Source: Roseimicrobium gellanilyticum (GTDB lineage: Bacteria; Verrucomicrobiota; Verrucomicrobiia; Verrucomicrobiales; Verrucomicrobiaceae). Taken from it: a stretch of 64,000 nt of DNA. Under the pieces are notes generated by a model. It was given only the letters and a program-made list of their open reading frames with translations. It was not told the origin of the DNA and did no database searches. The translations under genes and the position numbers were made by a program. This document shows, in pieces, positions 1-64,000 of the stretch. Numbering within the stretch: the stretch's first letter is position 1; each line of letters opens with the position of its first letter. The stretch lies in the NCBI RefSeq assembly GCF_003315205.1, contig NZ_QNRR01000001.1:930001-994000 (forward strand), given 5' to 3'.

Positions 1-445
1 CGCGCTTGTTCATGCCGTGGCCCCACTGCTGCACGCCACAGATGAAGCTGTCGCGGCAGGCGTGCATGGGTTCGACATCGAAGGAGTAGCGCATGGTGTT
101 GCTTTCCCTGGAGCAGGCGCCACCGAGGGTGTCATGCCTCCCGCAGGTATCGGCGACGATGGTCAGCAGGGCATGGCTGCGTGTCGAGTACAGAGTCGTG
201 CCGGTGGATAAATAAAGATTGTGCCCGCGGCGGATGGTATCGCTGGCGCTGTAGCGATCCAGCGGCTCGTGAAGGTTGTAGAAGAGCGTGTCCGCCGCCT
301 GATTTCCTTCCACATCAACGATGCGCAGGACCTGGCCTTTCTTCACGGGATGCAGCCAGTGGTCGCCAGCCAGCACGGTATGGTCGTAGGCCGCGCAGGA
401 AGGGTCGAGAGGGGACTCTTTGAGCAATGAAGTGGAGGCTGCCAT
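1..445 (-). CDS. DUF1989 protein UAAP2, carboxyguanidine deiminase subunit (partial, cut by left edge)
   Basis: Reverse translation from the ATG at 445 gives an uninterrupted frame to the window edge, about 148 residues, so the C-terminus is missing. It contains the DUF1989 signature ADTCGRHDT followed by GGACS, and the upstream segment [20 protein letters not shown] typical of urea-carboxylase-associated protein 2. The UAAP1/UAAP2 pair has been shown in other bacteria to form carboxyguanidine deiminase (CgdA/CgdB). That enzyme converts carboxyguanidine, made by guanidine (formerly urea) carboxylase, to allophanate and ammonia. It starts 5 bp after the UAAP1 stop, so the two are almost certainly cotranscribed. 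The carboxylase and allophanate hydrolase would be expected beyond the left edge. Family assignment is firm; the substrate is inferred from the family. Confidence 0.88.
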
Positions 446-450
446 GGTGC

Positions 451-1167
451 TTAGCGGGAGAGCAGGTAGTAGTCGAGGGTGTTGCGGTAGGCGCGCGCAT
501 TCTCCGGGCGTACCGTCATGGTGGCGTCTTCCATCGTGGGAGTCGCATTGGGGAAGACGCTGAGTTTCACCGGGCGTGGGTCATAGGGCGTGGAGGGGTG
601 CAGCGGATGCTGGCACGTATTCAGCACCACGAGTGTGTCCATTTCGAAACGCAGATCCACGTGGTCGCCCGCCTTCGAGTGGCCTTCCATGTAGGAGAGA
701 TTGCCATCCACATCCGCCACCACCTTGCTGAAGAAGTTGATGTTCGGCACGAGGTCACGCTCACCGAGCCCCCACTTGGCGAGCTCAATCAAAAAGCACT
801 CGCGTCCGTTCCGGTAGAATTCGTTCCGCGCTTCCTGGAAGTTGTGCACGCCGTAGCGTTCCTCCACGAGTTCCGCATCGCTGGTGCCACACACGGTATC
901 ATGCCAGCCACACGTGTCTCCCGTGATGGAGGCAAAGAGGCGACCCATGTCCGAGTGTATGCCATAAGGCGCGCGAAGGTAGAAGATGTGCTGGCCCTTC
1001 AGCGTGTCCGGCATGTTGTAGCGCTCGTGGCGCTCGGGCGCGTGGTAGAGCAGCATGCCCACATTGGCGCCACCGGTGAGGTCGGTGAGGCGCAGCGTCT
1101 TGCCACGGGAGATGACCCGGGACCACATGCCCGCGCCGGTGAGTTCGATTTCGTAGATGGGTTCCAT
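451..1167 (-). CDS. DUF1989 protein UAAP1, carboxyguanidine deiminase subunit
   Basis: This 238-residue cytoplasmic protein has no signal peptide. It shows the UAAP1 pattern: [18 protein letters not shown] near residue 25, then [13 protein letters not shown], then the family motif [12 protein letters not shown] near residue 85. It is full length for the family. UAAP1 and UAAP2 were long annotated as urea-amidolyase helpers but are now known to act together as carboxyguanidine deiminase in guanidine nitrogen assimilation. It lies 23 bp after the NikR-like regulator and 5 bp before UAAP2, so the three form one transcript. The divergent ABC importer supplies the likely uptake route. Sequence alone does not separate a guanidine pathway from a urea pathway. 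Confidence 0.9.
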
Positions 1168-1190
1168 TGAGCGATTGATGATGTCCGGGC

Positions 1191-1664
1191 TCAGGCAGCT
1201 TCGGATTCCACTTCGGGAGATTGAATGGGCGGGAGGATGGTGCGCGAGAGATTGAAGCGACCGCTAAGCACGCCCTTGCAAGCCAGCAGCTCGCTGGCAA
1301 TACGGCGCAAGGTCTTTGCCCTTCCTTGCACCAGGAGCACCTCCATGGTGTGACTGTTCTCCAGCAGCACCTGCAGTGAGCTGATGACCTCTGTGATGTG
1401 CGTGTACTGGATTTCGGAGAGCTGCTGCTTCAGCCCGGGCTTCTTGTGGTCGTAGAGCAGCGTGATGGTGCCGGCCATGAGATGGTCTCCCTTCAGGCTG
1501 TAGTAGTCTGAGATCTGCTGTTGCATCATCTCCGAGATGGCCTGGGAACGGTTCGTGAAGCCACGCTCGTCCATCATCTCCTCGAACTGCTTGTACAGAG
1601 GGACAGGCAGGGAAATGGAGATGCGCTGTACAGGCTCGGGACGAGAGGGGGAGGTTTCCGGCAT
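1191..1664 (-). CDS. NikR-like ribbon-helix-helix regulator lacking the nickel ligands
   Basis: The 157-residue protein has an N-terminal ribbon-helix-helix ([14 protein letters not shown], then [14 protein letters not shown], residues 14-47) and a NikR-type ACT-like C-terminal domain (residues 61-146). Aligned to E. coli NikR by the MEVLLVQG / LEIAVLKG strand, the four high-affinity nickel ligands H76, H87, H89 and C95 fall on Y87, Q98, L100 and T106, so all four are absent. H89 and H105 are the only nearby histidines. I chose the ATG at 1664 because a longer frame up to 1826 runs through the intergenic repeats and looks non-coding. As first gene of the DUF1989 operon and divergent from the importer, it is the likely regulator of both, probably sensing something other than nickel. 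Confidence 0.82.
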
Positions 1665-1695
1665 GCATGCCGCAGCAAGCAGCGGGAATGCCACC

Positions 1696-1800
1696 GCGTC
1701 ATACGAAATTCGCCGCGAGTAATATTCATATGTGGACCGGGTGGGATGAATGTCTCCGTGCCGGCGCGTCATACGAAGTGCCTCAAGAAATATTACGATC
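1696..1800. promoter_or_regulatory. Paired direct repeats, candidate operators for the NikR-like regulator
   Basis: The 12-base sequence GCGTCATACGAA occurs twice, at 1696-1707 and 1766-1777, exactly 70 bp apart. AATATT follows each copy at a similar distance (1721-1726 and 1788-1793). The first copy is also an imperfect dyad: CATACGAA at 1700-1707 faces TTCATATG at 1725-1732. The layout of two half-sites about two turns apart fits NikR-family binding, and E. coli NikR also uses a TCATAC half-site. The repeats lie in the divergent control region of the regulator and the importer. Binding is inferred, not shown. Confidence 0.5.
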
Positions 1801-1876
1801 TTTGGGCCGAAGCTGGATTTTGGCATGCCCGGTGCTGACTTGGAGGGCCTTCACCACCGACCCAAGGAGGATACAC

Positions 1877-2884
1877 ATGCTGAAATTCATCTTGTCCAAG
1901 ACCAAGACCCTTGCCGTGGCCGCGCTTGCAGGCGTTGCCTTCTTTGCCCCCGCGTCGCAGCTCGCTGCCGCTCCATTGAAGATTGGCTACAGTGACTGGC
2001 CCGGCTGGGTTGCCTGGGAGATTGGTGTGAAGAAGGGCTGGTTCAAGGAGGCCGGTGTGGACGTGGAATTCGTGTGGATGGACTACGTGAAGTCCATGGA
2101 AGCCTATGCCGCTGGCCAGCTTGATGCCGTGTGCATGACGAATGGCGACGCCCTCGTGACAGGCGCCACCGGCAAGCCCTCCGTGGGCATCGTGGTCAAT
2201 GACTTCTCCAACGGGAATGACATGGTCATCGCCAAGAAGGGCATCGACTCTGTAAAGGCGCTCAAGGGCCAGACCATCGGCGTGGAAGTGGGCTTTGTGG
2301 ACCACCTGCTGCTGCTCAAGGGACTTGAGCTGAATGGCATGACCGAGAAGGACGTGACGCTGAAGAACACTCCGACCAACAACACGCCACAGGTCCTTGC
2401 CTCCGGTGAAGTCGCCGCCATCTGCGCCTGGCAGCCGAACTCGGGGCAGGCTTTGAAGGTCGCCCCGGGATCGAAGGCCATCTTCACCTCCAAGGATGCT
2501 CCTGGTCTCATCTATGACCTGCTCTATGTCGATGCCGCCAGCCTCAAGGACAAGCGTGCCGAGTGGAAGAAGGTGGTGGAGGTCTGGTACAAGATCGTGG
2601 CGTACATGTCCGAGGAGAAGAACCTCGACGAGGCTCTCGTCATTCTCGCCGGTCGCGTGGGCGTGACCCCCGCAGAGTACGAGCCACTGCTCGGAGGCAC
2701 CATGATCCTCAAGCCGGATGCTGTGCTCAAGGCGTGGACGAAGGGCGAAGGTCTCGATTCCGTCTATGGCTCCACCAAGGTGGTGGATGCCTTCAATGTG
2801 AAGTACGAGGTCTACAAGGAGCCTGCCAAGACGGAGAGCTATCTCGACCCCTCCCTCACCTTGGAAGTGCTCGGCAAGAAGTAG
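1877..2884 (+). CDS. ABC importer substrate-binding protein, NMT1/TauA type, urea-carboxylase-region family
   Basis: This 335-residue periplasmic protein begins with a signal peptide (hydrophobic residues about 8-25, ending ASQLAAA). It continues with [24 protein letters not shown], the opening of NMT1/TauA/SsuA-type binding proteins, and its length is normal for the family. The start at 1877 is supported by AAGGAGG at 1864-1870. It is followed by permease and ATPase genes on the same strand. The family recurs beside UAAP1/UAAP2 and the associated carboxylase, so guanidine or a related nitrogen compound is the likely ligand. A taurine-, nitrate- or urea-type ligand is not excluded. Confidence 0.88.
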
Positions 2885-2935
2885 TCCTCACCTGCTTCCA
2901 GTCGCACCGCACCTTCCTCAACGCTGAACATTTGC

Positions 2936-4441
2936 ATGGGTTCTGACCATCTTCCTCCAGAACCTCAGAAGCATCGAGAGCCGTGGTTTGCCGTCCGGAA
3001 AGATCTGGACGGCACGCGGAGCTCGGCGCTGATGACGTTGTCATTTGTCCTGCCGTTGCTGGTATGGATTGTTGCCTCGTACGGTCCCTTCTGGAAGGCC
3101 CTGCATGAGGTGCAGATCTCCGCGGAGAGCCCCTCCGTGGCAAGTGTGTATGTGCCGGGCGACCGGCTCGCGCCGGAATACTTCACGCCATTTCAGGAGG
3201 CCATTCGCAAGGACAATGCCGCCGTGCAAACCGCGCGGGACTCGGGTGCCCCGCTGGAAGCCACCGCGCGACAGAACAAGAAAGTCGTGCGCCAGATCTT
3301 CCCGCTCGCCCTGGCGGAAGGCTGGGTCGGCAAGGAAGATGAGGCCAACGACGACAAGCTGCGCACCGTGTGGCTGAAGATTGCCAGCGGCGAGTCCGTG
3401 CCGCAGAAGGTGGTCCCCAGTGCGGAGAATGAAAAGATCATCAAGGCCAATGCCACGCTGCTCGCCGGCGCCGAGTGGCCCACGCAGGCGCTGCTGAAGC
3501 TGGTGCCGCAGTCGCGTGTCTCGTATGACTATCCGGTGTATCTCGTGCCTCCGCACAAGGTCTTCGCCACCGCATGGGCGGACATCAAAGGGAAACCGGA
3601 GGACGCTGGCGCGGAGGAGGGCACGGAGAACAAGTCCGACGCAAAGCCTCTGCTCGTGCGCTATCAGGAGTCGCTGCGCACCATCAGCCTTGGTTTCCTG
3701 CTCGCGGCGGTGCTGGCCATCCCGCTGGGCATTCTTGCGGGCACATACTCGGTCTTCTCAAGGCTGCTGGAGCCTTTCACAGACTTCTTCCGCTACATGC
3801 CGGCACCCACGTTCGGCGTGGTGTTGATGGCAATCTTCGGACTCGAAGCCGCGCCGAAGATCATGCTGGTCTTCATTGGTACGTTCCCGACGGCATTGCT
3901 GGTGATTGCGAATACTACGCGGCAGCTCGATGTCTCACTGCTGGAGGCGGCGCAGACGCTGGGTGCGAATCAGAAGCAGCTCGTCACGCGGGTGATCATC
4001 CCGGGCATCATGCCCACTCTGTACAATGACCTGCGCATCCTCATCGGCTGCGCGTGGACGTGGTTGGTGATTGCAGAGCTGCTCGGATTCAAGAGTGGCC
4101 TCACGGAGATCATCGATACCCGCGGCCGCCGCTTCCAGTTTGAGCATGTGTACCCAGCCATCTTGATGATTGGTCTCACAGGTTTCTTCACAGACCAGTT
4201 CCTTGGCTGGTTGGGACGAGGGCTGTTTCCATGGGCAGTGCGCGGTCATACACCCTCCGCGCGCTGGTTTATCCGTGCGCTTACGTTCTTGCCTGGCCTT
4301 GCCGTGGCCGGTATTCGCAAGGCCTCGGCTTATGCGGAGAAGCCCACTTTCCCGGCAGTTGTACCTGCGGAGCCGGCGTCAGCGGCACCCGAGCCATCAC
4401 CTCTTCCCGCAGTCACGCCCACGCCTCGCACCACGCTATGA
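2936..4441 (+). CDS. ABC importer permease with a large periplasmic insertion
   Basis: The protein has 501 residues. One transmembrane segment lies near residues 30-50 ([16 protein letters not shown]). A hydrophilic stretch of about 190 residues, rich in E and K, follows. The usual BPD permease domain starts near residue 235 with further segments ([37 protein letters not shown]). The ATPase-contacting EAA loop is visible as [21 protein letters not shown]. TauC/SsuC permeases are usually about 250-280 residues, so the N-terminal insertion nearly doubles the protein; it should face the periplasm and could help dock the binding protein. The C-terminal 40 residues are Pro/Ala-rich. The stop overlaps the ATPase start (ATGA at 4438-4441). 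Confidence 0.88.
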
Positions 4442-5337
4442 TTGCCACTCTGGACCTTCCGGACTACCGCACGCAGACGCCCGCGGTCGCGGAACGCTTT
4501 GCGAAGCTGAAGCAGCGCCCGCCGGTCCTCTCCGTGCGGGGGCTGGAGAAGCGTTTTCCTTCGCCGCAGGGTGAGGTCACCGCACTCAAGAACATCAACT
4601 TTGATGTGCATCGTCGCGAGTTCATGTGTGTGGTGGGTCAGTCCGGCTGTGGAAAGTCCACGCTCATCCGCATGCTCGCGGGATTGGAGACACCCAGTGG
4701 TGGCGAACTGCTCGTGGATGGCAAGCCTGTGCGTGGACCAGGACGCGATCGAGGTATGGTGTTCCAGGGGTACACGCTTTTTCCGTGGCTTACAGTGAAG
4801 GCGAATGTGATGTTCGGCCCGCTGATGGCGGGCAAGGCGAAGTACACTGCCGAGTCCGAAGCTCGCCAGTGGATCGAATTGGTGGGGCTCAGCAAGTTTG
4901 AGGATGCCTATCCGCACCAGCTTAGCGGCGGCATGAAGCAGCGCGTGGCCATTGCACGTGCCCTGGCGAACGAGCCGCGCATTCTTTTGATGGACGAACC
5001 CTTCGGCGCACTGGATGCACAGACACGTGCGCAGATGCAGAGCTATCTGCTGCAGATTTGGAAGAACATCGACATCACCATCCTCTTCATCACGCATGAT
5101 CTGGATGAAGCCGTGTACCTCTCGGATCGCGTGCTCGTGCTGGAAGCTCGCCCGGGACGCGTGAAGGAAATCATCGAGGTGCCTGTGCCGCGCCCGCGTG
5201 ACTTCTCGCAGATTGCGCTGCCCGAGTTCATGGCGACGAAGAATCGTCTGCAGGAGCTCATCCATCCCGAGTCTGAAAGGAAAGAAGACAAGCTGCCCAT
5301 GCTGCGTCTCACCACGGTGGGTGATGATGTGGAATAG
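4438..5337 (+). CDS. ABC importer ATPase, TauB/SsuB/NrtD type
   Basis: The 299-residue ATPase starts at an ATG overlapping the permease stop. After a leader of about 25 residues it shows Walker [11 protein letters not shown]-loop [10 protein letters not shown], signature LSGGMKQR, Walker B ILLMDEP and the switch histidine in FITHD, all intact. It powers the NMT1/TauA-type importer encoded just upstream, giving a complete three-component system. A longer in-frame reading from 4231 overlaps the permease and has no support. Confidence 0.92.
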
Positions 5338-5453
5338 GGCGAAGAGGAACGGAGGTCGAGCGTCGGCGCTATCGATTTTGAGGTCGCCTCTGGCCGTGGG
5401 GGTTCACAGAATATATTTGCAGAGACGGAACACCGCCGGCGCGATTCCGCATC

Positions 5454-6500
5454 ATGGAGCAGGGCGCACTTCACGGGGCTGCGACATTGAACGTCGGCGC
5501 AGCCCACACAATCCCGGAATTCTCACCGCGAATGCTCGCTGCAGAGGTTCGTCAGTTGTCCCAAGTGAGCTACGGGCGCGCCGCGTGGGCCATCGCCCTC
5601 CAATGGATCGTCATCGCTGGCTCGCTTGCCCTCGCGCTGCACTTCCGTCATTGGGCGGTGTGGCTGGTGGCCGGAGCGGTCATCGCCACGCGTCAGACCG
5701 CCCTCGGGGTATTGATGCACGAAGCTGCGCACTACCATTTGTCGTCCCGCAAATGGCTCAATGACTGGATGGGAGATCTCCTGTGCGCATTGCCGATCTA
5801 CATGACGACCGTTGGCTATCGGTACGAACACATGCGGCACCATCTGCACACAAACACTCCTGAGGATCCCACTTGGGAAAAAACGCAGCTGGATAGGGAT
5901 CTCCTGGTGTTCCCCCAAGGGGCGCTCAAAACATTTCGAGTCTTTCTCTTCGACCTGTTGGGCCTGCACATCCCGCGTATGATGCGCTACCTCCGCTCGC
6001 GAACATATCTCCACAGGCTGGTGACGGGCGACCCGCCGCGGCTCAGCGCAGCCGAGCATGTACGGTGGTTTCTTTTTCACGCCGCGCTGATCACTCTTCT
6101 TGCCGTGACCGGCGGCTGGATTCCCTACCTGCTGCTCTGGCTGGTACCCAGCATGACCTTGGGGACGGTGCTTTTCCGCATCCGCATCCTTGCCGAACAT
6201 CCCGCCACCAAGGCGGTCGATGAAATTCAAGATACTCGATTTGTCGAAGGGACCGTGTTGGAGCGCCTCAGCATCGCCCCGCTGAACATCAACTATCACC
6301 TGGAGCATCATCTCTTCCCCTCCGTGCCGTGCCATCACCTGCCGGCACTTCACAAGCTGCTGGTTGCTCATGGCATTTACAGACCGGGGCAGAATCACTT
6401 CCGCTCGTACCTCGGTCTGCGTGAAGGCATCCTGGGATGGCTCATCGGACGGGGGCGCGTTCTTCCGGCAACACCCGGGCCCCATGACAAAGACGCGTGA
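5454..6500 (+). CDS. Membrane fatty acid desaturase family protein
   Basis: This 348-residue integral membrane protein carries the three histidine clusters of the membrane desaturase/hydroxylase superfamily: HEAAHYH near residue 90, HMRHHLHT near residue 126, and NYHLEHHLF near residue 282. Hydrophobic segments flank them. The diiron enzyme would act on membrane acyl chains or another lipid. It stands alone, 116 bp after the importer ATPase and convergent with the sialidase gene. A second, distinct desaturase is at 45312-46253. Substrate and position specificity cannot be read from the sequence. Confidence 0.85.
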   Translation: MEQGALHGAATLNVGAAHTIPEFSPRMLAAEVRQLSQVSYGRAAWAIALQWIVIAGSLALALHFRHWAVWLVAGAVIATRQTALGVLMHEAAHYHLSSRKWLNDWMGDLLCALPIYMTTVGYRYEHMRHHLHTNTPEDPTWEKTQLDRDLLVFPQGALKTFRVFLFDLLGLHIPRMMRYLRSRTYLHRLVTGDPPRLSAAEHVRWFLFHAALITLLAVTGGWIPYLLLWLVPSMTLGTVLFRIRILAEHPATKAVDEIQDTRFVEGTVLERLSIAPLNINYHLEHHLFPSVPCHHLPALHKLLVAHGIYRPGQNHFRSYLGLREGILGWLIGRGRVLPATPGPHDKDA

Positions 6501-6566
6501 TCAACCGAACAGCCTGGATGACGCTACTTGATGGGCGATGTTTTCACCCAGGCATTCACGAACGTA

Positions 6567-8366
6567 TCACTTCGGTGCCTGAATCTTCAGATGCCGCGCC
6601 CGCGGAAAGTTCCAGCCCTTGGGCACATCATGATAACCAATCCACAACTCACCGGGGCTGCCCTCAATGATGAAAGGATAGGTCGTACTTTTTCCGCGCG
6701 CGACAGCCACGGGCGGTGACCACGTGCTGCCTTCATCTGCAGACACGGCAACATACAGCTCGCGGCGATTCTTCGCCTTCTTGTTCCACACAAGTGCGAT
6801 GCGGTCATCGCTCAGGCGTGTCATATGACCTGGAGCAGAAGGTGCCTCGATGCCGCCTGCCTTCGCGGGCGTCCACGTCGCGCCACCATCAGCAGAATAG
6901 GAATCCCAGAACTGACCTCGCGTGGTGCGGATGAGCATCCACACGCGACCGTCCTTGAGTTCGAGCAGGCCGGGCTCAAGCGCCCCCTCATGATCACCAG
7001 CGCCGCCGATATCAATGGGCGCGCCGAGGGTCCAAGTCTTGCCGCCATCTGCCGAGATGGACACGCGACTTACCAGCCTGCCAGGGTCATTCACATAGTG
7101 GGAGTAGGGGACCATGATTTTTCCATCCTTGGTTTCAATCGCTCCATTCGTCGCGCCGCTGTAGCCATCGAAGATAGGTTGGGGAGTGGTCCAGGTCTTG
7201 CCGTCATCGGTACTGCGGGCGGTGTACACATCGCTCTGTGCTTCCGGTGTGGGATTGAGGTCCTTCCACTTCCACGTTTTGAAGGCGAGGTAGAAGATGT
7301 GGAGGGTGCCATCCTTGGTCCGCAATACAGAGGGATGCGAGGCCTGGCAGTCCGCATTCCGTGCGATCTCCTGCTCAGTGGACCAGGTCTTGCCCCCGTC
7401 TTTCGTCACGCGTGCCGCGATCCACGTCTGGCCTGCCTTCGCGTAGTAGCTGGAGGGCGTGGAGTACACCGCCATCATGGAGCCATCGCTGAGCTTGGTG
7501 AGGCCGCAACCCAGTAGCACCTTGTCGCCAGCGGCATCGAGTGAAATATCCGTGCACTCCGGGCCAATCTCCACGGTCTCTCCGCTGGACTTCCATACGG
7601 GGCCTGGCTGGATGCCAAGAGGCGCTGCCTTCTCCGTGGCGAGGATGCGCTCGCGCAGTAAGCGAGCCACCAGGCGATGGCCCTCATCATTGGGGTGCAT
7701 GCCATCCAGCAGGAGCTTGTCGATTTCAAGTTTCTCCTCTTGCGCCTTGTCACGATACGCGAGTTGCGTGTCGATGAAGCGTATTTCATGCGCCTGGGCC
7801 ACCTTGGCCGCAGCCTCGTTGTATTTCACCAGCGGCCCATTGAAGCCGTCTGCATTGCCCGGGTCATAGGGCGGCTTGCCGTACATCTTCTTGAGCTGAT
7901 CCGTCCAGCGTAGGGGATTGGGACCCATGACGATGACCTGGGCACCGCTGTCCTTCAGTGTCTTCACGAAGTGGTTCAGATTCTCCGTGTAACGTTCCAG
8001 CTTCACACGTGGCTCCGTCGCCGGCGGTGTCTTCCACACATCCACCGCGGCGTCGTTGATGCCGAACTGGAGAACCACCAGCTTCGGCTTGTAAGCGAGC
8101 ACGTCCTTCTCAAACCGCTTCCGCGCCATCTCGGTGGTATTCCCCCCGATGCCGGCATTGATGACGTTCACATTCCGCAGCTCCTCCTGTAGAATCGCGG
8201 AGTAAACGGTCAGGTTGCCGCGCGGAGCGGTGGTGGAATCGCCAAAGGCCACGACCGTGACCGGTTCCGCCGCAGGACTGGCGCTTGAGAAAAGTGCGCT
8301 GGTGAGGACGGCCGCGGCGAAAGCCGTCAGGTGGCGGGTAGGCGAAAGGAGGGGACGTTTGCTCAT
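6567..8366 (-). CDS. Secreted SGNH esterase fused to a sialidase-like beta-propeller
   Basis: The 599-residue protein has a signal peptide (cleavage near ASPAAEP, residue 34). Residues about 35-235 are an SGNH/GDSL hydrolase: block I FGDSTT with Ser44, GIGGNTTE, QFGIND, and the catalytic pair in DGMHPNDEGH. From about residue 250 a six-blade sialidase/BNR propeller follows, with Asp boxes TKDGGKTWS, STDDGKTWT, SADGGKTWT, SADGGATWT and SADEGSTWS. The combination suggests removal of O-acetyl groups followed by release of sialic acid, or a similar two-step attack on decorated glycans. That dual function is inferred. It is a single gene, convergent with the desaturase. Confidence 0.85.
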   Translation of the reverse strand: MSKRPLLSPTRHLTAFAAAVLTSALFSSASPAAEPVTVVAFGDSTTAPRGNLTVYSAILQEELRNVNVINAGIGGNTTEMARKRFEKDVLAYKPKLVVLQFGINDAAVDVWKTPPATEPRVKLERYTENLNHFVKTLKDSGAQVIVMGPNPLRWTDQLKKMYGKPPYDPGNADGFNGPLVKYNEAAAKVAQAHEIRFIDTQLAYRDKAQEEKLEIDKLLLDGMHPNDEGHRLVARLLRERILATEKAAPLGIQPGPVWKSSGETVEIGPECTDISLDAAGDKVLLGCGLTKLSDGSMMAVYSTPSSYYAKAGQTWIAARVTKDGGKTWSTEQEIARNADCQASHPSVLRTKDGTLHIFYLAFKTWKWKDLNPTPEAQSDVYTARSTDDGKTWTTPQPIFDGYSGATNGAIETKDGKIMVPYSHYVNDPGRLVSRVSISADGGKTWTLGAPIDIGGAGDHEGALEPGLLELKDGRVWMLIRTTRGQFWDSYSADGGATWTPAKAGGIEAPSAPGHMTRLSDDRIALVWNKKAKNRRELYVAVSADEGSTWSPPVAVARGKSTTYPFIIEGSPGELWIGYHDVPKGWNFPRARHLKIQAPK

Positions 8367-8549
8367 GGTCGGTGCAAAAATGAGGTGAACTGGCTCACGG
8401 CGATGCCTGTGTACGTCCCGATGAGGGGTTCACTTTCGTTCTGGAAAAACGGCAAACCTGCGTTTCCCCGTTGCATTATGGCCACATTGAGGCGACCGCT
8501 ACCTTCCCCCTCGCCCACAGCGGGGCGAGAGGCAGAAAAAAGAGCAGTC

Positions 8550-9035
8550 ATGGTTAAGCTCGAGAGCATCATTTCCGGTGGCCAAACAGCCGCCGATCGC
8601 GCCGCATTGGATTGGGCGATTAAAAACAGCATTCCTCACGGCGGCTGGTGCCCCAAAGGCCGCCCAGCCATTGATGGCAGCCTGGACGACAAGTATCAGC
8701 TCAAGGAGACTCCTTCAGAGGAGGGAATGGAGCGCATCGAGTGGAATGTGCGTGACGCTGACGCCACCGTCGTCTTCACCATGGCTGAGAAGGCTACTGG
8801 TGGTTCGCAGAAAACCCTCTCCATCGCCCGCAAGCTGAAGAAGCCTTGCCTGCATCTTCACCGAGGTATGCTCGCCGCTTCGGAGAAGCTCGTGACCTTC
8901 CTGGAAAAGCACTACGTGCGACGCCTCCACATCGCCGCTGCCCGTGAGTCCAAGGAGCCCGGGCTGGAAGGCTGGGTGGCCATGACCTTGGACAAGGCCA
9001 AGCGCCTCATTGACGAGCGTTCTGCCGGACTTTGA
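8550..9035 (+). CDS. Putative molybdenum-carrier / YpsA-like Rossmann protein
   Basis: The 161-residue protein opens with the pattern typical of the putative molybdenum carrier family (PF12694, related to LOG/DprA folds): SIISGGQTAADRAALDWAI, HGGWCPKGR, and later FTMAEKATGGSQKTL. I use the ATG at 8550 because family members begin just before this SGGQT loop; a longer frame to 8331 would run into the divergent gene's control region. The family probably binds a nucleotide or ligand through the glycine loop, but no activity is firmly established. It appears monocistronic. Confidence 0.8.
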   Translation: MVKLESIISGGQTAADRAALDWAIKNSIPHGGWCPKGRPAIDGSLDDKYQLKETPSEEGMERIEWNVRDADATVVFTMAEKATGGSQKTLSIARKLKKPCLHLHRGMLAASEKLVTFLEKHYVRRLHIAAARESKEPGLEGWVAMTLDKAKRLIDERSAGL

Positions 9036-9123
9036 CCTCACATGTGCGCCACTTGTTGGCGAAGCTGTCTGGTAAATACGGACTCAAGGTGGGGCAAGAG
9101 GGCTTGAGCTACCTCACATTCAC

Positions 9124-9153
9124 TTGAGAATCTCACCATTTGCTTCCTAGACT
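9124..9153 (+). promoter_or_regulatory. Possible sigma-70-like promoter of glpX
   Basis: TTGAGA at 9124-9129 and TAGACT at 9148-9153 are separated by 18 bp, about 50 bp before the glpX start. The -35 region overlaps an 11-base dyad TGAGAATCTCA at 9125-9135, which could be a repressor site. The match is partial and promoter consensus in this phylum is poorly known. Confidence 0.28.
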
Positions 9154-9199
9154 GGGCACTGCTTTCTGAGCTCGCGTCCCCGCTCCGCTTCTTTTTCCC

Positions 9200-10282
9200 A
9201 TGCTACTCATGTCCGACTCCCTTCCTCCGCTCCGCAGCCCGCTCGACCTTGAGCGTGTGCTGGAGTTTGAATTTGTGCGCGCCACTGAGAACGCCGCGCT
9301 CCAGGCCATCCACTACCTCGGACGTGGTGAGAAGGAGAAAGCAGATGCCGCAGCCTGCGCTGCCATCGCAGGTGTCTTCGACATTCTCGACATCAAGGGC
9401 GAGGTCGTCATCGGTGAAGGCATCAAGGATGAGGCGCCCGGCATCTTCATCGGTGAGCAGCTTGGCACCTGGCGCGATGGAGCACCGCGGTTTGATATTG
9501 CATTGGATCCCATCGACGGCACTTCGAATATCGCAAAGGGCATGCCGAATAGCATCTCGGTGATCGCAGCCGCACAGATTCCCGTGGGTGCACCGCATGC
9601 CATGCGGGATCTGCCCAGCTTCTACAGCCACAAGATTGCCTTCGGTCCCGCCGTGAAGCAGTTGCTCAATGGCAGCGGCCGCAATCTGCTGGACATGCCC
9701 ATGAAAGACACGCTGCAGTTCATTGCCGATGCCCTGGGCAAGAGGGTGGGGGAGTTGGTGGTCTGCACCATGGATCGTCCGCGTCACGACACCATCATCA
9801 AGCAAGTCCGTGAAGCCGGCGCCGCGCTGCGCATGATTTCGGACGGCGACATCACCGCTGCGGTTGCTCCTTCCATGCCCGGCTCCGGTGTGGACGTGTA
9901 CATTGGCATGGGCGGCTCACCTGAAGGTGTGCTGGCCGCCGCCGCGCTGAAGTGCCTGGGTGGTGACATGCAGCTTCGCATGTGGTTCGACAAGACCCGC
10001 CACGAGGCCCACTTCAACGAAGTTTCCGGCAGTCTCTCCAAGGAGGAACTCGAGCGTGTGTACCAGGTGGATGATCTGGTGATTGGCGAGAGTGCGCTCT
10101 TCTGCGCCACCGGCATCAGCGACAGCCCGCTGCTGCCCGGCGTGAAGATCACCGGTCATCGCGCCGAGACGCACTCCGTTCTCATGCGTGCCCGCAGCGG
10201 CACGGTGCGTCACATCACAGCGACACACAACCTGGATCGGAAGCTCATCCCGATGCGCCCGAGCTTTGCGAAGCTGATGTAG
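9200..10282 (+). CDS. glpX: Class II fructose-1,6-bisphosphatase
   Basis: The 360-residue protein matches GlpX throughout: LEFEFVRATENAALQAI near the N-terminus, GEVVIGEGIKDEAPG, the metal-binding DPIDGTSNIAKG near residue 100, and VDVYIGMGGSPEGVLAAAALKC. Its length is slightly above the usual 320-340. The enzyme dephosphorylates fructose 1,6-bisphosphate in gluconeogenesis. Two in-frame ATGs lie 9 bp apart (9200 and 9209) with no clear ribosome site to separate them. Its neighbours are unrelated. Confidence 0.95.
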   Translation: MLLMSDSLPPLRSPLDLERVLEFEFVRATENAALQAIHYLGRGEKEKADAAACAAIAGVFDILDIKGEVVIGEGIKDEAPGIFIGEQLGTWRDGAPRFDIALDPIDGTSNIAKGMPNSISVIAAAQIPVGAPHAMRDLPSFYSHKIAFGPAVKQLLNGSGRNLLDMPMKDTLQFIADALGKRVGELVVCTMDRPRHDTIIKQVREAGAALRMISDGDITAAVAPSMPGSGVDVYIGMGGSPEGVLAAAALKCLGGDMQLRMWFDKTRHEAHFNEVSGSLSKEELERVYQVDDLVIGESALFCATGISDSPLLPGVKITGHRAETHSVLMRARSGTVRHITATHNLDRKLIPMRPSFAKLM

Positions 10283-10304
10283 AGCGCTGTGTCCTTCCTC
10301 TCGC

Positions 10305-11021
10305 TTAGCGCGAGGGGAAGATGCTCCCCGGATTGTTCGTGAGTGGCGCCATGCGGGGCGTCAGCGGCCCCATGGCAGGCACTCCAAAGGGTACTGGTGG
10401 TCTGTAGATGTGAGGATATCTCACACCATGATAGTGAATGGTGTCCGTGGCCGGTGCAATGACCGTGCCGTCGTGGTGATGGCGGCGATGGTGCCAGTCG
10501 CGGTCGAACCACCTCCCTCCGAAGAATCCGTCCCGGCGGCCCCATTCATTGAAGTAGGGATAGTAGCTGGAGGAGAGCAAGCCGGGGAACACTCCATAGC
10601 CATATCCGTAGCCACCCATCAGCGTCGCTTCTTGCTGCATGGCTTGAAGATTGAGTCTCGCCGTCTCCGCTGCGTGAGACTGGGCTTCGGCACGGGCCAC
10701 CTCCTTGCGGTATTCCCACATCATCTGGCGCTTCACCTTCAGGTTCTCCGCGCGCTCCTTCTCGTAGGCTTGCGCCTTCTCCGGATTGTAACCCAGGCGC
10801 ACGGCGGTCTCCTCGGGCAGTTCGGCATACAGCAGTTTGGCACCACCATGCTTGTGGGAGATCATCACACCATCAGGATCCACTTGGAAGATGCGGCATT
10901 CCTCATAGACCTTGCCCCGATTGGTTACAATCAACTGGGTGGGCCTGTCATCCTTCGCCACCACGAGTCCGTGTGGCAGTACCAGAAACAGGAGTGCCGT
11001 GAGCAGAAACCGGGCTTTCAT
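10305..11021 (-). CDS. Secreted protein of unknown function, Tyr/Gly/His-rich
   Basis: The 238-residue protein has a signal peptide (MKARFLLTALLFLVLPHGLVV). A small beta-rich part follows (QLIVTNRGKVYEECRIFQVD, residues about 28-70) that resembles short SH3-like N-terminal domains of secreted PVC proteins. Next comes a charged helical or coiled-coil stretch (residues 75-130). The low-complexity C-terminus has GYGYGYG, then a cluster WHHRRHHHDG that could bind metal. I do not recognise a family beyond this. The gene stands alone, convergent with glpX. Confidence 0.75.
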   Translation of the reverse strand: MKARFLLTALLFLVLPHGLVVAKDDRPTQLIVTNRGKVYEECRIFQVDPDGVMISHKHGGAKLLYAELPEETAVRLGYNPEKAQAYEKERAENLKVKRQMMWEYRKEVARAEAQSHAAETARLNLQAMQQEATLMGGYGYGYGVFPGLLSSSYYPYFNEWGRRDGFFGGRWFDRDWHHRRHHHDGTVIAPATDTIHYHGVRYPHIYRPPVPFGVPAMGPLTPRMAPLTNNPGSIFPSR

Positions 11022-11218
11022 AGAACGGAATGGGTTGCTCCTCCAGAGTCTATGGGCAGGCTCGTTAAGTCTAGATTGCTATTTCCAGCAGCAAGGGTGG
11101 GTGTGGTAAATTTGGAAAAACCCGGATTCTGGGATCTTTTTTTGCGATTGCTTGAAGGTGACCAAGAGAGGGCCAAGCGGCCCCCGATTCTCGAATTCAT
11201 GGAAAAGCCCCATTTCCC

Positions 11219-11386
11219 ATGAACACGCCCCTTGAACCCTCGCCAGTTCCCGCACCGCCGCCGGGCCCGAACCCCAGCGATCCGAAGCCGATTCAGCCGA
11301 CGGAACCCACACCCCAGCCTCCGATGCCAGAGCCCACGGATCCCACGCCTGCTCCGCCCCCACCGGTGGTGGTACCGGTGGCGTAG
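11219..11386 (+). CDS. Short proline-rich protein (55 residues)
   Basis: The frame MNTPLEPSPVPAPPPG... ends with PPPVVVPVA and a TAG. About 45% of residues are proline, and the second half carries P-x-P and E-P-T-D-P motifs. No membrane segment or cysteine is present, so it is probably disordered. Such short PEPTDP-type proteins recur as unannotated small genes in several phyla. The ribosome-binding region is weak. Strong compositional order and lack of overlap with any other gene argue that it is real, but chance cannot be excluded. Confidence 0.5.
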   Translation: MNTPLEPSPVPAPPPGPNPSDPKPIQPTEPTPQPPMPEPTDPTPAPPPPVVVPVA

Positions 11387-11401
11387 CCAGTGCGGCTCAA
11401 G

Positions 11402-12430
11402 TCACAAGCCCTTCATCGGGTCAGGAGCGAAGGGACGAAGCTGCAGGAGAGGTACGGCTTTTTCCTCTTGGGCGCCACTCTTGAACTTCAGCCACTCGTT
11501 GATCTGTCCTTCCCATCGGCGCATGGCGTCGTAGTGCGGACCATAGACGGAGAAAGGATATCCGTCGGGGTCTGTGTAGGCAGCGTACCAGGCTTCGAAG
11601 TCGTCGGCGTGACGCATCCTCCACACCTTTGGGTCATGAGGGAATTCATGGCTTTTGCACCAGGGAATCCATACCTCCTTGCGAACCTTCTCCAGCTTTT
11701 GAAAGACGGACCATTCCAGCCTGGCGCATTCCTTGATGTAGTCCTCCCGGGCGATGGATGACCTTGAGAAGATCTGCATCTGGAGGTCGTTTACGTTGGG
11801 CAAATTCTCGGCGTTCAAAAGCTCGAAGAAGAGGCAGCTCCAAGCATGTTCAAAGTGAGTGGCTGTCGGAAGATTGGGGTCACTCACATCTCTGATGGTG
11901 ATGGACAGGGGCTCGCCGTTGCATCCACCATCCCAGTAGGAGGGGTAGCGTTGCGCGGCATCGAGATTGTCCGCGGCATGCGAGGTGGGCTTCCAGAAAA
12001 TGGGCTGCCCGGCATGTTTTCCTTCGAAACGCTCAATGACCCACGACGCAATGGAGTCATCCACGGTGACGATATCAAGGCGACGCGAGGGGTAGGTGAG
12101 GAATTGCCCCATATGGGGACGGTCCTCGATCATCTTGTGGAGTTGATGGATGCCGTGATCCTTCCTCACCGCAAAGGACGCCGGAAGAGTCATCGTCCTC
12201 AGCGTGAGCCGGAGCGCTTCTGAGCGGGAGGCCGCAGTCGAGTTTTCAGAGGTCGTCGTCGCAGTCGTGGGAAACGCGCGCTTCATGACCGCGCTTGGGA
12301 GCAGTGGAAAAAGCGGATCGATGGCCGGCTGTTCTCCCCTGACGTTGAGTGCTGGGAGGACAATGGTCGCGCTCACGACCACATGCAGAAGCGGCAGAAC
12401 CACCCATGGCTGGGACATCGAAGGCTTCAT
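11402..12430 (-). CDS. Membrane-anchored or secreted protein of unknown function
   Basis: The 342-residue protein starts at the ATG at 12430, just before a hydrophobic N-terminal segment (WVVLPLLHVVVSATIVLPALNV). The remainder is soluble, with many Trp and His residues (for example WDGGCNGEPLSITIRDVSDP near residue 180 and YGPHYDAMRRWEGQI near the C-terminus). No known catalytic motif was recognised. A longer reading to 12577 would overlap the GT2 gene and lacks a leader. It is the last of a minus-strand run that also holds envelope glycosyltransferases, though a 92-bp gap leaves operon membership open. Confidence 0.7.
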   Translation of the reverse strand: MKPSMSQPWVVLPLLHVVVSATIVLPALNVRGEQPAIDPLFPLLPSAVMKRAFPTTATTTSENSTAASRSEALRLTLRTMTLPASFAVRKDHGIHQLHKMIEDRPHMGQFLTYPSRRLDIVTVDDSIASWVIERFEGKHAGQPIFWKPTSHAADNLDAAQRYPSYWDGGCNGEPLSITIRDVSDPNLPTATHFEHAWSCLFFELLNAENLPNVNDLQMQIFSRSSIAREDYIKECARLEWSVFQKLEKVRKEVWIPWCKSHEFPHDPKVWRMRHADDFEAWYAAYTDPDGYPFSVYGPHYDAMRRWEGQINEWLKFKSGAQEEKAVPLLQLRPFAPDPMKGL

Positions 12431-12522
12431 GGCCGGATTATCCCGACGGAAGTCCAAGGCGTCACGGTATTTTTGGGCGGACAGATGGGTCCGTGAGAAG
12501 CTGGGTCGACTTTCAGGGCCCG

Positions 12523-13242
12523 TCAGCTCTTCTGCCCCATCCGCTCGAAGAAATACGGCACGGAGATCTTCAGGCACTGCACACCATACTTGAGGGCTTT
12601 CTTGAAGGGGATGGAGCTGGCATCCTCCTCATAAGAAGTGGGGCAGGTGACTTCGCAGGTGAGGAACCCGGCGCGCAGTGCGCCGATGAACATCTGGTTG
12701 TCGAAGATGAAGTCGTTGCGGAAAGTGTGGAAGGGCACCGTCTCCAGCAGCTTGCGGGTGTAGGCGCGGTAGCCGGTGTGGAATTCGCTGTGGCTCACAC
12801 CCAGGCACACATCCATGGCGGCGGTGATGGCGCGGTTCGGCAGGTAGCGCCAGAAGGGCATGGTTCCCTTGGCTCCCTTGCCACTGGTGCGTACGCCAAG
12901 GCAGAGATCCCAGTGCTCTGTGGCCAGCATGGAGGCCATCGCCAGCGTGAGCTTGGGCGTGTACTGGTAGTCCGGGTGGAGCTGGATCACGATGTCCGCC
13001 CCAGCGTCCAGCGCATACTGCAGGCAGCGCTTCACGTTGCCACCATAGTTCTGGTTCGTCTCGTTGCGATGCACCTCAATGCCCAGCGCTTGAGCAGCGG
13101 CCACGGTGTTGTCCTTGGAGCAGTCGTCCACGAGGATGATGGTATCCACAAACTCACGCGGGATGTCTCCCACGGTTTTGGCGACGGTCTTCTCCGCGAA
13201 ATACGCGGGCATCGTGACGGCGATCTTCTTTCCTTGCAGCAT
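12523..13242 (-). CDS. Family 2 glycosyltransferase, DPM1-like
   Basis: The 239-residue single-domain GT2 has the nucleotide-sugar fold: AVTMPAYFAEKTVAKTV at the start, the conserved acidic motif IILVDDCSKDNT near residue 40, NYGGNVKRCLQYAL, and LHPDYQYTPK holding the second acidic site. No membrane segments are present, as in polyprenyl-phosphate sugar synthases. It is 24 bp downstream of the SAF-domain oxidoreductase. A GT39-like membrane glycosyltransferase lies just beyond, so it may make the lipid-linked sugar that enzyme uses. That pairing is inferred. Confidence 0.87.
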   Translation of the reverse strand: MLQGKKIAVTMPAYFAEKTVAKTVGDIPREFVDTIILVDDCSKDNTVAAAQALGIEVHRNETNQNYGGNVKRCLQYALDAGADIVIQLHPDYQYTPKLTLAMASMLATEHWDLCLGVRTSGKGAKGTMPFWRYLPNRAITAAMDVCLGVSHSEFHTGYRAYTRKLLETVPFHTFRNDFIFDNQMFIGALRAGFLTCEVTCPTSYEEDASSIPFKKALKYGVQCLKISVPYFFERMGQKS

Positions 13243-13266
13243 GGTTCCGGTTCTGGCGAGCTCTAC

Positions 13267-14460
13267 TCAGGCGACAGCGAGCTCCCGCGATCCAATGCGG
13301 GGCAGCAAGCTTTGCCAGGCGTGTTTAGCCAGAGAATCGGGAATGTCCACGTCAGAAGCGGAAAGGATTTGTCCGGCGGAGACGGAATGCCTCAGGCGGG
13401 CGCCGCTCAGCAGTCCGATGGGGGGCGCGGAGCCGCATTCAGAGAAGCGCATGGCTTCACCACGGAAGTCCATGCCGCCGATGGCCTGCTCGATGAGGTG
13501 ACCGGCTCGCAGGTCACGCTTGGCAATAGCCACTACATTCACCCGCGGAGTGGGCGAGTTGTTCAACAAGGCGCCACGGCCTTCCAGCACGCGGCGGATG
13601 GTGCGGGGCATCTCCAGGTGGCAGAGGTGGTAGGGACGGAGCAGGGTGTAGTAGGGACCCTCGCCGAGCTTCAGGTAGCGAAGTACTTCAGGGCGCTCTG
13701 TGGCATGGCTGCCCACGAGGAAGACACCGGCCGGCAGCTTCGAGTTGAGCACGTAGTCACTGATGGGCCCACCAAGAGTGGTCGCCTCATGCCCCAGCAT
13801 CAGAGCGGCATCTTCCAGTGGGATGTCGCGCAGGCCGAGCATGCCTCGTTGCACGATGTCCGCATTCATGCCGTTGGCCACCAGCGCCTGCTCAATCTGG
13901 AGCTTGGTGCCATCGGTGAAGCTCGTCACCTGGGGCACGCTGATGCCGTTGCGCTCGGCCCAGTAGGCCATCTCTGTCGCCGAGGGATTCTCGTTGAGGA
14001 AGCCCTTGATGTTTCCGTACACCAGCGGCTGGAAGCCCATGCCCACCGCCTCTTCATGAAGCGCCGCGAGGGATCCGGGTTGGTCGCCCTCGGCCTCAGT
14101 CAGGAGACCGCGATTGCAGAAGTACGAGCCCACGGTGACGTGAAACTCTGCGCCCATGGTCACCACGGGCAGTCCAGCCTTGAAAGCCGTATCCACCACC
14201 ATGGAGGCATGCTGGATGTCCCCACTGCACTCCACGATAAGGTCGGAGTTCGCCACCACTTCATCCAACGAGCGTGTCAGCAGCTTCGGTTCGAAGTGCT
14301 GCACCGAATCAAGGGTGCGCCGCGTGAGCACCCGGCTGACCCCAAGGTCCGCGGTGGTGCGCATCAGCATGCACAATCCCATCGCGATGAATCCCGTACC
14401 CACAATGCCAATCCGTGCGGGAACAGATCGAGGAGAGCGGGATTTGACCAGGGGCTGCAT
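13267..14460 (-). CDS. NAD(P)-dependent oxidoreductase (homoserine-dehydrogenase-like) with C-terminal SAF domain
   Basis: The 397-residue protein has a Rossmann domain opening IGIVGTGFIAMGL near residue 17 and a homoserine-dehydrogenase-like middle (VECSGDIQHASMVV, GNIKGFLN). The C-terminal SAF-like domain begins near residue 310 (VVAIAKRDLRAGHLI) with SAGQILSASDVD. I prefer the ATG at 14460; a TTG at 14508 gives 16 more residues. This architecture is often found in surface-polysaccharide clusters, where it may form a modified sugar or keto acid. It sits between two glycosyltransferases and 75 bp after the membrane one. Substrate is unknown. Confidence 0.82.
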   Translation of the reverse strand: MQPLVKSRSPRSVPARIGIVGTGFIAMGLCMLMRTTADLGVSRVLTRRTLDSVQHFEPKLLTRSLDEVVANSDLIVECSGDIQHASMVVDTAFKAGLPVVTMGAEFHVTVGSYFCNRGLLTEAEGDQPGSLAALHEEAVGMGFQPLVYGNIKGFLNENPSATEMAYWAERNGISVPQVTSFTDGTKLQIEQALVANGMNADIVQRGMLGLRDIPLEDAALMLGHEATTLGGPISDYVLNSKLPAGVFLVGSHATERPEVLRYLKLGEGPYYTLLRPYHLCHLEMPRTIRRVLEGRGALLNNSPTPRVNVVAIAKRDLRAGHLIEQAIGGMDFRGEAMRFSECGSAPPIGLLSGARLRHSVSAGQILSASDVDIPDSLAKHAWQSLLPRIGSRELAVA

Positions 14461-14535
14461 GATTGGGGGCGAGTCGATTCTGACGTTAAAAGAAGGGAAC
14501 GCAACCAATTACCGAATAAGATCTCTCCTTGACGT

Positions 14536-16470
14536 TCAGGGCGCTTTCCCCTTGTAGCGGAACACGTGCCGGGTCGTCGGATGAAGCAGACCATAGTGCA
14601 CGGAGTGCAATTCGAACAGGGTGGGATCCTTCAGAATGTCGCAGATCGGCTTGGTGGAAGGCTGGCTTTCCAGGAATCGCAGAAACCCCACATTGATGTA
14701 GAAGCGCCGCGCGGACCGCTCCGATTCTGCCATCAGCTTGCGAAGCTCGTCCACCGTGTCGAAGCGGCGCTCCGCCGGGTCATACCCCTCCGTGTACATG
14801 CGGAAGGCGCCGCTCATGACATCCTTGTCGATGTCGGGGTTCCTTGGGTTGATCACCGTGCGGTAACTCGCCACCGCGTCGCGTCCGGGTTCTATGGGAT
14901 GGTTTCTCAGGAGCGAACGAGGCTGACGGGTGATGAAGGCGAAGAGCAATACAGTCATCACGAGTCCCGCTTGCACCATGGCCTTGGCCGGACCTTCGCG
15001 TGCTGCTGCCGCCTTGGTCAGCAATTCCGCCCCTGCCGCCGCCATGAGGAAGAGACCGGGAAGGAAGGGACAGAAATACCAGTCGTAGGGCCTGTTCTTG
15101 CCCAGATACATGTGCAGCAGCATCACCGCAGGCGCGCCGAGGCTGAAAAGCAGGAGCGCGCGATGGGCTGGCTTCTGCAGCAGGGCCACGATGCCGGCGA
15201 GTGTCAGCACGAAAAAGAGCCCGATACCGGCGAGGTGCAGCACCGGTAGCGTCTGCATGGAGATCTGCAGGGCGTAGCGGTAGGGATTCTCCGGCTCATC
15301 CCAAGGCTGGTAGGGCTGGCCAAAGAACCAGGCCGTCAGGCCATCCTGCCAGAAGCGTCCGTCCAGCGTGCCGCGGATTTCCCCCTTGGCCATGAACTCC
15401 TGAAGCTGCGGCCAGCAAGGCGCCAGCCAGCCCACCACGATCACAAGCGTGAGCATGTTTGCCACGAACCAGCGGCGCGCGAGGAGCCACGTGGATGTGT
15501 TCTTCAGGCCAAGCTGGAAGAGGCACGCCGCAGCCGTGAGATTCAGCGCCATGGCAGGGTACACGCCCTGGAGATTGCTCCAGATCATGAAGAAATTCCC
15601 CAGGCCAAACAGCACCCACCAGATCCAGCGACCTGTCTGCAGTGCGCGCCCCAGCACTCCGAGCATGAGCGTGGCGCCCAGCATGATGAAGCCATACCCG
15701 CGGCCATCCACGCCGAAGCGCGTGAACCAGGGATGCAGCAGCAGGAGAAGCAACCCCCACCACGCGCTCAGCCCCCACACACGGAGCGCCCAGAAGAATG
15801 CGGGAATCAGCAGCAGCCCAGCGATGAAGACCGGTGCCCTCAGCAGCGCTTCACTGAACCAGGGAGCGGTGGGCTCGGTGCTCTTGTGAAAAAAAGCATC
15901 GTGTGAGAGCCTCGCAAACACACTGTACCCGAGATGGTTCGTGGGCTTGCGCATGTTCCACAAGGTGGTGGTCCATTCACGGGGAGTCAGTTTGAGAGTG
16001 CCATCCGGCTGGCGCTCCACGCGGTCGAGGATGAACCGGCTTGCATTGAATTCCTCGTCCCCCCACATGGATTGGAAGAGGCGCGGTTGATTGTGCCAGG
16101 CAGCCAGGCCCATGAGCGTGACGAGGGCGAGGATCTCCCACTTTCCCACCGGTCTCGTTTCCGGCTTGGACATGAACTTCATCTCCGCCGAGCGCCGTAT
16201 GCCCAACCACGGAGATGCGAGGAGAAGGGCTCCCACGAGCATGAGATTTGTCTTCACCCCCTTCGGGAGCCACACGGATACGTAGGCCTCAGGAGCGGCG
16301 TTGCCGCCTTCAGAGCGCGCTTTTTCCTGCAGCTTCTGCAGCCGCTTCTCCGCCTTCTCAGGATTGCCCAACTGCTTCTTCAGCACAAACAATCCCAGCA
16401 GCACCACCGCGCAGGTGATGATGAAGGGCAGGGAGCCACGCCAGGGAAGGCGTGCAAGAAGGGATCGCAT
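14536..16470 (-). CDS. GT39/ArnT-like integral membrane glycosyltransferase
   Basis: This 644-residue polytopic membrane protein has about 12 hydrophobic segments. Near residue 137 is WGDEEFNASRFI, the luminal acidic motif (GDE type) of GT-C enzymes that use polyprenyl-phosphate sugars. The N-terminal ~100 residues are unusual: one membrane segment, then a charged stretch (NPEKAEKRLQKLQEKARSEG), then a second segment before the GT-C domain begins. The C-terminal ~140 residues are soluble. It should transfer a sugar to a periplasmic acceptor and may receive its donor from the nearby GT2. Confidence 0.82.
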   Translation of the reverse strand: MRSLLARLPWRGSLPFIITCAVVLLGLFVLKKQLGNPEKAEKRLQKLQEKARSEGGNAAPEAYVSVWLPKGVKTNLMLVGALLLASPWLGIRRSAEMKFMSKPETRPVGKWEILALVTLMGLAAWHNQPRLFQSMWGDEEFNASRFILDRVERQPDGTLKLTPREWTTTLWNMRKPTNHLGYSVFARLSHDAFFHKSTEPTAPWFSEALLRAPVFIAGLLLIPAFFWALRVWGLSAWWGLLLLLLHPWFTRFGVDGRGYGFIMLGATLMLGVLGRALQTGRWIWWVLFGLGNFFMIWSNLQGVYPAMALNLTAAACLFQLGLKNTSTWLLARRWFVANMLTLVIVVGWLAPCWPQLQEFMAKGEIRGTLDGRFWQDGLTAWFFGQPYQPWDEPENPYRYALQISMQTLPVLHLAGIGLFFVLTLAGIVALLQKPAHRALLLFSLGAPAVMLLHMYLGKNRPYDWYFCPFLPGLFLMAAAGAELLTKAAAAREGPAKAMVQAGLVMTVLLFAFITRQPRSLLRNHPIEPGRDAVASYRTVINPRNPDIDKDVMSGAFRMYTEGYDPAERRFDTVDELRKLMAESERSARRFYINVGFLRFLESQPSTKPICDILKDPTLFELHSVHYGLLHPTTRHVFRYKGKAP

Positions 16471-16593
16471 GCCGCGATGATGGAGAGGAGGACGCGCTGC
16501 TCAAGGGCGGCTTTCTACATCGCTGCGTCGCGGCGGACGGTTCCTTTCGTGCGGGATGCTTGCACCAAAAGAAATTGCCACGTAGGAGAGTGG

Positions 16594-17373
16594 ATGCGTT
16601 CCCCCCGCGGTGTGTTGAGAGTTGTCCTTGTAGTCCCCCTTCTTGTGCTGTGCCTGGCTTCCTGCCGTTCCACCAATCAGCTTCTGAAGGCCAGGCCAGT
16701 AGCCCTGAGTCCTTTTGTCGAGCATCCACAGCTTCTACAGGACCATCGTGAGCACGTGCCGTTTCATCGCTTGTGGGTCACGGCGGACTCCGGCGCACGC
16801 GCCAGGGCCGCGCAAAAGACGGAGATCTACATCGCCCCGGTCACGCTGCGTTACTTGCGCCCCCTGAAGAAGCCCCTCGTACGCAAGGAGGTGGCGGCTG
16901 GCAGCATTGATCGTCGTGAAGCGGAAATGGCCCGTCAGCTCAGGAGCACCTTTGCCCAGGCCTTCGGCGAAGTGCCACCGTCCCGGTACTACGTATCTCC
17001 TGAGCCCAATGCCAGATCTGTCACGCTCGAGCTGGCGCTGGTGGAATTGAATCCCACCAGTCCCAAGGGAAATGCCGTGAAGACGGCTGCGAAATTCGTG
17101 GTGGGTCCGCTGGCCAGTCTGGGTGGCATGTTCACCAAGGGCAATGTCGCCATCGAGGGCAAGATTCGGAACTCCAGCACCCGCGAGTTGATTGCGGAAT
17201 TCGCCGACAATGAGGCGGATCGCATGACGCTCTATACGCTGCGCGACTTCCGCCCGTATGGTCACGCCGAGTACGCCATGCGTTCGTGGGCGGAGCAGTT
17301 TGAGCGATTCACCCGTGCCTCCTACGGAGACAACATCGGTGACACCGCATTCTTCACATTGGATCCGCGGTGA
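16594..17373 (+). CDS. DUF3313-family outer lipoprotein
   Basis: The 259-residue lipoprotein has lipobox LASC with Cys24. TAGGAGAG at 16583-16590 supports the ATG at 16594. The body has the DUF3313 pattern: KTEIYIAPVTLRYL, a central amphipathic RQLRSTFAQAFGE, then SVTLELALVELNPTSP, and a C-terminal strand STRELIAEFADNEADR. Family members are secreted lipoproteins of unknown role. It is convergent with the TPR/redoxin-like gene, whose end lies 6 bp away. Confidence 0.85.
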   Translation: MRSPRGVLRVVLVVPLLVLCLASCRSTNQLLKARPVALSPFVEHPQLLQDHREHVPFHRLWVTADSGARARAAQKTEIYIAPVTLRYLRPLKKPLVRKEVAAGSIDRREAEMARQLRSTFAQAFGEVPPSRYYVSPEPNARSVTLELALVELNPTSPKGNAVKTAAKFVVGPLASLGGMFTKGNVAIEGKIRNSSTRELIAEFADNEADRMTLYTLRDFRPYGHAEYAMRSWAEQFERFTRASYGDNIGDTAFFTLDPR

Positions 17374-17379
17374 TGGTCG

Positions 17380-19617
17380 CTAGTTGGTTTTGACCTCCTC
17401 CGCCGGCGTCTGGGTGGAGGCTTCGGCCGCTTTTTCCTGCGGGGGCGGGGTACTGGAGCCGCCCTGATCGGCGGGTGGCGTCTCCTTCTCTTTCTGGAGC
17501 GCAATCAAGCGCTGTGACTCAAGCAGCAGATACTCCGGCTGGATGCAGGACTGGTGGGAGACATTGCTCCAAAGGATGCTGCTCTGTCGATCCACGAGGA
17601 AGGCGCCGTGAAGCGGCTTTTCCAGATACTGGTCATAGCAACCCCAGGACTTGAAGGCGAACTGCTGCCGATCCGAGAGCATGTTGAACGGCAGCTTCGG
17701 CGAGGGCGTGCCGGTGAGACCAAGCGCCTCCAGCAACATGGTGGCTTCCTCCGTGCTCACGACCACGATGGGAATGCCGAAGTGCGCAAACGAGGGCGCG
17801 TGGGTTCGCAACTCCTTGAGCGGTGCGGCATCCTCCGGGCGGGAGCCCCCTGCCTGAAAAATGACCAGCGTGTATTGTCCCTGCCACTTCTCCATGCCCA
17901 CGGTGCTTCCCGTTTCATCCGGCAGGGTGAATCCAGGCGCCGGCAGCGGACTGGCGACAACCAGGGTCTGACTCATGGTGCTGGGGGCCGGCTTCGGGAG
18001 GGTGAGTGGTTGCCCTTCTTTGGCTGCCCTCAGCATGGCCGCCACGGGGATGGACGCGGGATGGTTTCGCAATTCCTTCTCGAGAAGTTGCTGTGCCTGC
18101 CCGGGATCGCCAGCCTTGGCAAAGAAGGGAGCCAGGGCGACCGCGGGCACATCCAGAATGTCCCCCACGTAGGCGGAGATGTGTCCTCCCGCGAGTTCGA
18201 TGAAGGCCTCCGCACCGCGAGCCATGCTCTCCGCCAGTTCACGATGGCGGTCCATGGAACTGTTTGCCGTGATTTTTTCTGTGATCTGGCGCAGCTCATC
18301 GAGCTGGTTGTTGGCGTTCTGCGCGAATCCCTGGGCCGCAAAAGCGATGGCTCTCCAGTAGTGGGTCTGGGCCATCGCGAGCTGGCAACCTGCCTCATCC
18401 AGATCGGTGAGCGCATCCGTGCGTCCCAGTTCCTCCCACCGGCCTGCTGCCATGAGAAGCTGGGCGCGTAGACGACGTGCTTCTACAAAGGCATCACCCG
18501 GATCCACGTCCGGTTGCCGGTCAGGATTGAAATGAGGCCGGCGGGGAAGCTGCCGCAGATCGTTGGCGAGCTTCAGCGCGGCATCTGCATCGCCCTGATG
18601 GTAGAGTGCCCAGGATAGAAGCCGTGCATTCTCAAAGTCCTCCGGAGAATTCCCCAACTTGGAGAGAGAGACTGAGAGCAACTGGTTGGCCATGCGCCAG
18701 TCCCCGACCGCTTCCAGCGGCGCGGCGGCGAGCCTGAAGCCGACTGCCCCGGCTCTCTCCAGATCAATGCTCCTGGCGTAAGGCACAGCGCGGCGCGCAT
18801 CTCTCTTCAGCCACAGCAGCACCCCGTACGGTGCCACCTGTCCCACGCCGATGGCATTCCCGATGGTATCAAGCTGTCCATCCATGGCCAAGGACTGCGG
18901 CAGGGGGGCGTCCACCAGATGATGCGCCAGAATTCGGTAGCGAACGGCGAACAGTTGCGTGGCGGCGTCCTGATTCTGCGCCGAGGCAATGGAGTCAAAA
19001 GCAGCGGCCAGTGCCTCCAGACGCCCGCCAAGGTCACCCGACTCTGCTGAGGCGAAGAAGGAACGGTAAGCGGTGGTCCAGGAGACCTCCACGGCGCCTT
19101 TCCCTGATGCAGCCTCGGCCTTGTCCAGAAAGTAGGTCGCCCTGCCAGGCTGGGTTTCATTGGCGATGGCCAGGCCAATCCAGGCTCCAGCACACTGCGG
19201 ATCCTCCGTGGCAGCGGTACGAAAGCAGCGCTCGGCACGGCTCGAATCCAATGTGTGCAGTGCCAGGGTTCCCATCTGCATCAGGCTGGACACGGTTGGG
19301 TTTGAGGAGGTGAAGGGGACGGTGTTACCGGGTGCGCCTGTGCCAAGAACATCTTCCTTCATGAAGGGGCCTTGGGAAAAGGCCTCCTCGTCCGTGGATG
19401 GCTTCAGGAATCTCCGCCCAGTTTCCCAGTCCGCCTTGTAGAGGCGATCCATGGACGTGGGAATGGGGGCCTCCGCCTTGGCCGTGACAGCTTCCTTCTT
19501 CTCGACGATGGCCACCTGGATACGATCCAGTGCCCAGGAGATCCAATAGACCACGGCTGCCAGAGCCATGGCCATGATGATCATGATCCATCGTGCGGGG
19601 TTCTCAATGAAGGACAT
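17380..19617 (-). CDS. Membrane-anchored TPR protein with a cysteine-less redoxin-like domain
   Basis: The 745-residue protein has one N-terminal membrane segment (IMIIMAMALAAVVYWISWAL, residues 11-30) and a long helical TPR-like body (about 100-540). From residue 559 a thioredoxin/AhpC-TSA-like domain follows (APGFTLPDETGS, TLVIFQAGGSRPEDA, IPIVVVSTE, GAFLVDRQ). In related PVC proteins the loop after the first strand carries redox cysteines (G-C-x-H-C type). Here it reads GGSRPED at 590-596, with none. The Pro/Thr/Gln-rich tail ends the protein. It probably faces the periplasm as a scaffold rather than as a peroxidase. Confidence 0.8.
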   Translation of the reverse strand: MSFIENPARWIMIIMAMALAAVVYWISWALDRIQVAIVEKKEAVTAKAEAPIPTSMDRLYKADWETGRRFLKPSTDEEAFSQGPFMKEDVLGTGAPGNTVPFTSSNPTVSSLMQMGTLALHTLDSSRAERCFRTAATEDPQCAGAWIGLAIANETQPGRATYFLDKAEAASGKGAVEVSWTTAYRSFFASAESGDLGGRLEALAAAFDSIASAQNQDAATQLFAVRYRILAHHLVDAPLPQSLAMDGQLDTIGNAIGVGQVAPYGVLLWLKRDARRAVPYARSIDLERAGAVGFRLAAAPLEAVGDWRMANQLLSVSLSKLGNSPEDFENARLLSWALYHQGDADAALKLANDLRQLPRRPHFNPDRQPDVDPGDAFVEARRLRAQLLMAAGRWEELGRTDALTDLDEAGCQLAMAQTHYWRAIAFAAQGFAQNANNQLDELRQITEKITANSSMDRHRELAESMARGAEAFIELAGGHISAYVGDILDVPAVALAPFFAKAGDPGQAQQLLEKELRNHPASIPVAAMLRAAKEGQPLTLPKPAPSTMSQTLVVASPLPAPGFTLPDETGSTVGMEKWQGQYTLVIFQAGGSRPEDAAPLKELRTHAPSFAHFGIPIVVVSTEEATMLLEALGLTGTPSPKLPFNMLSDRQQFAFKSWGCYDQYLEKPLHGAFLVDRQSSILWSNVSHQSCIQPEYLLLESQRLIALQKEKETPPADQGGSSTPPPQEKAAEASTQTPAEEVKTN

Positions 19618-19825
19618 GGCGGGTCGGGGGACAGTCGGCGTTGCTGTTCTGCGTGGATCTTAACTAATTACGCTTGGGAGAACAAGCAGGCTGGTGGGAT
19701 GTCACTGCGGAAGAAGGTTCTGACAAACGAGAGATAGGTGCCAATCAACATTTTTTGGCGGAAACACCCGCCGTATTGTCCAACCGAGAACGATCTGTTA
19801 AAAAGACGGTAACCCGATTCCTGCC

Positions 19826-21400
19826 ATGAAATCTACTTGGTCCAAAATTGCAGGGCTTTCCGCGGTGCGAGCCTCTCTCCTGAGCGCAACTCCATGGCGG
19901 ATGCTGTTGATGCTCCTGACATTGACGCTCTGGACCGCCAGCGTGGTGGCTGACCCGCCCATCGTCAACAAGCCGAGCGGCGCCAAGGTGAAGACCTATG
20001 GGAAGCCGAATTCCAACCTGAACACGAACTCCAAGCCAGGTTTCCAGACCGGCGGCAAGGGACATAGACCTCCACACGTGGTGGTCGTTCCGAAGCCCCC
20101 TGTCATCCCGATCCGGCCAAACAAGACGCCGCAGATTTCGGGCATTGCGACTCCCTTCCCAGACTCGTCCGTGAAGTCGTATCCCACCAAGGTGGAGGTG
20201 CGTCCTGCCCAGCCTCCGTTCGGTCCAGCGTATCCTCTGACAAAGTTTTCGCAATTCGGCCGCCCCGTCTCTCCTTTCGCGGCCAAGCCCACGGTGCAGC
20301 AGTTTTTGGGGCCGAAGCCGAATGCCTCCGGCATTACAGCTACCAGCACGCCTGTGCCCTCGGCCATTTCCACCACGAAGACGGTCTCCAGTTTTACGCC
20401 AGCGCCGAGAACGGTGGTGCCCACACACCCCTCCGGCTTCGTGGTTCGCTCAGGACATCCCCATCGTCCGGAGAAATGGCAGAAGGTGCAGGACAACTGC
20501 AACACGGAGTGGGACTCCTGGCACAGGAAGCACGGCTCACACGTGAAGACCATCCAGGGAGAGCGGCTGAAGAACTGGGGTGAAGTGTGCGGTCGCTATC
20601 GCGAACCGGGATGGGCCAAACACTTCCACGGCAAGGAGTACAAGAAGTGGTGTGGTGACGTGTGGAAATACCGGCAGGACCGCTGCGTGGAGGTGTGGTG
20701 CGACCGGAAGCCTTTCTGGAATCACGTTTTTGACAATAACTGGTGGAGCTCCTGCTGGTGGAGGAAGAGTCCTCCGAAGCATGTGATCGGCGCTCACGAG
20801 TCACCCTGGTGGTGGTGGCATGGCTGTGAGCCGGAGAAGCGGCGCACGTTCTTTGGCGTGGCGCTCGCCGTGCCGGCGGTCATTTATGACCCGGGCACCA
20901 CAGTTCTATATGATGGCTCCAATTACTACGTGGATGGCGACTTTGTCTCCACCGCCGTGGCTGCTCGCGAGGAGGTCATCGACCTCGCGAATCCCGATGT
21001 GAGCGGTATTCTCCTTCCGGAGCCTGCGCCAGAGGGGGAGGCCGAAACCTGGCTGCCACTCGGTGTGTGGGCACTGGCCCAGCAACAGCAGGGTGACCCG
21101 ACGATGTTCGTGCAACTGAGTGTGAACAAGGACGGCATCATCGCCGGTGCCTACAAGAACATCCTCACGGGTGACGAACAGCCCATCGTGGGCCGGGTGG
21201 ATCTGAAGACCCAGCGTATCGCCTGGCATGTGGGTGATGCCTCGCAAACCGTGTATGAAACCGGGCTCAACAGTCTGGATAACGATGTGGCGAGTGTGTT
21301 CATCCACTTCGGCACCGAGGCTACACAGACCTGGCTGCTGGTGAAGTTGCCATCCCCAGAAATGCCGCCGGGACCGGTGAAGACGCCGCGGATCGACTGA
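19826..21400 (+). CDS. Large secreted Trp/Pro-rich protein of unknown function
   Basis: The 524-residue protein has a long N-terminal signal (hydrophobic core LLMLLTLTLWTASVVA, residues about 27-42). A Pro/Lys/Ser-rich low-complexity region follows (about 45-220). A Trp/Cys-rich stretch comes next (WWSSCWWRK near 310, PWWWWHGCEP near 330). After YDGSNYYVDG (about 370), typical of short RcnB/YXWGXW-like secreted domains, a folded C-terminal domain covers about 390-520. Similar proteins are widespread and uncharacterised in Planctomycetes and Verrucomicrobia. It is monocistronic, preceded by 208 bp with no gene. Confidence 0.72.
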   Translation: MKSTWSKIAGLSAVRASLLSATPWRMLLMLLTLTLWTASVVADPPIVNKPSGAKVKTYGKPNSNLNTNSKPGFQTGGKGHRPPHVVVVPKPPVIPIRPNKTPQISGIATPFPDSSVKSYPTKVEVRPAQPPFGPAYPLTKFSQFGRPVSPFAAKPTVQQFLGPKPNASGITATSTPVPSAISTTKTVSSFTPAPRTVVPTHPSGFVVRSGHPHRPEKWQKVQDNCNTEWDSWHRKHGSHVKTIQGERLKNWGEVCGRYREPGWAKHFHGKEYKKWCGDVWKYRQDRCVEVWCDRKPFWNHVFDNNWWSSCWWRKSPPKHVIGAHESPWWWWHGCEPEKRRTFFGVALAVPAVIYDPGTTVLYDGSNYYVDGDFVSTAVAAREEVIDLANPDVSGILLPEPAPEGEAETWLPLGVWALAQQQQGDPTMFVQLSVNKDGIIAGAYKNILTGDEQPIVGRVDLKTQRIAWHVGDASQTVYETGLNSLDNDVASVFIHFGTEATQTWLLVKLPSPEMPPGPVKTPRID

Positions 21401-21414
21401 GGGATCAGCGAAGT

Positions 21415-22311
21415 CTAGCTCTGGGAGCGAGCAGGCGTCTTCGCGCGGTGCTCGCTGGGTCGCCAGCCAATCCACTTCTTGAACGTGGTGGAGAACACAA
21501 AGGGATTCTGATGCCCCACCGCGCGGGCGATGGACTCGATCTTCTCATCCGTCGTGGCCAGCAGCTCCGCGGCACGACGCATGCGCAGCCATGTGACGTG
21601 GCGCATGGGTGAGCGACCGAGTTGCGTGGTGGTCAGTCGGCGCAGATGTTCCTCGCTCATGTTGGCATCACGTGCGAGGCGGGTGGCGGTCCATGGAGCG
21701 CCGGGATTCTCTGCGACTTTTTCCCACAACCGGGAAAGCCGCTCATCCATCTGCCACGGTTGGGCGAACTGAAGCACGTATCCCTGGATGAGTTCCACCC
21801 AGTGGTGGATGGCTGCAGGAGTGCTGTGGGCTGACTCGCACTCCGCCGCGAGCCCCAGCGCCGCCAGCCTCAAGCCAGTGCCATCGAATTTCGCCAGCAC
21901 CGGCGAGCCTGCCATGACGATGGGCCGCTTCTCGGGCACGGATTGATAGCGCACCCAGGCGAACTCCCACTTCTTTCCAGGGACGGCGTGGAAGGCATTC
22001 AACAGGTGCGGTGGCAGTAGGCACGCCATCCCAGCGCGACAGATTTGCCAGCGTCCATCCACCAAAATACGACCCTCTCCACCGATGCAGGCCATGAAGT
22101 AGGTGCCGCTCTGTCTCATGCGCACGATGCAGTAGGGCGCATGCGCCTCACACACACCGAGGTGGGCAATGCGGTGCTGGGCCAGCGCCGGGCATGCAGG
22201 TGTGTTTTTTAACCATGATCGCTCATCCTGCTCGTCCACACGCACGACCACCTGCCGGGTGCGCCTCCCGAGGATGTGGGTTTCAGATAGGTGGTCGTGG
22301 GAGCCTGGCAT
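21415..22311 (-). CDS. AraC-family transcriptional regulator
   Basis: The 298-residue regulator has an N-terminal cupin-like sensing region (GRILVDGRWQICRAGMACLLPP, residues about 75-100) and a C-terminal double helix-turn-helix (TATRLARDANMSEEHLRRL, then IESIARAVGHQNPFVFSTTF). It is divergent from the PEP-hydrolase-family gene, with 131 bp between the starts, so it probably controls that gene and the ThuA/dehydrogenase gene behind it. PVC AraC proteins beside ThuA-type enzymes commonly respond to sugars; no ligand can be read here. Confidence 0.87.
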   Translation of the reverse strand: MPGSHDHLSETHILGRRTRQVVVRVDEQDERSWLKNTPACPALAQHRIAHLGVCEAHAPYCIVRMRQSGTYFMACIGGEGRILVDGRWQICRAGMACLLPPHLLNAFHAVPGKKWEFAWVRYQSVPEKRPIVMAGSPVLAKFDGTGLRLAALGLAAECESAHSTPAAIHHWVELIQGYVLQFAQPWQMDERLSRLWEKVAENPGAPWTATRLARDANMSEEHLRRLTTTQLGRSPMRHVTWLRMRRAAELLATTDEKIESIARAVGHQNPFVFSTTFKKWIGWRPSEHRAKTPARSQS

Positions 22312-22442
22312 GCGAGAATGTGGAGAATGGAAAACGAACCAGCGTTTCTATTTTCGCTTTGCGATTCACGTCAGGCAACGGTGCGTTCATCGCTTTTCGA
22401 ACTTTCTACAGAACACCAAACCGCTAACTCCTCACTCATCCC

Positions 22443-23303
22443 ATGCCCAACCCTTGGACCGGAATCGGAAATCCCTACACCCGACAGGAAGTTGTTGATC
22501 GCCTCAACGCCTCCCTGAAGAAGGGCGAGCCCATCATCGCCGCCGGTGCCGGTACGGGCATCAGTGCCAAGTTCATTGAGAAAGGTGGCGCGGACCTCAT
22601 CATCATCTACAACAGCGGACGCTTCCGGATGAGCGGCCATGGATCCACCTGCGGTCTCATGGCATATGGCGATGCCAATGCCGTGGCCATGGAGATTGGT
22701 GAGTACGAAGTGCTGCCCACGGTGAAGGAGATTCCTGTCATCTGCGGTGTGCACGCCACCGACCCGCGCCGTCGCATGTGGCACTGGCTGGGCAAGGTGA
22801 AGGACATGGGCTTCTCCGGCGTGAACAACTTCCCCACGCACACGATTGTGGATGGTCACTTCCGTCAGGTGCTGGAAGAGACTGGCATGAGCGTGCAGAA
22901 GGAGTTCGAGATGGTGGGTCTCGCGCACCGCATGGACTTTTTCACCATCGTGTATGTCGCCACTCCGGAAGAAGCGGTCGAGATGACGAAGCAGGGCGCA
23001 GATGCCGTGATCGCCCACGTGGGTACCACCGTGGGTGGCAGCATCGGCGTGGTGAATGCGGTGGTCGATTGGGATTTCACGGTGAAGCGTACGCAGGAGA
23101 TCATCGATGCCGCCCGGTCCGTGCGGAAGGATGTCTTCACCCTCACCCATGGCGGTCCCATCAACACCCCGAAGGATGTGGAGTACATCCTCAGCAAGAC
23201 CACGGCAGATGGCTTCGTAGGCGCCAGCAGCCTCGAACGCATGGGCGTTGAGGAGAGCCTCACGAATCTCACCCGCGAGTTCAAGAGTGTGGGAGGGAAG
23301 TAG
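22443..23303 (+). CDS. Phosphoenolpyruvate-hydrolase-family TIM-barrel protein
   Basis: The 286-residue protein matches the PEP-hydrolase-like TIM-barrel family (PF09370) along its length: IIAAGAGTGISAKFIEKGGADL, IYNSGRFRMSGHGS, VICGVHATDP, GVNNFPTHTIVDG and HVGTTVGGSIG. In many genomes this domain accompanies a Tm-1-like ATP-binding (UPF0261) domain as fusion or neighbour, but none is present here. It is cytoplasmic and begins a two-gene unit with the ThuA/dehydrogenase gene 48 bp downstream, facing an AraC regulator. The reaction in this context is uncertain; C-C hydrolysis of a sugar-derived intermediate is one possibility. Confidence 0.85.
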   Translation: MPNPWTGIGNPYTRQEVVDRLNASLKKGEPIIAAGAGTGISAKFIEKGGADLIIIYNSGRFRMSGHGSTCGLMAYGDANAVAMEIGEYEVLPTVKEIPVICGVHATDPRRRMWHWLGKVKDMGFSGVNNFPTHTIVDGHFRQVLEETGMSVQKEFEMVGLAHRMDFFTIVYVATPEEAVEMTKQGADAVIAHVGTTVGGSIGVVNAVVDWDFTVKRTQEIIDAARSVRKDVFTLTHGGPINTPKDVEYILSKTTADGFVGASSLERMGVEESLTNLTREFKSVGGK

Positions 23304-23351
23304 AGCTTCCTTTCCGCGACTCATGCCATTCACCTTTCACGTTCATTCGCC

Positions 23352-26300
23352 ATGCTCCGCATTCTCCTCACCCTTGCGATTCTCTGTAGCGTAGCTCACG
23401 CTGCCGATCCCATCCGCGTCTTCATCCGCAGCGGTCCGAAGTCCCACGGACCGGGGGCGCACGACTATCCCCGCTTCCTCAAGGAATGGGTGCCGCTCTT
23501 GAATGAGCGCGGTGCCAGGGCGGACGGTGGCGACTCTTTCCCCACAAAGGAACAACTCGACAAGACCGACGTGCTCATCCTGCACGCGCAGGAGGCGGGG
23601 AACATCGCCCTGGGTGAGGAGCGCAAGAACCTGATGGAATTCCTCAAGCGCGGTGGCGGACTCGTCGTCATCCACGCGGGTATCGTGTCGCGCGATCCGG
23701 ATTGGTTCAAGACCATCGCGGGTGGCTCGTGGAATCACAAGACACCGACGAAGTGGCTGGAGGCTCCCATGGCGCTCTACTTCACGGACCGCGACAATCC
23801 CATCACGAAGGACATCTCGAACTTCGACATTGATGACGAGATTTATTACGACATGGACATCCTTCCCGAGGTGAAGGTGCTCGCGGCTGCCTACACACCA
23901 AAGGCAGCGGACACTCGTGGAAAGGGAAACAAAGAAGCGCAGCAGCGTGCTGCGGAAGCCGTGGCCAAGAGGAAAGCGGTAAACATCTACGACATCCAGC
24001 CGCAGATGTGGACCTATGAGCGCACGGTGGATGGTGGCAGCACGCCTTATCGTTCCTTCGTGTGCATTCCCGGTCACCTCTACGCCAACTTCTCTAACAA
24101 CGGACTCCGCACCGCCATCCTGCGCGGCATCGCCTGGGCTGGAAAGCGCGACAACGCTGATGTGCTCTGCAAGCCGACGGAACTTGGCAGCGCTCTGCGC
24201 TACCTGCCCGGTGGTTGCCCGCCTCCGCAGGACATTCCCAAGGACCTGGAAGTGCATCCCGAGTTCAATCTCTCGCTGGTTGCCTCTGAGCCGCTCATCA
24301 ACAAGCCGATGAACATCGACTGGGATGAGAAGGGCCGTCTGTGGGTCGTCGAGACTCCTGAGTATCCCAACGGTCTTCGCCAGGCGAATGTCGAAGCGTG
24401 GAAAGACTCCGGCGCAGTCAAGCCGGGGCAGCACGAGCGTGAGCCACTCGACCGCGTCTCCATTCTCAGCGATACGGATGGTGACGGCATCATGGACAAG
24501 AAGCAGGTCTTTGCCGACAAGATCGAACTCGCAACCTCCAGCGTCTTCTACAAGAACGGCGTCATCGTCTGCGCCGCGCCGGACATCCTGTTCTTCGAAG
24601 ACACGGACGGAGATGACAAGGCGGACAAGCGCACCAAGCTCTACACCAATCTTGGTAACAAGGACACCCATGCGGTGATCAACAACATGCGTTGGGGTCA
24701 GGACGGCTGGGTGTACGCCACGCACGGCTACTCCAGCACCGAGGACGCGAAGTCCGGTGATGGTTCGAGGGGCTTCGGAGCCATCGGCGCCGGTGTGGTA
24801 CGCTTCAAACCGGACGGCAGCGCGATTGAGCAGTACGCTTCCCGTGGCGGCAATACCTGGGGCCTGGACATCACGTGGAGTGGCGAGGTCTTCTACACGC
24901 AGCCGACGAGCGGCAATCACTTCATTCATGTGGTGCTGCCTGAGTATGTGCTGGCAAAGGGCAAGCTCCCCGGCGTCTCTGGGACGAATGGACTCCTGCC
25001 TCGCGAGCCCACCTTCCCCGCCATGCACTGGGAGCAGCAGGCGTATGTGCAGATTGATCAGGTGGGCAGCTACACGGCGGCCGCTGGTTGCGCCATCTAC
25101 GAAGGTGGAGCCTGGCCTGAGAAGTGGAACTACGGCTACTTCACCACGGAGCCTACGCTGAACATCGTCAGCCACTTCATGGTGGAGCCTGATGGCGTCA
25201 CCTACAAGGCGAAGCGTGAAGCGGGTCGTGAGCACACCGAATTCATCCGCAGCAAGAATCTCTGGTTCCGTCCCATTGATGTCCGCATCGGGCCGGATGG
25301 TGCGCTCTACGTGGTGGACTTCTGCAACCAGGCCGTGATTCACAACGACACGCGTGGCCCGGTGCATGGTCCTGCCAATGCTGCCGTACGTCCTGACCGC
25401 GACCACTACTATGGCCGCATCTGGAAGGTGCAGCACAAGGATGCGAAGAAGGTGGAAGTGGCGAAGCTGAAGAAGGACGACTTCCAGCAGCTCGCGGGTG
25501 TGGTGAAGAACAGTGAGAATGTTCCGCAGAAGCAGGTGGCCTGGCGCTTGATTGCCGAGCAGCAGGGACCGCAGGGCAAGGGAGTCGTGGGCCTCGCCGA
25601 GAGCGGCATCACTCCCCGCATGGGAAGCAAGGCATTGCGCGTCTACGAGAGCATTGAAAAAGGTGTGCTCACTGCGCCGGAGTCGCTGAATGCATTCCTT
25701 GATGCCAAGGACGATTGGACTCGCTCGGCAGTCATTGCTGCGGCGAAGGACAATGCTGCGAATGAGATTGCTGCGGCCTTCGCGTCGAAGCGTGCCAGTG
25801 AACTGGGCTCCTTTGTGGAGAACCTCATTCCGGCCGCCCTTGCTGGTGATGCGGTCAAGAACACGACGAATCTGCTCAATTCCTGCGCCTCCGCAGGCCC
25901 CGGCACCGAGGCGCTTCAGTCTTCGGTACTTCGAGTGCTGGCTCAGCAGGCAGACTTGAGTCTGACCGCGCATCCCGCATTGAAGGAACCTCTGCAGAAG
26001 CTTCTGGCCAATCCTTCCACGGCAGCGGCCGCCTTGCCGCTTGCGGCCAAGTGGGACAAGGAACGCGCTTTGGCAAAGGAGCGCAAAGACGTGGTGCAGG
26101 CGCTGATGTCCAAGATGAAGGACGCGAAGGCACCGACTCAGGAGCGCCTTGCCGCGGCAAGGGGCTTCCTCGGTGCGGATGGAGATGGCGAGGCAAAGGA
26201 CCTCATTGCCGAAGCTGCCATGGAAATCGATCGCAAGGACGGTGGCTCGAAAGGGCCCTTCGTGAATCCGATGGATCTCCGCCTGGGCATCATCAAGCTC

Positions 26301-28388
26301 ATCACCGAGCGCACCGGTCCTTATGTTGCGAGTCGCTTGATGGATGCCTATGTGGATGTCGAGCCCGGAGTGCAGTTGGCAATTTTTGACGAGCTGCTCA
26401 AGCGCCCCGAGTGGGTGAATGTGATCCTGGATGAAGTGGAAAGAGGCGTTGTGAAGCCTGCTGACATCGGCCCTTCGAATGTCGCCCGCCTGCGCACGCA
26501 CCCAAACAAGCAGGTCGCCAGCCGCGCGAACAAGATGCTGGAGAAGCTGAGCCCCGCGACCGTGGAGAAGAACAAGGTCATCGCCCAGCTCACGCCGGAG
26601 GTGGAGAAGACCGGTGATGTTGCCAAGGGCAAGATCGCCTACGCGTTGTGCGCCACCTGCCACAAGCTCGGTGACACCGGTCTGGCTGTTGGCCCGCCGC
26701 TCGATGGCATGGGGGCGCACGGGCCTGCGGAACTGCTCGTGCACATCGTCGATCCCAATCGCGAAGTGGACCCGAGCTTCTGGGCGCACAACATCACGAC
26801 GAAGAAGGGCGAGGCCATCGTGGGTGTCATCACTTCAGAGAATCCATCCACGCTCACGCTCGCCACACAGGTGGGTGTGAAGGAAATTCCGAAGAGCGAA
26901 ATAGCCACGCGTGAAAACACGCGCCGCAGTCTCATGCCGGAAGGACTCGAAGCCATGGGTGCAGAGACCATGCGTGATCTCCTGGCCTACATCTGCGGTG
27001 ATGCCCAGAAGCATTTCCGCATCGTGGACCTTCGTCCCGCTTACACCGCGGACAGTCGTGAAGGCGTCTTCGCAGGGCCAAGTCCCAACCAGGGCCAGGT
27101 GCGCCTGGCAAAGTACGGCAATGTGAAGGTGGAAGGCATTCCCTTCTTCGTGCAGGACGCAGCGAAGAGCGAAAGTGGGTCGAACATCATCGTGCTCAAA
27201 GGTGGTCCGCAGAAGAGCCAGAGCTGGACTTACCCGCAACGCGTGGAAGTCGCGGTGAACGCGCAGGCGAAGAAGCTGCACCTGCTCAGTGGCATCGCTG
27301 GCTGGGGCTTCCCTGCGGTGAGAGATCACATCCCTGCGCTCAAGGCCACGGTCACCTATGAAGGTGGCGAGACGGAGGAGTTCACACTGAACAATGGGGA
27401 GGCGTTTGCCGACTACATCCGCGAGGTTGAAGTGCCGGGCAGTCAGTTGGTGAAGGAACCGATCAGCGATGATCAGCAGATCCGTCTGCTCAGCCTCACT
27501 CTGACCAAGAAGGGCGTGATCAAGAAGCTGGCGCTGGAGAGCTTCGCCAATGGTGTCGCACCGGTGGTGATTGCCGTCACTGCGGATGTGGAGGGGCGCA
27601 TGGGAGCGAAGCCAGGTGCAGCAACGGCTGCGGCTCCTGCTTCTGGCGACTCCAGTGCTCCAGGACCCAAGGAAGGTGGCAAGGGTGACAACAAGCTGCC
27701 TGCAGTGACGCCTGTTTCCTGGGAAGCTGGCAAGACCAAAGTGCTGCTCATCGGCGGTGGCAGCTCGCACAACTTCGCCAGGTTTTTTGGTGAAGTGGAT
27801 GGCGCTACGCTGAAGGCTGCGGGCTTCACGGTGCACTACACCGAAGATCGCGATCAGGCGGTCGCGGAGCTGCCGAATGCGGACGTTGCCGTCATCAGTG
27901 TGAACCGCCAGTTCTTTGACAGCCCGGCGTATCGCAAGGCGCTCTTCGACCGTGTGGCGGCTGGCAAGGGTGTCATCATGATGCACCCCGGTACCTGGTA
28001 CGCGTATCCCCGTTGGCCTGAGCTGAATGCCCAAGTCGTGGGCGGCGGATCCAAGGGACACGACAAGCTGGGACCCTACTCCGTGAATGTGACCAAGGCG
28101 GACCATCCCATCATGAAGGGGGTGCCGGCGAAGTTCGACGTGACGGACGAGCTCTACTATGTGAATGCCAAGCCCGAAGAGATCCCCGCTGGTACGGCTG
28201 GCATCGAAGTGCTCGCTGAGACGTCTCCCAGCCAGAAGTTCGGCAAGCCGCATCCCAGCGTGTGGGTCACCAAGAACGACAAGACGCGCATCGCCTGCAT
28301 CGCACTTGGTCACGATGAGCGCACGCACGAAGACGCCGCCTTCAAGAGCATCCTGGTGAATGCCGTGCAGTGGTGCTCGGGGAAGTAG
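23352..28388 (+). CDS. Giant secreted ThuA / haem-binding dehydrogenase / cytochrome c / ThuA protein
   Basis: The 1678-residue protein has a signal peptide (LRILLTLAILCSVAHAA). Domains in order: ThuA-like glutamine-amidotransferase fold (about 18-270); PVC-type membrane-bound dehydrogenase beta-propeller (about 290-720; TDGDGIMDKKQVF, GPDGALYVVDFCNQ); HEAT-like helical repeats (about 720-1085); a c-type haem site CATCHK near residue 1100; a jelly-roll-like linker (about 1220-1430); and a second ThuA domain (about 1455-1678; TKVLLIGGGSSHNF, VIMMHPGTWYAYP). ThuA proteins act in trehalose and other sugar metabolism and the dehydrogenase family is thought to oxidise sugars, so this looks like a periplasmic sugar-oxidising machine. 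Having ThuA at both ends is unusual. Confidence 0.87.
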   Translation: MLRILLTLAILCSVAHAADPIRVFIRSGPKSHGPGAHDYPRFLKEWVPLLNERGARADGGDSFPTKEQLDKTDVLILHAQEAGNIALGEERKNLMEFLKRGGGLVVIHAGIVSRDPDWFKTIAGGSWNHKTPTKWLEAPMALYFTDRDNPITKDISNFDIDDEIYYDMDILPEVKVLAAAYTPKAADTRGKGNKEAQQRAAEAVAKRKAVNIYDIQPQMWTYERTVDGGSTPYRSFVCIPGHLYANFSNNGLRTAILRGIAWAGKRDNADVLCKPTELGSALRYLPGGCPPPQDIPKDLEVHPEFNLSLVASEPLINKPMNIDWDEKGRLWVVETPEYPNGLRQANVEAWKDSGAVKPGQHEREPLDRVSILSDTDGDGIMDKKQVFADKIELATSSVFYKNGVIVCAAPDILFFEDTDGDDKADKRTKLYTNLGNKDTHAVINNMRWGQDGWVYATHGYSSTEDAKSGDGSRGFGAIGAGVVRFKPDGSAIEQYASRGGNTWGLDITWSGEVFYTQPTSGNHFIHVVLPEYVLAKGKLPGVSGTNGLLPREPTFPAMHWEQQAYVQIDQVGSYTAAAGCAIYEGGAWPEKWNYGYFTTEPTLNIVSHFMVEPDGVTYKAKREAGREHTEFIRSKNLWFRPIDVRIGPDGALYVVDFCNQAVIHNDTRGPVHGPANAAVRPDRDHYYGRIWKVQHKDAKKVEVAKLKKDDFQQLAGVVKNSENVPQKQVAWRLIAEQQGPQGKGVVGLAESGITPRMGSKALRVYESIEKGVLTAPESLNAFLDAKDDWTRSAVIAAAKDNAANEIAAAFASKRASELGSFVENLIPAALAGDAVKNTTNLLNSCASAGPGTEALQSSVLRVLAQQADLSLTAHPALKEPLQKLLANPSTAAAALPLAAKWDKERALAKERKDVVQALMSKMKDAKAPTQERLAAARGFLGADGDGEAKDLIAEAAMEIDRKDGGSKGPFVNPMDLRLGIIKLITERTGPYVASRLMDAYVDVEPGVQLAIFDELLKRPEWVNVILDEVERGVVKPADIGPSNVARLRTHPNKQVASRANKMLEKLSPATVEKNKVIAQLTPEVEKTGDVAKGKIAYALCATCHKLGDTGLAVGPPLDGMGAHGPAELLVHIVDPNREVDPSFWAHNITTKKGEAIVGVITSENPSTLTLATQVGVKEIPKSEIATRENTRRSLMPEGLEAMGAETMRDLLAYICGDAQKHFRIVDLRPAYTADSREGVFAGPSPNQGQVRLAKYGNVKVEGIPFFVQDAAKSESGSNIIVLKGGPQKSQSWTYPQRVEVAVNAQAKKLHLLSGIAGWGFPAVRDHIPALKATVTYEGGETEEFTLNNGEAFADYIREVEVPGSQLVKEPISDDQQIRLLSLTLTKKGVIKKLALESFANGVAPVVIAVTADVEGRMGAKPGAATAAAPASGDSSAPGPKEGGKGDNKLPAVTPVSWEAGKTKVLLIGGGSSHNFARFFGEVDGATLKAAGFTVHYTEDRDQAVAELPNADVAVISVNRQFFDSPAYRKALFDRVAAGKGVIMMHPGTWYAYPRWPELNAQVVGGGSKGHDKLGPYSVNVTKADHPIMKGVPAKFDVTDELYYVNAKPEEIPAGTAGIEVLAETSPSQKFGKPHPSVWVTKNDKTRIACIALGHDERTHEDAAFKSILVNAVQWCSGK

Positions 28389-28608
28389 TCGCCCCGAGTC
28401 ATAACGGTTCCTTCTCCCACAGAAACCTAAGTCGTGTGCGAGAGGCTTGATGCGCGCCTGATGGCTTTCTGGCAGATGGTGGCCCTGGGAGCGCTGGCCT
28501 CTGGCCGGCGTGGTGTGTTGCAGGAGGCTCTCACAATAATATCGCGAGACGGCAGCGTTCCCAGGGCCGCGTCCCGTAGCTCTCGGGTGGAGCTTTTCCA
28601 CTCGACCA
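28389..28608. other. Convergent intergenic region, 220 bp
   Basis: This lies between two converging stops. It contains a short GTG-initiated plus-strand frame that shows no domain or ribosome site and is rejected as a gene. An imperfect GC-rich dyad (GCTGGCC / GGCCGGC around 28492-28508) could fold, but no T-run follows. Nothing else was recognised. Confidence 0.4.
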
Positions 28609-29862
28609 TCAACCATAGCGATCTGGAGAGAGCAGCGTGAGGTCAAACTCAGGCTGCTCTTTCTCTATCAGCTGGGCCACGATGTGTCCTGTGACAGGAC
28701 CAAGACTCAGCCCCATCATCGCGTGTCCCGTGGCGATGCAGAGGTTGGAGAAGTATCGCGTGCGACCGAGGTACGGCAGCCCGTCTGGCGAACAGGGACG
28801 CAGTCCGCTCCAGGGTTCCACGTCTGCGAGGTCTTCGGGGCTGAACTCGGGAAAGTATCGGGACGCCGCATTGATGATGCCCTGCACCCGTCGTGGATTG
28901 ATGGCTTCACTCATGCCGGAGATTTCCATCGTACCGCCAAAGCGCAGCGAACCTCCTGTCATGGGAGTTACGGCAACACGTGCCTCGGTGAGGATGCTGC
29001 AGAGATGCGGAAGCTGCCGTGGGTTTGACAGGGTGAGGCTGTAGCCTTTGCCTGCCTGCATGGGTAGCCGCAAGCCCACGGACTTCGAGAATGCGGAACT
29101 CCATGAGCCGAGACAAAGAACAAACTCGTCTCCCTCCGTTTCCCCTTGAGAGGTCTTCACGGCAAGGACTCGTCCGCTTTCTGCGCAGAGAGCCTCAGCA
29201 TCCGCTCCCCACAGGAAGGCAACGCCCGCCTCCTTGCAAAGACGCTGGAGCGTGCGCATGAAGAGCTGCGGTGTGAGATGACAATCCTTGGGATAGTAGA
29301 CGGCGCCTGCCACATCCATGGTGATGCCCGGGTCCATCTCGTTGGTGTGCCGGGCATCCAGCACTTCCGCGGGCACGCCCATCTCACGCGCTACCTGCGC
29401 GCTGTCCGCCTCTTCATCGAGCGTGCGCTGCGTCTTGCAAAGCATCAATAGTCCCCGTTGATTCAGGCCAAAATCATTCTCGCATGCAGCGGCCAGTTCT
29501 TCGAAAAGCAACCGGCTGCGCAAATGCAGGTCCCGGAGCAGCGGGGAAGCCCGCTTTACATGTTCACGTGTGGCCGCCTTCCAGAAGTTCCATCCCCAAC
29601 GCAGTAGCTCAGGATCCAGTGAAGGCTTGATGTAAAAGGGAGACTCAGGATTCCACATCCACTTCAGTCCCAGTGCGACCATGCCGGGTGCGGCAAGCGG
29701 CACAAAATGACTTGGAACAATCATCCCCGCGTTCCCATACGAGCAGCCGCTTCGCTCCTCGCTGCCCCTGTCGATCACCGTGACGCGATGCCCGCGCTTC
29801 GCGACCTCCAAGGCCGTGCAAAGACCGATGACTCCTGCGCCGAGAACGATGACGTGCGACAT
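28609..29862 (-). CDS. D-amino-acid-dehydrogenase-like flavoprotein, probable D-hydroxyproline dehydrogenase
   Basis: The 417-residue DAO/DadA-family protein has an N-terminal FAD-binding motif VLGAGVIGLCTALEVAKRGH. The family C-terminal pattern is WSGLRPCSPDGLPYLGRT, then CIATGHAMMGLSLGP. There is no signal peptide. It is the last gene of the hydroxyproline operon, 30 bp after the epimerase. In the known pathway cis-4-hydroxy-D-proline is oxidised to pyrroline-4-hydroxy-2-carboxylate by such an enzyme, which the DapA-family product then deaminates. Alone it could be any D-amino-acid dehydrogenase; the neighbours make hydroxyproline likely. Confidence 0.86.
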   Translation of the reverse strand: MSHVIVLGAGVIGLCTALEVAKRGHRVTVIDRGSEERSGCSYGNAGMIVPSHFVPLAAPGMVALGLKWMWNPESPFYIKPSLDPELLRWGWNFWKAATREHVKRASPLLRDLHLRSRLLFEELAAACENDFGLNQRGLLMLCKTQRTLDEEADSAQVAREMGVPAEVLDARHTNEMDPGITMDVAGAVYYPKDCHLTPQLFMRTLQRLCKEAGVAFLWGADAEALCAESGRVLAVKTSQGETEGDEFVLCLGSWSSAFSKSVGLRLPMQAGKGYSLTLSNPRQLPHLCSILTEARVAVTPMTGGSLRFGGTMEISGMSEAINPRRVQGIINAASRYFPEFSPEDLADVEPWSGLRPCSPDGLPYLGRTRYFSNLCIATGHAMMGLSLGPVTGHIVAQLIEKEQPEFDLTLLSPDRYG

Positions 29863-29892
29863 GGTGTTGGAGGTTTCAGTCGCGTGATAACA

Positions 29893-30870
29893 CTATGAAA
29901 TGCCCCAGCAGAATGGATCGTGCGGATTCAGCAGGATTTCCCCCTCTGTCGTGACATGGGCCTCGCCCACAATGATCGGGATGATGGCTCCTGCGTCTCG
30001 GTCATGCCATCGATAGCTGCCCTTGAAAGTGCTGCCGATGATGCTCTCCTGCACCCACTCCTCGCCCTCGGCCAGCTTTCCGTCCGCGGCGAGGCATGCG
30101 AGCTTGGCACTGGTGCCGGTGCCACACGCAGAGCGGTCATATACGCCTCCAGGGCACAGCACGAAGCCCCGTGCGCTGGCATTGGGAGAGGATGGCGGTC
30201 CCACAAGTTCAATGTGGTCCACATCAGGAAAATGCTGGGGTTCGTTCACCGCTCGCCGCAGGGCGCTTGCAAATGCCGAGAGTTCACCCACGTGTTCCAG
30301 TTCGAGTTGCTGGCCGTGATTCTCCGTGATGAAAAACCAGTTGCCACCCCAGGCCACATCTCCAGTAACGGTGCCATGCCCGGGCACGTCCACGGAGATC
30401 CCAGAGGCCTTGCGAAACGATGGGACATTTTCGAGGGATACACTTCCATCCTCGCCCAGCGTGAAGCTCACAACTCCGACGCGCGTCTCCAGACGGTGCG
30501 TACCCGGCGAAATGCGACCCAGATGCGCCAAGGTGATCGCCACACCGATCGTGGCATGACCACACATGTTCAGGAATCCGACATTGTTGAAAAAGATCAC
30601 GCCCGCGATGCAGGAGGCGTCCATGGCCGGACAGAGCACGGCGCCCACGAGAACATCGGAGCCTCGGGGTTCACAGGCCACGGCCCGTCGCAGGGCATCG
30701 TACTGAGGATGGAACAAGCGCAGCCGCTTTTCGATCGCCGGAGCGTCGGCAGCAGGCACGTCTCCTTGGCGGGGGAAATGACGCAGCAAAAGAGGCAACG
30801 GATCATCAAACACCACGCGCGTGGGCTCGCCGCCGGTGTGGGAATCGATGATCCGGATCTTCTCCATCAT
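29893..30870 (-). CDS. 4-hydroxyproline 2-epimerase (proline racemase family)
   Basis: The 325-residue protein opens with RIIDSHTGGEPTRVV, the proline-racemase-superfamily signature. Both catalytic cysteines are present: Cys103 in NMCGHATIG and Cys249 in DRSACGTGTSA. The second cysteine argues against the trans-3-hydroxyproline dehydratases, which have Thr there. The epimerase converts trans-4-hydroxy-L-proline to cis-4-hydroxy-D-proline, the entry step of catabolism. Its start overlaps the trypsin-like gene's stop by 4 bp. Proline racemase is the main alternative, but the adjoining flavoprotein and DapA-family lyase favour hydroxyproline. Confidence 0.9.
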   Translation of the reverse strand: MMEKIRIIDSHTGGEPTRVVFDDPLPLLLRHFPRQGDVPAADAPAIEKRLRLFHPQYDALRRAVACEPRGSDVLVGAVLCPAMDASCIAGVIFFNNVGFLNMCGHATIGVAITLAHLGRISPGTHRLETRVGVVSFTLGEDGSVSLENVPSFRKASGISVDVPGHGTVTGDVAWGGNWFFITENHGQQLELEHVGELSAFASALRRAVNEPQHFPDVDHIELVGPPSSPNASARGFVLCPGGVYDRSACGTGTSAKLACLAADGKLAEGEEWVQESIIGSTFKGSYRWHDRDAGAIIPIIVGEAHVTTEGEILLNPHDPFCWGIS

Positions 30871-31847
30871 TCTGATCGAGATTTGGTCTTGATGAGTTTC
30901 AGCACGTTGCTGGCGGCGATGGCATCATGCAGCACCATGAGGGTGCCGGGGGCGCTGGCGGTGGTTTTGGATGGATCCTGATACACCGTCTGGATCTGGG
31001 AGACGTGACCGATGGCGTTGCCGTGAGCGTCCAGCACGGCGGACCCGCTCGAGCCCGGAGCCCATGAGGTGCTCACCTGAATCCATACCGGTTCGTCTTC
31101 ACCCTTGGTGCTGGGCGCGGGAGGTGCAGGCTTGGAGGCTGGCTTGCCGGCCTCGGGCTTGGCCGTGCCGGTGCCTGGCGCTGCCTCACGCATGTTGCTG
31201 CGGAAGGGATGCTTTGTGAAGCGATTCACGATTCCCTCACTGAAGTAGCCGCGCCTTCCTTTGGGCTCGCTGAAGCAGTACACTTTGTCACCCGGCATCA
31301 CGTCTGAGGTGAAGGGGAGGGGATTCAGCGTGGCGCCTTTCACGCGAATGATGGCGGTATCCGTGGCCCGGTTGGCTGCCAGTACTTCCACCACGGGAAT
31401 CACCTTGTCGTCTTCGTCAGCGACGATGAGGTAGCCTTCGCGGATATCTTCATTCTCCAATACATGGCCACACGTGACCACGGCATCGTTGGTGATGGCA
31501 TAGCCGCCCGCGAGGTTGAGGTGCCATTTGCTGCATTTCTTGCAGAGGTAGTGCCAGCCTACGCGGAGATGAGCGCGCCTTGCGGTATTCCACAACTCCC
31601 GGCCCTCTAGTTTTCCGGTGCGTGGCTTGGGCAGCTCCAGCTCGCAAGTGGTGCGGCTCATCTGCTCCACTACTTTTTCCATGGGGACGAGCTCGCCTTT
31701 TTCCTTCAGCCGGTTTGCTTCATCGGTGATGACGGCTTGGGACTTGGGATTGCGTCCCTCCGGGTAGATCGGCACATCAGGAGCCTGGCTGTAGAGGGTG
31801 CCGCACCCGATCAAGGTGCCAAAGATGAGGCGGGGAAGCGCGTTCAT
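30867..31847 (-). CDS. Trypsin-like serine peptidase, probable lipoprotein
   Basis: The 326-residue protein has an N-terminal lipobox-like LIGC (Cys15), so it is probably lipid-anchored outside the cytoplasm. A trypsin-fold triad is visible: His128 in VVTCGHVL, Asp163 in ATDTAIIRV, and Ser267 in APGSSGSAV. Ahead of the His strand is an extra CKKC pair (102-105) followed by SKWHLNLAGGYAITN, possibly a zinc-binding or disulfide insertion. A Pro/Lys/Ala-rich loop occupies about 223-250. It is embedded in the hydroxyproline operon, overlapping the epimerase by 4 bp and 48 bp after the DapA-like gene. Peptide release from hydroxyproline-rich protein is the context-based inference. Confidence 0.82.
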   Translation of the reverse strand: MNALPRLIFGTLIGCGTLYSQAPDVPIYPEGRNPKSQAVITDEANRLKEKGELVPMEKVVEQMSRTTCELELPKPRTGKLEGRELWNTARRAHLRVGWHYLCKKCSKWHLNLAGGYAITNDAVVTCGHVLENEDIREGYLIVADEDDKVIPVVEVLAANRATDTAIIRVKGATLNPLPFTSDVMPGDKVYCFSEPKGRRGYFSEGIVNRFTKHPFRSNMREAAPGTGTAKPEAGKPASKPAPPAPSTKGEDEPVWIQVSTSWAPGSSGSAVLDAHGNAIGHVSQIQTVYQDPSKTTASAPGTLMVLHDAIAASNVLKLIKTKSRSE

Positions 31848-31895
31848 GGTAGTGCGGCTCTGTACGGTGACCGTGAGTGCATATTACGAGCGTCT

Positions 31896-32792
31896 TCAGT
31901 TCCGCGGCCTGGAGCCGATGCCTTCACGGATGATGGCCAACACCCTTTCACGTTCGGAGCCTTCCAGGGTGAGGTGGGGTTCCCGCACCCATTCGCTGCC
32001 CAACCCGCATTCCTGGACCATCAGCTTGATGTATTGCACGAACTTGATGTGGGTATCGAGTTTCAGCAGCGGGTGAAACCAACGCAGCAGGGCGCGTGCT
32101 TCATCCCAGCGACCTGCCCGCGTATGCTCCCAGAGCCGCTGGTTTTCCTGCGGGAATGCGATGCCGCTTCCCGCCACCCAGCCATCAATGCCCAGGATGG
32201 AGCTTTCGAGAATGAGATCGTCCACTCCGGTGAAAAGTGCAAAGCGGTCTCCGTTCACGATGCGCATCTCGGTGATGCGCCGGGTGTTGCCGGAACTCTC
32301 CTTCATCGCGATGAGGTTTGGCACATCAGACAGCTCGCGCATCATCTCCGGCGTCACGTCCACCGTGTAGCCGATGGGATTGTTGTACAGCATCCATGGC
32401 AGGCTGGTTGCTGCCGCCACGGCACGGTAATAGGCCAGCGTCTCACGCGGATCTGCCTTGTACACCATGGCTGGCATCACCATGAATCCCGCCGCACCCA
32501 GCCTTTCACAGTCCTGCACATATTTGCGCGCCGTTTCGGTGCTGCACTCCGCGACGCCACTCAGCACTGGAACACGCCCCGCGCTCTGCTGCACGATGGC
32601 ACCCACCACGCTCCGCTTCTCCTCAGGCGCGAGGCTCTGATTCTCTCCCAGCGAGCCACAAACAATCATGCCGCTCACACCCGAGCGAATCAGCACCTCG
32701 GCATGACGCTGCGTTGCCTCGAGGTCCAGACTCTGATCCTTGCGAAGCTGGGTCGTGATGGCTGGAAAAACGCCGGTCCAGAGGTGGTTCAT
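31896..32792 (-). CDS. DapA-family lyase, probable pyrroline-4-hydroxy-2-carboxylate deaminase
   Basis: The 298-residue TIM-barrel of the DHDPS/NAL family has the Schiff-base lysine Lys164 in NLIAMKESSG and the catalytic tyrosine Tyr136 in LYNNPIG; GSLGENQSL (46-54) is the substrate loop. This family supplies the deaminase step of hydroxyproline breakdown, giving 2-oxoglutarate semialdehyde. It is 27 bp after the metallopeptidase and in one transcript with the epimerase and flavoprotein. By sequence alone it could be another aldolase or dihydrodipicolinate synthase. The final dehydrogenase of the pathway is not in this window. Confidence 0.85.
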   Translation of the reverse strand: MNHLWTGVFPAITTQLRKDQSLDLEATQRHAEVLIRSGVSGMIVCGSLGENQSLAPEEKRSVVGAIVQQSAGRVPVLSGVAECSTETARKYVQDCERLGAAGFMVMPAMVYKADPRETLAYYRAVAAATSLPWMLYNNPIGYTVDVTPEMMRELSDVPNLIAMKESSGNTRRITEMRIVNGDRFALFTGVDDLILESSILGIDGWVAGSGIAFPQENQRLWEHTRAGRWDEARALLRWFHPLLKLDTHIKFVQYIKLMVQECGLGSEWVREPHLTLEGSERERVLAIIREGIGSRPRN

Positions 32793-32819
32793 GGGAGTAT
32801 CAGATGGGGCTCTCCGCCG

Positions 32820-34016
32820 TCACTCAATCACCACCTTGCCGCTCTTCGGGAGTGCGACGCAGTGACCAAGGGGGTTGCCGATTTCATCCGTCACCAACCA
32901 CGCGTGACCGGCATAGGTTTGTTGCATGGAGTCCCCACTCGGCGCGACTCCTCCATAGGGTTTGCGCTCACCCTTGGTATCCACCCACCAGAGTTTCACT
33001 GCGGAGCGGCGCGTGTTGAAGAAGTGGAGCATCGTCTTCTCCTTGCCATCCAGGGAGGCGGGTGCCTGGGCTGCGTTCACGGTCACCAGCGGCACTGCGG
33101 TGTATTCTCGCGAGCTCATCAGCGGTTTCCGATTTTTCTCCTGCCATTCCACCAGGGCTCTGGGCCATTCAAACTTCGGCGCTGCTGCCACGTCCCAGCC
33201 GCGCAGGTGGACACGCTCCTCGGGCAGGCGGTCGGCGATCCGTTGGTAGCGCCAGGGTTTGTCCCCGAAGATTTCTATCAGCAGGGCTGCGAGGCCCGTG
33301 TCGTATTTCTTCAGCTCCTCGCGGGTGTTGATGTGATTGTGCTGGTTGTCGTTCTCACGATTGGTGTCGAACCAGCTCTGCACTCCCTCGGCCCAGTATT
33401 CACTTTTGTTGCTGGCGGCGTAGGTGTCTTTCCACAGGCCCGCGCTCAGGGCAGTCTCGTAAGCTGTTTCCAACCTCTTATCAAAGGTGGGATCGATGCT
33501 GTTCACTCCCATCTGATGCAGGGCATGGCCAAACTCGTGCACGCAGATGTTCTCTCGATCGTAGGGGTCGCCGGGATAGGCCAGCAAGTTCTCCGTGCCG
33601 CAGCTCACTGCGGGTCGCAGCGGAGTGGCGCCCAGGCCGCGTGCCCGCTTGTCCCAGTAGGGAGCAGGCTTCATGTCGCTGTGCTCCGGAATGGCGGTGG
33701 TGAATTCATCGTGTGCCATGATGGCGAAGCGCGTCTTGTTCGCATCGAGGGCGCGCAGGATGTCAGGGCGATGACCCAGCATGTGATTGATGATCCACGC
33801 GGTCTCATAGAGTGCGGCATCCGGGACTTTCTCCGAGGAGACAATGGAGAAGCCACTTACATCCAGATGCTTCTTGTAGAAGGGAGAGAGCCTCAGCTTC
33901 TCCACCACTTCGGCGGAGGGTGCTGATACAGTGGCGTCCTGCTTTGTTCCGGTGGTGCCATAGAGCACACTGGCGGCAAGGGCCAGGCACAGGGATGGAA
34001 TCCAGAAGTGCTTCAT
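32820..34016 (-). CDS. Secreted zinc metallopeptidase with C-terminal VHL-like beta domain
   Basis: The 398-residue protein has a signal peptide (MKHFWIPSLCLALAASVLYG). The zincin domain covers about 40-290: HEFGH at 160-164, with E206 and E210 in SEYWAEG as candidate third zinc ligands. Residues 327-398 align without gaps to the beta domain of the von Hippel-Lindau protein. In human VHL numbering N78, W88, Y98, Y112, H115 and W117 correspond to N334, W344, Y354, Y368, H371 and W373; S111 is T367. Those VHL residues include the hydroxyproline-binding pocket. The gene leads an operon of hydroxyproline catabolism, so the domain may steer the peptidase to hydroxyproline-bearing substrate. I used the ATG at 34016 because it directly precedes the signal peptide. 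Confidence 0.82.
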   Translation of the reverse strand: MKHFWIPSLCLALAASVLYGTTGTKQDATVSAPSAEVVEKLRLSPFYKKHLDVSGFSIVSSEKVPDAALYETAWIINHMLGHRPDILRALDANKTRFAIMAHDEFTTAIPEHSDMKPAPYWDKRARGLGATPLRPAVSCGTENLLAYPGDPYDRENICVHEFGHALHQMGVNSIDPTFDKRLETAYETALSAGLWKDTYAASNKSEYWAEGVQSWFDTNRENDNQHNHINTREELKKYDTGLAALLIEIFGDKPWRYQRIADRLPEERVHLRGWDVAAAPKFEWPRALVEWQEKNRKPLMSSREYTAVPLVTVNAAQAPASLDGKEKTMLHFFNTRRSAVKLWWVDTKGERKPYGGVAPSGDSMQQTYAGHAWLVTDEIGNPLGHCVALPKSGKVVIE

Positions 34017-34028
34017 TCTTGCAAGAAT
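34015..34028. promoter_or_regulatory. Perfect 14-bp palindrome over the metallopeptidase start codon
   Basis: ATTCTTGCAAGAAT at 34015-34028 is a perfect palindrome overlapping the first bases of the metallopeptidase-VHL gene, in the 73-bp gap to the divergent PAS-AraC gene. It could be a dimeric repressor operator or an mRNA hairpin hiding the start. A perfect 14-mer is unlikely by chance at this exact place but not impossible. Confidence 0.4.
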
Positions 34029-34089
34029 AGCGGAACCGGGGCCGGATGTCTTGGATGCAAACAGCGCGATCCCTGTCAATTTACGCACA

Positions 34090-34836
34090 ATGAAGCTGCC
34101 GACTGCTGGTCTCACTGGAGACTCCTGGGCCACACTGCCCATGGGTCCGATGGTGGCGTTGTTCGATGGAATGATGGATACGGTCTTCTTTGTGAAGGAT
34201 GCGGGAGGGCGGTATCTGGAGGTGAATCAGACGCTGGTGGAGCGCTGTGGACTGCGCTCGAAGTCGGAGCTTCTGGGCCGCACGGTGAGTGAAGTGTTTC
34301 CCGGAGAGTTGGCGAGGAGCTATGCGCGGCAAGATTTGGAAGTGCTGCGGCAAGGAAGAAAAATTCGCAACCGTCTGGAACTGCACTGGCAGAAGAATCG
34401 CCGTGCCGGGTGGTGCCTGACAGCGAAGGTGCCGATAAGAAGGGTGGAGGGTGAGATCATCGGCCTCGTTGGCATCTCAAGGGACTTGCAGACGCCGGGC
34501 GGTAGCGAGGGGATTCCTCCCACCCTGTCGAAGGCCATGGCCTACCTGGAAAAGCACTGCGATGACAGCGCGCTTTCTCCTGCACTGCTGGCGAGGAAGG
34601 CGGAGATGTCTCCCACACGGTTTGCGCGGCTGGTGAAGCGTGTGTTTCATCTCACGCCGGGGCAGATCATCACGCAGGCGCGCATTCAGATGGCATCACG
34701 GTTGCTACAGGAAACGGAGGGCTCAGTCGCGGAGATTGCGTTGGCGTGTGGGTATTGCGATCACAGCGCGTTCACACGGGCGTTTCGCGAGGCTACGGGA
34801 GTGACGCCGTCGCAGTTTCGTGTGGCGGTGCGGTAG
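34090..34836 (+). CDS. PAS-domain AraC-family regulator, probable regulator of the hydroxyproline operon
   Basis: The 248-residue protein has a PAS domain (about 20-120; MVALFDGMMDTVFFVKD, YLEVNQTLVERCG, GLVGISRDL). A C-terminal AraC double helix-turn-helix covers about 145-248 (SPALLARKAEMSPTRFARL, then AEIALACGYCDHSAFTRAFRE). I chose the ATG at 34090; a TTG at 34051 is in frame but nearly meets the divergent start. PAS-AraC proteins typically sit next to the catabolic genes they activate. The divergent layout with 73 bp between starts points to control of the five-gene minus-strand operon. Confidence 0.85.
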   Translation: MKLPTAGLTGDSWATLPMGPMVALFDGMMDTVFFVKDAGGRYLEVNQTLVERCGLRSKSELLGRTVSEVFPGELARSYARQDLEVLRQGRKIRNRLELHWQKNRRAGWCLTAKVPIRRVEGEIIGLVGISRDLQTPGGSEGIPPTLSKAMAYLEKHCDDSALSPALLARKAEMSPTRFARLVKRVFHLTPGQIITQARIQMASRLLQETEGSVAEIALACGYCDHSAFTRAFREATGVTPSQFRVAVR

Positions 34837-35126
34837 GGTTGGTTCCGGAGTTGGTGGGTGTGGTGGGCTGCATTGAATTCAACACAGAGCCACAGAGACG
34901 CAGAGGAACTTCGGAGACTGACGGTGGAGGCTGGGCGGTGGCGTTCTTGCAGGGAGCGGGACTCGCCGAAGTCCCTCGTCTGTAGCGATACTTACCGACG
35001 GAATCTCAAAAGGAAATGCGACGTGACGCGCATCAGCTCTGTGAAGTCACGCGCGGCTCCGCACCCACAGGCTCCCAACCGCCGGGAATTCGGCGAATCC
35101 CGCTCCTTGATCGTGGGGCTTGGGCA
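34837..35126. other. Intergenic region with a hairpin and a likely dispersed-repeat fragment
   Basis: About 290 bp without a convincing gene. At 34881-34906 is a CACAGAG-type purine/pyrimidine motif (aacacagagccacagagacg and on) of a kind often seen as a dispersed intergenic repeat. At 34958-34975 a perfect 6-bp hairpin GGGACT / AGTCCC with a 6-base loop follows; with no T-run it is a weak terminator at best. The rest resembles degenerate repeat DNA. Copies elsewhere in the genome would confirm this. Confidence 0.4.
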
Positions 35127-35801
35127 TCAGGGGCTCTGGCGCACATGCTCCCATGCATTGTCTGCGCGGCGGTAAAGCATGCGGTCGTGCAAGCGGCTCG
35201 GGCGTCCCTGCCAGAACTCGACCTCCTGGGGAGCCAGCACAAAGCCGCCCCAATGAGGCGGAATGGGCACCCTGCCCTCGGGATACTGGGCTTTCAGTTC
35301 CCGGTCGCGGGATTCCAGCCATCCGCGACTGGGAATGACTTCACTCTGCTCGCTGACCCACGCGCCAATCTGGCTGCCATAGGGCCGGCTTTGGAAGTAG
35401 GCATCGCTTTCTTCACGGCTCAACTTTGTGACGGCGCCGCGAATGCACACCTGCCGCTCACGCTCCTTCCAGAAGAGGGTGAGGGCGGCCTTGGGATTGC
35501 CCTCCAGTTCGCGGCCTTTCCGGCTGTGGTAGTTCGTGAAGAAGGAGAAGCCTCGTTCGTCATAGCCTTTGAGAAGGACGGTCCGTGAGGAGGGCTGGCC
35601 ATCGGCGGAGACGGTGGCGAGGGTCATGGCATTGGCTTCCAGCACGCCAGCGGCCAGCGCGTCATCCATCCAAAGGCGGAAGAGTTCCATGGGGTCTACT
35701 GGCAAGGTGGCCTCTTCCAGCGCGCCTTTCTCATAGCTCAGGCGCAGGTCGGCGAGATTCGGTTTGCCAGCGGGCGAGGACGAGGGATAGAGAACAGACA
35801 T
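35127..35801 (-). CDS. pdxH: Pyridoxine/pyridoxamine 5'-phosphate oxidase
   Basis: The 224-residue protein matches PdxH end to end: ANAMTLATVSADGQPSSRTVLLKG (FMN and substrate binding), FFTNYHSRKGREL, RPYGSQIGAWVSEQS, and the C-terminal substrate-binding region EFWQGRPSRLHDR. The FMN enzyme makes pyridoxal 5'-phosphate. The ATG at 35801 is preferred over an in-frame TTG at 35813. It is divergent from hpt, with only 21 bp between the starts, so promoters must overlap the coding regions or face each other closely. Confidence 0.95.
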   Translation of the reverse strand: MSVLYPSSSPAGKPNLADLRLSYEKGALEEATLPVDPMELFRLWMDDALAAGVLEANAMTLATVSADGQPSSRTVLLKGYDERGFSFFTNYHSRKGRELEGNPKAALTLFWKERERQVCIRGAVTKLSREESDAYFQSRPYGSQIGAWVSEQSEVIPSRGWLESRDRELKAQYPEGRVPIPPHWGGFVLAPQEVEFWQGRPSRLHDRMLYRRADNAWEHVRQSP

Positions 35802-35822
35802 GGCGTATGCCAATAGTTACGC

Positions 35823-36389
35823 ATGAGTGCAAGTGTTGCAGGTGTTCTTTCCAGTGTGGAGCGCATTCTCCTGGATGAGGTGGCCATCCGGCAGCGGGTG
35901 GTGGAGATGGCCGGGCGCATCCGGAATGACTTCGCCGGCCGTGAGTTGACCGTGGTGGCGCTCATGGATGGCGCGCTCTTCTTTGTGGCAGACCTGTTGC
36001 GGGATGTCACCCTGCCCGTGAAGCTGCACACGCTCTCGGTGAGCAGCTATCACGGGGGCACCAGTTCCACCGGTCGTGTGGAGATGGCACGGACGCTTCC
36101 CTTCGACCTGCGTGGTCGCGATGTCCTGCTCATCGACGATATCCTGGATACCGGTCTCACCTTGGGCACCATGCAGGAGCGCATCCTCGCCGAGTGCCAG
36201 CCCGTGAGCCTCCGCACGGCCGTGCTGCTGAGCAAGCAGCGTCCGCGTGAGCGTGAGGTCGCAGTGGACTACATTGGGTTTGAGATCGCGGATGAGTTTG
36301 TGGTCGGCTACGGCATGGACTACCAGGGTCACTACCGGAACCTCCCCTGCATCGGCATCCTGAATCCTGCCAATCTTCCTGTATCATGA
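35823..36389 (+). CDS. hpt: Hypoxanthine phosphoribosyltransferase
   Basis: The 188-residue type I phosphoribosyltransferase has the PRPP-binding loop VLLIDDILDTGLTLG near residue 100, the early VVALMDGALFFVADLL, and the purine-contact region YIGFEIADEFVVGYGMDY, as in Hpt. It salvages hypoxanthine/guanine to IMP/GMP. Its stop overlaps the moaD start by 4 bp, so the two are translationally coupled despite unrelated functions. Confidence 0.93.
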   Translation: MSASVAGVLSSVERILLDEVAIRQRVVEMAGRIRNDFAGRELTVVALMDGALFFVADLLRDVTLPVKLHTLSVSSYHGGTSSTGRVEMARTLPFDLRGRDVLLIDDILDTGLTLGTMQERILAECQPVSLRTAVLLSKQRPREREVAVDYIGFEIADEFVVGYGMDYQGHYRNLPCIGILNPANLPVS

Positions 36390-36631
36390 CGGTGCGAGTA
36401 CTTTTCTTTTCTGTGCTGAGGGATGTTGCGGGTGCTGAAGAAGTGCCCGTGAAACTCGTCCCCGGAGCGACCGTGGCGGATCTGCTCGGGGAGCTCTTCA
36501 CCCGCTGGCCAAAGCTTCAGGAGTGGGACAGGAGCCTGCTCATCGCCGTGGACCAGTACTATGCGAAGCGCGACGGAGCCCTGCACGAGAATGCCGAGGT
36601 GGCCATCATGCCACCAGTGCAGGGGGGCTAG
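36386..36631 (+). CDS. moaD: MoaD-type molybdopterin synthase sulfur carrier
   Basis: The 81-residue ubiquitin-like protein starts VRVLFFSVLRDVAGAEE and ends with the essential di-glycine PPVQGG, which is adenylated and thiocarboxylated before passing sulfur to molybdopterin precursor. Length is normal for MoaD. It overlaps hpt by 4 bp and no moaE or other cofactor gene follows in the window. Confidence 0.9.
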   Translation: MTVRVLFFSVLRDVAGAEEVPVKLVPGATVADLLGELFTRWPKLQEWDRSLLIAVDQYYAKRDGALHENAEVAIMPPVQGG

Positions 36632-36654
36632 CCGAAGATATCTTTCCTTGTACC

Positions 36655-37764
36655 ATGAGCGCTCCGGAGCCCTGCCCCTACCTGCCCATGACCGGCCGAA
36701 TGCTGACCTCAGATCACATCCACTCCCTTGGCACGGATCGCAGTGAGAAATTTTACTACACCGCCATGGAGTACGCCCAGGTGCTGTGGCTGGCTGGCTT
36801 TCCGGCGAAGGCGCTGCTGCTGGTGAATCGCGCACTGTCCTGCTGGCTGCCGCAGGTCTCGTATCAGGCCTCCGTGGCCCATCAGTCCCCTTTCGACGGG
36901 GTGGGCCCGTGTCCCGCAGCGCCGTACCATGCCAAAGCATGGATCCTGCACCATCGTCCTCAGGACGTGTTCATCGGAAATCCCCGGCGCCACTACCAGC
37001 ACCTCGCCACCCGCATGGTGGAGCCGCACAAGGAACTGCGGAGCTGGCGCGCGTGGGCCTGCTGGTACCTCGCGAAGGAGTCACTGCCTGAGCTGGAGTA
37101 TCCGGACGATGCGAAGCAGGTGCGCGAGGAGGGCGTCATCAAGCCCACCCGCAGCCAGATTGTGGATCATCTCTCACGACTCAGCCCCACGGATGATCTC
37201 GATTCATGGCGCGATGCGCTGACGCTGGTGCATCGCTGGGCGGGGAAGTCGGAGACCGCGCCTTCCGAGGTGCGCTTCGAGTTGGTAGGGGAGGATGCAC
37301 TGCCGACCATCCAGCGGCTTGCGCATGAGATCTGGCGCCAAGTCTATCCCACCATCATCAGCAGCGGGCAGATCGAGTACATGCTGGAGCTCATGTACAA
37401 CGTGGAAACCATGAAGCGCGAAGTGCGTGAGCATCAGGTGCAATACGCCATGATGATTCATGATGGCGAGGCCGCCGGATACCTTGGCTGGGAGAACAAG
37501 CCCGGTGGTGACACCACCTATCTCCACAAGGTCTACCTGAAGCCTGCCTGGCACGGCCACGGCATCGGCGCGAAAGCTCTCACATGGGTCTCAGACCGCG
37601 CGCGTGAGGCCGGCATGCGGCGCCTGCGACTCACCGTGAATCGGAACAACAGCGCTGCCATACGAGCCTATCGCCGCGCGGGTTTTGAGTTCGACAGTGA
37701 AGTGTGCACGGACATCGGCGGCGGCTTTGTGATGGATGACCATGTGATGGTGAAGGTCCTGTAG
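36655..37764 (+). CDS. GNAT acetyltransferase with an extra N-terminal domain
   Basis: The 369-residue protein has an N-terminal ~190-residue domain rich in Trp and His (ALLLVNRALSCWLPQVSYQ, PYHAKAWILHHRPQDVFIGNPRRHYQHLATRM) that I do not recognise. A GNAT domain covers about 200-369, with the acetyl-CoA loop HGHGIGAKALTWV and RLRLTVNRNNSAAIRAYRRAGF. It begins 23 bp after moaD and may be cotranscribed with hpt-moaD. Acceptor substrate unknown. Confidence 0.82.
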   Translation: MSAPEPCPYLPMTGRMLTSDHIHSLGTDRSEKFYYTAMEYAQVLWLAGFPAKALLLVNRALSCWLPQVSYQASVAHQSPFDGVGPCPAAPYHAKAWILHHRPQDVFIGNPRRHYQHLATRMVEPHKELRSWRAWACWYLAKESLPELEYPDDAKQVREEGVIKPTRSQIVDHLSRLSPTDDLDSWRDALTLVHRWAGKSETAPSEVRFELVGEDALPTIQRLAHEIWRQVYPTIISSGQIEYMLELMYNVETMKREVREHQVQYAMMIHDGEAAGYLGWENKPGGDTTYLHKVYLKPAWHGHGIGAKALTWVSDRAREAGMRRLRLTVNRNNSAAIRAYRRAGFEFDSEVCTDIGGGFVMDDHVMVKVL

Positions 37765-37788
37765 AGAGGGCGTTCTCCCTTCGATTGG

Positions 37789-40700
37789 TCAAACCGTCAG
37801 TTTCCTCCTCCTCCTCACGCCCAGCACCATCATGCCGCCCAGCAACAACAGGGCACGCGACGGCTCGGGGACGACGTACACGATGCCATGGGAGAGAAAG
37901 AGATCCGTCTTCCATTCACTACCCGCGTCAAGGGTGGGGAGTTCCAGAATGGCGTCCACTTCCGCCTGCGTGGTGATGCCAGCCAGAGCCGTGGTCCAGT
38001 CGAAGAGGTCAAAGTATTGCCCGAAGGTGAACGAGGTGCCATTCGAGACCACCGAGATGGTCATGTCTGGATTGAGTGTCAGCGTGCCGTTCGCATCAAT
38101 GGCATCGTGCTCGGTGGTGGGATCCAGATCTGCCAGCCCAGCGATATAGCTGCTGATGCTGGTTGTCGTGACGCTGCCGTCGAGTGGTACCGTGCCCGTC
38201 GGCAGGGTCAGTTGCAGGGTGATGGACGAGCCGGCATTGAAGGTCACGCCGGAGGCGAAGGTGAGCTTGCCATTTTGTGTGCCGCGCCCCGATCCAGGGG
38301 TGACAGCGCCATCCACAGTGATGGCATCGCTGAAGGTGCCGTCGCCGCCCACGGTCCCCGTGGAGGTGACGTTAAGGGCGTTGCTGGGATGAGTGGCGTT
38401 GAAATTCTTCCCGTTGCTCACATAGAACTCTCCGGCCACAGAAGTCAGGGAGCTGAGCTGCGTGAGCTCCGCACCGGAACCAATGAGATCCACCACGGCA
38501 TTTTCGCCAATCGTATTGATGCCACTGCTGGCGCCAAAGGGGGCGAGATCGATCCTGGCGAAGGACACCAGTGTCGTTGCGGTGCTGTCCGCCACCCAGG
38601 TGCCACCGGTGAGCGTGCCATTGGCGCCTTTCTGGACCAGGTTCACATCAATGAACTGGGTGGATCCGCTCACCGCAGCGGTGATGCGGAAGTGGCCGCC
38701 CTCCACGCGCACTGTCCCCTGGTTGTCAAAAGTCCCGCCAGTGCCATCCGCGAGGAAAGCGAAGAATTGGGCCTGATCGGTGCTGTTGCTGGTGGTCGTC
38801 TTGGTAAGGGTGCCGGTGTTGGTGAAGGTGTAGCCGTTGCCCAGTCGGAAGTCCTGCACGCCCACGAAATTGAAGTCGCCGTTGTTTACGAAACTACCGC
38901 CTGCCGTTAGCCCCACAAGGTTGTCCGCAGTGACGGTGACCAGGTGATTGAACGTGCCGTTGTTGATGAAGGTGCCCGCGCCACTGAGATTCCGGTCACC
39001 ACTGCCCGTCACATTGAAATTGCCATCATTGGTGAGCGTCACGCCAGTTCCCAAGTTGAAGGCACTGTTGCCCGTCCAGTCCATGACGCCGGTCGTGCCA
39101 TTGGTGAAGGTGCCGGTACCATCCGTGAGAAAGGTGTGCGTGATGGTGCTGCCACCGTTGATGTTGAAAAGACCATTGTTCTCCCACTCTGCACCGGTGT
39201 TGAGATTGATGGTTCCCGCAGTCCACTGATACGTGCCATCGTTCTGCAGTTTTGTGTTTCCAGAGAGGCCAAGAGATCCGCTGGTATGGGTGATGGTGCC
39301 GCCTGCATCATTCACGATGGCGCCCTCGCCGCCGTATCCAGCAGTCCCGGTGCCCGCCGTGATGTTCATGGCGCCTTGGTTGCGAATGATCGTGTCATTC
39401 ACGAGCGTGACGGTCCCGCTGAGATGGTGGAGGATGCCTCCAGTGCCATTCAGGAGCTGTCCACCTCCAGTGAGGTTCTTGATGCCTCCGTCCGTGATGG
39501 TGAAGATGCCCACATTCGTCAGCGTGTTCCCGGCAGTGAGGATGTCCTTCTGATTCCAGAAGAGACCATCTCCCTTGATGTCCAGGGTGAGGCCACCGGT
39601 TCCGACCGTGAGCTCGCTGAGCACGGTGGTATTCATACTGTCGGTGATGCGCACACGACCGCCGTTGCCCGAGCTGCCGGCAATCGTTCCGGTCCATGTG
39701 CCAGCGAGGTCCAGGTTTCCGCCATCCGCAGTCCAAAGGGCGGCGGCATCGCTGGTGCCTCCCGAGGCCATCCGCAGGATTCCTGCCTTGGCAAGAATCT
39801 GGCTGCCCGCTCCCGCGGTGAATCCCGCAGTGCCGTAAAAGAAGCTCGTGTCGGTACCGGCCACGGTTTTTTGAATAAGGCCGTTGTTCACGAACTTCCC
39901 ACTGCTCGTGATTTGGAGGTCGCCGCGCTCTTGAAAGTCAAAGGTGCCCTCATTCTGAAAGGTCATGGTCCCACCCAGCACGAGGTTGTCATTGCTGCCG
40001 CCATAGGTGTGATTGAAGGTGCCCTTGTTGAGGAAGGTGCCTGTGCCCTGCAGCGTCACGTTTCCATCCTGCGCGATGAAGGTTGCTGTACCATCGTTGG
40101 TCAGGGTTGTGCCGGTGATTGTGATGGTGGTGCCCTTGAGGTTCAGCACGCCGGTGCTGGTGCTGGTGGCCGCGGCGGTCAGGTTCCACACGCCTCCGGT
40201 CTGGTTGAAGGTACCGGAGTTCGTAAAGGTGCCATTGGTATTCAGCGTGGCGGCGACATTGGTCATGGAGCCTGCGTTGCTAATGGCCAGACTGCTCGTG
40301 AGGGTGCCGCTGGTGAGGTCAAAGGTACCGCCTGCGGCATTTTCCAAAAGTCCGGTGCCACTCAGGGTGATGGTGGTGGTGGGCGAGGCACCATTAAGAC
40401 TCATGGCTCCCTCATTGCGGAGCGTGACGGTGGTGACGGCGAGATCGCCTGACTCCATGCGGAAGGTCGCGCCCGCCGCGTTGAGAAAGGAGCCCGAGGT
40501 GCCGAAGAGAGTCGCGCCGACGCCTTGCAGCCGGAGTAGTCCCTGATTCTCAATGATGTTTCCGTTGGTGTTCAGCTTGCCCGTCTTCCAGATGAGACCG
40601 TCACCGTCCACGTCGAGGATGGTGGTGGGCGCCATGGCCACGAAGAACGTGCCGGTGCTGGAGGCTGGGTTTTCATTGCTGAGTTCCACGGAGCTTCCGG

Positions 40701-41352
40701 TAGCCATGCTGGACGTGCCACGCAGCAGGGTCCATCCACCGGAGAAGGAAAGGACGCCAGTGCCTGTGGTCGTGAAGATGCCTCCCGTGGAGCTGGCAGC
40801 ATTCCCAGCGGACTGGGAGCCGGAGATGTTCAGGTGGCCGGCCTGTACGGTGATGTTCCCATTGTTGGTGAACTTGCCTCCGACCGTCTGGCTCGATGGG
40901 TAGATGTAAGCCGGGTCGTTGGACGGACCATCCGAGCCGGAGGTCTTCAGCAGGAGGCCGTTGTTTGTGAATGAGGAGCCATTGGTGTTGAGTTGGATAT
41001 CGGTGCCTGCATCGAACCGCACGGTGCCATCGTTCACCACAGATACCGTGCCGACGACGACGATATTGTCATTGCCGGTTTTCGTGTCGAGGAAGAGCGT
41101 GCCTCCGGTATCGATGCGCAAAGTACCCGTTCCACTGAGGTTCAGGTTGTCGGCGGCACCGTAGGTCACGGTGGCCAGATCGGGAATATTCACCGTTGCG
41201 CCATTGTTGATGGTCATGGCGGTGGTCCATGTGTCACCATTGACCAGAGTCGTGTTGCTTGAATAGGTTCCTCCAGCTTCGGCTGCGAAGGCCGAAGGGA
41301 TGCTAAAAGCGAGGATAATGGAGGCGAGAAAGAGAGAGCTGGGGCGGCTCAT
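37789..41352 (-). CDS. Very large PEP-CTERM surface protein with beta-strand repeats
   Basis: The 1187-residue protein has a signal peptide (SLFLASIILAFSIPSAFA) and ends with a PEP-CTERM sorting tag: VPEPSRALLLLGG, then a membrane segment, then RRRRK. Between them lie more than twenty imperfect repeats of Thr/Asn/Gly-rich strand units (variants of TFTNSGTFN, FVNNGDFN, LTNDGTATF), as in autotransporter-associated beta-helix proteins. The tag predicts processing by an exosortase encoded elsewhere and display on the cell surface or in matrix. I use the ATG at 41352 before the signal peptide. The upstream 232 bp contain no gene. Confidence 0.87.
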   Translation of the reverse strand: MSRPSSLFLASIILAFSIPSAFAAEAGGTYSSNTTLVNGDTWTTAMTINNGATVNIPDLATVTYGAADNLNLSGTGTLRIDTGGTLFLDTKTGNDNIVVVGTVSVVNDGTVRFDAGTDIQLNTNGSSFTNNGLLLKTSGSDGPSNDPAYIYPSSQTVGGKFTNNGNITVQAGHLNISGSQSAGNAASSTGGIFTTTGTGVLSFSGGWTLLRGTSSMATGSSVELSNENPASSTGTFFVAMAPTTILDVDGDGLIWKTGKLNTNGNIIENQGLLRLQGVGATLFGTSGSFLNAAGATFRMESGDLAVTTVTLRNEGAMSLNGASPTTTITLSGTGLLENAAGGTFDLTSGTLTSSLAISNAGSMTNVAATLNTNGTFTNSGTFNQTGGVWNLTAAATSTSTGVLNLKGTTITITGTTLTNDGTATFIAQDGNVTLQGTGTFLNKGTFNHTYGGSNDNLVLGGTMTFQNEGTFDFQERGDLQITSSGKFVNNGLIQKTVAGTDTSFFYGTAGFTAGAGSQILAKAGILRMASGGTSDAAALWTADGGNLDLAGTWTGTIAGSSGNGGRVRITDSMNTTVLSELTVGTGGLTLDIKGDGLFWNQKDILTAGNTLTNVGIFTITDGGIKNLTGGGQLLNGTGGILHHLSGTVTLVNDTIIRNQGAMNITAGTGTAGYGGEGAIVNDAGGTITHTSGSLGLSGNTKLQNDGTYQWTAGTINLNTGAEWENNGLFNINGGSTITHTFLTDGTGTFTNGTTGVMDWTGNSAFNLGTGVTLTNDGNFNVTGSGDRNLSGAGTFINNGTFNHLVTVTADNLVGLTAGGSFVNNGDFNFVGVQDFRLGNGYTFTNTGTLTKTTTSNSTDQAQFFAFLADGTGGTFDNQGTVRVEGGHFRITAAVSGSTQFIDVNLVQKGANGTLTGGTWVADSTATTLVSFARIDLAPFGASSGINTIGENAVVDLIGSGAELTQLSSLTSVAGEFYVSNGKNFNATHPSNALNVTSTGTVGGDGTFSDAITVDGAVTPGSGRGTQNGKLTFASGVTFNAGSSITLQLTLPTGTVPLDGSVTTTSISSYIAGLADLDPTTEHDAIDANGTLTLNPDMTISVVSNGTSFTFGQYFDLFDWTTALAGITTQAEVDAILELPTLDAGSEWKTDLFLSHGIVYVVPEPSRALLLLGGMMVLGVRRRRKLTV

Positions 41353-41584
41353 TCGAGTCGTGATTTGACGTGGGAATTTTTGGGCAAAGCAAAAGCACCT
41401 CAAGGCTCGAAATTGGACACGAAATCGCGCGAAAATTTGGTCAGATCCCGTGCCAGCAAATCTCTGGCCACGCCTCCGTGCTCTTTGCCTAGCGGTGCCC
41501 AAGCAATGAGCTTAACGTTGCCTTAACCATGCCATGCTCTTTGCATGAACCAGTGTCGAGTCCACCTTCCATCCGGCGGCATAC

Positions 41585-42580
41585 TCACTTCATCTTCTCC
41601 ATGATGAAGCGCAGCTTCTCGAAGGTCATCTCGATGGTCTCCTGCGGTGGGGCTTCATCCGTATTGCTCCAGTGTTTCTGAAGCATCTGGAGCACGTTGC
41701 CGAGCAGCACCACAGAGGGATCCTGGCGGGTGGATTCGGTGAGCCGCTCATAGCGGGCCATGAGTTCATTCAGCAGGTGAACAGAGCCCACACACAGGCT
41801 CTTGTTCTGCACTTCGGTGTCATTGACCACCAGGGTGGAGGCGACTTCAAAGAGTCGCATCCACATGCCCAGGTTCACGAGAATGGCGAGGTCTTCATCG
41901 CGCTGCTCTTGGAGGAGGGTTTCCGTCAGCTTGTGCGTGCCGCCGATCTTTGCGCGCAGGGCGGCCCAGTCTTCGGTCTGGGCCATCTTGGCTTCGGCCA
42001 TGAGGTCCGGGCTCATCTTCTCCGCAAGGCCCAGCACACGGCAGTGATTCAGCACGTCCTGATTGTTGTCGCGGAAGCGCTGCGAATCTCCTGCCTGCAG
42101 TGCGAGATACGCATCCCCCTGCAGCGAGCCCAGCGTGAAGGCCGCGCGCAGACGTTGAGATGAAGGGGTGGGAGCCTGCTCACGATAAAGCTGCCGCCAG
42201 CGCGCTTTTGTCTGCTGCCCGACGCATGCGAGAAATTCGGGGGGCTGCATGTCCTGCGGGGCAGGGGGGCCGGCGGCAGGTGCTTCCGGCACGGTCACCG
42301 CTGTGTCCGCCGACTTCATGGCGACGGGATCGCTCGGCGGTGGAGTGGGAATCGACACCGTAGGCGCAGTTGCCACCGGTGCAGGCGTTGGGGCAGACGG
42401 CAGCGAAGGTGAGGAAGGGGCAGAACCCGGCGCCACGGCCAGCGGTGGGGATGCTGGTACCGGGGTCGGATCCTCGGCATGCAGCATCCCGGTCGCAAAA
42501 ATCATCGACAGACCACAGGACCTCGCAAGCGCGCGAAACGGCATGCGGGTTTTGATGCGGAATTGTCTCGGATTGTTCAT
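41585..42580 (-). CDS. Secreted protein of unknown function, coupled to glmS
   Basis: The 331-residue protein has an N-terminal secretion signal (ALARSCGLSMIFATGMLHAED). A Pro/Ala/Ser-rich linker of about 70 residues follows. The helical, Gln/Glu-rich C-terminal domain (about 105-331; FLACVGQQTKARWRQLY, LTETLLQEQRDEDLAIL) matches no family I know. Its ATG overlaps the glmS stop (42577-42580), so it is translationally coupled and may function with cell-wall precursor supply, but that is only context. Confidence 0.75.
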   Translation of the reverse strand: MNNPRQFRIKTRMPFRALARSCGLSMIFATGMLHAEDPTPVPASPPLAVAPGSAPSSPSLPSAPTPAPVATAPTVSIPTPPPSDPVAMKSADTAVTVPEAPAAGPPAPQDMQPPEFLACVGQQTKARWRQLYREQAPTPSSQRLRAAFTLGSLQGDAYLALQAGDSQRFRDNNQDVLNHCRVLGLAEKMSPDLMAEAKMAQTEDWAALRAKIGGTHKLTETLLQEQRDEDLAILVNLGMWMRLFEVASTLVVNDTEVQNKSLCVGSVHLLNELMARYERLTESTRQDPSVVLLGNVLQMLQKHWSNTDEAPPQETIEMTFEKLRFIMEKMK

Positions 42581-44427
42581 TCCACCGTCACGCTCTTCGC
42601 AAGGTTGCGAGGCTTGTCCACATCGCAACCTCTTGCGAGGGCCACGTAGTAGGAAAGCAATTGCAGCGGGATTGCTGTGAGGAGGGGGCTGAGAATAGAC
42701 GGGCAGCGCGGAATGTAGATCACGTCATCCGCGACCTTCTCGATGTTCGGGTGGCCTTCCGTGGCCACGGCGATGACGGGACCCTTGCGCGCCTTTACCT
42801 CCTGGATGTTGCTGATGTTTTTCTCAAACACCGCGTCGTGAGGCGCAATGAATACGCTCGGCAGCTCCGGCTTCACCAGGGCGATCACGCCGTGCTTCAG
42901 CTCCGCGCTGGGGTGACCACTGGCGTAGATGTAGCTGATTTCCTTCATCTTCAGCGCGCCCTCGAGCGCCACTGGGTAGTTGATGAGGCGGCCCATGAAG
43001 AGCATGCCCTCCACGTGCGCGTACTTCTCCGCGATTTCCTTGATGTGGGAGGCTTGCTTGAGGATTTCCGTGATCTTGTCCGGGATGGCTTCGAGCTCAT
43101 CGATCATCTCCAGACCGTCCGTGCTGCTCAGGTGGTGGATGCGACCTAGCAGGAGGCTCAGCAGGGTGAGCACGGCGACCTGTGAGGTGAAGCTCTTCGT
43201 GGCAGCCACGCCGATTTCCGGACCTGCGTGGATGTAGATGCCGCCATCGGACTCACGCGCGATGGTGCTCGCCACGTTGTTTACGATGCCCAGGCACTTG
43301 ATGCCTTTGCGCTTGGCCTCACGCAGAGCTGCGAGCGTATCGATGGTCTCACCGCTCTGGCTGATGACGAATTGCAGCGTGTCCTTCGTGGTGGGTACGT
43401 TGCGGTAGCGGAATTCACTGGCGATTTCCACTTCGGTGGGAATGCGTGCCAGCGTCTCAATGAGGTACTCGCCCACCATGCCCGCGTGGCAGGCGGTGCC
43501 GCAGGCGCTCAGGATGATGCGGTCGATCTGGCGCAGCTCCTGGGGATTCATCTGCAGACCACCCAGCACCGCCGTGGCTTCATCCCGGGAGAGACGGCCG
43601 CGAATGGCATTGCGCAGGGACTGCGGCTGCTCATAGATTTCCTTGAGCATGAAATGCGGGAAGTCGCCCTTCTCCGCCTCGTCCTCGGTGAAGTCCACCG
43701 TGCTCACCTTCACCTTGGCCGCGCCACCTTCCAGCGACTGCACATCGAAGCTGTCGCGGGTGATGGTGACGACGTCATAGTCGTTCAGGTAGATCACTTC
43801 CTTGGTGTGGGCAATGATGGCGGAGACATCGCTGGCGAGGAAGTGCTCCTCCTGCCCCAGTCCCACCACGAGCGGGCTGCCGAGACGTGCGCCCACCATG
43901 TACTCCGGGCAATCCGTGTGGATCACCGCAATGCCGTAGGTGCCTTTCACCTTGCCGAGTGCCTGCTGCACGGCGCTCACCAGTTTCTTCACTGGCGCAT
44001 CGCCATTGCCCTTGTCGTAGTAGTAGCCAATCAGGTGGGCCAGGACCTCCGTGTCGGTCTCCGAGGCGAAGGTGTGCCCGTCATTCTTGAGGAAATCCTT
44101 GAGAGATTGGTAGTTCTCAATGACGCCGTTGTGCACGAGGGCCAGCTTTCCAGACTGGTCGCAGTGCGGGTGCGCATTTTCATCCGTGGGCGCTCCGTGC
44201 GTCGCCCAGCGGGTATGGCTGATGCCCGCGAGACTCGTGGGACTCTTCTCGGCGACCAGCTGCCGCAGGTTTTCAATGCGTCCTGCACGACGCAGCACGT
44301 CCAGGCTTCCGCCATTCTGGAGTGCCATGCCCGCTGAGTCATACCCGCGATATTCCAGACGCCGCAATCCATCCAATAGGATGGGGCTGGCCTGCCGTTT
44401 TCCGATGTAGCCTACAATGCCGCACAT
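42577..44427 (-). CDS. glmS: Glutamine-fructose-6-phosphate aminotransferase (isomerising)
   Basis: The 616-residue protein starts MCGIVGYIGKRQ, with Cys2 as the N-terminal glutaminase nucleophile. The glutaminase domain covers about 1-240. Two SIS domains follow, with SACGTACHAG, SQSGETIDTL and TKSFTSQVAVL. The C-terminus KPRNLAKSVTVE is the conserved family end. It makes glucosamine-6-phosphate for peptidoglycan and lipopolysaccharide. I used the ATG at 44427 because Cys must directly follow Met; longer readings are wrong. No glmS ribozyme was recognised upstream. Confidence 0.97.
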   Translation of the reverse strand: MCGIVGYIGKRQASPILLDGLRRLEYRGYDSAGMALQNGGSLDVLRRAGRIENLRQLVAEKSPTSLAGISHTRWATHGAPTDENAHPHCDQSGKLALVHNGVIENYQSLKDFLKNDGHTFASETDTEVLAHLIGYYYDKGNGDAPVKKLVSAVQQALGKVKGTYGIAVIHTDCPEYMVGARLGSPLVVGLGQEEHFLASDVSAIIAHTKEVIYLNDYDVVTITRDSFDVQSLEGGAAKVKVSTVDFTEDEAEKGDFPHFMLKEIYEQPQSLRNAIRGRLSRDEATAVLGGLQMNPQELRQIDRIILSACGTACHAGMVGEYLIETLARIPTEVEIASEFRYRNVPTTKDTLQFVISQSGETIDTLAALREAKRKGIKCLGIVNNVASTIARESDGGIYIHAGPEIGVAATKSFTSQVAVLTLLSLLLGRIHHLSSTDGLEMIDELEAIPDKITEILKQASHIKEIAEKYAHVEGMLFMGRLINYPVALEGALKMKEISYIYASGHPSAELKHGVIALVKPELPSVFIAPHDAVFEKNISNIQEVKARKGPVIAVATEGHPNIEKVADDVIYIPRCPSILSPLLTAIPLQLLSYYVALARGCDVDKPRNLAKSVTVE

Positions 44428-44607
44428 GTGGGATTTCCAGTAATCTGTAAATCTAGGGGGGGATGCCTTCCGGGTCAAACGGGGAGGGCGGTTCCGGAGA
44501 CATTCTTCAGAGGACGAGTAGGGGGTGTTTAGTCCGCGATTGCTCCATTGATTGGATCAATTGAACCAGCGATTTTTTCAATGGCATGAATCGTGGGCGG
44601 ACATGCT

Positions 44608-45315
44608 ATGCCTGAGGCACGTATGATTGCCGCAGTAGAATCCTCCCTGTCGCGTCAGCCCGTCCATCTGGGCACTTATTTCGCCGGACTCTCCTCGGGT
44701 ACGCTTACGAGGGAGCAGTTCCTCAGTTCGCAAAAGCAGTTCTATTTCGCGGTGCGGTTCTTCTCCCGCCCGATGGCGGCGCTGATGGCCCGCCTGCCGG
44801 ACTCCGCTTCCCGGCAGTCCCTGATGCACAATCTGGCGGAAGAGCATGGCTATGAGGGGGGGCGTGGAGATTTCCGCCCCGCCATGGCACACGATCACAC
44901 TTTCCTCACGTTCCTGAAATCGCTCGGTGTGGAGACCGGTGATGTGCGGGACGAGACCGAGGGCTCTGCTGTGATGGCCTTCAACTTCGCGCTCATGGGC
45001 GTCTGTAGTTCGGGCGAGCCGGAGACGGCCTTCGCCTGCCTCGGCATCATTGAGTACACCTTTGCAGATCTTTCGGCCATCATCGGCAGCTCCGTGGTGG
45101 AGCGCGGGTGGGTGGCAAGGGAGCGGCTCGTGCATTACGCACTGCATGCGGAAATCGACAAGGAGCATGCGGCGGGATTCTTTCGCATGGTGGAGCCTGC
45201 TTGGAATGCGGGAGGAGTGAGCCGCCGCCGCGTGGAGCAGGGGCTGGTCCTGGGCCTGCATATCTTCCACCGGTTGTACGAGGATCTGGCACTTCTGCAC
45301 CGGGTCAAGGCATGA
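44608..45315 (+). CDS. Haem-oxygenase-like diiron oxidase family protein
   Basis: The 235-residue all-helical protein belongs to the TenA/PqqC-like iron-containing redox enzyme family. Candidate diiron ligands are E78, E79 and H80 (LAEEHGYEGG), E149 (IIEYTF), and H180, D184 and H187 (HAEIDKEH), the pattern of haem-oxygenase-like diiron oxidases such as UndA and BesC. The first gene of a run of plus-strand genes, its stop overlaps the desaturase start by 4 bp. An in-frame GTG at 44593 is an alternative start. Such enzymes perform fatty acid decarboxylation, N-oxygenation or C-C cleavage; the substrate here is unknown. Confidence 0.8.
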   Translation: MPEARMIAAVESSLSRQPVHLGTYFAGLSSGTLTREQFLSSQKQFYFAVRFFSRPMAALMARLPDSASRQSLMHNLAEEHGYEGGRGDFRPAMAHDHTFLTFLKSLGVETGDVRDETEGSAVMAFNFALMGVCSSGEPETAFACLGIIEYTFADLSAIIGSSVVERGWVARERLVHYALHAEIDKEHAAGFFRMVEPAWNAGGVSRRRVEQGLVLGLHIFHRLYEDLALLHRVKA

Positions 45316-46253
45316 GTGCTGCGGGATTCAAGCCGAAGCTGGAGCCCAGCCTCCTTCGCGCCCTGCATGTGGCGGAGGCGGGGGCGCATGGCATCCGTAT
45401 CGCGTCCTTTGTGCTGCTGTATCTGCTCGGAGCGGCCTTGGCGATCTTTGTCGCGCGGGAATGGCACTGGATGGCGGCTTTGCCCTTCTGCTTGCTGGCA
45501 GGTGCTTCGCTGCATGGCATCAGCCTCTTCACCCATGAGGCGGTGCATGGCACGCTGAGCCGGAATGCCTTTTGGAATGGTGTGCTCGGAGCGCTGTGTG
45601 CCATGCCGGTGCTGCAGAACTTTTCCGCTTATCGAGTGCTCCATTTGCGCCATCACAAGCACTTGGGAAACGAAGGCGATCCCGACCACTATGAAAACTA
45701 CACGCGCTGGACATGGATGGTCTTTTGCATGAACTGGCTGCGACTGCTCGTGGGTTACCCGGTCTACATCGCTGCGATTCCCATCCTCGGCCTCAGGCAG
45801 GGGACATGGAGGGATCGTGGTCTCATCCTGCTGGAGCTTGCTGCGCTCGGTGCACTCGTGGCTGTGGTGCGGTCGCTGGCTGTCCCCGGCGCATGGTTGT
45901 GGTATGGATGGGTCGTGCCGATGCTTTTCATCAATACCATGGTCAACATTCGCGGCATGAGCCAGCACACCCTGTTGGAAGAGGCGGATGATGAAGTGCG
46001 TGGCACCCGCACGATTCTGACCCGCCCGCTCGTGCGCTACTTCATGTGCAATGAGAACTACCACCTCGAGCATCATCTGTTTCCCGGGGTGCCGTGGCAT
46101 CATCTCCCGAAGGTGCATGAAGCACTGGAGCCGGAATTGAGAAGGCAGGGTGCTCCCTACATCCCTTCGTATGCTTCGTTCGTGCATGAGTTTGTGCAAG
46201 GCAGCTTGAAGTGGAGCCCGTGGGGCTGGAAGCGGGAGCACAAGGAGTTGTGA
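45312..46253 (+). CDS. Membrane fatty acid desaturase/hydroxylase family protein
   Basis: The 313-residue membrane protein has all three histidine clusters: HEAVHGT near residue 76, HLRHHKHLG near 114, and NYHLEHHLF near 246, plus paired hydrophobic segments. It overlaps the diiron-oxidase stop by 4 bp. It differs clearly from the desaturase at 5454 in length and flanking sequence. In this cluster it most likely modifies an acyl chain of the lipid the neighbouring phosphatase and transferase work on. Confidence 0.86.
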   Translation: MSAAGFKPKLEPSLLRALHVAEAGAHGIRIASFVLLYLLGAALAIFVAREWHWMAALPFCLLAGASLHGISLFTHEAVHGTLSRNAFWNGVLGALCAMPVLQNFSAYRVLHLRHHKHLGNEGDPDHYENYTRWTWMVFCMNWLRLLVGYPVYIAAIPILGLRQGTWRDRGLILLELAALGALVAVVRSLAVPGAWLWYGWVVPMLFINTMVNIRGMSQHTLLEEADDEVRGTRTILTRPLVRYFMCNENYHLEHHLFPGVPWHHLPKVHEALEPELRRQGAPYIPSYASFVHEFVQGSLKWSPWGWKREHKEL

Positions 46254-47101
46254 GCCGCTTGCCCTTCACATCGAGAATGCAGGTGCATGAGGCGCTGTTT
46301 CTTGCGCTGGGGTTGATTCTCCTCCTGGCGTTGACGGTGCATTGCGGGGTGGCACGCGACTCCACTCTCGTAGCGGCCGCAGCCACGGCAGGATACGCGA
46401 GCGTGTTGTTCCTTTCGCAGAAGGGAAGCCGCACCCGCTTGCTGGCCTGCGCGATGGTCACATGGCTCCTGTATGTGGGAAGCTCGGATATCATTGAGGC
46501 ATTGCAGTTACCGGTGCACAGCGCGCAGATCCTCGCGTGGGACACATGGCTTCTGGGGGGCACGCCTTCCGTGTCCTGGCAGGGCGCCTTGTCGCCGTGG
46601 ATGGTGGGTGTTCTAAGCGCCGCCTACCTGAGCTATCAGGTGTATGTCCATTGGGCGTTTCTCTCCGCATGGCGTCTTTCCACCGCAGAGCGCATGGAGT
46701 TCACGCGGTGTGTCTTCACCACGTTTGTTGTGGGCTTCAGCGGCTACTTCCTGTTTCCTGCCGCGACACCCGCTGCGGCATTTCCTGAGCTCTTCGCCGC
46801 GCCGCTGGGGGGCGGTGCTGTCACAGCCTTCAATGAAATGCTGAACGGCAGTATCGCAGCTCGCTATGATGCCTTTCCCAGCATGCATGTACTGGCGACC
46901 GCTACCCTGCTGGCCTGGGATTTTCGATTCTATCGCGCGCGATTCTGGGTGATGCTGCTGCCGGCGCTGCTCATGGCCGTGGGCACGCTCTACCTGCGCC
47001 TGCACTACTTCGCGGATCTGCTGGCCAGTGGCATGCTTTTTGTGGTGCTGCAGTGGTGCTTCCGTCTGAAGGCGGCCAGCCAGACCCGCTCCCGCGCATG
47101 A
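46250..47101 (+). CDS. PAP2-superfamily membrane phosphatase
   Basis: The 283-residue protein has six or seven hydrophobic segments. It carries the C-terminal PAP2 signature elements SMHV (in AFPSMHVLAT) and LRLHYFADLLAS, in which the two histidines match catalytic motifs C2 and C3. It resembles inositolphosphorylceramide-synthase-like (PAP2_3) members. I chose a GTG at 46250 because it overlaps the desaturase stop in the same coupled manner as the neighbours; the ATG at 46277 is the alternative. It could dephosphorylate phosphatidate to diacylglycerol, the substrate class of the next gene product. Confidence 0.78.
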   Translation: MSRLPFTSRMQVHEALFLALGLILLLALTVHCGVARDSTLVAAAATAGYASVLFLSQKGSRTRLLACAMVTWLLYVGSSDIIEALQLPVHSAQILAWDTWLLGGTPSVSWQGALSPWMVGVLSAAYLSYQVYVHWAFLSAWRLSTAERMEFTRCVFTTFVVGFSGYFLFPAATPAAAFPELFAAPLGGGAVTAFNEMLNGSIAARYDAFPSMHVLATATLLAWDFRFYRARFWVMLLPALLMAVGTLYLRLHYFADLLASGMLFVVLQWCFRLKAASQTRSRA

Positions 47102-48201
47102 AGCCACTCCCGTCACCTGACTCCTGGGCTGTTGAAGCGGCCAAACTACCCCTGGCCTTTGCCCAGGTGCGCGAAGATCCACGGCTGGATTTGGAGCTCG
47201 CGTCAATTCTTCCCTATGAGGGCTCCGTGGTGATGGTGGCCTCCGGTGGCGATACCGCCGTGTGCCTGAGTTGGGTGCCGCTGAAACGGCTGCTGCTGGT
47301 GGACATGAATCCTGCGCAGCTCGAGCTCTCGCGACTCAAATGGCACTTGGCGCAGGAGTGCTCGTCGGATGAAGTGATGCGTTTGCTGGGACACCTGCCC
47401 ATGTCCTCCGGGACTCGCCAGAAGGAACTTGGTGAATGGCTCGTCAGGCTGGAGATGAAGCAGGATGTGTTTGGTCCTCCGGACATCGTGGCACAGGTGG
47501 GACCAGACCACGCGGGACGTTATGAGTTCACCTTTGCCCGTCTGCGTGAGGCCATGAATGGGCAGGGTGAGGACTTGATGCGTATTCTTCAATCTCGGAA
47601 TGGTTCCCAAGTTCTCGAGTCGCTCGAACCGGGAACCGCGGTGGGAGATGCCTTGGATGGGAACCTTGCCTCCGTGATGTCATTGCAGAACCTGGTGTGC
47701 CTGTTTGGTGTCGAGGCCACGCAGAATCCCCATCAGCCTTTTCACCGCCATTTTGGAGGACGGATCCGTCATGCCGTTGCGCAGCTTCCTGCCAATGCCA
47801 ATCCCTTCCTCTGGCAGATGCTGGTCGGGCGATTTCCACATGAGGTATCCTATGATTGGATACAGAACTGCCACGGCCATCCCACCGCGCGAACCGAGCC
47901 TGAGTACATGCGCGGACGCATGAACGAGGTTCTGGAATCGCTGGAGGCGGAAAGCGTGGATCTGGTCCATCTCTCGAATATCCTCGACTGGCTTCCCGAA
48001 GAAGAGGCTGCGGCCACGTTGAACGCAGCACGGCGTGTTTTGAAGCGGGGCGGACGTATGATCATCCGACAGCTCAATTCCTCACTGGATATTCCAGCTC
48101 TCGATAGCGGCCTGGTCTGGGATGTTGAGCTCGGAGCGGCGCTGCAGAAGCGTGACCGCAGCTTCTTCTACCCGCACATTCATGTGGGTGTGTGGCCATA
48201 G
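47098..48201 (+). CDS. BtaA-like DUF3419 S-adenosylmethionine 3-amino-3-carboxypropyl transferase
   Basis: The 367-residue protein shows the BtaA/DUF3419 pattern: FAQVREDPRLD (21-31), VASGGDTAVCL (47-57) and LLVDMNPAQLELSRLKW (66-82), which form the SAM-binding fold. Late in the protein is LSNILDWLPEEEAAATL. BtaA moves the aminocarboxypropyl group of SAM to diacylglycerol, giving diacylglyceryl-homoserine, the precursor of phosphorus-free betaine lipids. No BtaB-type N-methyltransferase is nearby. The start overlaps the PAP2 stop by 4 bp. Whether diacylglycerol is the acceptor here is uncertain. Confidence 0.83.
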   Translation: MKPLPSPDSWAVEAAKLPLAFAQVREDPRLDLELASILPYEGSVVMVASGGDTAVCLSWVPLKRLLLVDMNPAQLELSRLKWHLAQECSSDEVMRLLGHLPMSSGTRQKELGEWLVRLEMKQDVFGPPDIVAQVGPDHAGRYEFTFARLREAMNGQGEDLMRILQSRNGSQVLESLEPGTAVGDALDGNLASVMSLQNLVCLFGVEATQNPHQPFHRHFGGRIRHAVAQLPANANPFLWQMLVGRFPHEVSYDWIQNCHGHPTARTEPEYMRGRMNEVLESLEAESVDLVHLSNILDWLPEEEAAATLNAARRVLKRGGRMIIRQLNSSLDIPALDSGLVWDVELGAALQKRDRSFFYPHIHVGVWP

Positions 48202-48230
48202 GTTGAGTCTTGCATTGTCGGCATGGAACC

Positions 48231-49193
48231 ATGAAGCTTCATCGGTTGGAAACCTCACCGCCTGAATGGCTGGGCAGTGCGCTGGAGAAGTTTGAGTGTC
48301 AATTCAGCTATCCACTTGGAGAGGGCGCGTCTTTTCGCGTGACGCATGGCAGGCAGTACATGGCGTTCTTTCAGGCCATGGGTGAAGCGGTTGTTTTCGT
48401 CGCTGAGAGGAATGCCGAAGTGTTGGGCACGGTGGCGGTCATTCGCAGGACACTGCGGTACCCGGATGGGCACGAAGCGACAGCGTACTATGTGTGTGAT
48501 TTGAAAGTGTCACGCGCCCGTGCGGGCGGTCTCGTGCTTCCATGGCTGATGCATGCCGTGCGTGACCATGTGATCCAGTCCGGCCTCGCTCCCGTATACG
48601 GCGTGGTCATGAACGGCACATCGAGGAGTCCGAGGCAATACACCGGACGTGTGGCCATCCCTTTGTTCGAACCCCTGGCGCAAATCGCCGTGCTGAGAAT
48701 CCCGGTAGAGCCACCCGGAGGCGGTGCATTGGAGTTTGAACGAACGACACTCGACCACATCACAGCAGTGCGGTCGAGTTTGCACCGAGCCGCATGGAGT
48801 ACGCCACTGGGCTCTTGTACGCTGCGATCAGAGATGCCGCCCGTTCCTGTGGCCATGTCTCAAGGCAGGGCATGTGGAGTGGTGGAAGACACACGACTGG
48901 GCAAGCAACTAATCCTGATCGGTGGCGGTGAGATGAAGTCCGCGCATTTCTCCAGCTTCGGATTCGTGGACGCCATTTCAGGATTGGCCCTGATTCAGGC
49001 GGCTCGTGCGGTCGCCTCGCAACAGGGCTTCCCCGCGTTGTTTCTCTCGGTTCCCAAGATCGAATGCTACGACGGGCTCATCCAGACTCTGGTGGGAGAG
49101 TGCGGTGCATTGGAAGCTTCTGCGACGGTGTTCGGCGCCGGATTCTCCAAAGACGCGGGTGGGGAGTGGTGGATCAACACCTCGGAAATCTGA
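48231..49193 (+). CDS. GNAT-like protein of the diiron/DUF3419 cluster
   Basis: The 320-residue protein has an N-terminal GNAT-like half (AVVFVAERNAEVLGTVAVIRR, YYVCDLKVSRARAGGLVLPWL). That suggests an acyl- or aminoacyl-CoA or ACP dependent transferase. A second, weaker region of similar fold covers about 190-320 (LILIGGGEMKSAHFSSFG). The acetyl-CoA loop is degenerate (R-A-R-A-G-G). It follows the DUF3419 gene by 29 bp. An N-acylation of the homoserine amine made upstream would be attractive but is speculative. Confidence 0.65.
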   Translation: MKLHRLETSPPEWLGSALEKFECQFSYPLGEGASFRVTHGRQYMAFFQAMGEAVVFVAERNAEVLGTVAVIRRTLRYPDGHEATAYYVCDLKVSRARAGGLVLPWLMHAVRDHVIQSGLAPVYGVVMNGTSRSPRQYTGRVAIPLFEPLAQIAVLRIPVEPPGGGALEFERTTLDHITAVRSSLHRAAWSTPLGSCTLRSEMPPVPVAMSQGRACGVVEDTRLGKQLILIGGGEMKSAHFSSFGFVDAISGLALIQAARAVASQQGFPALFLSVPKIECYDGLIQTLVGECGALEASATVFGAGFSKDAGGEWWINTSEI

Positions 49194-49261
49194 TGCATGA
49201 AAAATGCCACATCTCTGGCAAGCCGTGAATCGAATGACAGTGTAAGAACCATTCGCTATTC

Positions 49262-49465
49262 ATGAGCACTACCGAAGAGATCCAGGGGAATACAGCCACC
49301 AGTTTGTGCGAGCTGTGCGGCAAGCCCGGAGCCACACCTCTTGGCGGGCGTCTGATTTGCAGCGCGTGTTATGAAGTCAGCGGCTCCTGCTGCGCGGAGT
49401 TCCTGGAGGTGGATGAAGATGCGGAACGCATCAAACGCATTGCTCGCGAAGTGGCGGGCAGCTGA
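49262..49465 (+). CDS. Small zinc-ribbon protein
   Basis: The 67-residue protein has CELCGK near residue 16 and CSACYEVSGSCCAEF about 17 residues later, giving a four-cysteine ribbon plus an added CC pair. The acidic C-terminal helix runs VDEDAERIKRIAREV. It lies 68 bp after the GNAT-like gene, ending the plus-strand cluster. Zinc binding is clear from the pattern; the partner is unknown. Confidence 0.72.
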   Translation: MSTTEEIQGNTATSLCELCGKPGATPLGGRLICSACYEVSGSCCAEFLEVDEDAERIKRIAREVAGS

Positions 49466-49504
49466 TGCTGGGTGCCCGGCGGTGGGGTAGCTACGTGCAC
49501 CAGA

Positions 49505-50209
49505 TTAGGAAACGACGGCGAGCTTGCTTCGCCTCCCTTCCTTCCAGTGCGTGAACGGTGGAAAGAGCGCGCAGATATGCACCTCTTCATCTGCATCCAC
49601 GACGGAGCCCGGAGACAGCAGGGCATAGCCACCTATGCGACAGCGATCTCCTATCTCGATGGGTGCGACGTGGAGCACGGTCTGACCTTCCGCATTGTTG
49701 CTGACCACGTGGGCAATCAACCGTGCTCCGGCTCCGAGAACCACATCATCTCCAATCCGCAGCAGAGTGCGATCCAGCACACGCACGCCGGGCGCCCAGT
49801 AGGTGAGGCGGCCAATTTTGGATCCCCACAGCCTGAGCCAGAGAGAATACAGACCCGGGACCATCCGCAGAAGTTCCTCCAGCAATGGCAGCCGTGAAAA
49901 GATCACCTGTGGCTGGGAACTGGCCCACCAAATCAAGAAAGCACGGGACCCGGGTGCGTGAGTGCCATGGATGAGCGGGACCGCCAGCAGCACGACTCTC
50001 AAGAGAACCGGAGGTGCAAGATAGAGACACGCCACCGCGCCCAGCCATGAAATCGCAAATCCAATCCAGAGAGTCAGTGCCGCATGCGCCAGCGGCACGA
50101 GATTCAGCAGGAGCATCACCGCACGAATGCTCGCTGGCCACGGGGATGGCGGGCGAGAGACGCTGGCGTGATTGGACTGTTCCACGAGGTCAATCCGTAA
50201 AGAAATCAT
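49505..50209 (-). CDS. Membrane-anchored left-handed beta-helix acyltransferase
   Basis: The 234-residue protein has two or three hydrophobic segments (about 27-85; LLLNLVPLAHAALTLWIGFA, VLLRVVLLAVPLIHG). Hexapeptide-repeat sequence follows (VRVLDRTLLRIGDDVVLGAGARLIAHV, IEIGDRCRIGGYALLSPGSVV), typical of acyl- or acetyltransferases of the LbetaH fold. It overlaps the AurF-like gene by 20 bp on the same strand and ends convergent to the zinc-ribbon gene. It probably acylates or acetylates a membrane-borne product of the cluster; the donor is unknown. Confidence 0.78.
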   Translation of the reverse strand: MISLRIDLVEQSNHASVSRPPSPWPASIRAVMLLLNLVPLAHAALTLWIGFAISWLGAVACLYLAPPVLLRVVLLAVPLIHGTHAPGSRAFLIWWASSQPQVIFSRLPLLEELLRMVPGLYSLWLRLWGSKIGRLTYWAPGVRVLDRTLLRIGDDVVLGAGARLIAHVVSNNAEGQTVLHVAPIEIGDRCRIGGYALLSPGSVVDADEEVHICALFPPFTHWKEGRRSKLAVVS

Positions 50210-51092
50210 CGAGGGCTGCAAGCTCTGGCCAGCGGGCGATAAGCTGCCGTGTCCTGGGGAAGCCGGTCTTGGGATAGAGCGTGCGCAGGTAGGCGTCGTC
50301 GGACTCAAGGGCGCGCATGGCGTCGTGGAACTCTCGCTTGCGCGGCGTCAGCTCCGGGAATTCACGCAGCCACGTATCCACCACCCGCAGACCCGAGCGT
50401 TTGGGCAGCAGGAAGAACTCGCGCATCAGCCACACCAGCGCACGCACATTCACCCGGCGCAGCCAGAGGGGCGCGCCAGGCCAGAGCCATTCGAGGAAGA
50501 GCACGTCGCGACGGATATGTGCTGGTTCATCCTCGAGATGCTGGCGATGCACTGCCTGAAACCGTGGGTCCAACGCCCGGCCGCAGGAGACAAAGGCACG
50601 GCCAAAATACAGGGCGCGCTCTTCGAAGATCAATTGCAGCCAGAGCATGGCAGGGAAGAAGCGCACACTGCTCCCAGGCAGCCTCATGAGCCGGTGTGTG
50701 AGACTGCCCATATCCAGCAGACGGAAGTCCCCATGCGCATACTGCTCGGGCGCGATGTCACGCAAGAGTCCGCGGAACCACGAGGAATGCGCATCCTCCT
50801 CCTGAAGGAAGTGTTCGGCTTCGCGGCTCAGTTGCGGAGTGGGGGAGTTCCGGATGAGCCACTCCAGTGTGGGGCGCGCCATCACTTGCTCGAAGAAGAT
50901 GATTTGCTCGAGGAAGTAGAGGCCATGCACGCGGTTGTAGCCCAGGCGCTGCGGCTCCGTGAGGGTGTGATACACGGGTGTAAACGCCAGCGGGGTCAGC
51001 GACTCGGGTGCGAAGAGCATGCCGTCCCTGGCGGAGCCAGCGATTGGTTCACCTGCACTCGGCGAAGGTTTCAGTCTGCGGGCATCGGACAT
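50190..51092 (-). CDS. AurF-like diiron N-oxygenase family protein
   Basis: The 300-residue helical protein has a full set of AurF-type diiron ligands: E68 (FFEQ), E99 and H102 (EEDAH, the ExxH motif), E157 (FEERALYFG), and H185, E189 and H192 (HLEDEPAH). The H-x3-E-x2-H spacing is the same as in AurF, the p-aminobenzoate N-oxygenase. No signal peptide is present. Family members oxidise amines to hydroxylamine, nitroso or nitro groups. Together with a haem-oxygenase-like diiron enzyme 5 kb away it suggests oxidative tailoring of an amine-bearing lipid or metabolite. Confidence 0.83.
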   Translation of the reverse strand: MSDARRLKPSPSAGEPIAGSARDGMLFAPESLTPLAFTPVYHTLTEPQRLGYNRVHGLYFLEQIIFFEQVMARPTLEWLIRNSPTPQLSREAEHFLQEEDAHSSWFRGLLRDIAPEQYAHGDFRLLDMGSLTHRLMRLPGSSVRFFPAMLWLQLIFEERALYFGRAFVSCGRALDPRFQAVHRQHLEDEPAHIRRDVLFLEWLWPGAPLWLRRVNVRALVWLMREFFLLPKRSGLRVVDTWLREFPELTPRKREFHDAMRALESDDAYLRTLYPKTGFPRTRQLIARWPELAALDDFFTD

Positions 51093-51138
51093 GAGGTGTA
51101 TGCGATAGAGGAAACCTGGAGCGAACCGGAGTCAGTCC

Positions 51139-51243
51139 ATGGATGGCACAAGCTCGATGATGCAGGATATTGAAAAACAAATTCAGCCCATTGAGCAACT
51201 CAATATCGACAGGCTGGCGCTCTTGGCGGCAGGATGGGACTGA
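51139..51243 (+). CDS. Possible 34-residue leader or small protein before the PP2C gene
   Basis: The frame begins MDGTSSMMQDIEKQIQPIEQ and ends LALLAAGWD with a TGA whose last base is the first base of the phosphatase ATG (TGATG at 51241-51245). The sequence is an amphipathic helix with good codon use. It may be a real short protein translationally coupled to the phosphatase or a regulatory leader. No clear ribosome site precedes the first ATG, and an internal ATG at 51157 is another start. Confidence 0.4.
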   Translation: MDGTSSMMQDIEKQIQPIEQLNIDRLALLAAGWD

Positions 51244-51902
51244 TGATCATCAAAACGCACACGGAGCCCGGAGGGAAAGTGGTGAATGAGGACTTCGTAT
51301 TCGCCCGCCGCCATCCGTCCGGCGGAGAGCGCTATGTGTGCGTGCTTGCGGATGGACAGGGCGGGCGGTCCAATGGAGCGCTGGCTGCGCGCACTGCGTG
51401 TGAAACCGTTTGGGCCCGGTCGATGGAGCATCCCTTTGATAGCCTGCTCCAGCCCTCCATCTTCTCCACGTTGATGTATGCCGCAGACAATGCGGTATGC
51501 CGGACGGAGGGCTACACCACGCTCGCTGCTCTGGCATTGGATGGCTCCACAGTTCTTGGGGCATCGTGTGGCGATTCCAAGGTGTTCTTTGCACCGGGGC
51601 AAGGCGGCGGCGATGAATGGGAAATCATCGAGTGGACCGCAAAGCAGCGGAAAAATCCGCCAGTGGGAAGCGGAGAAGCGATGTTCACTCCCTTTTCACA
51701 TTCGGATGTGAGCGGCGGGCGCATCCTCATGCTCTCGGATGGTGTTTGGAAGTACTGTGGTTTTGACGCCATCAAAACCTGCTTTGAGATGGCCTCGTTC
51801 GCGGATTCTGCGTCCACGTTGCGAGCGGCTACCTTGAAGCGTTCCGGGCTGAGTTTGCCGGATGACTTCAGTGTGATCGCGGTGGATTTGGGTGACGACT
51901 GA
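51243..51902 (+). CDS. PP2C-like serine/threonine phosphatase
   Basis: The 219-residue protein has reduced PP2C motifs: NEDFVFARR (the aspartate of motif 1), CVLADGQGGRSNG (motif 2, the DG metal site), GASCGDSKVFF (motif 8 GDS), MLSDGVWKY (motif SDG) and PDDFSVIAVD (the DN/DF end). These keep the metal aspartates, so it is probably active on phosphoproteins. I used the ATG at 51243 for its overlap with the short upstream ORF; an ATG at 51234 is in frame. No partner kinase is seen nearby. Confidence 0.8.
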   Translation: MIIKTHTEPGGKVVNEDFVFARRHPSGGERYVCVLADGQGGRSNGALAARTACETVWARSMEHPFDSLLQPSIFSTLMYAADNAVCRTEGYTTLAALALDGSTVLGASCGDSKVFFAPGQGGGDEWEIIEWTAKQRKNPPVGSGEAMFTPFSHSDVSGGRILMLSDGVWKYCGFDAIKTCFEMASFADSASTLRAATLKRSGLSLPDDFSVIAVDLGDD

Positions 51903-51903
51903 C

Positions 51904-52614
51904 TCAGGCGCGACCGGCGAGCCTGCGCAGTCTGGACAAATGCGCTTCCGGGCTGGCTGCATTTCCGTGATTGGGCAGAACGCCCTGGAGATCGAGAGAC
52001 AGCGCTTTCTCCACACTGCCTCGCATGAGTTCCGGACAGGAGTTCAGGATGCGCGGCGGGAAATGAGAGAGCGGACCATAGCTGGCGAAAAGGTCCGCGG
52101 TGAAGAGGAGCTTCCGTGTTTCGCAATACCATCCTGTATGTCCATGTGTATGGCCAGGAAGATGCACCGCACGAAGACCGCACCAGACATCGAGCGTATC
52201 ACCGTCATCAATCCAGCGGTCCGGCGTGAAAGATTGGAAGCGGAGGAGGGGACGGCCCATGGCTTCGAGGATGCCTGCTCCATGGGACCAGCCGGTGTAC
52301 TTCGGCGTTCCTGCGTAGTGCTCGGCATCCAGGCGCGGAGCCGCCACCCAGGCACCCGTTTCCTTCACGAGCGGTGCCACGTTGAGAATGTGATCCAGAT
52401 GGCCGTGGGTGAGAATGATGCCCCGAATGGGCTCATTCTCCCAACCGTGCTGGCGCAGCGCGCGCTTCAGCTGCGTGATGCCGCCGATAAAGCCGGCATC
52501 AATGAGATACAGGCCCGAGGCATCCCGGAGCACGTGGAAGTTTACGGCGGATGCCCGGATTGGGAGAAAGGAGTCGTCGTGCAAGGGTGATGAACGAAGC
52601 TTATAGCTTCTCAA
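51904..52614 (-). CDS. Metallo-beta-lactamase-fold hydrolase
   Basis: The 236-residue protein has the metal-binding motif THGHLDH near residue 74 and further ligands HLPGHTHGHT near residue 151 and ADLFASYG. The N-terminal strand FHVLRDASGLYLIDAG is typical of the glyoxalase II/lactonase-like group. The start appears to be a TTG at 52614 within the upstream gene's 3' end; a later TTG is possible. Substrate is not predictable. It is convergent with the PP2C gene. Confidence 0.82.
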   Translation of the reverse strand: MRSYKLRSSPLHDDSFLPIRASAVNFHVLRDASGLYLIDAGFIGGITQLKRALRQHGWENEPIRGIILTHGHLDHILNVAPLVKETGAWVAAPRLDAEHYAGTPKYTGWSHGAGILEAMGRPLLRFQSFTPDRWIDDGDTLDVWCGLRAVHLPGHTHGHTGWYCETRKLLFTADLFASYGPLSHFPPRILNSCPELMRGSVEKALSLDLQGVLPNHGNAASPEAHLSRLRRLAGRA

Positions 52615-53230
52615 AAGGGTCGTGTCCCAACTTCTCTTTTATCTCAGAGTTTTCCACATCGAGGCCTTTCGAGCCGAAGTGTTTTTCCAAGAATTCCTCC
52701 AAGGGGTCACACGCACGACCATGGTCAGCATCTGCATCCCCGAGAACGATCCTTCCTTTGGGCGTCTCTGCCCATACAACCAATCCCTCGAAATCGGTTG
52801 GTCCCACCTCTAATCCATCCTGTATTGCCTTGCGCTGCTGCTCGGGAGTGAGTCGATGGAGATGTTCCAAGGGCGTGACGCTCGCGTGAACGGCGGTGGC
52901 TGTCTTGAGGAGGTGTTCCTCCAGGCTCTTGAGCAGCGCGTCATCCACGGGCTTGTTGTTACCGGGCTTTTCGTGAGTACTCCGGCAGGTGATGGGCTTT
53001 CCCGGTGCCGCGCGACTCAGGACCACCCCTGTCATGTGCGCTCGTCCGTAGTCGGTGAGCAGAGCGCTGGCGATATGAAACTCCGTCCAGTCACCCTTGA
53101 AGAGCTCAGTTACCTTTTCGGGAAAGGTCTTCGGCTTGGTTTCATCGGATGCCCTCACTCCGACCGGGAAGCCGCTGAGCACAAAAACTCCCGCAGTCAG
53201 GAGGCAGGTCAGAGATCGTGCGGCATGCAT
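52601..53230 (-). CDS. Secreted protein of unknown function
   Basis: The 209-residue protein has a signal peptide (SLTCLLTAGVFVLSGFPVGVRA). The mature body is highly charged (KTFPEKVTELFKGDWTEF, VVWAETPKGRIVLGDADAD, EEFLEKHFGSKG) with two conserved-looking blocks but no motif I recognise. It overlaps the metallo-hydrolase start by 14 bp, so the two are probably coexpressed. Confidence 0.65.
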   Translation of the reverse strand: MHAARSLTCLLTAGVFVLSGFPVGVRASDETKPKTFPEKVTELFKGDWTEFHIASALLTDYGRAHMTGVVLSRAAPGKPITCRSTHEKPGNNKPVDDALLKSLEEHLLKTATAVHASVTPLEHLHRLTPEQQRKAIQDGLEVGPTDFEGLVVWAETPKGRIVLGDADADHGRACDPLEEFLEKHFGSKGLDVENSEIKEKLGHDPFEKL

Positions 53231-53397
53231 GGGCGCAGGATTGGGACGGGGAGTGGTTTCTGGAGAGCGTAGGGAAAAATGTCCGCAGTGTCACCACGGG
53301 AGTTGGGAGCGTGGTGCAGTCAGGTTGACCTCCTTTGAGAGCCCAGCGCCTCAATACGCCATGGACAGCTTTCAGGCTCGTCAGTTACCTTTGTTGA

Positions 53398-53949
53398 ATG
53401 CCCCGCCGCCTTTTCGCCTTCATCATCCTCCTGCTGCTGCTCGGGTCCCTCAGGCCGGGGCTGCATGCCACAATGCCTTCAGAGGAGGCAATCCTCCGCC
53501 AGGGAGGTGAGGATGCGAAGAAGATCATCAATAAGGCCTACTCCATCATTCGGCGGGCCAAGGTGTTTGCCTCTTGCGGCATAGGGGAGCGTAATCTGCC
53601 CACGGAAGGGGCTTGGGCCCTCACGGTCATCACCCGCTATGACCCCAAGGCTGTGGAAGTACTCGCGCCCATGGCTGAGCAGTCGAAGAATCTTGAGGTG
53701 AAACTGTATGCGATTGCAGGTCTCATCACTCTGGACCCGAAAAATGTTACCAAGTACCGCATCGAGTCCTTCCCAGAATCCGTGTTAAATGCGGAGGCTC
53801 ATGCCTTCACCGGAAGTACCTACAGAAAGGGGTTCACCCTGGCCATCTACTGGCTGGTTCAGCATGAGGGGTGGCGGGCATGCACCTTCGAGAAGTTGCC
53901 GCCGTTCTTCGAGACGTATCCTGCCCTGAGAAGTGGTGAAGAGCAATGA
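53398..53949 (+). CDS. Small secreted helical protein of unknown function
   Basis: The 183-residue protein has an N-terminal signal (FAFIILLLLLGSLRPGLHA). A helical body (about 30-183; EDAKKIINKAYSIIRRAK, VEVLAPMAEQSKNLEVKLYAIAGL) resembles a HEAT-like repeat pair. It is monocistronic and unrelated to the DUF1501 operon that follows after 229 bp. Confidence 0.65.
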   Translation: MPRRLFAFIILLLLLGSLRPGLHATMPSEEAILRQGGEDAKKIINKAYSIIRRAKVFASCGIGERNLPTEGAWALTVITRYDPKAVEVLAPMAEQSKNLEVKLYAIAGLITLDPKNVTKYRIESFPESVLNAEAHAFTGSTYRKGFTLAIYWLVQHEGWRACTFEKLPPFFETYPALRSGEEQ

Positions 53950-54014
53950 ACGTCCCAAAGTCTGGGATGACGAAAAGGTGATGGCGGTGCCCTCAACACC
54001 CATCCGGCTGACTT

Positions 54015-54042
54015 TTGGACAAATTTTTGCGATTTTATGAAT
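54015..54042 (+). promoter_or_regulatory. Possible promoter of the DUF1501 operon
   Basis: TTGGAC at 54015-54020 and TATGAAT at 54036-54042 stand 15 bp apart in an AT-rich island, about 135 bp before the DUF1501 start. The spacing is short, so this is only a candidate. Confidence 0.25.
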
Positions 54043-54178
54043 ACCCCTAGAAAGAAGAGTCTCTAAGGGCCGTAGGTTTGTCTGGTGGGATTTACTCCCT
54101 CCAAGCTCAGAAAAAGACACCCTGCTCAGCACCGCTCCCAGCAACCCGTCCTTCCGGACCCCTCAGCTCTCTCCTGCC

Positions 54179-55525
54179 ATGAAAATGCACCCCATCTGCC
54201 AAGGCAATCACCTCGACCTGCGCTCAGGCGTCAGCCGCCGTGACTTCATGTACGTCGGGATGGCCGGCGGTCTCGGCCTGACTCTGCCGAACCTGCTCAA
54301 GCTTCAGGCGGCGGCATCCATCAATCCGGCAATGCCTGAGGTTGAGGCCTTCAAGCCCATCGCGGACTCCATCATTCACATCTACCTTCCTGGCGGCATG
54401 GCGCACCAGGAATCGTGGGACCCGAAGCCCTTCGCCGCTCCCGACTATCGTGGACCTTACACCCCCATCAAGACCAGCATCGCGGGTGAGTATGTGGGCG
54501 AGAAGTTTGTGAACATCGCCAAGATCATGAACAAGCTCACCGTCATCCGCTCGATGACCCACGGTGAGGCGGCCCATGAGCGCGGCACGCACAATATGTT
54601 CACGGGTTACAAGCCGAGCCCGGCCATCAAGTTCCCGAGCTTCGGCAGCGTGATTTCCCACGAGCAGGGTTCCCGCAACAATCTGCCTCCCTACGTGGTG
54701 GTGCCGAGCGTCATCGCCCCTGAGCAGGGCACCGGCTACATGAGCAGCGCCTACGGTCCCTTCGCCCTCGGCAGTGACCCGGCGGACAAGAACTTCACCG
54801 TGCGCGACCTCCTCACCCCGAAGGGCATGGAAGGCAATCGTTTCGATCGTCGCCGCTCGCTGCTGGGCACTGTAGATGAGCACTTCAAGAGCATCGAGAA
54901 GTCTGACTCCATCAATGCGATGGACAGCTTCTATGATGCTGCTTACGGCCTCATCAGCAGCCAGAAGGCCCGTGAAGCCTTCGACCTGAACAAGGAAGCC
55001 GACAAGCTTCGCGACGAATACGGCCGCAACACCGCCGGTCAGCGCTTCCTGCTGGCCCGCCGCCTCGTGGAAGCCGGCGTCCGCATGGTGTCCGTGAACT
55101 ACGGTGGCTGGGACCACCACTCGAACATCAAGAACGCTTTCGATGGCCAGGCTCCGAACTTCGACCAGGCTTTCGCCCGTTTGATCACGGACCTCGAAGA
55201 GCGCGGCATGCTCGACCGCACCCTGGTGATGGTGAGCTCCGAGTTCGGTCGTACGCCGAAAATCAACGGCACCAACGGTCGCGACCACTGGCCGCGCGTG
55301 TTCTCCGTCGCCCTCGCCGGCGGTGGCTTCAAGAAGGGCTACATCCACGGCGCGTCCGACGCGCTGGGTGGTGAGCCTGACCGCGATGCCGTCAGCCCGC
55401 AGGACCTCGCCATGACGATGTACCGTCAGCTCGGCATCAATGGTGAGAAGCGCATCATGTCCGATGGCGCCCGCCCGATCGACATCGTGAATGGTGGCCG
55501 CATCATGAACGAGTTGCTCGCGTAA
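54179..55525 (+). CDS. DUF1501 secreted sulfatase-fold protein
   Basis: The 448-residue protein has a Tat-like start SRRDFMYVGMAGGLGLTL. The DUF1501 body includes IADSIIHIYLPGGMAHQESWDPK, then MTHGEAAHERGTHNMFTG, WDHHSNIKNAFDG and EFGRTPKINGTNGRDHWP, which form an alkaline-phosphatase/sulfatase-like metal site. It is full length for the family. In PVC genomes DUF1501 proteins are almost always next to a PSD1-cytochrome protein; here they are separated only by the PPC gene. Function is unproven. Confidence 0.9.
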   Translation: MKMHPICQGNHLDLRSGVSRRDFMYVGMAGGLGLTLPNLLKLQAAASINPAMPEVEAFKPIADSIIHIYLPGGMAHQESWDPKPFAAPDYRGPYTPIKTSIAGEYVGEKFVNIAKIMNKLTVIRSMTHGEAAHERGTHNMFTGYKPSPAIKFPSFGSVISHEQGSRNNLPPYVVVPSVIAPEQGTGYMSSAYGPFALGSDPADKNFTVRDLLTPKGMEGNRFDRRRSLLGTVDEHFKSIEKSDSINAMDSFYDAAYGLISSQKAREAFDLNKEADKLRDEYGRNTAGQRFLLARRLVEAGVRMVSVNYGGWDHHSNIKNAFDGQAPNFDQAFARLITDLEERGMLDRTLVMVSSEFGRTPKINGTNGRDHWPRVFSVALAGGGFKKGYIHGASDALGGEPDRDAVSPQDLAMTMYRQLGINGEKRIMSDGARPIDIVNGGRIMNELLA

Positions 55526-55561
55526 GGCTCCGCTCTTTCGCATGCGTGAACTGATTTTCTG

Positions 55562-55596
55562 GAAAGGCGGTCTGGCCCGTGCCGGCACCGCCTTTC
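55562..55596 (+). terminator. Strong intergenic hairpin, possible attenuator or processing site
   Basis: GAAAGGCGGT at 55562-55571 pairs perfectly with ACCGCCTTTC at 55587-55596 across a 15-base loop that can form an inner 3-bp stem. No T-run follows, so it is not a classic terminator. Lying between the DUF1501 and PPC genes, it may partly uncouple their expression or protect the upstream mRNA end. Confidence 0.45.
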
Positions 55597-55701
55597 TGGC
55601 AAGTGGTCTGTCCCCTCGTCGTCCCTCCACCGGGCGGCGGTTCAGGCGTGCTGAACACATTGGTTTGCCCCCGCTTTAGCTCATCCGTCCGTCCCACCCC
55701 C

Positions 55702-58158
55702 ATGAACTTCCTGCGTTTTCCCAAACTGGCGACCCCCGCCGCCTGCCTGCTCGCTCTGGCTGGCACTGCTACGGCTGCCTATCCCGGCTTCAGCACGATG
55801 AAGCCGAATGGCGCCCAGCGCGGCACCGATGCCAAAGTCACCATCACTGGTGAGCGTCTGGACGACTTCGAGGGCATGATCTTCATGTCCCCCGGATTCA
55901 CCCAGAAGTCCGTGGACAAGGTGGAGAAGAACAAGGTGGAACTCACGCTCGGCGTGGGTGCGGACATCCCGCCGGGCTACTACATGATGCGCGTGCGCAC
56001 CAAGTCCGGCATTTCGCACATGCGCCCTTTCTTTGTGGGCCAGTTCCCAAACGCCGAGGAAAAGGAGCCCAACAATGACTTTGAGGTGCCCCAGCCCGCC
56101 ACGCTGAACACCACCGTGGAAGGCTTGGTGACGAATGAAGACGTCGACTACTACAAGGTCACCCTGAAGAAGGGAGAGCGCCTCAGCCTGGAAGTGGATG
56201 GCCTCCGCCTCGGTTATGTGGTCTTCGACCCGTACATCGCCGTGCTGAACAAGGACCGATTCGAAGTCGCGAACTCGGATGACACCATCCTGCATCGCCA
56301 GGACGGATTCCTCACGATGACCGCTCCTGAAGACGGTGACTACACCATCATGGTCCGCGAGTCCTCCTACCGCGGCGCTGGAAACAACTACTACCGGCTG
56401 CACATTGGCAACTTCCGCCGTCCGGAAGCTGTGTATCCCTCCGGTGGCAAGATTGGCTCGACCACGAAGGTGCGCTTCATTGACAGCACTGGTGAGAGTT
56501 TCGAGGAAGATGTAAAGCTTCCTGCTGATACAGACGAGCGTTACATGCTCCTGCCAAAGTCCCAAGGCGCGCCGCCCTCCGGCAATCCCTTCCGTGTGTC
56601 TGCTTTCGACAACACCCTGGAAGCCGAGCCCAACAACGACATCGCCACGGCGACGACCTCTGCCGGTGACCCCATCGCCTTGAACGGCATCATCAGCGAG
56701 GCCAAGGATGTGGACTTCTTCAAGATTCCGCTCAAGAAGGGCATGCGCCTCGACCTGCGCTGCTACGCGCAGACCCTGGGCTCGCCTCTCGATCCGGTGA
56801 TTGGGATCTTGAATGAAAAGGGTGGCTCCCTCGGCAACAACGACGATGGCGGTGGTCTGCGTCGTCTGGACAGCAAGCTCACGGTGAACATCCCCGCGGA
56901 CGGCAACTACTTCATCCGTGTGACCGACCACTTGGAGCGTGGCGGCCCCACGTTTGTCTACCGTCTGGAAGTGGTGGCCTCCGAGCCTGAGCTGGCCTTC
57001 TCCTCGCCGGAGTACAGCGTGAATGACACGCACCTGCGCCAGTTCGTTCCCGTGCCTCGTGGTGGTCGCTATGCCACTTTGGTGAATATTTCGCGCAACA
57101 ACGTCTCGGGTGACTACAAGTGGACCGTTCCGAATCTGCCTCCGGGCGTGAAGTTGCTGAACGATGTGATGCCTGGCAACCTGCCGAACACGCCGCTCGT
57201 GTTCGAGGCCGCAGCGGATGCTCCGCTGGGTGGGGTTGCGGTGCCCATCAAGCTGACCTCCGTGGACCCTGCAGTGAAGACCGTCGGCAAGCTTCGCCAG
57301 GAGTTCGACATGGTGCGCTCCGGCAACGTGCGCTACTACTCGGAGATCGAAGACCAGTTGCCAATCGCCGCCGTGGAGGAGGCTCCCTACTCGCTGGAAA
57401 TCGTGAAGCCTGCCGTGCCTCTTGTGGCGCAGGGTCTCATGGACCTCAAGGTCGTGGCGAAACGCAAGGAAGGCTTCAAGGCGCCCATCCGCGTGTTCAT
57501 GATGTGGAAGCCTCCGGGCATCAGCTCCCTGGGTGAAGCCACCATCGCCGAAGGTCAGAATGAGTGCTCCTTCACGCTGGATGCGAATGCCAACGTGGCT
57601 GCCGGCAAGTGGAACTTCGTGGTGATGGGTGAAGCCGAGGCTGGCAACGGTCGCGTGTACAATGCCTCTCCCTTCTGCGAAGTGACTACCGTTCCTGCCT
57701 TCATGACTGCACCCGCCATGGCGCTCGCTGCCGTGGAGCAGGGGAAGGAGACCGAGCTCACCTGCAAGCTGGATGGCGTCCAGGCCTTCAATGGCGACGC
57801 TCAGGCGGAGGTCGTGGGCGTGCCGGACACCATCACGATTGAGTCCGCGAAGATCAACAAGGACACCAAGGAAGTGAGCTTCAAGGTGAAGACGAACGAG
57901 AAGTCCCCCGTCGGCAAGCAGGGCAACCTCTTCGTGATGGTGAAGGTGCCTGTGGATGGTGGCCTCACTACCCATCGCATCGCCGTGGGTTCCACTCTGC
58001 GTATCGACAAGCCCCGTCCCGCACCTGCCGCTGCCCCCGCTGCTCCTGCCGTGGCCGCCAATACCAAGCCCGGTGAAGCCAAGCCCGCCGCTCCCGCCGC
58101 TCCGAAGCCGCTCTCCCGTCTTGAGCAGCTCCGCGCGGAAGCGCAGGCGAAAAAGTAA
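55702..58158 (+). CDS. Secreted PPC-domain protein of the DUF1501/PSD1 operon
   Basis: The 818-residue protein has a signal peptide (LATPAACLLALAGTATA). An N-terminal IPT/TIG-like domain comes first (about 25-115; NGAQRGTDAKVTITGERLDD). Two bacterial pre-peptidase C-terminal (PPC) domains follow near 125-245 and 310-420, each introduced by an E-x-E-P-N-N motif and ending FFKIPLKKGMRLDL and DGNYFIRVTDHL. Further Ig-like domains and a Pro/Ala-rich tail (about 785-818) finish it. No peptidase domain is present, so it is a binding or scaffold partner for the adjacent DUF1501 and PSD1 proteins. Confidence 0.85.
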   Translation: MNFLRFPKLATPAACLLALAGTATAAYPGFSTMKPNGAQRGTDAKVTITGERLDDFEGMIFMSPGFTQKSVDKVEKNKVELTLGVGADIPPGYYMMRVRTKSGISHMRPFFVGQFPNAEEKEPNNDFEVPQPATLNTTVEGLVTNEDVDYYKVTLKKGERLSLEVDGLRLGYVVFDPYIAVLNKDRFEVANSDDTILHRQDGFLTMTAPEDGDYTIMVRESSYRGAGNNYYRLHIGNFRRPEAVYPSGGKIGSTTKVRFIDSTGESFEEDVKLPADTDERYMLLPKSQGAPPSGNPFRVSAFDNTLEAEPNNDIATATTSAGDPIALNGIISEAKDVDFFKIPLKKGMRLDLRCYAQTLGSPLDPVIGILNEKGGSLGNNDDGGGLRRLDSKLTVNIPADGNYFIRVTDHLERGGPTFVYRLEVVASEPELAFSSPEYSVNDTHLRQFVPVPRGGRYATLVNISRNNVSGDYKWTVPNLPPGVKLLNDVMPGNLPNTPLVFEAAADAPLGGVAVPIKLTSVDPAVKTVGKLRQEFDMVRSGNVRYYSEIEDQLPIAAVEEAPYSLEIVKPAVPLVAQGLMDLKVVAKRKEGFKAPIRVFMMWKPPGISSLGEATIAEGQNECSFTLDANANVAAGKWNFVVMGEAEAGNGRVYNASPFCEVTTVPAFMTAPAMALAAVEQGKETELTCKLDGVQAFNGDAQAEVVGVPDTITIESAKINKDTKEVSFKVKTNEKSPVGKQGNLFVMVKVPVDGGLTTHRIAVGSTLRIDKPRPAPAAAPAAPAVAANTKPGEAKPAAPAAPKPLSRLEQLRAEAQAKK

Positions 58159-58332
58159 ACTATTGATTATGAGGGAATTGCAAATGTGCATCGTCAAAGC
58201 GCCGTCCTGCGTAACCCGCTCACTCACAGCGATTGATGCCTGAAACGATAGTTCGTTTGGCCGAATTTTCCCTTTCTCTCAGCCGTATATCTCCCCGCCC
58301 TCACCAGCAACCGCCCCGCCCCCCAAGTCACC

Positions 58333-61167
58333 ATGAAACACCTCACCCTGCGCCATACCTTTGGAGTCGGCCTCGTTGCGAGCCTCTCGCTCGCCGGCTC
58401 GGCCTTTGCGCAACCTCCTGCTCCCTCCGGACCGGTGGATTTCACCCGGGACGTGCAGACCCTGCTGGAGACGAAGTGCCTCGAGTGCCACAACCCTGCC
58501 AAGGTGAAGGGCAAGCTGCTCATGGATACCCAGGCCAACCTGCTGAAGGGTGGTGACACGGGTCCGGGTTACGTGGCAGGAAAGCCTGACGAAAGCGAGC
58601 TCATCAAGCGCATCGTGCTGCCGGAAGGCCATGACGAAATCATGCCCCCCAAGGGTGGTCCGCTGAAGCCTCAGGAGGTCGATGTGTTGAAGCGCTGGAT
58701 CGCCGAAGGCGCAAACTGGCCGCAAGGGCTGGCGCTCCGCCATCGCAGCGCGGAAGAGCTGAAGGCACTCGCCGATTTCCAGAGAAAGCTTCCCACGGTG
58801 ACGGAAGTGAAGATTCTCCCGGATAGCTACACGCTGGAAACCAAGCGCGACTTCAATCGCGTGGTGGTGCAGGCCAAGTTCGCGGACGCGACCACGCAGG
58901 ACGTGACTCAGTTCGCCAATCTCAAACTGGCGGACGACAAGATTGCCAAGATTGAAGGCAACATGCTGAAGCCCGGCGCGGACGGAAAGACTGAGCTGGT
59001 CGCCACGATTGGCAGCCAGGTGGTGAAGGCGCCTGTGGAGGTGAAGGGTGCCCAGACGGATCGTGAGGTTTCCTTCCGCCTGGATGTGATGCCTGTGTTC
59101 CTTCGCAGCGGGTGCAACCAGGGCGGTTGCCATGGTGCTGCGCGTGGCAAGGATGGCTTCCAGCTTTCCCTCTTCGGCTTCGACCCTGCGGGTGACTACA
59201 ATCGCATCACCCGCGAGATGGTGGGCCGCCGTGTGAATCTTGCCATCCCCGAGGAGAGCACCATCCTGGAGAAGTCCATCGGTGCAGTGCCTCACACGGG
59301 CAATGACGCCTTCCAGAAGGACTCCCAGTATTACAACACGTTGCTGGAGTGGATCCAGAAGGGCACTCCCGATGACAAGGCTGACGTGGCCAAGGTCACC
59401 GGGGTGGAAATCTATCCCACGCAGACCGTCCTCGAGGGCAAGGGCGCCAAGCAGCAGATCACCGTGCGTGCGAAGTACTCGGATGGTACGGACCGCGACG
59501 TGACGGATCTGGTGATCTTCAGCTCGAACAATGACCCGACCGCAGCAGTGACCAAGGGGGGGCTCGTGACTTCCGGCGACCGTGGTGAGGCCTTCGTCCT
59601 CGCTCGCTTCGATGTGTTCTCCATTGTCTCCCAGGTGATTGTGATCCCCGATGGTTTGAAGTACGAGCGTCCCAAGCTGGCTGAAGCCAACTACATCGAT
59701 ACGCTGGTCAACAACAAGCTGGATAAACTCCGTATCTTCCCCTCTTCCATCGCCGGCGATGAGGAGTATGTGCGCCGCCTCTACATTGACCTCGTGGGCA
59801 TGTATCCCACACCGGATGAAGTGAAGACCTTCCTCGCGGACAGCAATCCTGAGAAGCGCACTGCTCTGGTGGACAATCTCCTGCAGCGCAAGGAGTTCAC
59901 CGAAATGTGGGTGATGAAGTGGGCCGAACTGCTTCAGATTCGCTCGGGTCTGAACAACAACCGTCCTCCCTTCTACAAGAACGCGCTTCTCTACTACAAC
60001 TGGCTCGCTGAGCGCATCGGCAAGAACATGCCGCTCAACGAGATCGTGATCGAACTCCTGGGCAGCACGGGTGGTACGGTCTCCAGCCCGGCGGTGAATT
60101 TCTACCAGATGGAGCTCGACCCGCTGAAGCTCACGGAAAACGTGGCCCAGGTGTTCATGGGCATGCGCATCCAGTGCGCCCAGTGTCACAACCATCCTTT
60201 CGACCGCTGGACCATGGATGACTACTATGGCTTCCAGGCCTTCTTCATGCAGATTGGCCGCAAGCAGACGGACGATCCGCAGGAAGTGGTGGTGTACAAC
60301 AGCAAGGGTGGCGAAGCACGCCAGTTCCTGACGAAGGCCGTGATGAAGCCCAAGTTCCTGGGTGGCAACACACCGGAGATCAAGCCCGGCGAAGACCGCC
60401 GTGCCGTGATGGCCAAGTGGATGGCTTCCCCTGACAATCCGTACTTCGCCCGCAACATTTCCAACATCGTGTGGGCCCACTTCTTCGGCGTGGGCATCGT
60501 GGAGCCAGTGGATGATGTGCGCATCTCCAACCCGCCCTCGAATCCTGAACTGATGGAGGAACTCTCCAACCGTCTGACGGGCTACAACTACGACTTCCGC
60601 AAGCTCATCCGTGACATCGTGCTTTCACATACCTATCAGCGCACATCGCAGGTGAATGACAGCAACGAGTCGGACAAGCGGAACTTCTCGCACTCCACGG
60701 TGCGCCGCGTGCGTGCAGAGGTGCTGCTGGACGCCATCTCCCAGGTGACTGAGACGAAGAACAAGTTCCAGGGCCTGCCCCTCGGTGCCCGCGCGGTGCA
60801 GATCGCGGACGGTGCTGTGTCGAACTATTTCCTCACCACCTTCGGCCGCGCCAAGCGTGAGTCCGTGTGCTCCTGCGAGGTGAAAATGGAACCCACCTTG
60901 TCCCAGGCACTGCACCTGATGAATGGTGACGCGGTGAACGACCGCATCCGCCAGGGTGGCCTCATCCCGAAGATGCTCAAGGAGAACAAGACGGAGGCGG
61001 ATATCGTGAACGAAATCTATCTCCGCGCCTTCGGTCGCAAGCCGAATGAGAAGGAACTCGCCGCCATTAACAAGGCCCTCTCCGAAACCACCGACACCAA
61101 GCAGGCCGTACTGGAAGACCTCTTCTGGGCACTGCTGAATGCGAAGGAGTTCTACTTCACGCACTAA
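58333..61167 (+). CDS. PSD1/DUF1549-DUF1553 planctomycete-type cytochrome protein
   Basis: The 944-residue secreted protein (signal LVASLSLAGSAFAQ) contains an N-terminal planctomycete cytochrome c domain with haem motif CLECH (49-53). A second cysteine/histidine motif CNQGGCH occurs near 261-267, followed by Ig-like sequence. DUF1549 (about 450-650) includes CAQCH near 615 (QCAQCHNHPFDRW), and DUF1553 (about 690-930) includes YARNISNIVWAHFFG-like sequence, written here FARNISNIVWAHFFG. It is the third gene of the DUF1501/PPC/PSD1 unit and ends just before a strong terminator. The role is thought to be redox-linked and extracellular, but is unproven. Confidence 0.9.
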   Translation: MKHLTLRHTFGVGLVASLSLAGSAFAQPPAPSGPVDFTRDVQTLLETKCLECHNPAKVKGKLLMDTQANLLKGGDTGPGYVAGKPDESELIKRIVLPEGHDEIMPPKGGPLKPQEVDVLKRWIAEGANWPQGLALRHRSAEELKALADFQRKLPTVTEVKILPDSYTLETKRDFNRVVVQAKFADATTQDVTQFANLKLADDKIAKIEGNMLKPGADGKTELVATIGSQVVKAPVEVKGAQTDREVSFRLDVMPVFLRSGCNQGGCHGAARGKDGFQLSLFGFDPAGDYNRITREMVGRRVNLAIPEESTILEKSIGAVPHTGNDAFQKDSQYYNTLLEWIQKGTPDDKADVAKVTGVEIYPTQTVLEGKGAKQQITVRAKYSDGTDRDVTDLVIFSSNNDPTAAVTKGGLVTSGDRGEAFVLARFDVFSIVSQVIVIPDGLKYERPKLAEANYIDTLVNNKLDKLRIFPSSIAGDEEYVRRLYIDLVGMYPTPDEVKTFLADSNPEKRTALVDNLLQRKEFTEMWVMKWAELLQIRSGLNNNRPPFYKNALLYYNWLAERIGKNMPLNEIVIELLGSTGGTVSSPAVNFYQMELDPLKLTENVAQVFMGMRIQCAQCHNHPFDRWTMDDYYGFQAFFMQIGRKQTDDPQEVVVYNSKGGEARQFLTKAVMKPKFLGGNTPEIKPGEDRRAVMAKWMASPDNPYFARNISNIVWAHFFGVGIVEPVDDVRISNPPSNPELMEELSNRLTGYNYDFRKLIRDIVLSHTYQRTSQVNDSNESDKRNFSHSTVRRVRAEVLLDAISQVTETKNKFQGLPLGARAVQIADGAVSNYFLTTFGRAKRESVCSCEVKMEPTLSQALHLMNGDAVNDRIRQGGLIPKMLKENKTEADIVNEIYLRAFGRKPNEKELAAINKALSETTDTKQAVLEDLFWALLNAKEFYFTH

Positions 61168-61200
61168 GTGTGAGGCGAACTGATAACTGATTGAATCGAA

Positions 61201-61235
61201 AACGCCGGGTTGCGATGAGCACCCGGCGTTTTTTT
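61201..61235 (+). terminator. Rho-independent terminator of the DUF1501/PPC/PSD1 operon
   Basis: A perfect 10-bp stem AACGCCGGGT (61201-61210) and ACCCGGCGTT (61221-61230) with a 10-base loop is followed by a run of seven T (61229-61235). It stands 34 bp after the PSD1 stop and, because A residues precede the stem, may also act for the convergent ABC ATPase gene. Confidence 0.9.
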
Positions 61236-61245
61236 GTCTGCTTTC

Positions 61246-62322
61246 TCACCGCCTCAACAACAGCACGTCTTCCGTGCTTGCCATGACCTGAATCTCCTCC
61301 GCGCCTGGATCGAGGATGGAGTCGGGATTCATCTCGGCCACGCGGAGGGGGGTGCCGTCGCGCAGGGCGAATTCATACTGCACTTGCTCACCAAGATAGG
61401 TGGTCTCGATGATGTTTCCGTAGAACTTGTTTGGCGTGTCGCGTAGGGACTGCAGGGTTAGGGCCTCAGGGCGGATGCTGAGCATCACAGGTTGGCCGGC
61501 TACAGGTGTCCAGTCGGTGCCGGGTCTGCCGCGCAGCAGACCACAAGCGGTTTGCACATCCCAGAGACCATCGCGATAGCTGGCCTGTTTCACCACCCCT
61601 TCGATGAGGTTCGTTTCGCCAATGAAGCTGGCGACCATGGGGCTTACGGGATGCCGATACACAGTCATGGGCGTGCCGACCTGTGCGACCTTGCCCGCAT
61701 CCAGGATGGCCACACGGTCGGCCATGCTGAGTGCTTCCTTCTGATCGTGCGTCACGTAGATGGCAGTGAGGCCAAACTCCTTGCAGATGCGGCGGATTTC
61801 CGAGCGCATCTCGATACGCAGCTTCGCATCAAGGTTGGAGAGAGGTTCATCGAGCATCAGCACGCTGGGGCGCACCACGAGTGCTCGTGCCAGGGCCACG
61901 CGCTGCTGCTGCCCGCCGCTGAGTTGCTGGATGCGGCGCTGCTCCAGGCCGTCCATTTTCACGAGTTCCAGCGCCTCCTCCACGCGGTCGTCGATTTCCT
62001 CCTTGGGCCGCTTCCGTTCTTCAAGACCGAAGGCGACGTTCTCAGCCACGGTCATGTGTGGCCAGAGGGCGTAGCTTTGGAACATCATGGCCGCGCCGCG
62101 CTTGTGCGGCGGCACATGGCTCACGTCCTCACCATCGAAGAGGATCTGCCCCCTATCCGGCGTGTGGAAGCCTGCGATGTGCCGCAGGAGCGTGGTCTTG
62201 CCACAGCCGCTCGGGCCCAGGAGGAAGAAGAGCTCGCCGCGGGGAATGTCCAGCGATACGTCATTCAGCGCCAGGGTGGAGCCGAACTTCTTCGTGACAT
62301 GCCGGATGCTGATGCTGACCAT
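61246..62322 (-). CDS. ABC importer ATPase, PotA/FbpC type with TOBE domain
   Basis: The 358-residue ATPase has Walker A GPSGCGKTT, Q-loop FQSYALWPHM, signature LSGGQQQR, Walker B VLMLDEP and switch YVTHDQKEAL. A C-terminal TOBE-like domain covers about 240-358 (SIRPEALTL, TTYLGEQVQYEF). This fits spermidine/putrescine, iron or thiamine importers of the PotA/FbpC group. No permease or binding-protein gene lies next to it in the window; they would have to be elsewhere. The ATG at 62322 directly precedes the ABC domain; longer readings are unsupported. Confidence 0.92.
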   Translation of the reverse strand: MVSISIRHVTKKFGSTLALNDVSLDIPRGELFFLLGPSGCGKTTLLRHIAGFHTPDRGQILFDGEDVSHVPPHKRGAAMMFQSYALWPHMTVAENVAFGLEERKRPKEEIDDRVEEALELVKMDGLEQRRIQQLSGGQQQRVALARALVVRPSVLMLDEPLSNLDAKLRIEMRSEIRRICKEFGLTAIYVTHDQKEALSMADRVAILDAGKVAQVGTPMTVYRHPVSPMVASFIGETNLIEGVVKQASYRDGLWDVQTACGLLRGRPGTDWTPVAGQPVMLSIRPEALTLQSLRDTPNKFYGNIIETTYLGEQVQYEFALRDGTPLRVAEMNPDSILDPGAEEIQVMASTEDVLLLRR

Positions 62323-62541
62323 GCACGGCTGTTGTAGCGGGTGGAGCGCAGCGTGGCAAGCAGTGCCTTGGCATTCAGTCCCTTCATAAAAGTGGGAACT
62401 GGCAGGCTGCATGAGTCTTCAATCCCGGATTTGGAGGTCAGGCTGCCGTCGCAGAAGTCGGACGATTCGTGAAAATCGGGTGACTCCCGCCTCGTTCCCA
62501 CGCGCACACGTTCTCATCGCACCTCGTACCGTCTCCCTGTC

Positions 62542-64000
62542 ATGATCACGCGCCTCTTCCTTACTCTGCTCGCGGTCTTCTGCCTGTCCTTGCAGGGGCA
62601 GGCGGCGACCAAGCCCAATGTCGTCTTCATTCTTTGCGATGACCTCGGCACAGGTGATGTGAAGTGCTACAACCCCGAGGGCAAGATCGCCACGCCGCAC
62701 ATGGATGCCATTGCGGAGCGTGGGATGAAATTCACGGACGCGCACTCCAGCTCTGCTGTCTGCACGCCCACGCGCTACGGAGTGATGACGGGCCGGTACA
62801 ACTGGCGCTCGAAGCTGCAGAGCGCGGTGCTCGGAGGACTGAGCCCGCGATTGATTGAGAAGGACCGCATGACCGCGGCTTCTTTCCTCAAAGAGCAGGG
62901 GTACATGACTGCCTGCATCGGTAAGTGGCACCTGGGCATGGACTGGGTGGTGCTGCCGGGGAAGGATGTCAGTGAGCTGAAGATCGAATCAGCGGATCAG
63001 GTGAACAACGTGGACTATGCCCAGCCCATCAAGAACGGCCCGACCAGTGTGGGTTTTGACTACTACTTTGGCATCAGTGCCTCGCTGGACATGGTGCCGT
63101 ATTGCTTCATCGAGAACGACCGCGTGACCGTCGTGCCCACCGAAACCATGAAGCTGGCGATGAACAAGGGCGGCCCGCAGCAGACTTACACTCGAGAGGG
63201 CCCTGGTTCACCCGGCTTCAAAGGCGAGGATGTGCTGCCAACACTCACAAAGAAGGCGGTGCAGTTCATCAACGAATCCGCGGCAGGGGAAGGCAAGGTC
63301 GGCAAGCCCTTCTTCCTCTACCTGCCGCTGAACTCACCGCATACACCCATCCTTCCTTCCAAGGAGTGGCAGGGAAAGAGCGGATTGAACTTGTACGCAG
63401 ATTTCGTGATGGAGACGGACGATGCCATCGGCCAGATCGTGAATGCGCTCAAGCAACAGGGGGTGATGGAGAATACCATGGTGATTGTCACGAGCGACAA
63501 CGGTTGCTCACCCAGCGCGGATTATCCCACACTGCTGGCGAAGGGGCACAATCCCAGTGCGGCCTATCGGGGTACGAAGGCGGACATCTACGATGGAGGC
63601 CACCGTGTTCCCTTCCTCGTGCAATGGCCTGCCGTGGTGAAGGGCGGCGGGGTGTATGATCAGCCGGTTTGCCTGCTCGACTTCATGGCCACGTGTGCGG
63701 ATGCGCTGGGAGTGAAGCTGCCGGACAATGCCGCGGAGGACAGCGTGAGCTTCCTGCCTGCGCTGAAGGGCGGCAAGGAACCGGTGCGTGATACCATCGT
63801 ACACCATTCCATCCAGGGTTCGTTCTCCATCCGGCAGGGAAACTGGAAGCTCTGTCTGGCACCGGGGTCCGCGGGTTGGAGTGATCCGCGTCCTGGCAAG
63901 GAACCCCAGGACGCGCCTCGCATCCAGCTCTTCGATCTGAGCAAGGATGTGGGCGAGAAGAACAACATTGAGGCACAGCACCCTGATATCGTCGCGAAGC
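62542..64000 (+). CDS. Secreted type I sulfatase (partial, cut by right edge)
   Basis: At least 486 residues, reading open to the window end. It has a signal peptide (ITRLFLTLLAVFCLSLQG, ending QAA). The metal aspartates lie in LCDDLGTGD (32-40). The formylglycine site is CTPTR at 74-78 in the CxPxR context, and GKWHLG follows later. These are the marks of type I (formylglycine) sulfatases of the arylsulfatase A group, which need a formylglycine-generating enzyme encoded elsewhere. PVC bacteria use many for sulfated polysaccharides. The C-terminus and substrate subfamily are not visible. Confidence 0.92.
   Translation, partial: MITRLFLTLLAVFCLSLQGQAATKPNVVFILCDDLGTGDVKCYNPEGKIATPHMDAIAERGMKFTDAHSSSAVCTPTRYGVMTGRYNWRSKLQSAVLGGLSPRLIEKDRMTAASFLKEQGYMTACIGKWHLGMDWVVLPGKDVSELKIESADQVNNVDYAQPIKNGPTSVGFDYYFGISASLDMVPYCFIENDRVTVVPTETMKLAMNKGGPQQTYTREGPGSPGFKGEDVLPTLTKKAVQFINESAAGEGKVGKPFFLYLPLNSPHTPILPSKEWQGKSGLNLYADFVMETDDAIGQIVNALKQQGVMENTMVIVTSDNGCSPSADYPTLLAKGHNPSAAYRGTKADIYDGGHRVPFLVQWPAVVKGGGVYDQPVCLLDFMATCADALGVKLPDNAAEDSVSFLPALKGGKEPVRDTIVHHSIQGSFSIRQGNWKLCLAPGSAGWSDPRPGKEPQDAPRIQLFDLSKDVGEKNNIEAQHPDIVAK

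Follow-up and report, generated by a model that had tools for sequence, protein, structure and literature searches.

In human cells the pVHL domain serves oxygen sensing and recognises Hyp564 of HIF-1alpha. The human protein grips hydroxyproline through W88, Y98, S111, H115 and W117, the hydroxyl being bonded to S111 and H115 (PMC9528729), while a bacterial VHL-domain protein, from Litorilituus sediminis, was reported as a candidate tumour suppressor (PMC9002001). The described gene cluster for trans-4-hydroxy-L-proline comprises 4HypE, a DAAO-family oxidase, a DHDPS-family deaminase and a KGSA dehydrogenase (PMC4113996). The collagen cluster of Colwellia BB5 holds a secreted protease, an epimerase, a dehydrogenase, a deaminase and a KGSA dehydrogenase together (PMC7883544), and algal hydroxyproline-rich glycoproteins have earlier been proposed as bacterial food (PMC4454575). 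The open-licence literature that we searched contained no paper in which bacterial VHL is connected with peptidases or with the enzymes of hydroxyproline.

The window analysed here is a stretch of 64,000 nucleotides from Roseimicrobium gellanilyticum, in which five minus-strand genes are packed closely between positions 34016 and 28609. They encode, in order, an exported zincin-VHL protein of 398 amino acids (32820..34016), a DapA (DHDPS)-family protein (31896..32792; PF00701, 3e-53), a trypsin-like peptidase (30867..31847; PF13365, Trypsin_2, 2e-17) that is probably a lipoprotein (LIGC), a 4-hydroxyproline 2-epimerase (29893..30870; PF05544, Pro_racemase, 7e-89) and a DAO-family flavoprotein (28609..29862; PF01266, 3e-70). 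The successive gaps are 27, 48, -4 and 30 bp, and the genes would be transcribed together. Divergent from them lies a PAS-AraC regulator (34093..34836, plus strand; PAS_4 and HTH_18 in Pfam), a homologue of which (41-53%) is present at the operon in most sibling hydroxyproline operons. The 76-bp intergenic region between the two (34017..34092) is, by its position, the presumed shared promoter; a sigma-70 consensus scan of it found no site. No transporter gene is among the members of the window operon. As the DNA is GC-rich, genes in the loci were called with an amino-acid log-odds filter; a longer zincin reading frame from 34142 runs into the regulator gene, and the start at 34016, which yields 398 residues with a Sec-type signal, was taken. 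The flanking genes in the window (a ThuA/DUF7133 gene, PdxH and HPRT) are unrelated.

Sequence comparison supports the view that the operon fits 4-hydroxyproline degradation, with a two-cysteine epimerase beside DAO-family and DHDPS-family genes. The epimerase has both catalytic cysteines (NMCGH and SACGTGT motifs) and, among solved 4-hydroxyproline epimerases, matches PA1268 (2azp) at 2e-104, proline racemases being far weaker (8e-43). The DHDPS-family protein scores below the dapA equivalog cut-off and adjoins the epimerase across genera, and the flavoprotein falls in the D-amino-acid dehydrogenase subfamily (4e-87) and is retained in sibling operons. None of the three proteins reaches an NCBIfam equivalog cut-off, and the substrates of the latter two are therefore assigned by gene context, the flavoprotein being a predicted cis-4-hydroxy-D-proline oxidase/dehydrogenase and its DHDPS-family partner a predicted Pyr4H2C deaminase. 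KGSA dehydrogenase is not encoded in the window operon; the only gene of the genome resembling it is an ALDH on another contig, 47% identical to an ALDH from a sibling operon. The trypsin-like gene has an 83% identical copy next to the zincin-VHL gene of a sister genome, G056, and was not found in the other hydroxyproline operons inspected. Coordinates and Pfam families thus agree with the layout given in an earlier note made from this DNA (five minus-strand genes, gaps of -4 to 48 bp, a divergent PAS-AraC regulator), and the hydroxyproline pathway core that the note had claimed finds support in the epimerase motifs, the 2azp match and the DAO and DHDPS families.

A Pfam search of the zincin-VHL protein returned VHL only, with no metallopeptidase family above threshold. 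The AlphaFold model, built from 21 sequences (pLDDT 87.9), divides into two parts, residues 34-252 and 319-398. The first (33261..33917, minus strand) carries the motif HEFGH at residues 160-164 and resembles the Pro-Pro-endopeptidases, aligning with PPEP-3 (9g5j) at Z 15.0 and an rmsd of 3.5 over 187 residues, and with PPEP-2 and PPEP-1 at Z 14.3 and 13.5 (VIA-align). The next structure matches are lethal-factor zincins, likewise MEROPS M34, a resemblance of fold only. Across 21 aligned homologues H160, E161, H164 and E206 are invariant and Y199 is at least 90% conserved; these five residues correspond to His153, Glu154, His157, Glu197 and Tyr190 of PPEP-3, respectively. The window zincin accordingly displays the features that mark M34, namely the zincin fold, HEXXH, a catalytic Tyr and a Glu ligand seven residues on, while the sequence similarity of the alignment profile to PPEP over the catalytic region is not significant (E 0.07-0.17). 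We infer from the modelled fold that the enzyme is Pro-Pro-endopeptidase-like, and it may share the corresponding cleavage specificity.

The second part (32823..33062, minus strand) matches Pfam VHL (PF01847) at 2e-6, with 28.1 bits against a gathering score of 21, and is the one VHL domain of the genome above cut-off. The predicted model of residues 319-398 superposes on human pVHL with a Z of 12.2 and an rmsd of 1.2 Å over 80 residues, and this superposition includes the pVHL complex with capped hydroxyproline. The protein ends at residue 398, which aligns to human residue 152, so that it stops after the beta domain; the elongin C-binding alpha domain of pVHL is absent from it. The five ligand-gripping positions are all accounted for, as W344, Y354, T367 (conservative for Ser111), H371 and W373. 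Conversely, a profile made from bacterial VHL domains recovers human VHL at 3e-15. The pocket reads W-Y-S/T-H-W in 61 of 62 VHLs borne by S9 prolyl peptidases, and the zincin VHLs retain W88, S/T111 and H115 in 14/14. In a 22-sequence S9 alignment, moreover, the VHL region is invariant at the counterparts of N78, W88, Y98, G114, H115 and W117, indicating that what is conserved is mostly the ligand pocket. The VHLs of sulfatases differ at the position of H115, which is Ala in 12 of 16 and Ser in one; Ala also occurs there in a SASA-esterase fusion and in some LRR fusions. We speculate that Ala at this position may mark a substituted ligand. Each VHL is closest to those that other genomes carry on the same type of enzyme, and thus each fusion is old.

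To place the locus in context, 190 genomes of the host's order were searched for the zincin, the epimerase and VHL. Among the matches listed for epimerase-bearing genomes, 56 of 101 VHLs have an epimerase at most 10 kb away (median distance 0.85 kb), where about 0.35 would be expected by chance. The linkage spans 50 genomes, 10 genera (g1, g3, g4, g7, g8, g9, g31, g13, g14 and g19) and four families of the order, with a further case (G739, L191) from outside the order but within the class. It should be emphasized that the statistic takes matches as independent, yet genus g3 dominates, and the 10 genera plus one other order are the safer figure; moreover, several genomes are fragmented assemblies in which part of the distances cannot be read. 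At least nine gene orders hold a VHL protein, the epimerase and DapA or DAO together. The association of VHL with the epimerase in the order is non-random. VHL also occurs in genomes of the order that lack the epimerase (49 matches in 36 genomes, among those listed).

The VHLs near the epimerase are fused to three unrelated secreted hydrolases, of which S9 peptidases of the DPPIV type form the majority, the others being sulfatases and the zincin. In one locus (G160, L097) the row reads DapA, VHL-zincin, sulfatase-VHL, epimerase, a second sulfatase-VHL, S9-VHL and DAO, and in another (G054, L084) a single 942-residue reading frame adjoining DapA encodes a sulfatase-VHL-VHL-zincin. In genus g14 of family f4 the operon consists of the regulator, DapA, a VHL-less zincin, the epimerase, S9-VHL and, where the contig extends, DAO; such VHL-less zincins lie within the hydroxyproline operons of G003, G028, G062, G036 and G040. 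The operon of G095 includes an ALDH. The S9-VHLs are one close subfamily whose fold is DPPIV-like by structure comparison, and they are absent from the window genome and from G056. Since the zincin fold is PPEP-like and that of S9 DPPIV-like, proline substrates are suggested for both partner peptidases. Of 20 genomes searched, 18 have VHL on every S9 homologue above 55% identity, and the next homologues in those genomes are at most 34% identical, save one 62-residue fragment. More distant S9 homologues, about 39-51% identical, are encoded on plasmids of other phyla (Rhizobium, Sinorhizobium, Granulicella, Gemmatirosa and Spirosoma); none of them bears VHL, which argues that VHL is an added module; no epimerase or DapA was found near them either, and S9 alone was thus ruled out as a marker of hydroxyproline operons. 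The presence of VHL on peptidases and sulfatases alike beside the pathway suggests a general hydroxyproline-grabbing module.

The earlier note had tied its VHL-zincin to the pathway, and here the evidence divides. The tie stands for VHL as a class, given the 56 of 101 matches, but not for the exact fusion: of the order's 13 zincin-VHL fusions, one, that of the window genome (G000), has an epimerase within 10 kb, while the other 12 are not beside one. A pattern of homologues lying mostly away from hydroxyproline genes, which the note had named as counting against its proposal, is therefore what the zincin-VHL fusion displays and what the VHL class does not. The complete strategy of binding, cutting, importing and degrading that the note had read in the locus also holds in part. 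In the sibling operons of G049, G021 and G137 an aminopeptidase P and a POT peptide transporter are added, and these gene sets, as read from sequence, support such a strategy; the window operon, however, is without a transporter and the final dehydrogenase.

It could be argued, therefore, that the zincin-VHL and trypsin-like proteins are general secreted peptidases that stand in a hydroxyproline operon by happenstance, VHL being a generic adhesion or stabilizing sandwich whose conserved residues are structural. The distribution of the fusion just described is consistent with this proposal, as is the sister genome G056, whose locus, on one contig and between the same flanking genes, keeps both peptidases while DapA, the epimerase, DAO and the regulator are absent from it, and no epimerase was found genome-wide. 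VHL is found, too, on LRR, CAP and MACPF proteins. VHL was absent from ten genomes, mostly Planctomycetota, that bear a VHL-less zincin homologue; a wider Planctomycetota sample of 246 genomes was then drawn, 32 of which carry VHL. Its partners there are once more S9 peptidases, zincins and sulfatases, but in no case does an epimerase lie within 10 kb. Beyond the order, most VHLs of the host's phylum are borne by S9 peptidases that have no epimerase as a neighbour. These observations indicate that the hydrolases do not depend on the catabolic genes to be of use. Against happenstance, however, the VHL class adjoins the epimerase much more often than expected by chance, and on three enzymes unrelated to each other, VHL-less zincins sit inside the hydroxyproline operons of another family (g14), and the polar residues at 111 (S/T) and 115 (H) are kept, which a structural role would not obviously require. 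We thus regard the proposal as unlikely.

Less probable still is that VHL binds sugars or sulfated glycans on proteins rather than hydroxyproline. The fusions to sulfatases, a SASA carbohydrate esterase and an AXE1-like esterase would then disclose the ligand class, and the predominance of Ala over His at position 115 of the sulfatase VHLs would agree with it. The peptidase-borne VHLs, that of the window included, nevertheless retain the His and the full pVHL pocket, and sulfatase-VHLs are located in the same hydroxyproline operons. It is very improbable indeed that the operon acts on proline or another cyclic amino acid. Although that proposal accords with the equivalog cut-offs that its three enzymes fail to reach, the epimerase matches 4-hydroxyproline epimerases best (about 1e-104), its DHDPS and DAO partners belong to the 4-hydroxyproline pathway (PMC4113996), and an ALDH joins them in sibling operons.

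We therefore prefer, with a probability of roughly two in three, the reading that VHL is a bacterial extracellular hydroxyproline-binding module carried by proline-directed hydrolases, and that the operon burns the hydroxyproline released. The product of the first gene, an exported Pro-Pro-endopeptidase-like zincin with a C-terminal VHL beta domain, would hold hydroxyprolyl residues of collagen-like or plant or algal hydroxyproline-rich proteins in a pVHL-type aromatic pocket. VHL would act on its hydrolase much as a carbohydrate-binding module acts on a glycosidase, its docking holding the catalytic part against proline-rich segments. Products may be trimmed at the cell surface by the trypsin-like lipoprotein, and the freed hydroxyproline or short peptides would be imported and enter the catabolic pathway, in which trans-4-hydroxy-L-proline would be broken down by the epimerase, the DAO flavoprotein and the DHDPS-family deaminase, the final KGSA dehydrogenase step probably being encoded outside the operon. 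A broader and more doubtful idea casts the VHL beta domain as an ancient bacterial hydroxyproline reader, of which the His115 copies on peptidases grip free hydroxyproline and those on sulfatases and esterases, mostly Ala115, hydroxyproline substituted at its hydroxyl, animal pVHL being a co-opted relative.

If the preferred reading is true, bacterial VHL domains gain a function, and a class of substrate-binding modules is recognized that reads a modified amino acid in proteins and not a sugar. Bacterial attack on collagen or on plant and algal hydroxyproline-rich proteins would be explained, and the pre-animal history of an oxygen-sensing domain that also lies behind many PROTAC drugs would become testable. 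VHL modules could, in addition, yield small hydroxyproline-binding reagents.

Similar to the trans-4-hydroxy-L-proline cluster (PMC4113996), the window operon unites a two-cysteine epimerase, a DAO flavoprotein and a DHDPS-family gene; it differs in having two exported peptidases and no KGSA dehydrogenase or transporter. The zincin shares with PPEP-1, PPEP-2 and PPEP-3 (M34) the fold and the HEXXH/Tyr/Glu set, with the Tyr seven residues before the Glu, but is fused to VHL and lacks significant sequence similarity to them. The VHL domain, in turn, has the beta-domain fold of human pVHL (1.2 Å over 80 residues) and its pocket residues, with Thr for Ser111, whereas it is bacterial, exported, fused to a hydrolase and without the elongin-binding alpha domain. 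The Litorilituus sediminis protein is likewise an extracellular bacterial VHL domain, for which no link to hydroxyproline enzymes was drawn (PMC9002001). In Colwellia BB5, as in the window, a secreted protease is grouped with hydroxyproline catabolic genes, but there an M9 collagenase is used, and excerpts of that report mention no VHL domain (PMC7883544). The joining of secreted proteases to hydroxyproline catabolism has a precedent in this Colwellia cluster (PMC7883544); the new part is the recurring association of VHL, hydrolase and hydroxyproline genes with a conserved ligand pocket.

A single 1637-aa protein (L182:5287-10200) combines a MACPF domain with five VHL-like repeats, and a CAP domain is fused with VHL at L179:9818-10729. 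VHL proteins of about 117 aa that have no fusion partner and keep the pocket are encoded at L164:9823-10182, L165:9912-10265 and L166:7949-8302, one of the three belonging to the sister genome of the window. In neighbouring VHL proteins at L162:8370-11100 and L180:4702-7435 the position equivalent to His115 of human pVHL is Ala; the L162 pair consists of an LRR-VHL and a SASA-esterase-VHL protein.

Beside the operon, positions 23352-28388 of the window encode a protein of 1678 aa in which DUF7133 is combined with two ThuA stretches; this flank is conserved in the sister genome, G056. In Gemmatirosa (L208:4499-9803) a VHL-less S9 peptidase is immediately preceded by an 897-aa protein that contains a PPEP-like zincin region (33%), and thus zincin and S9 could form a functional partnership by themselves.

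Near epimerase operons of one genus (f2/g30), AraC-type regulators of 389-411 aa (L197:4351-5520, L199:4874-6109 and L203:819-2042) have a C-terminal segment with weak, degenerate similarity to VHL (E 2e-5 to 5e-6), in which the pocket positions (W88, Y98, S111, H115 and W117 of human pVHL) read W-I-D-S-W. This segment is possibly a VHL-derived sensor.
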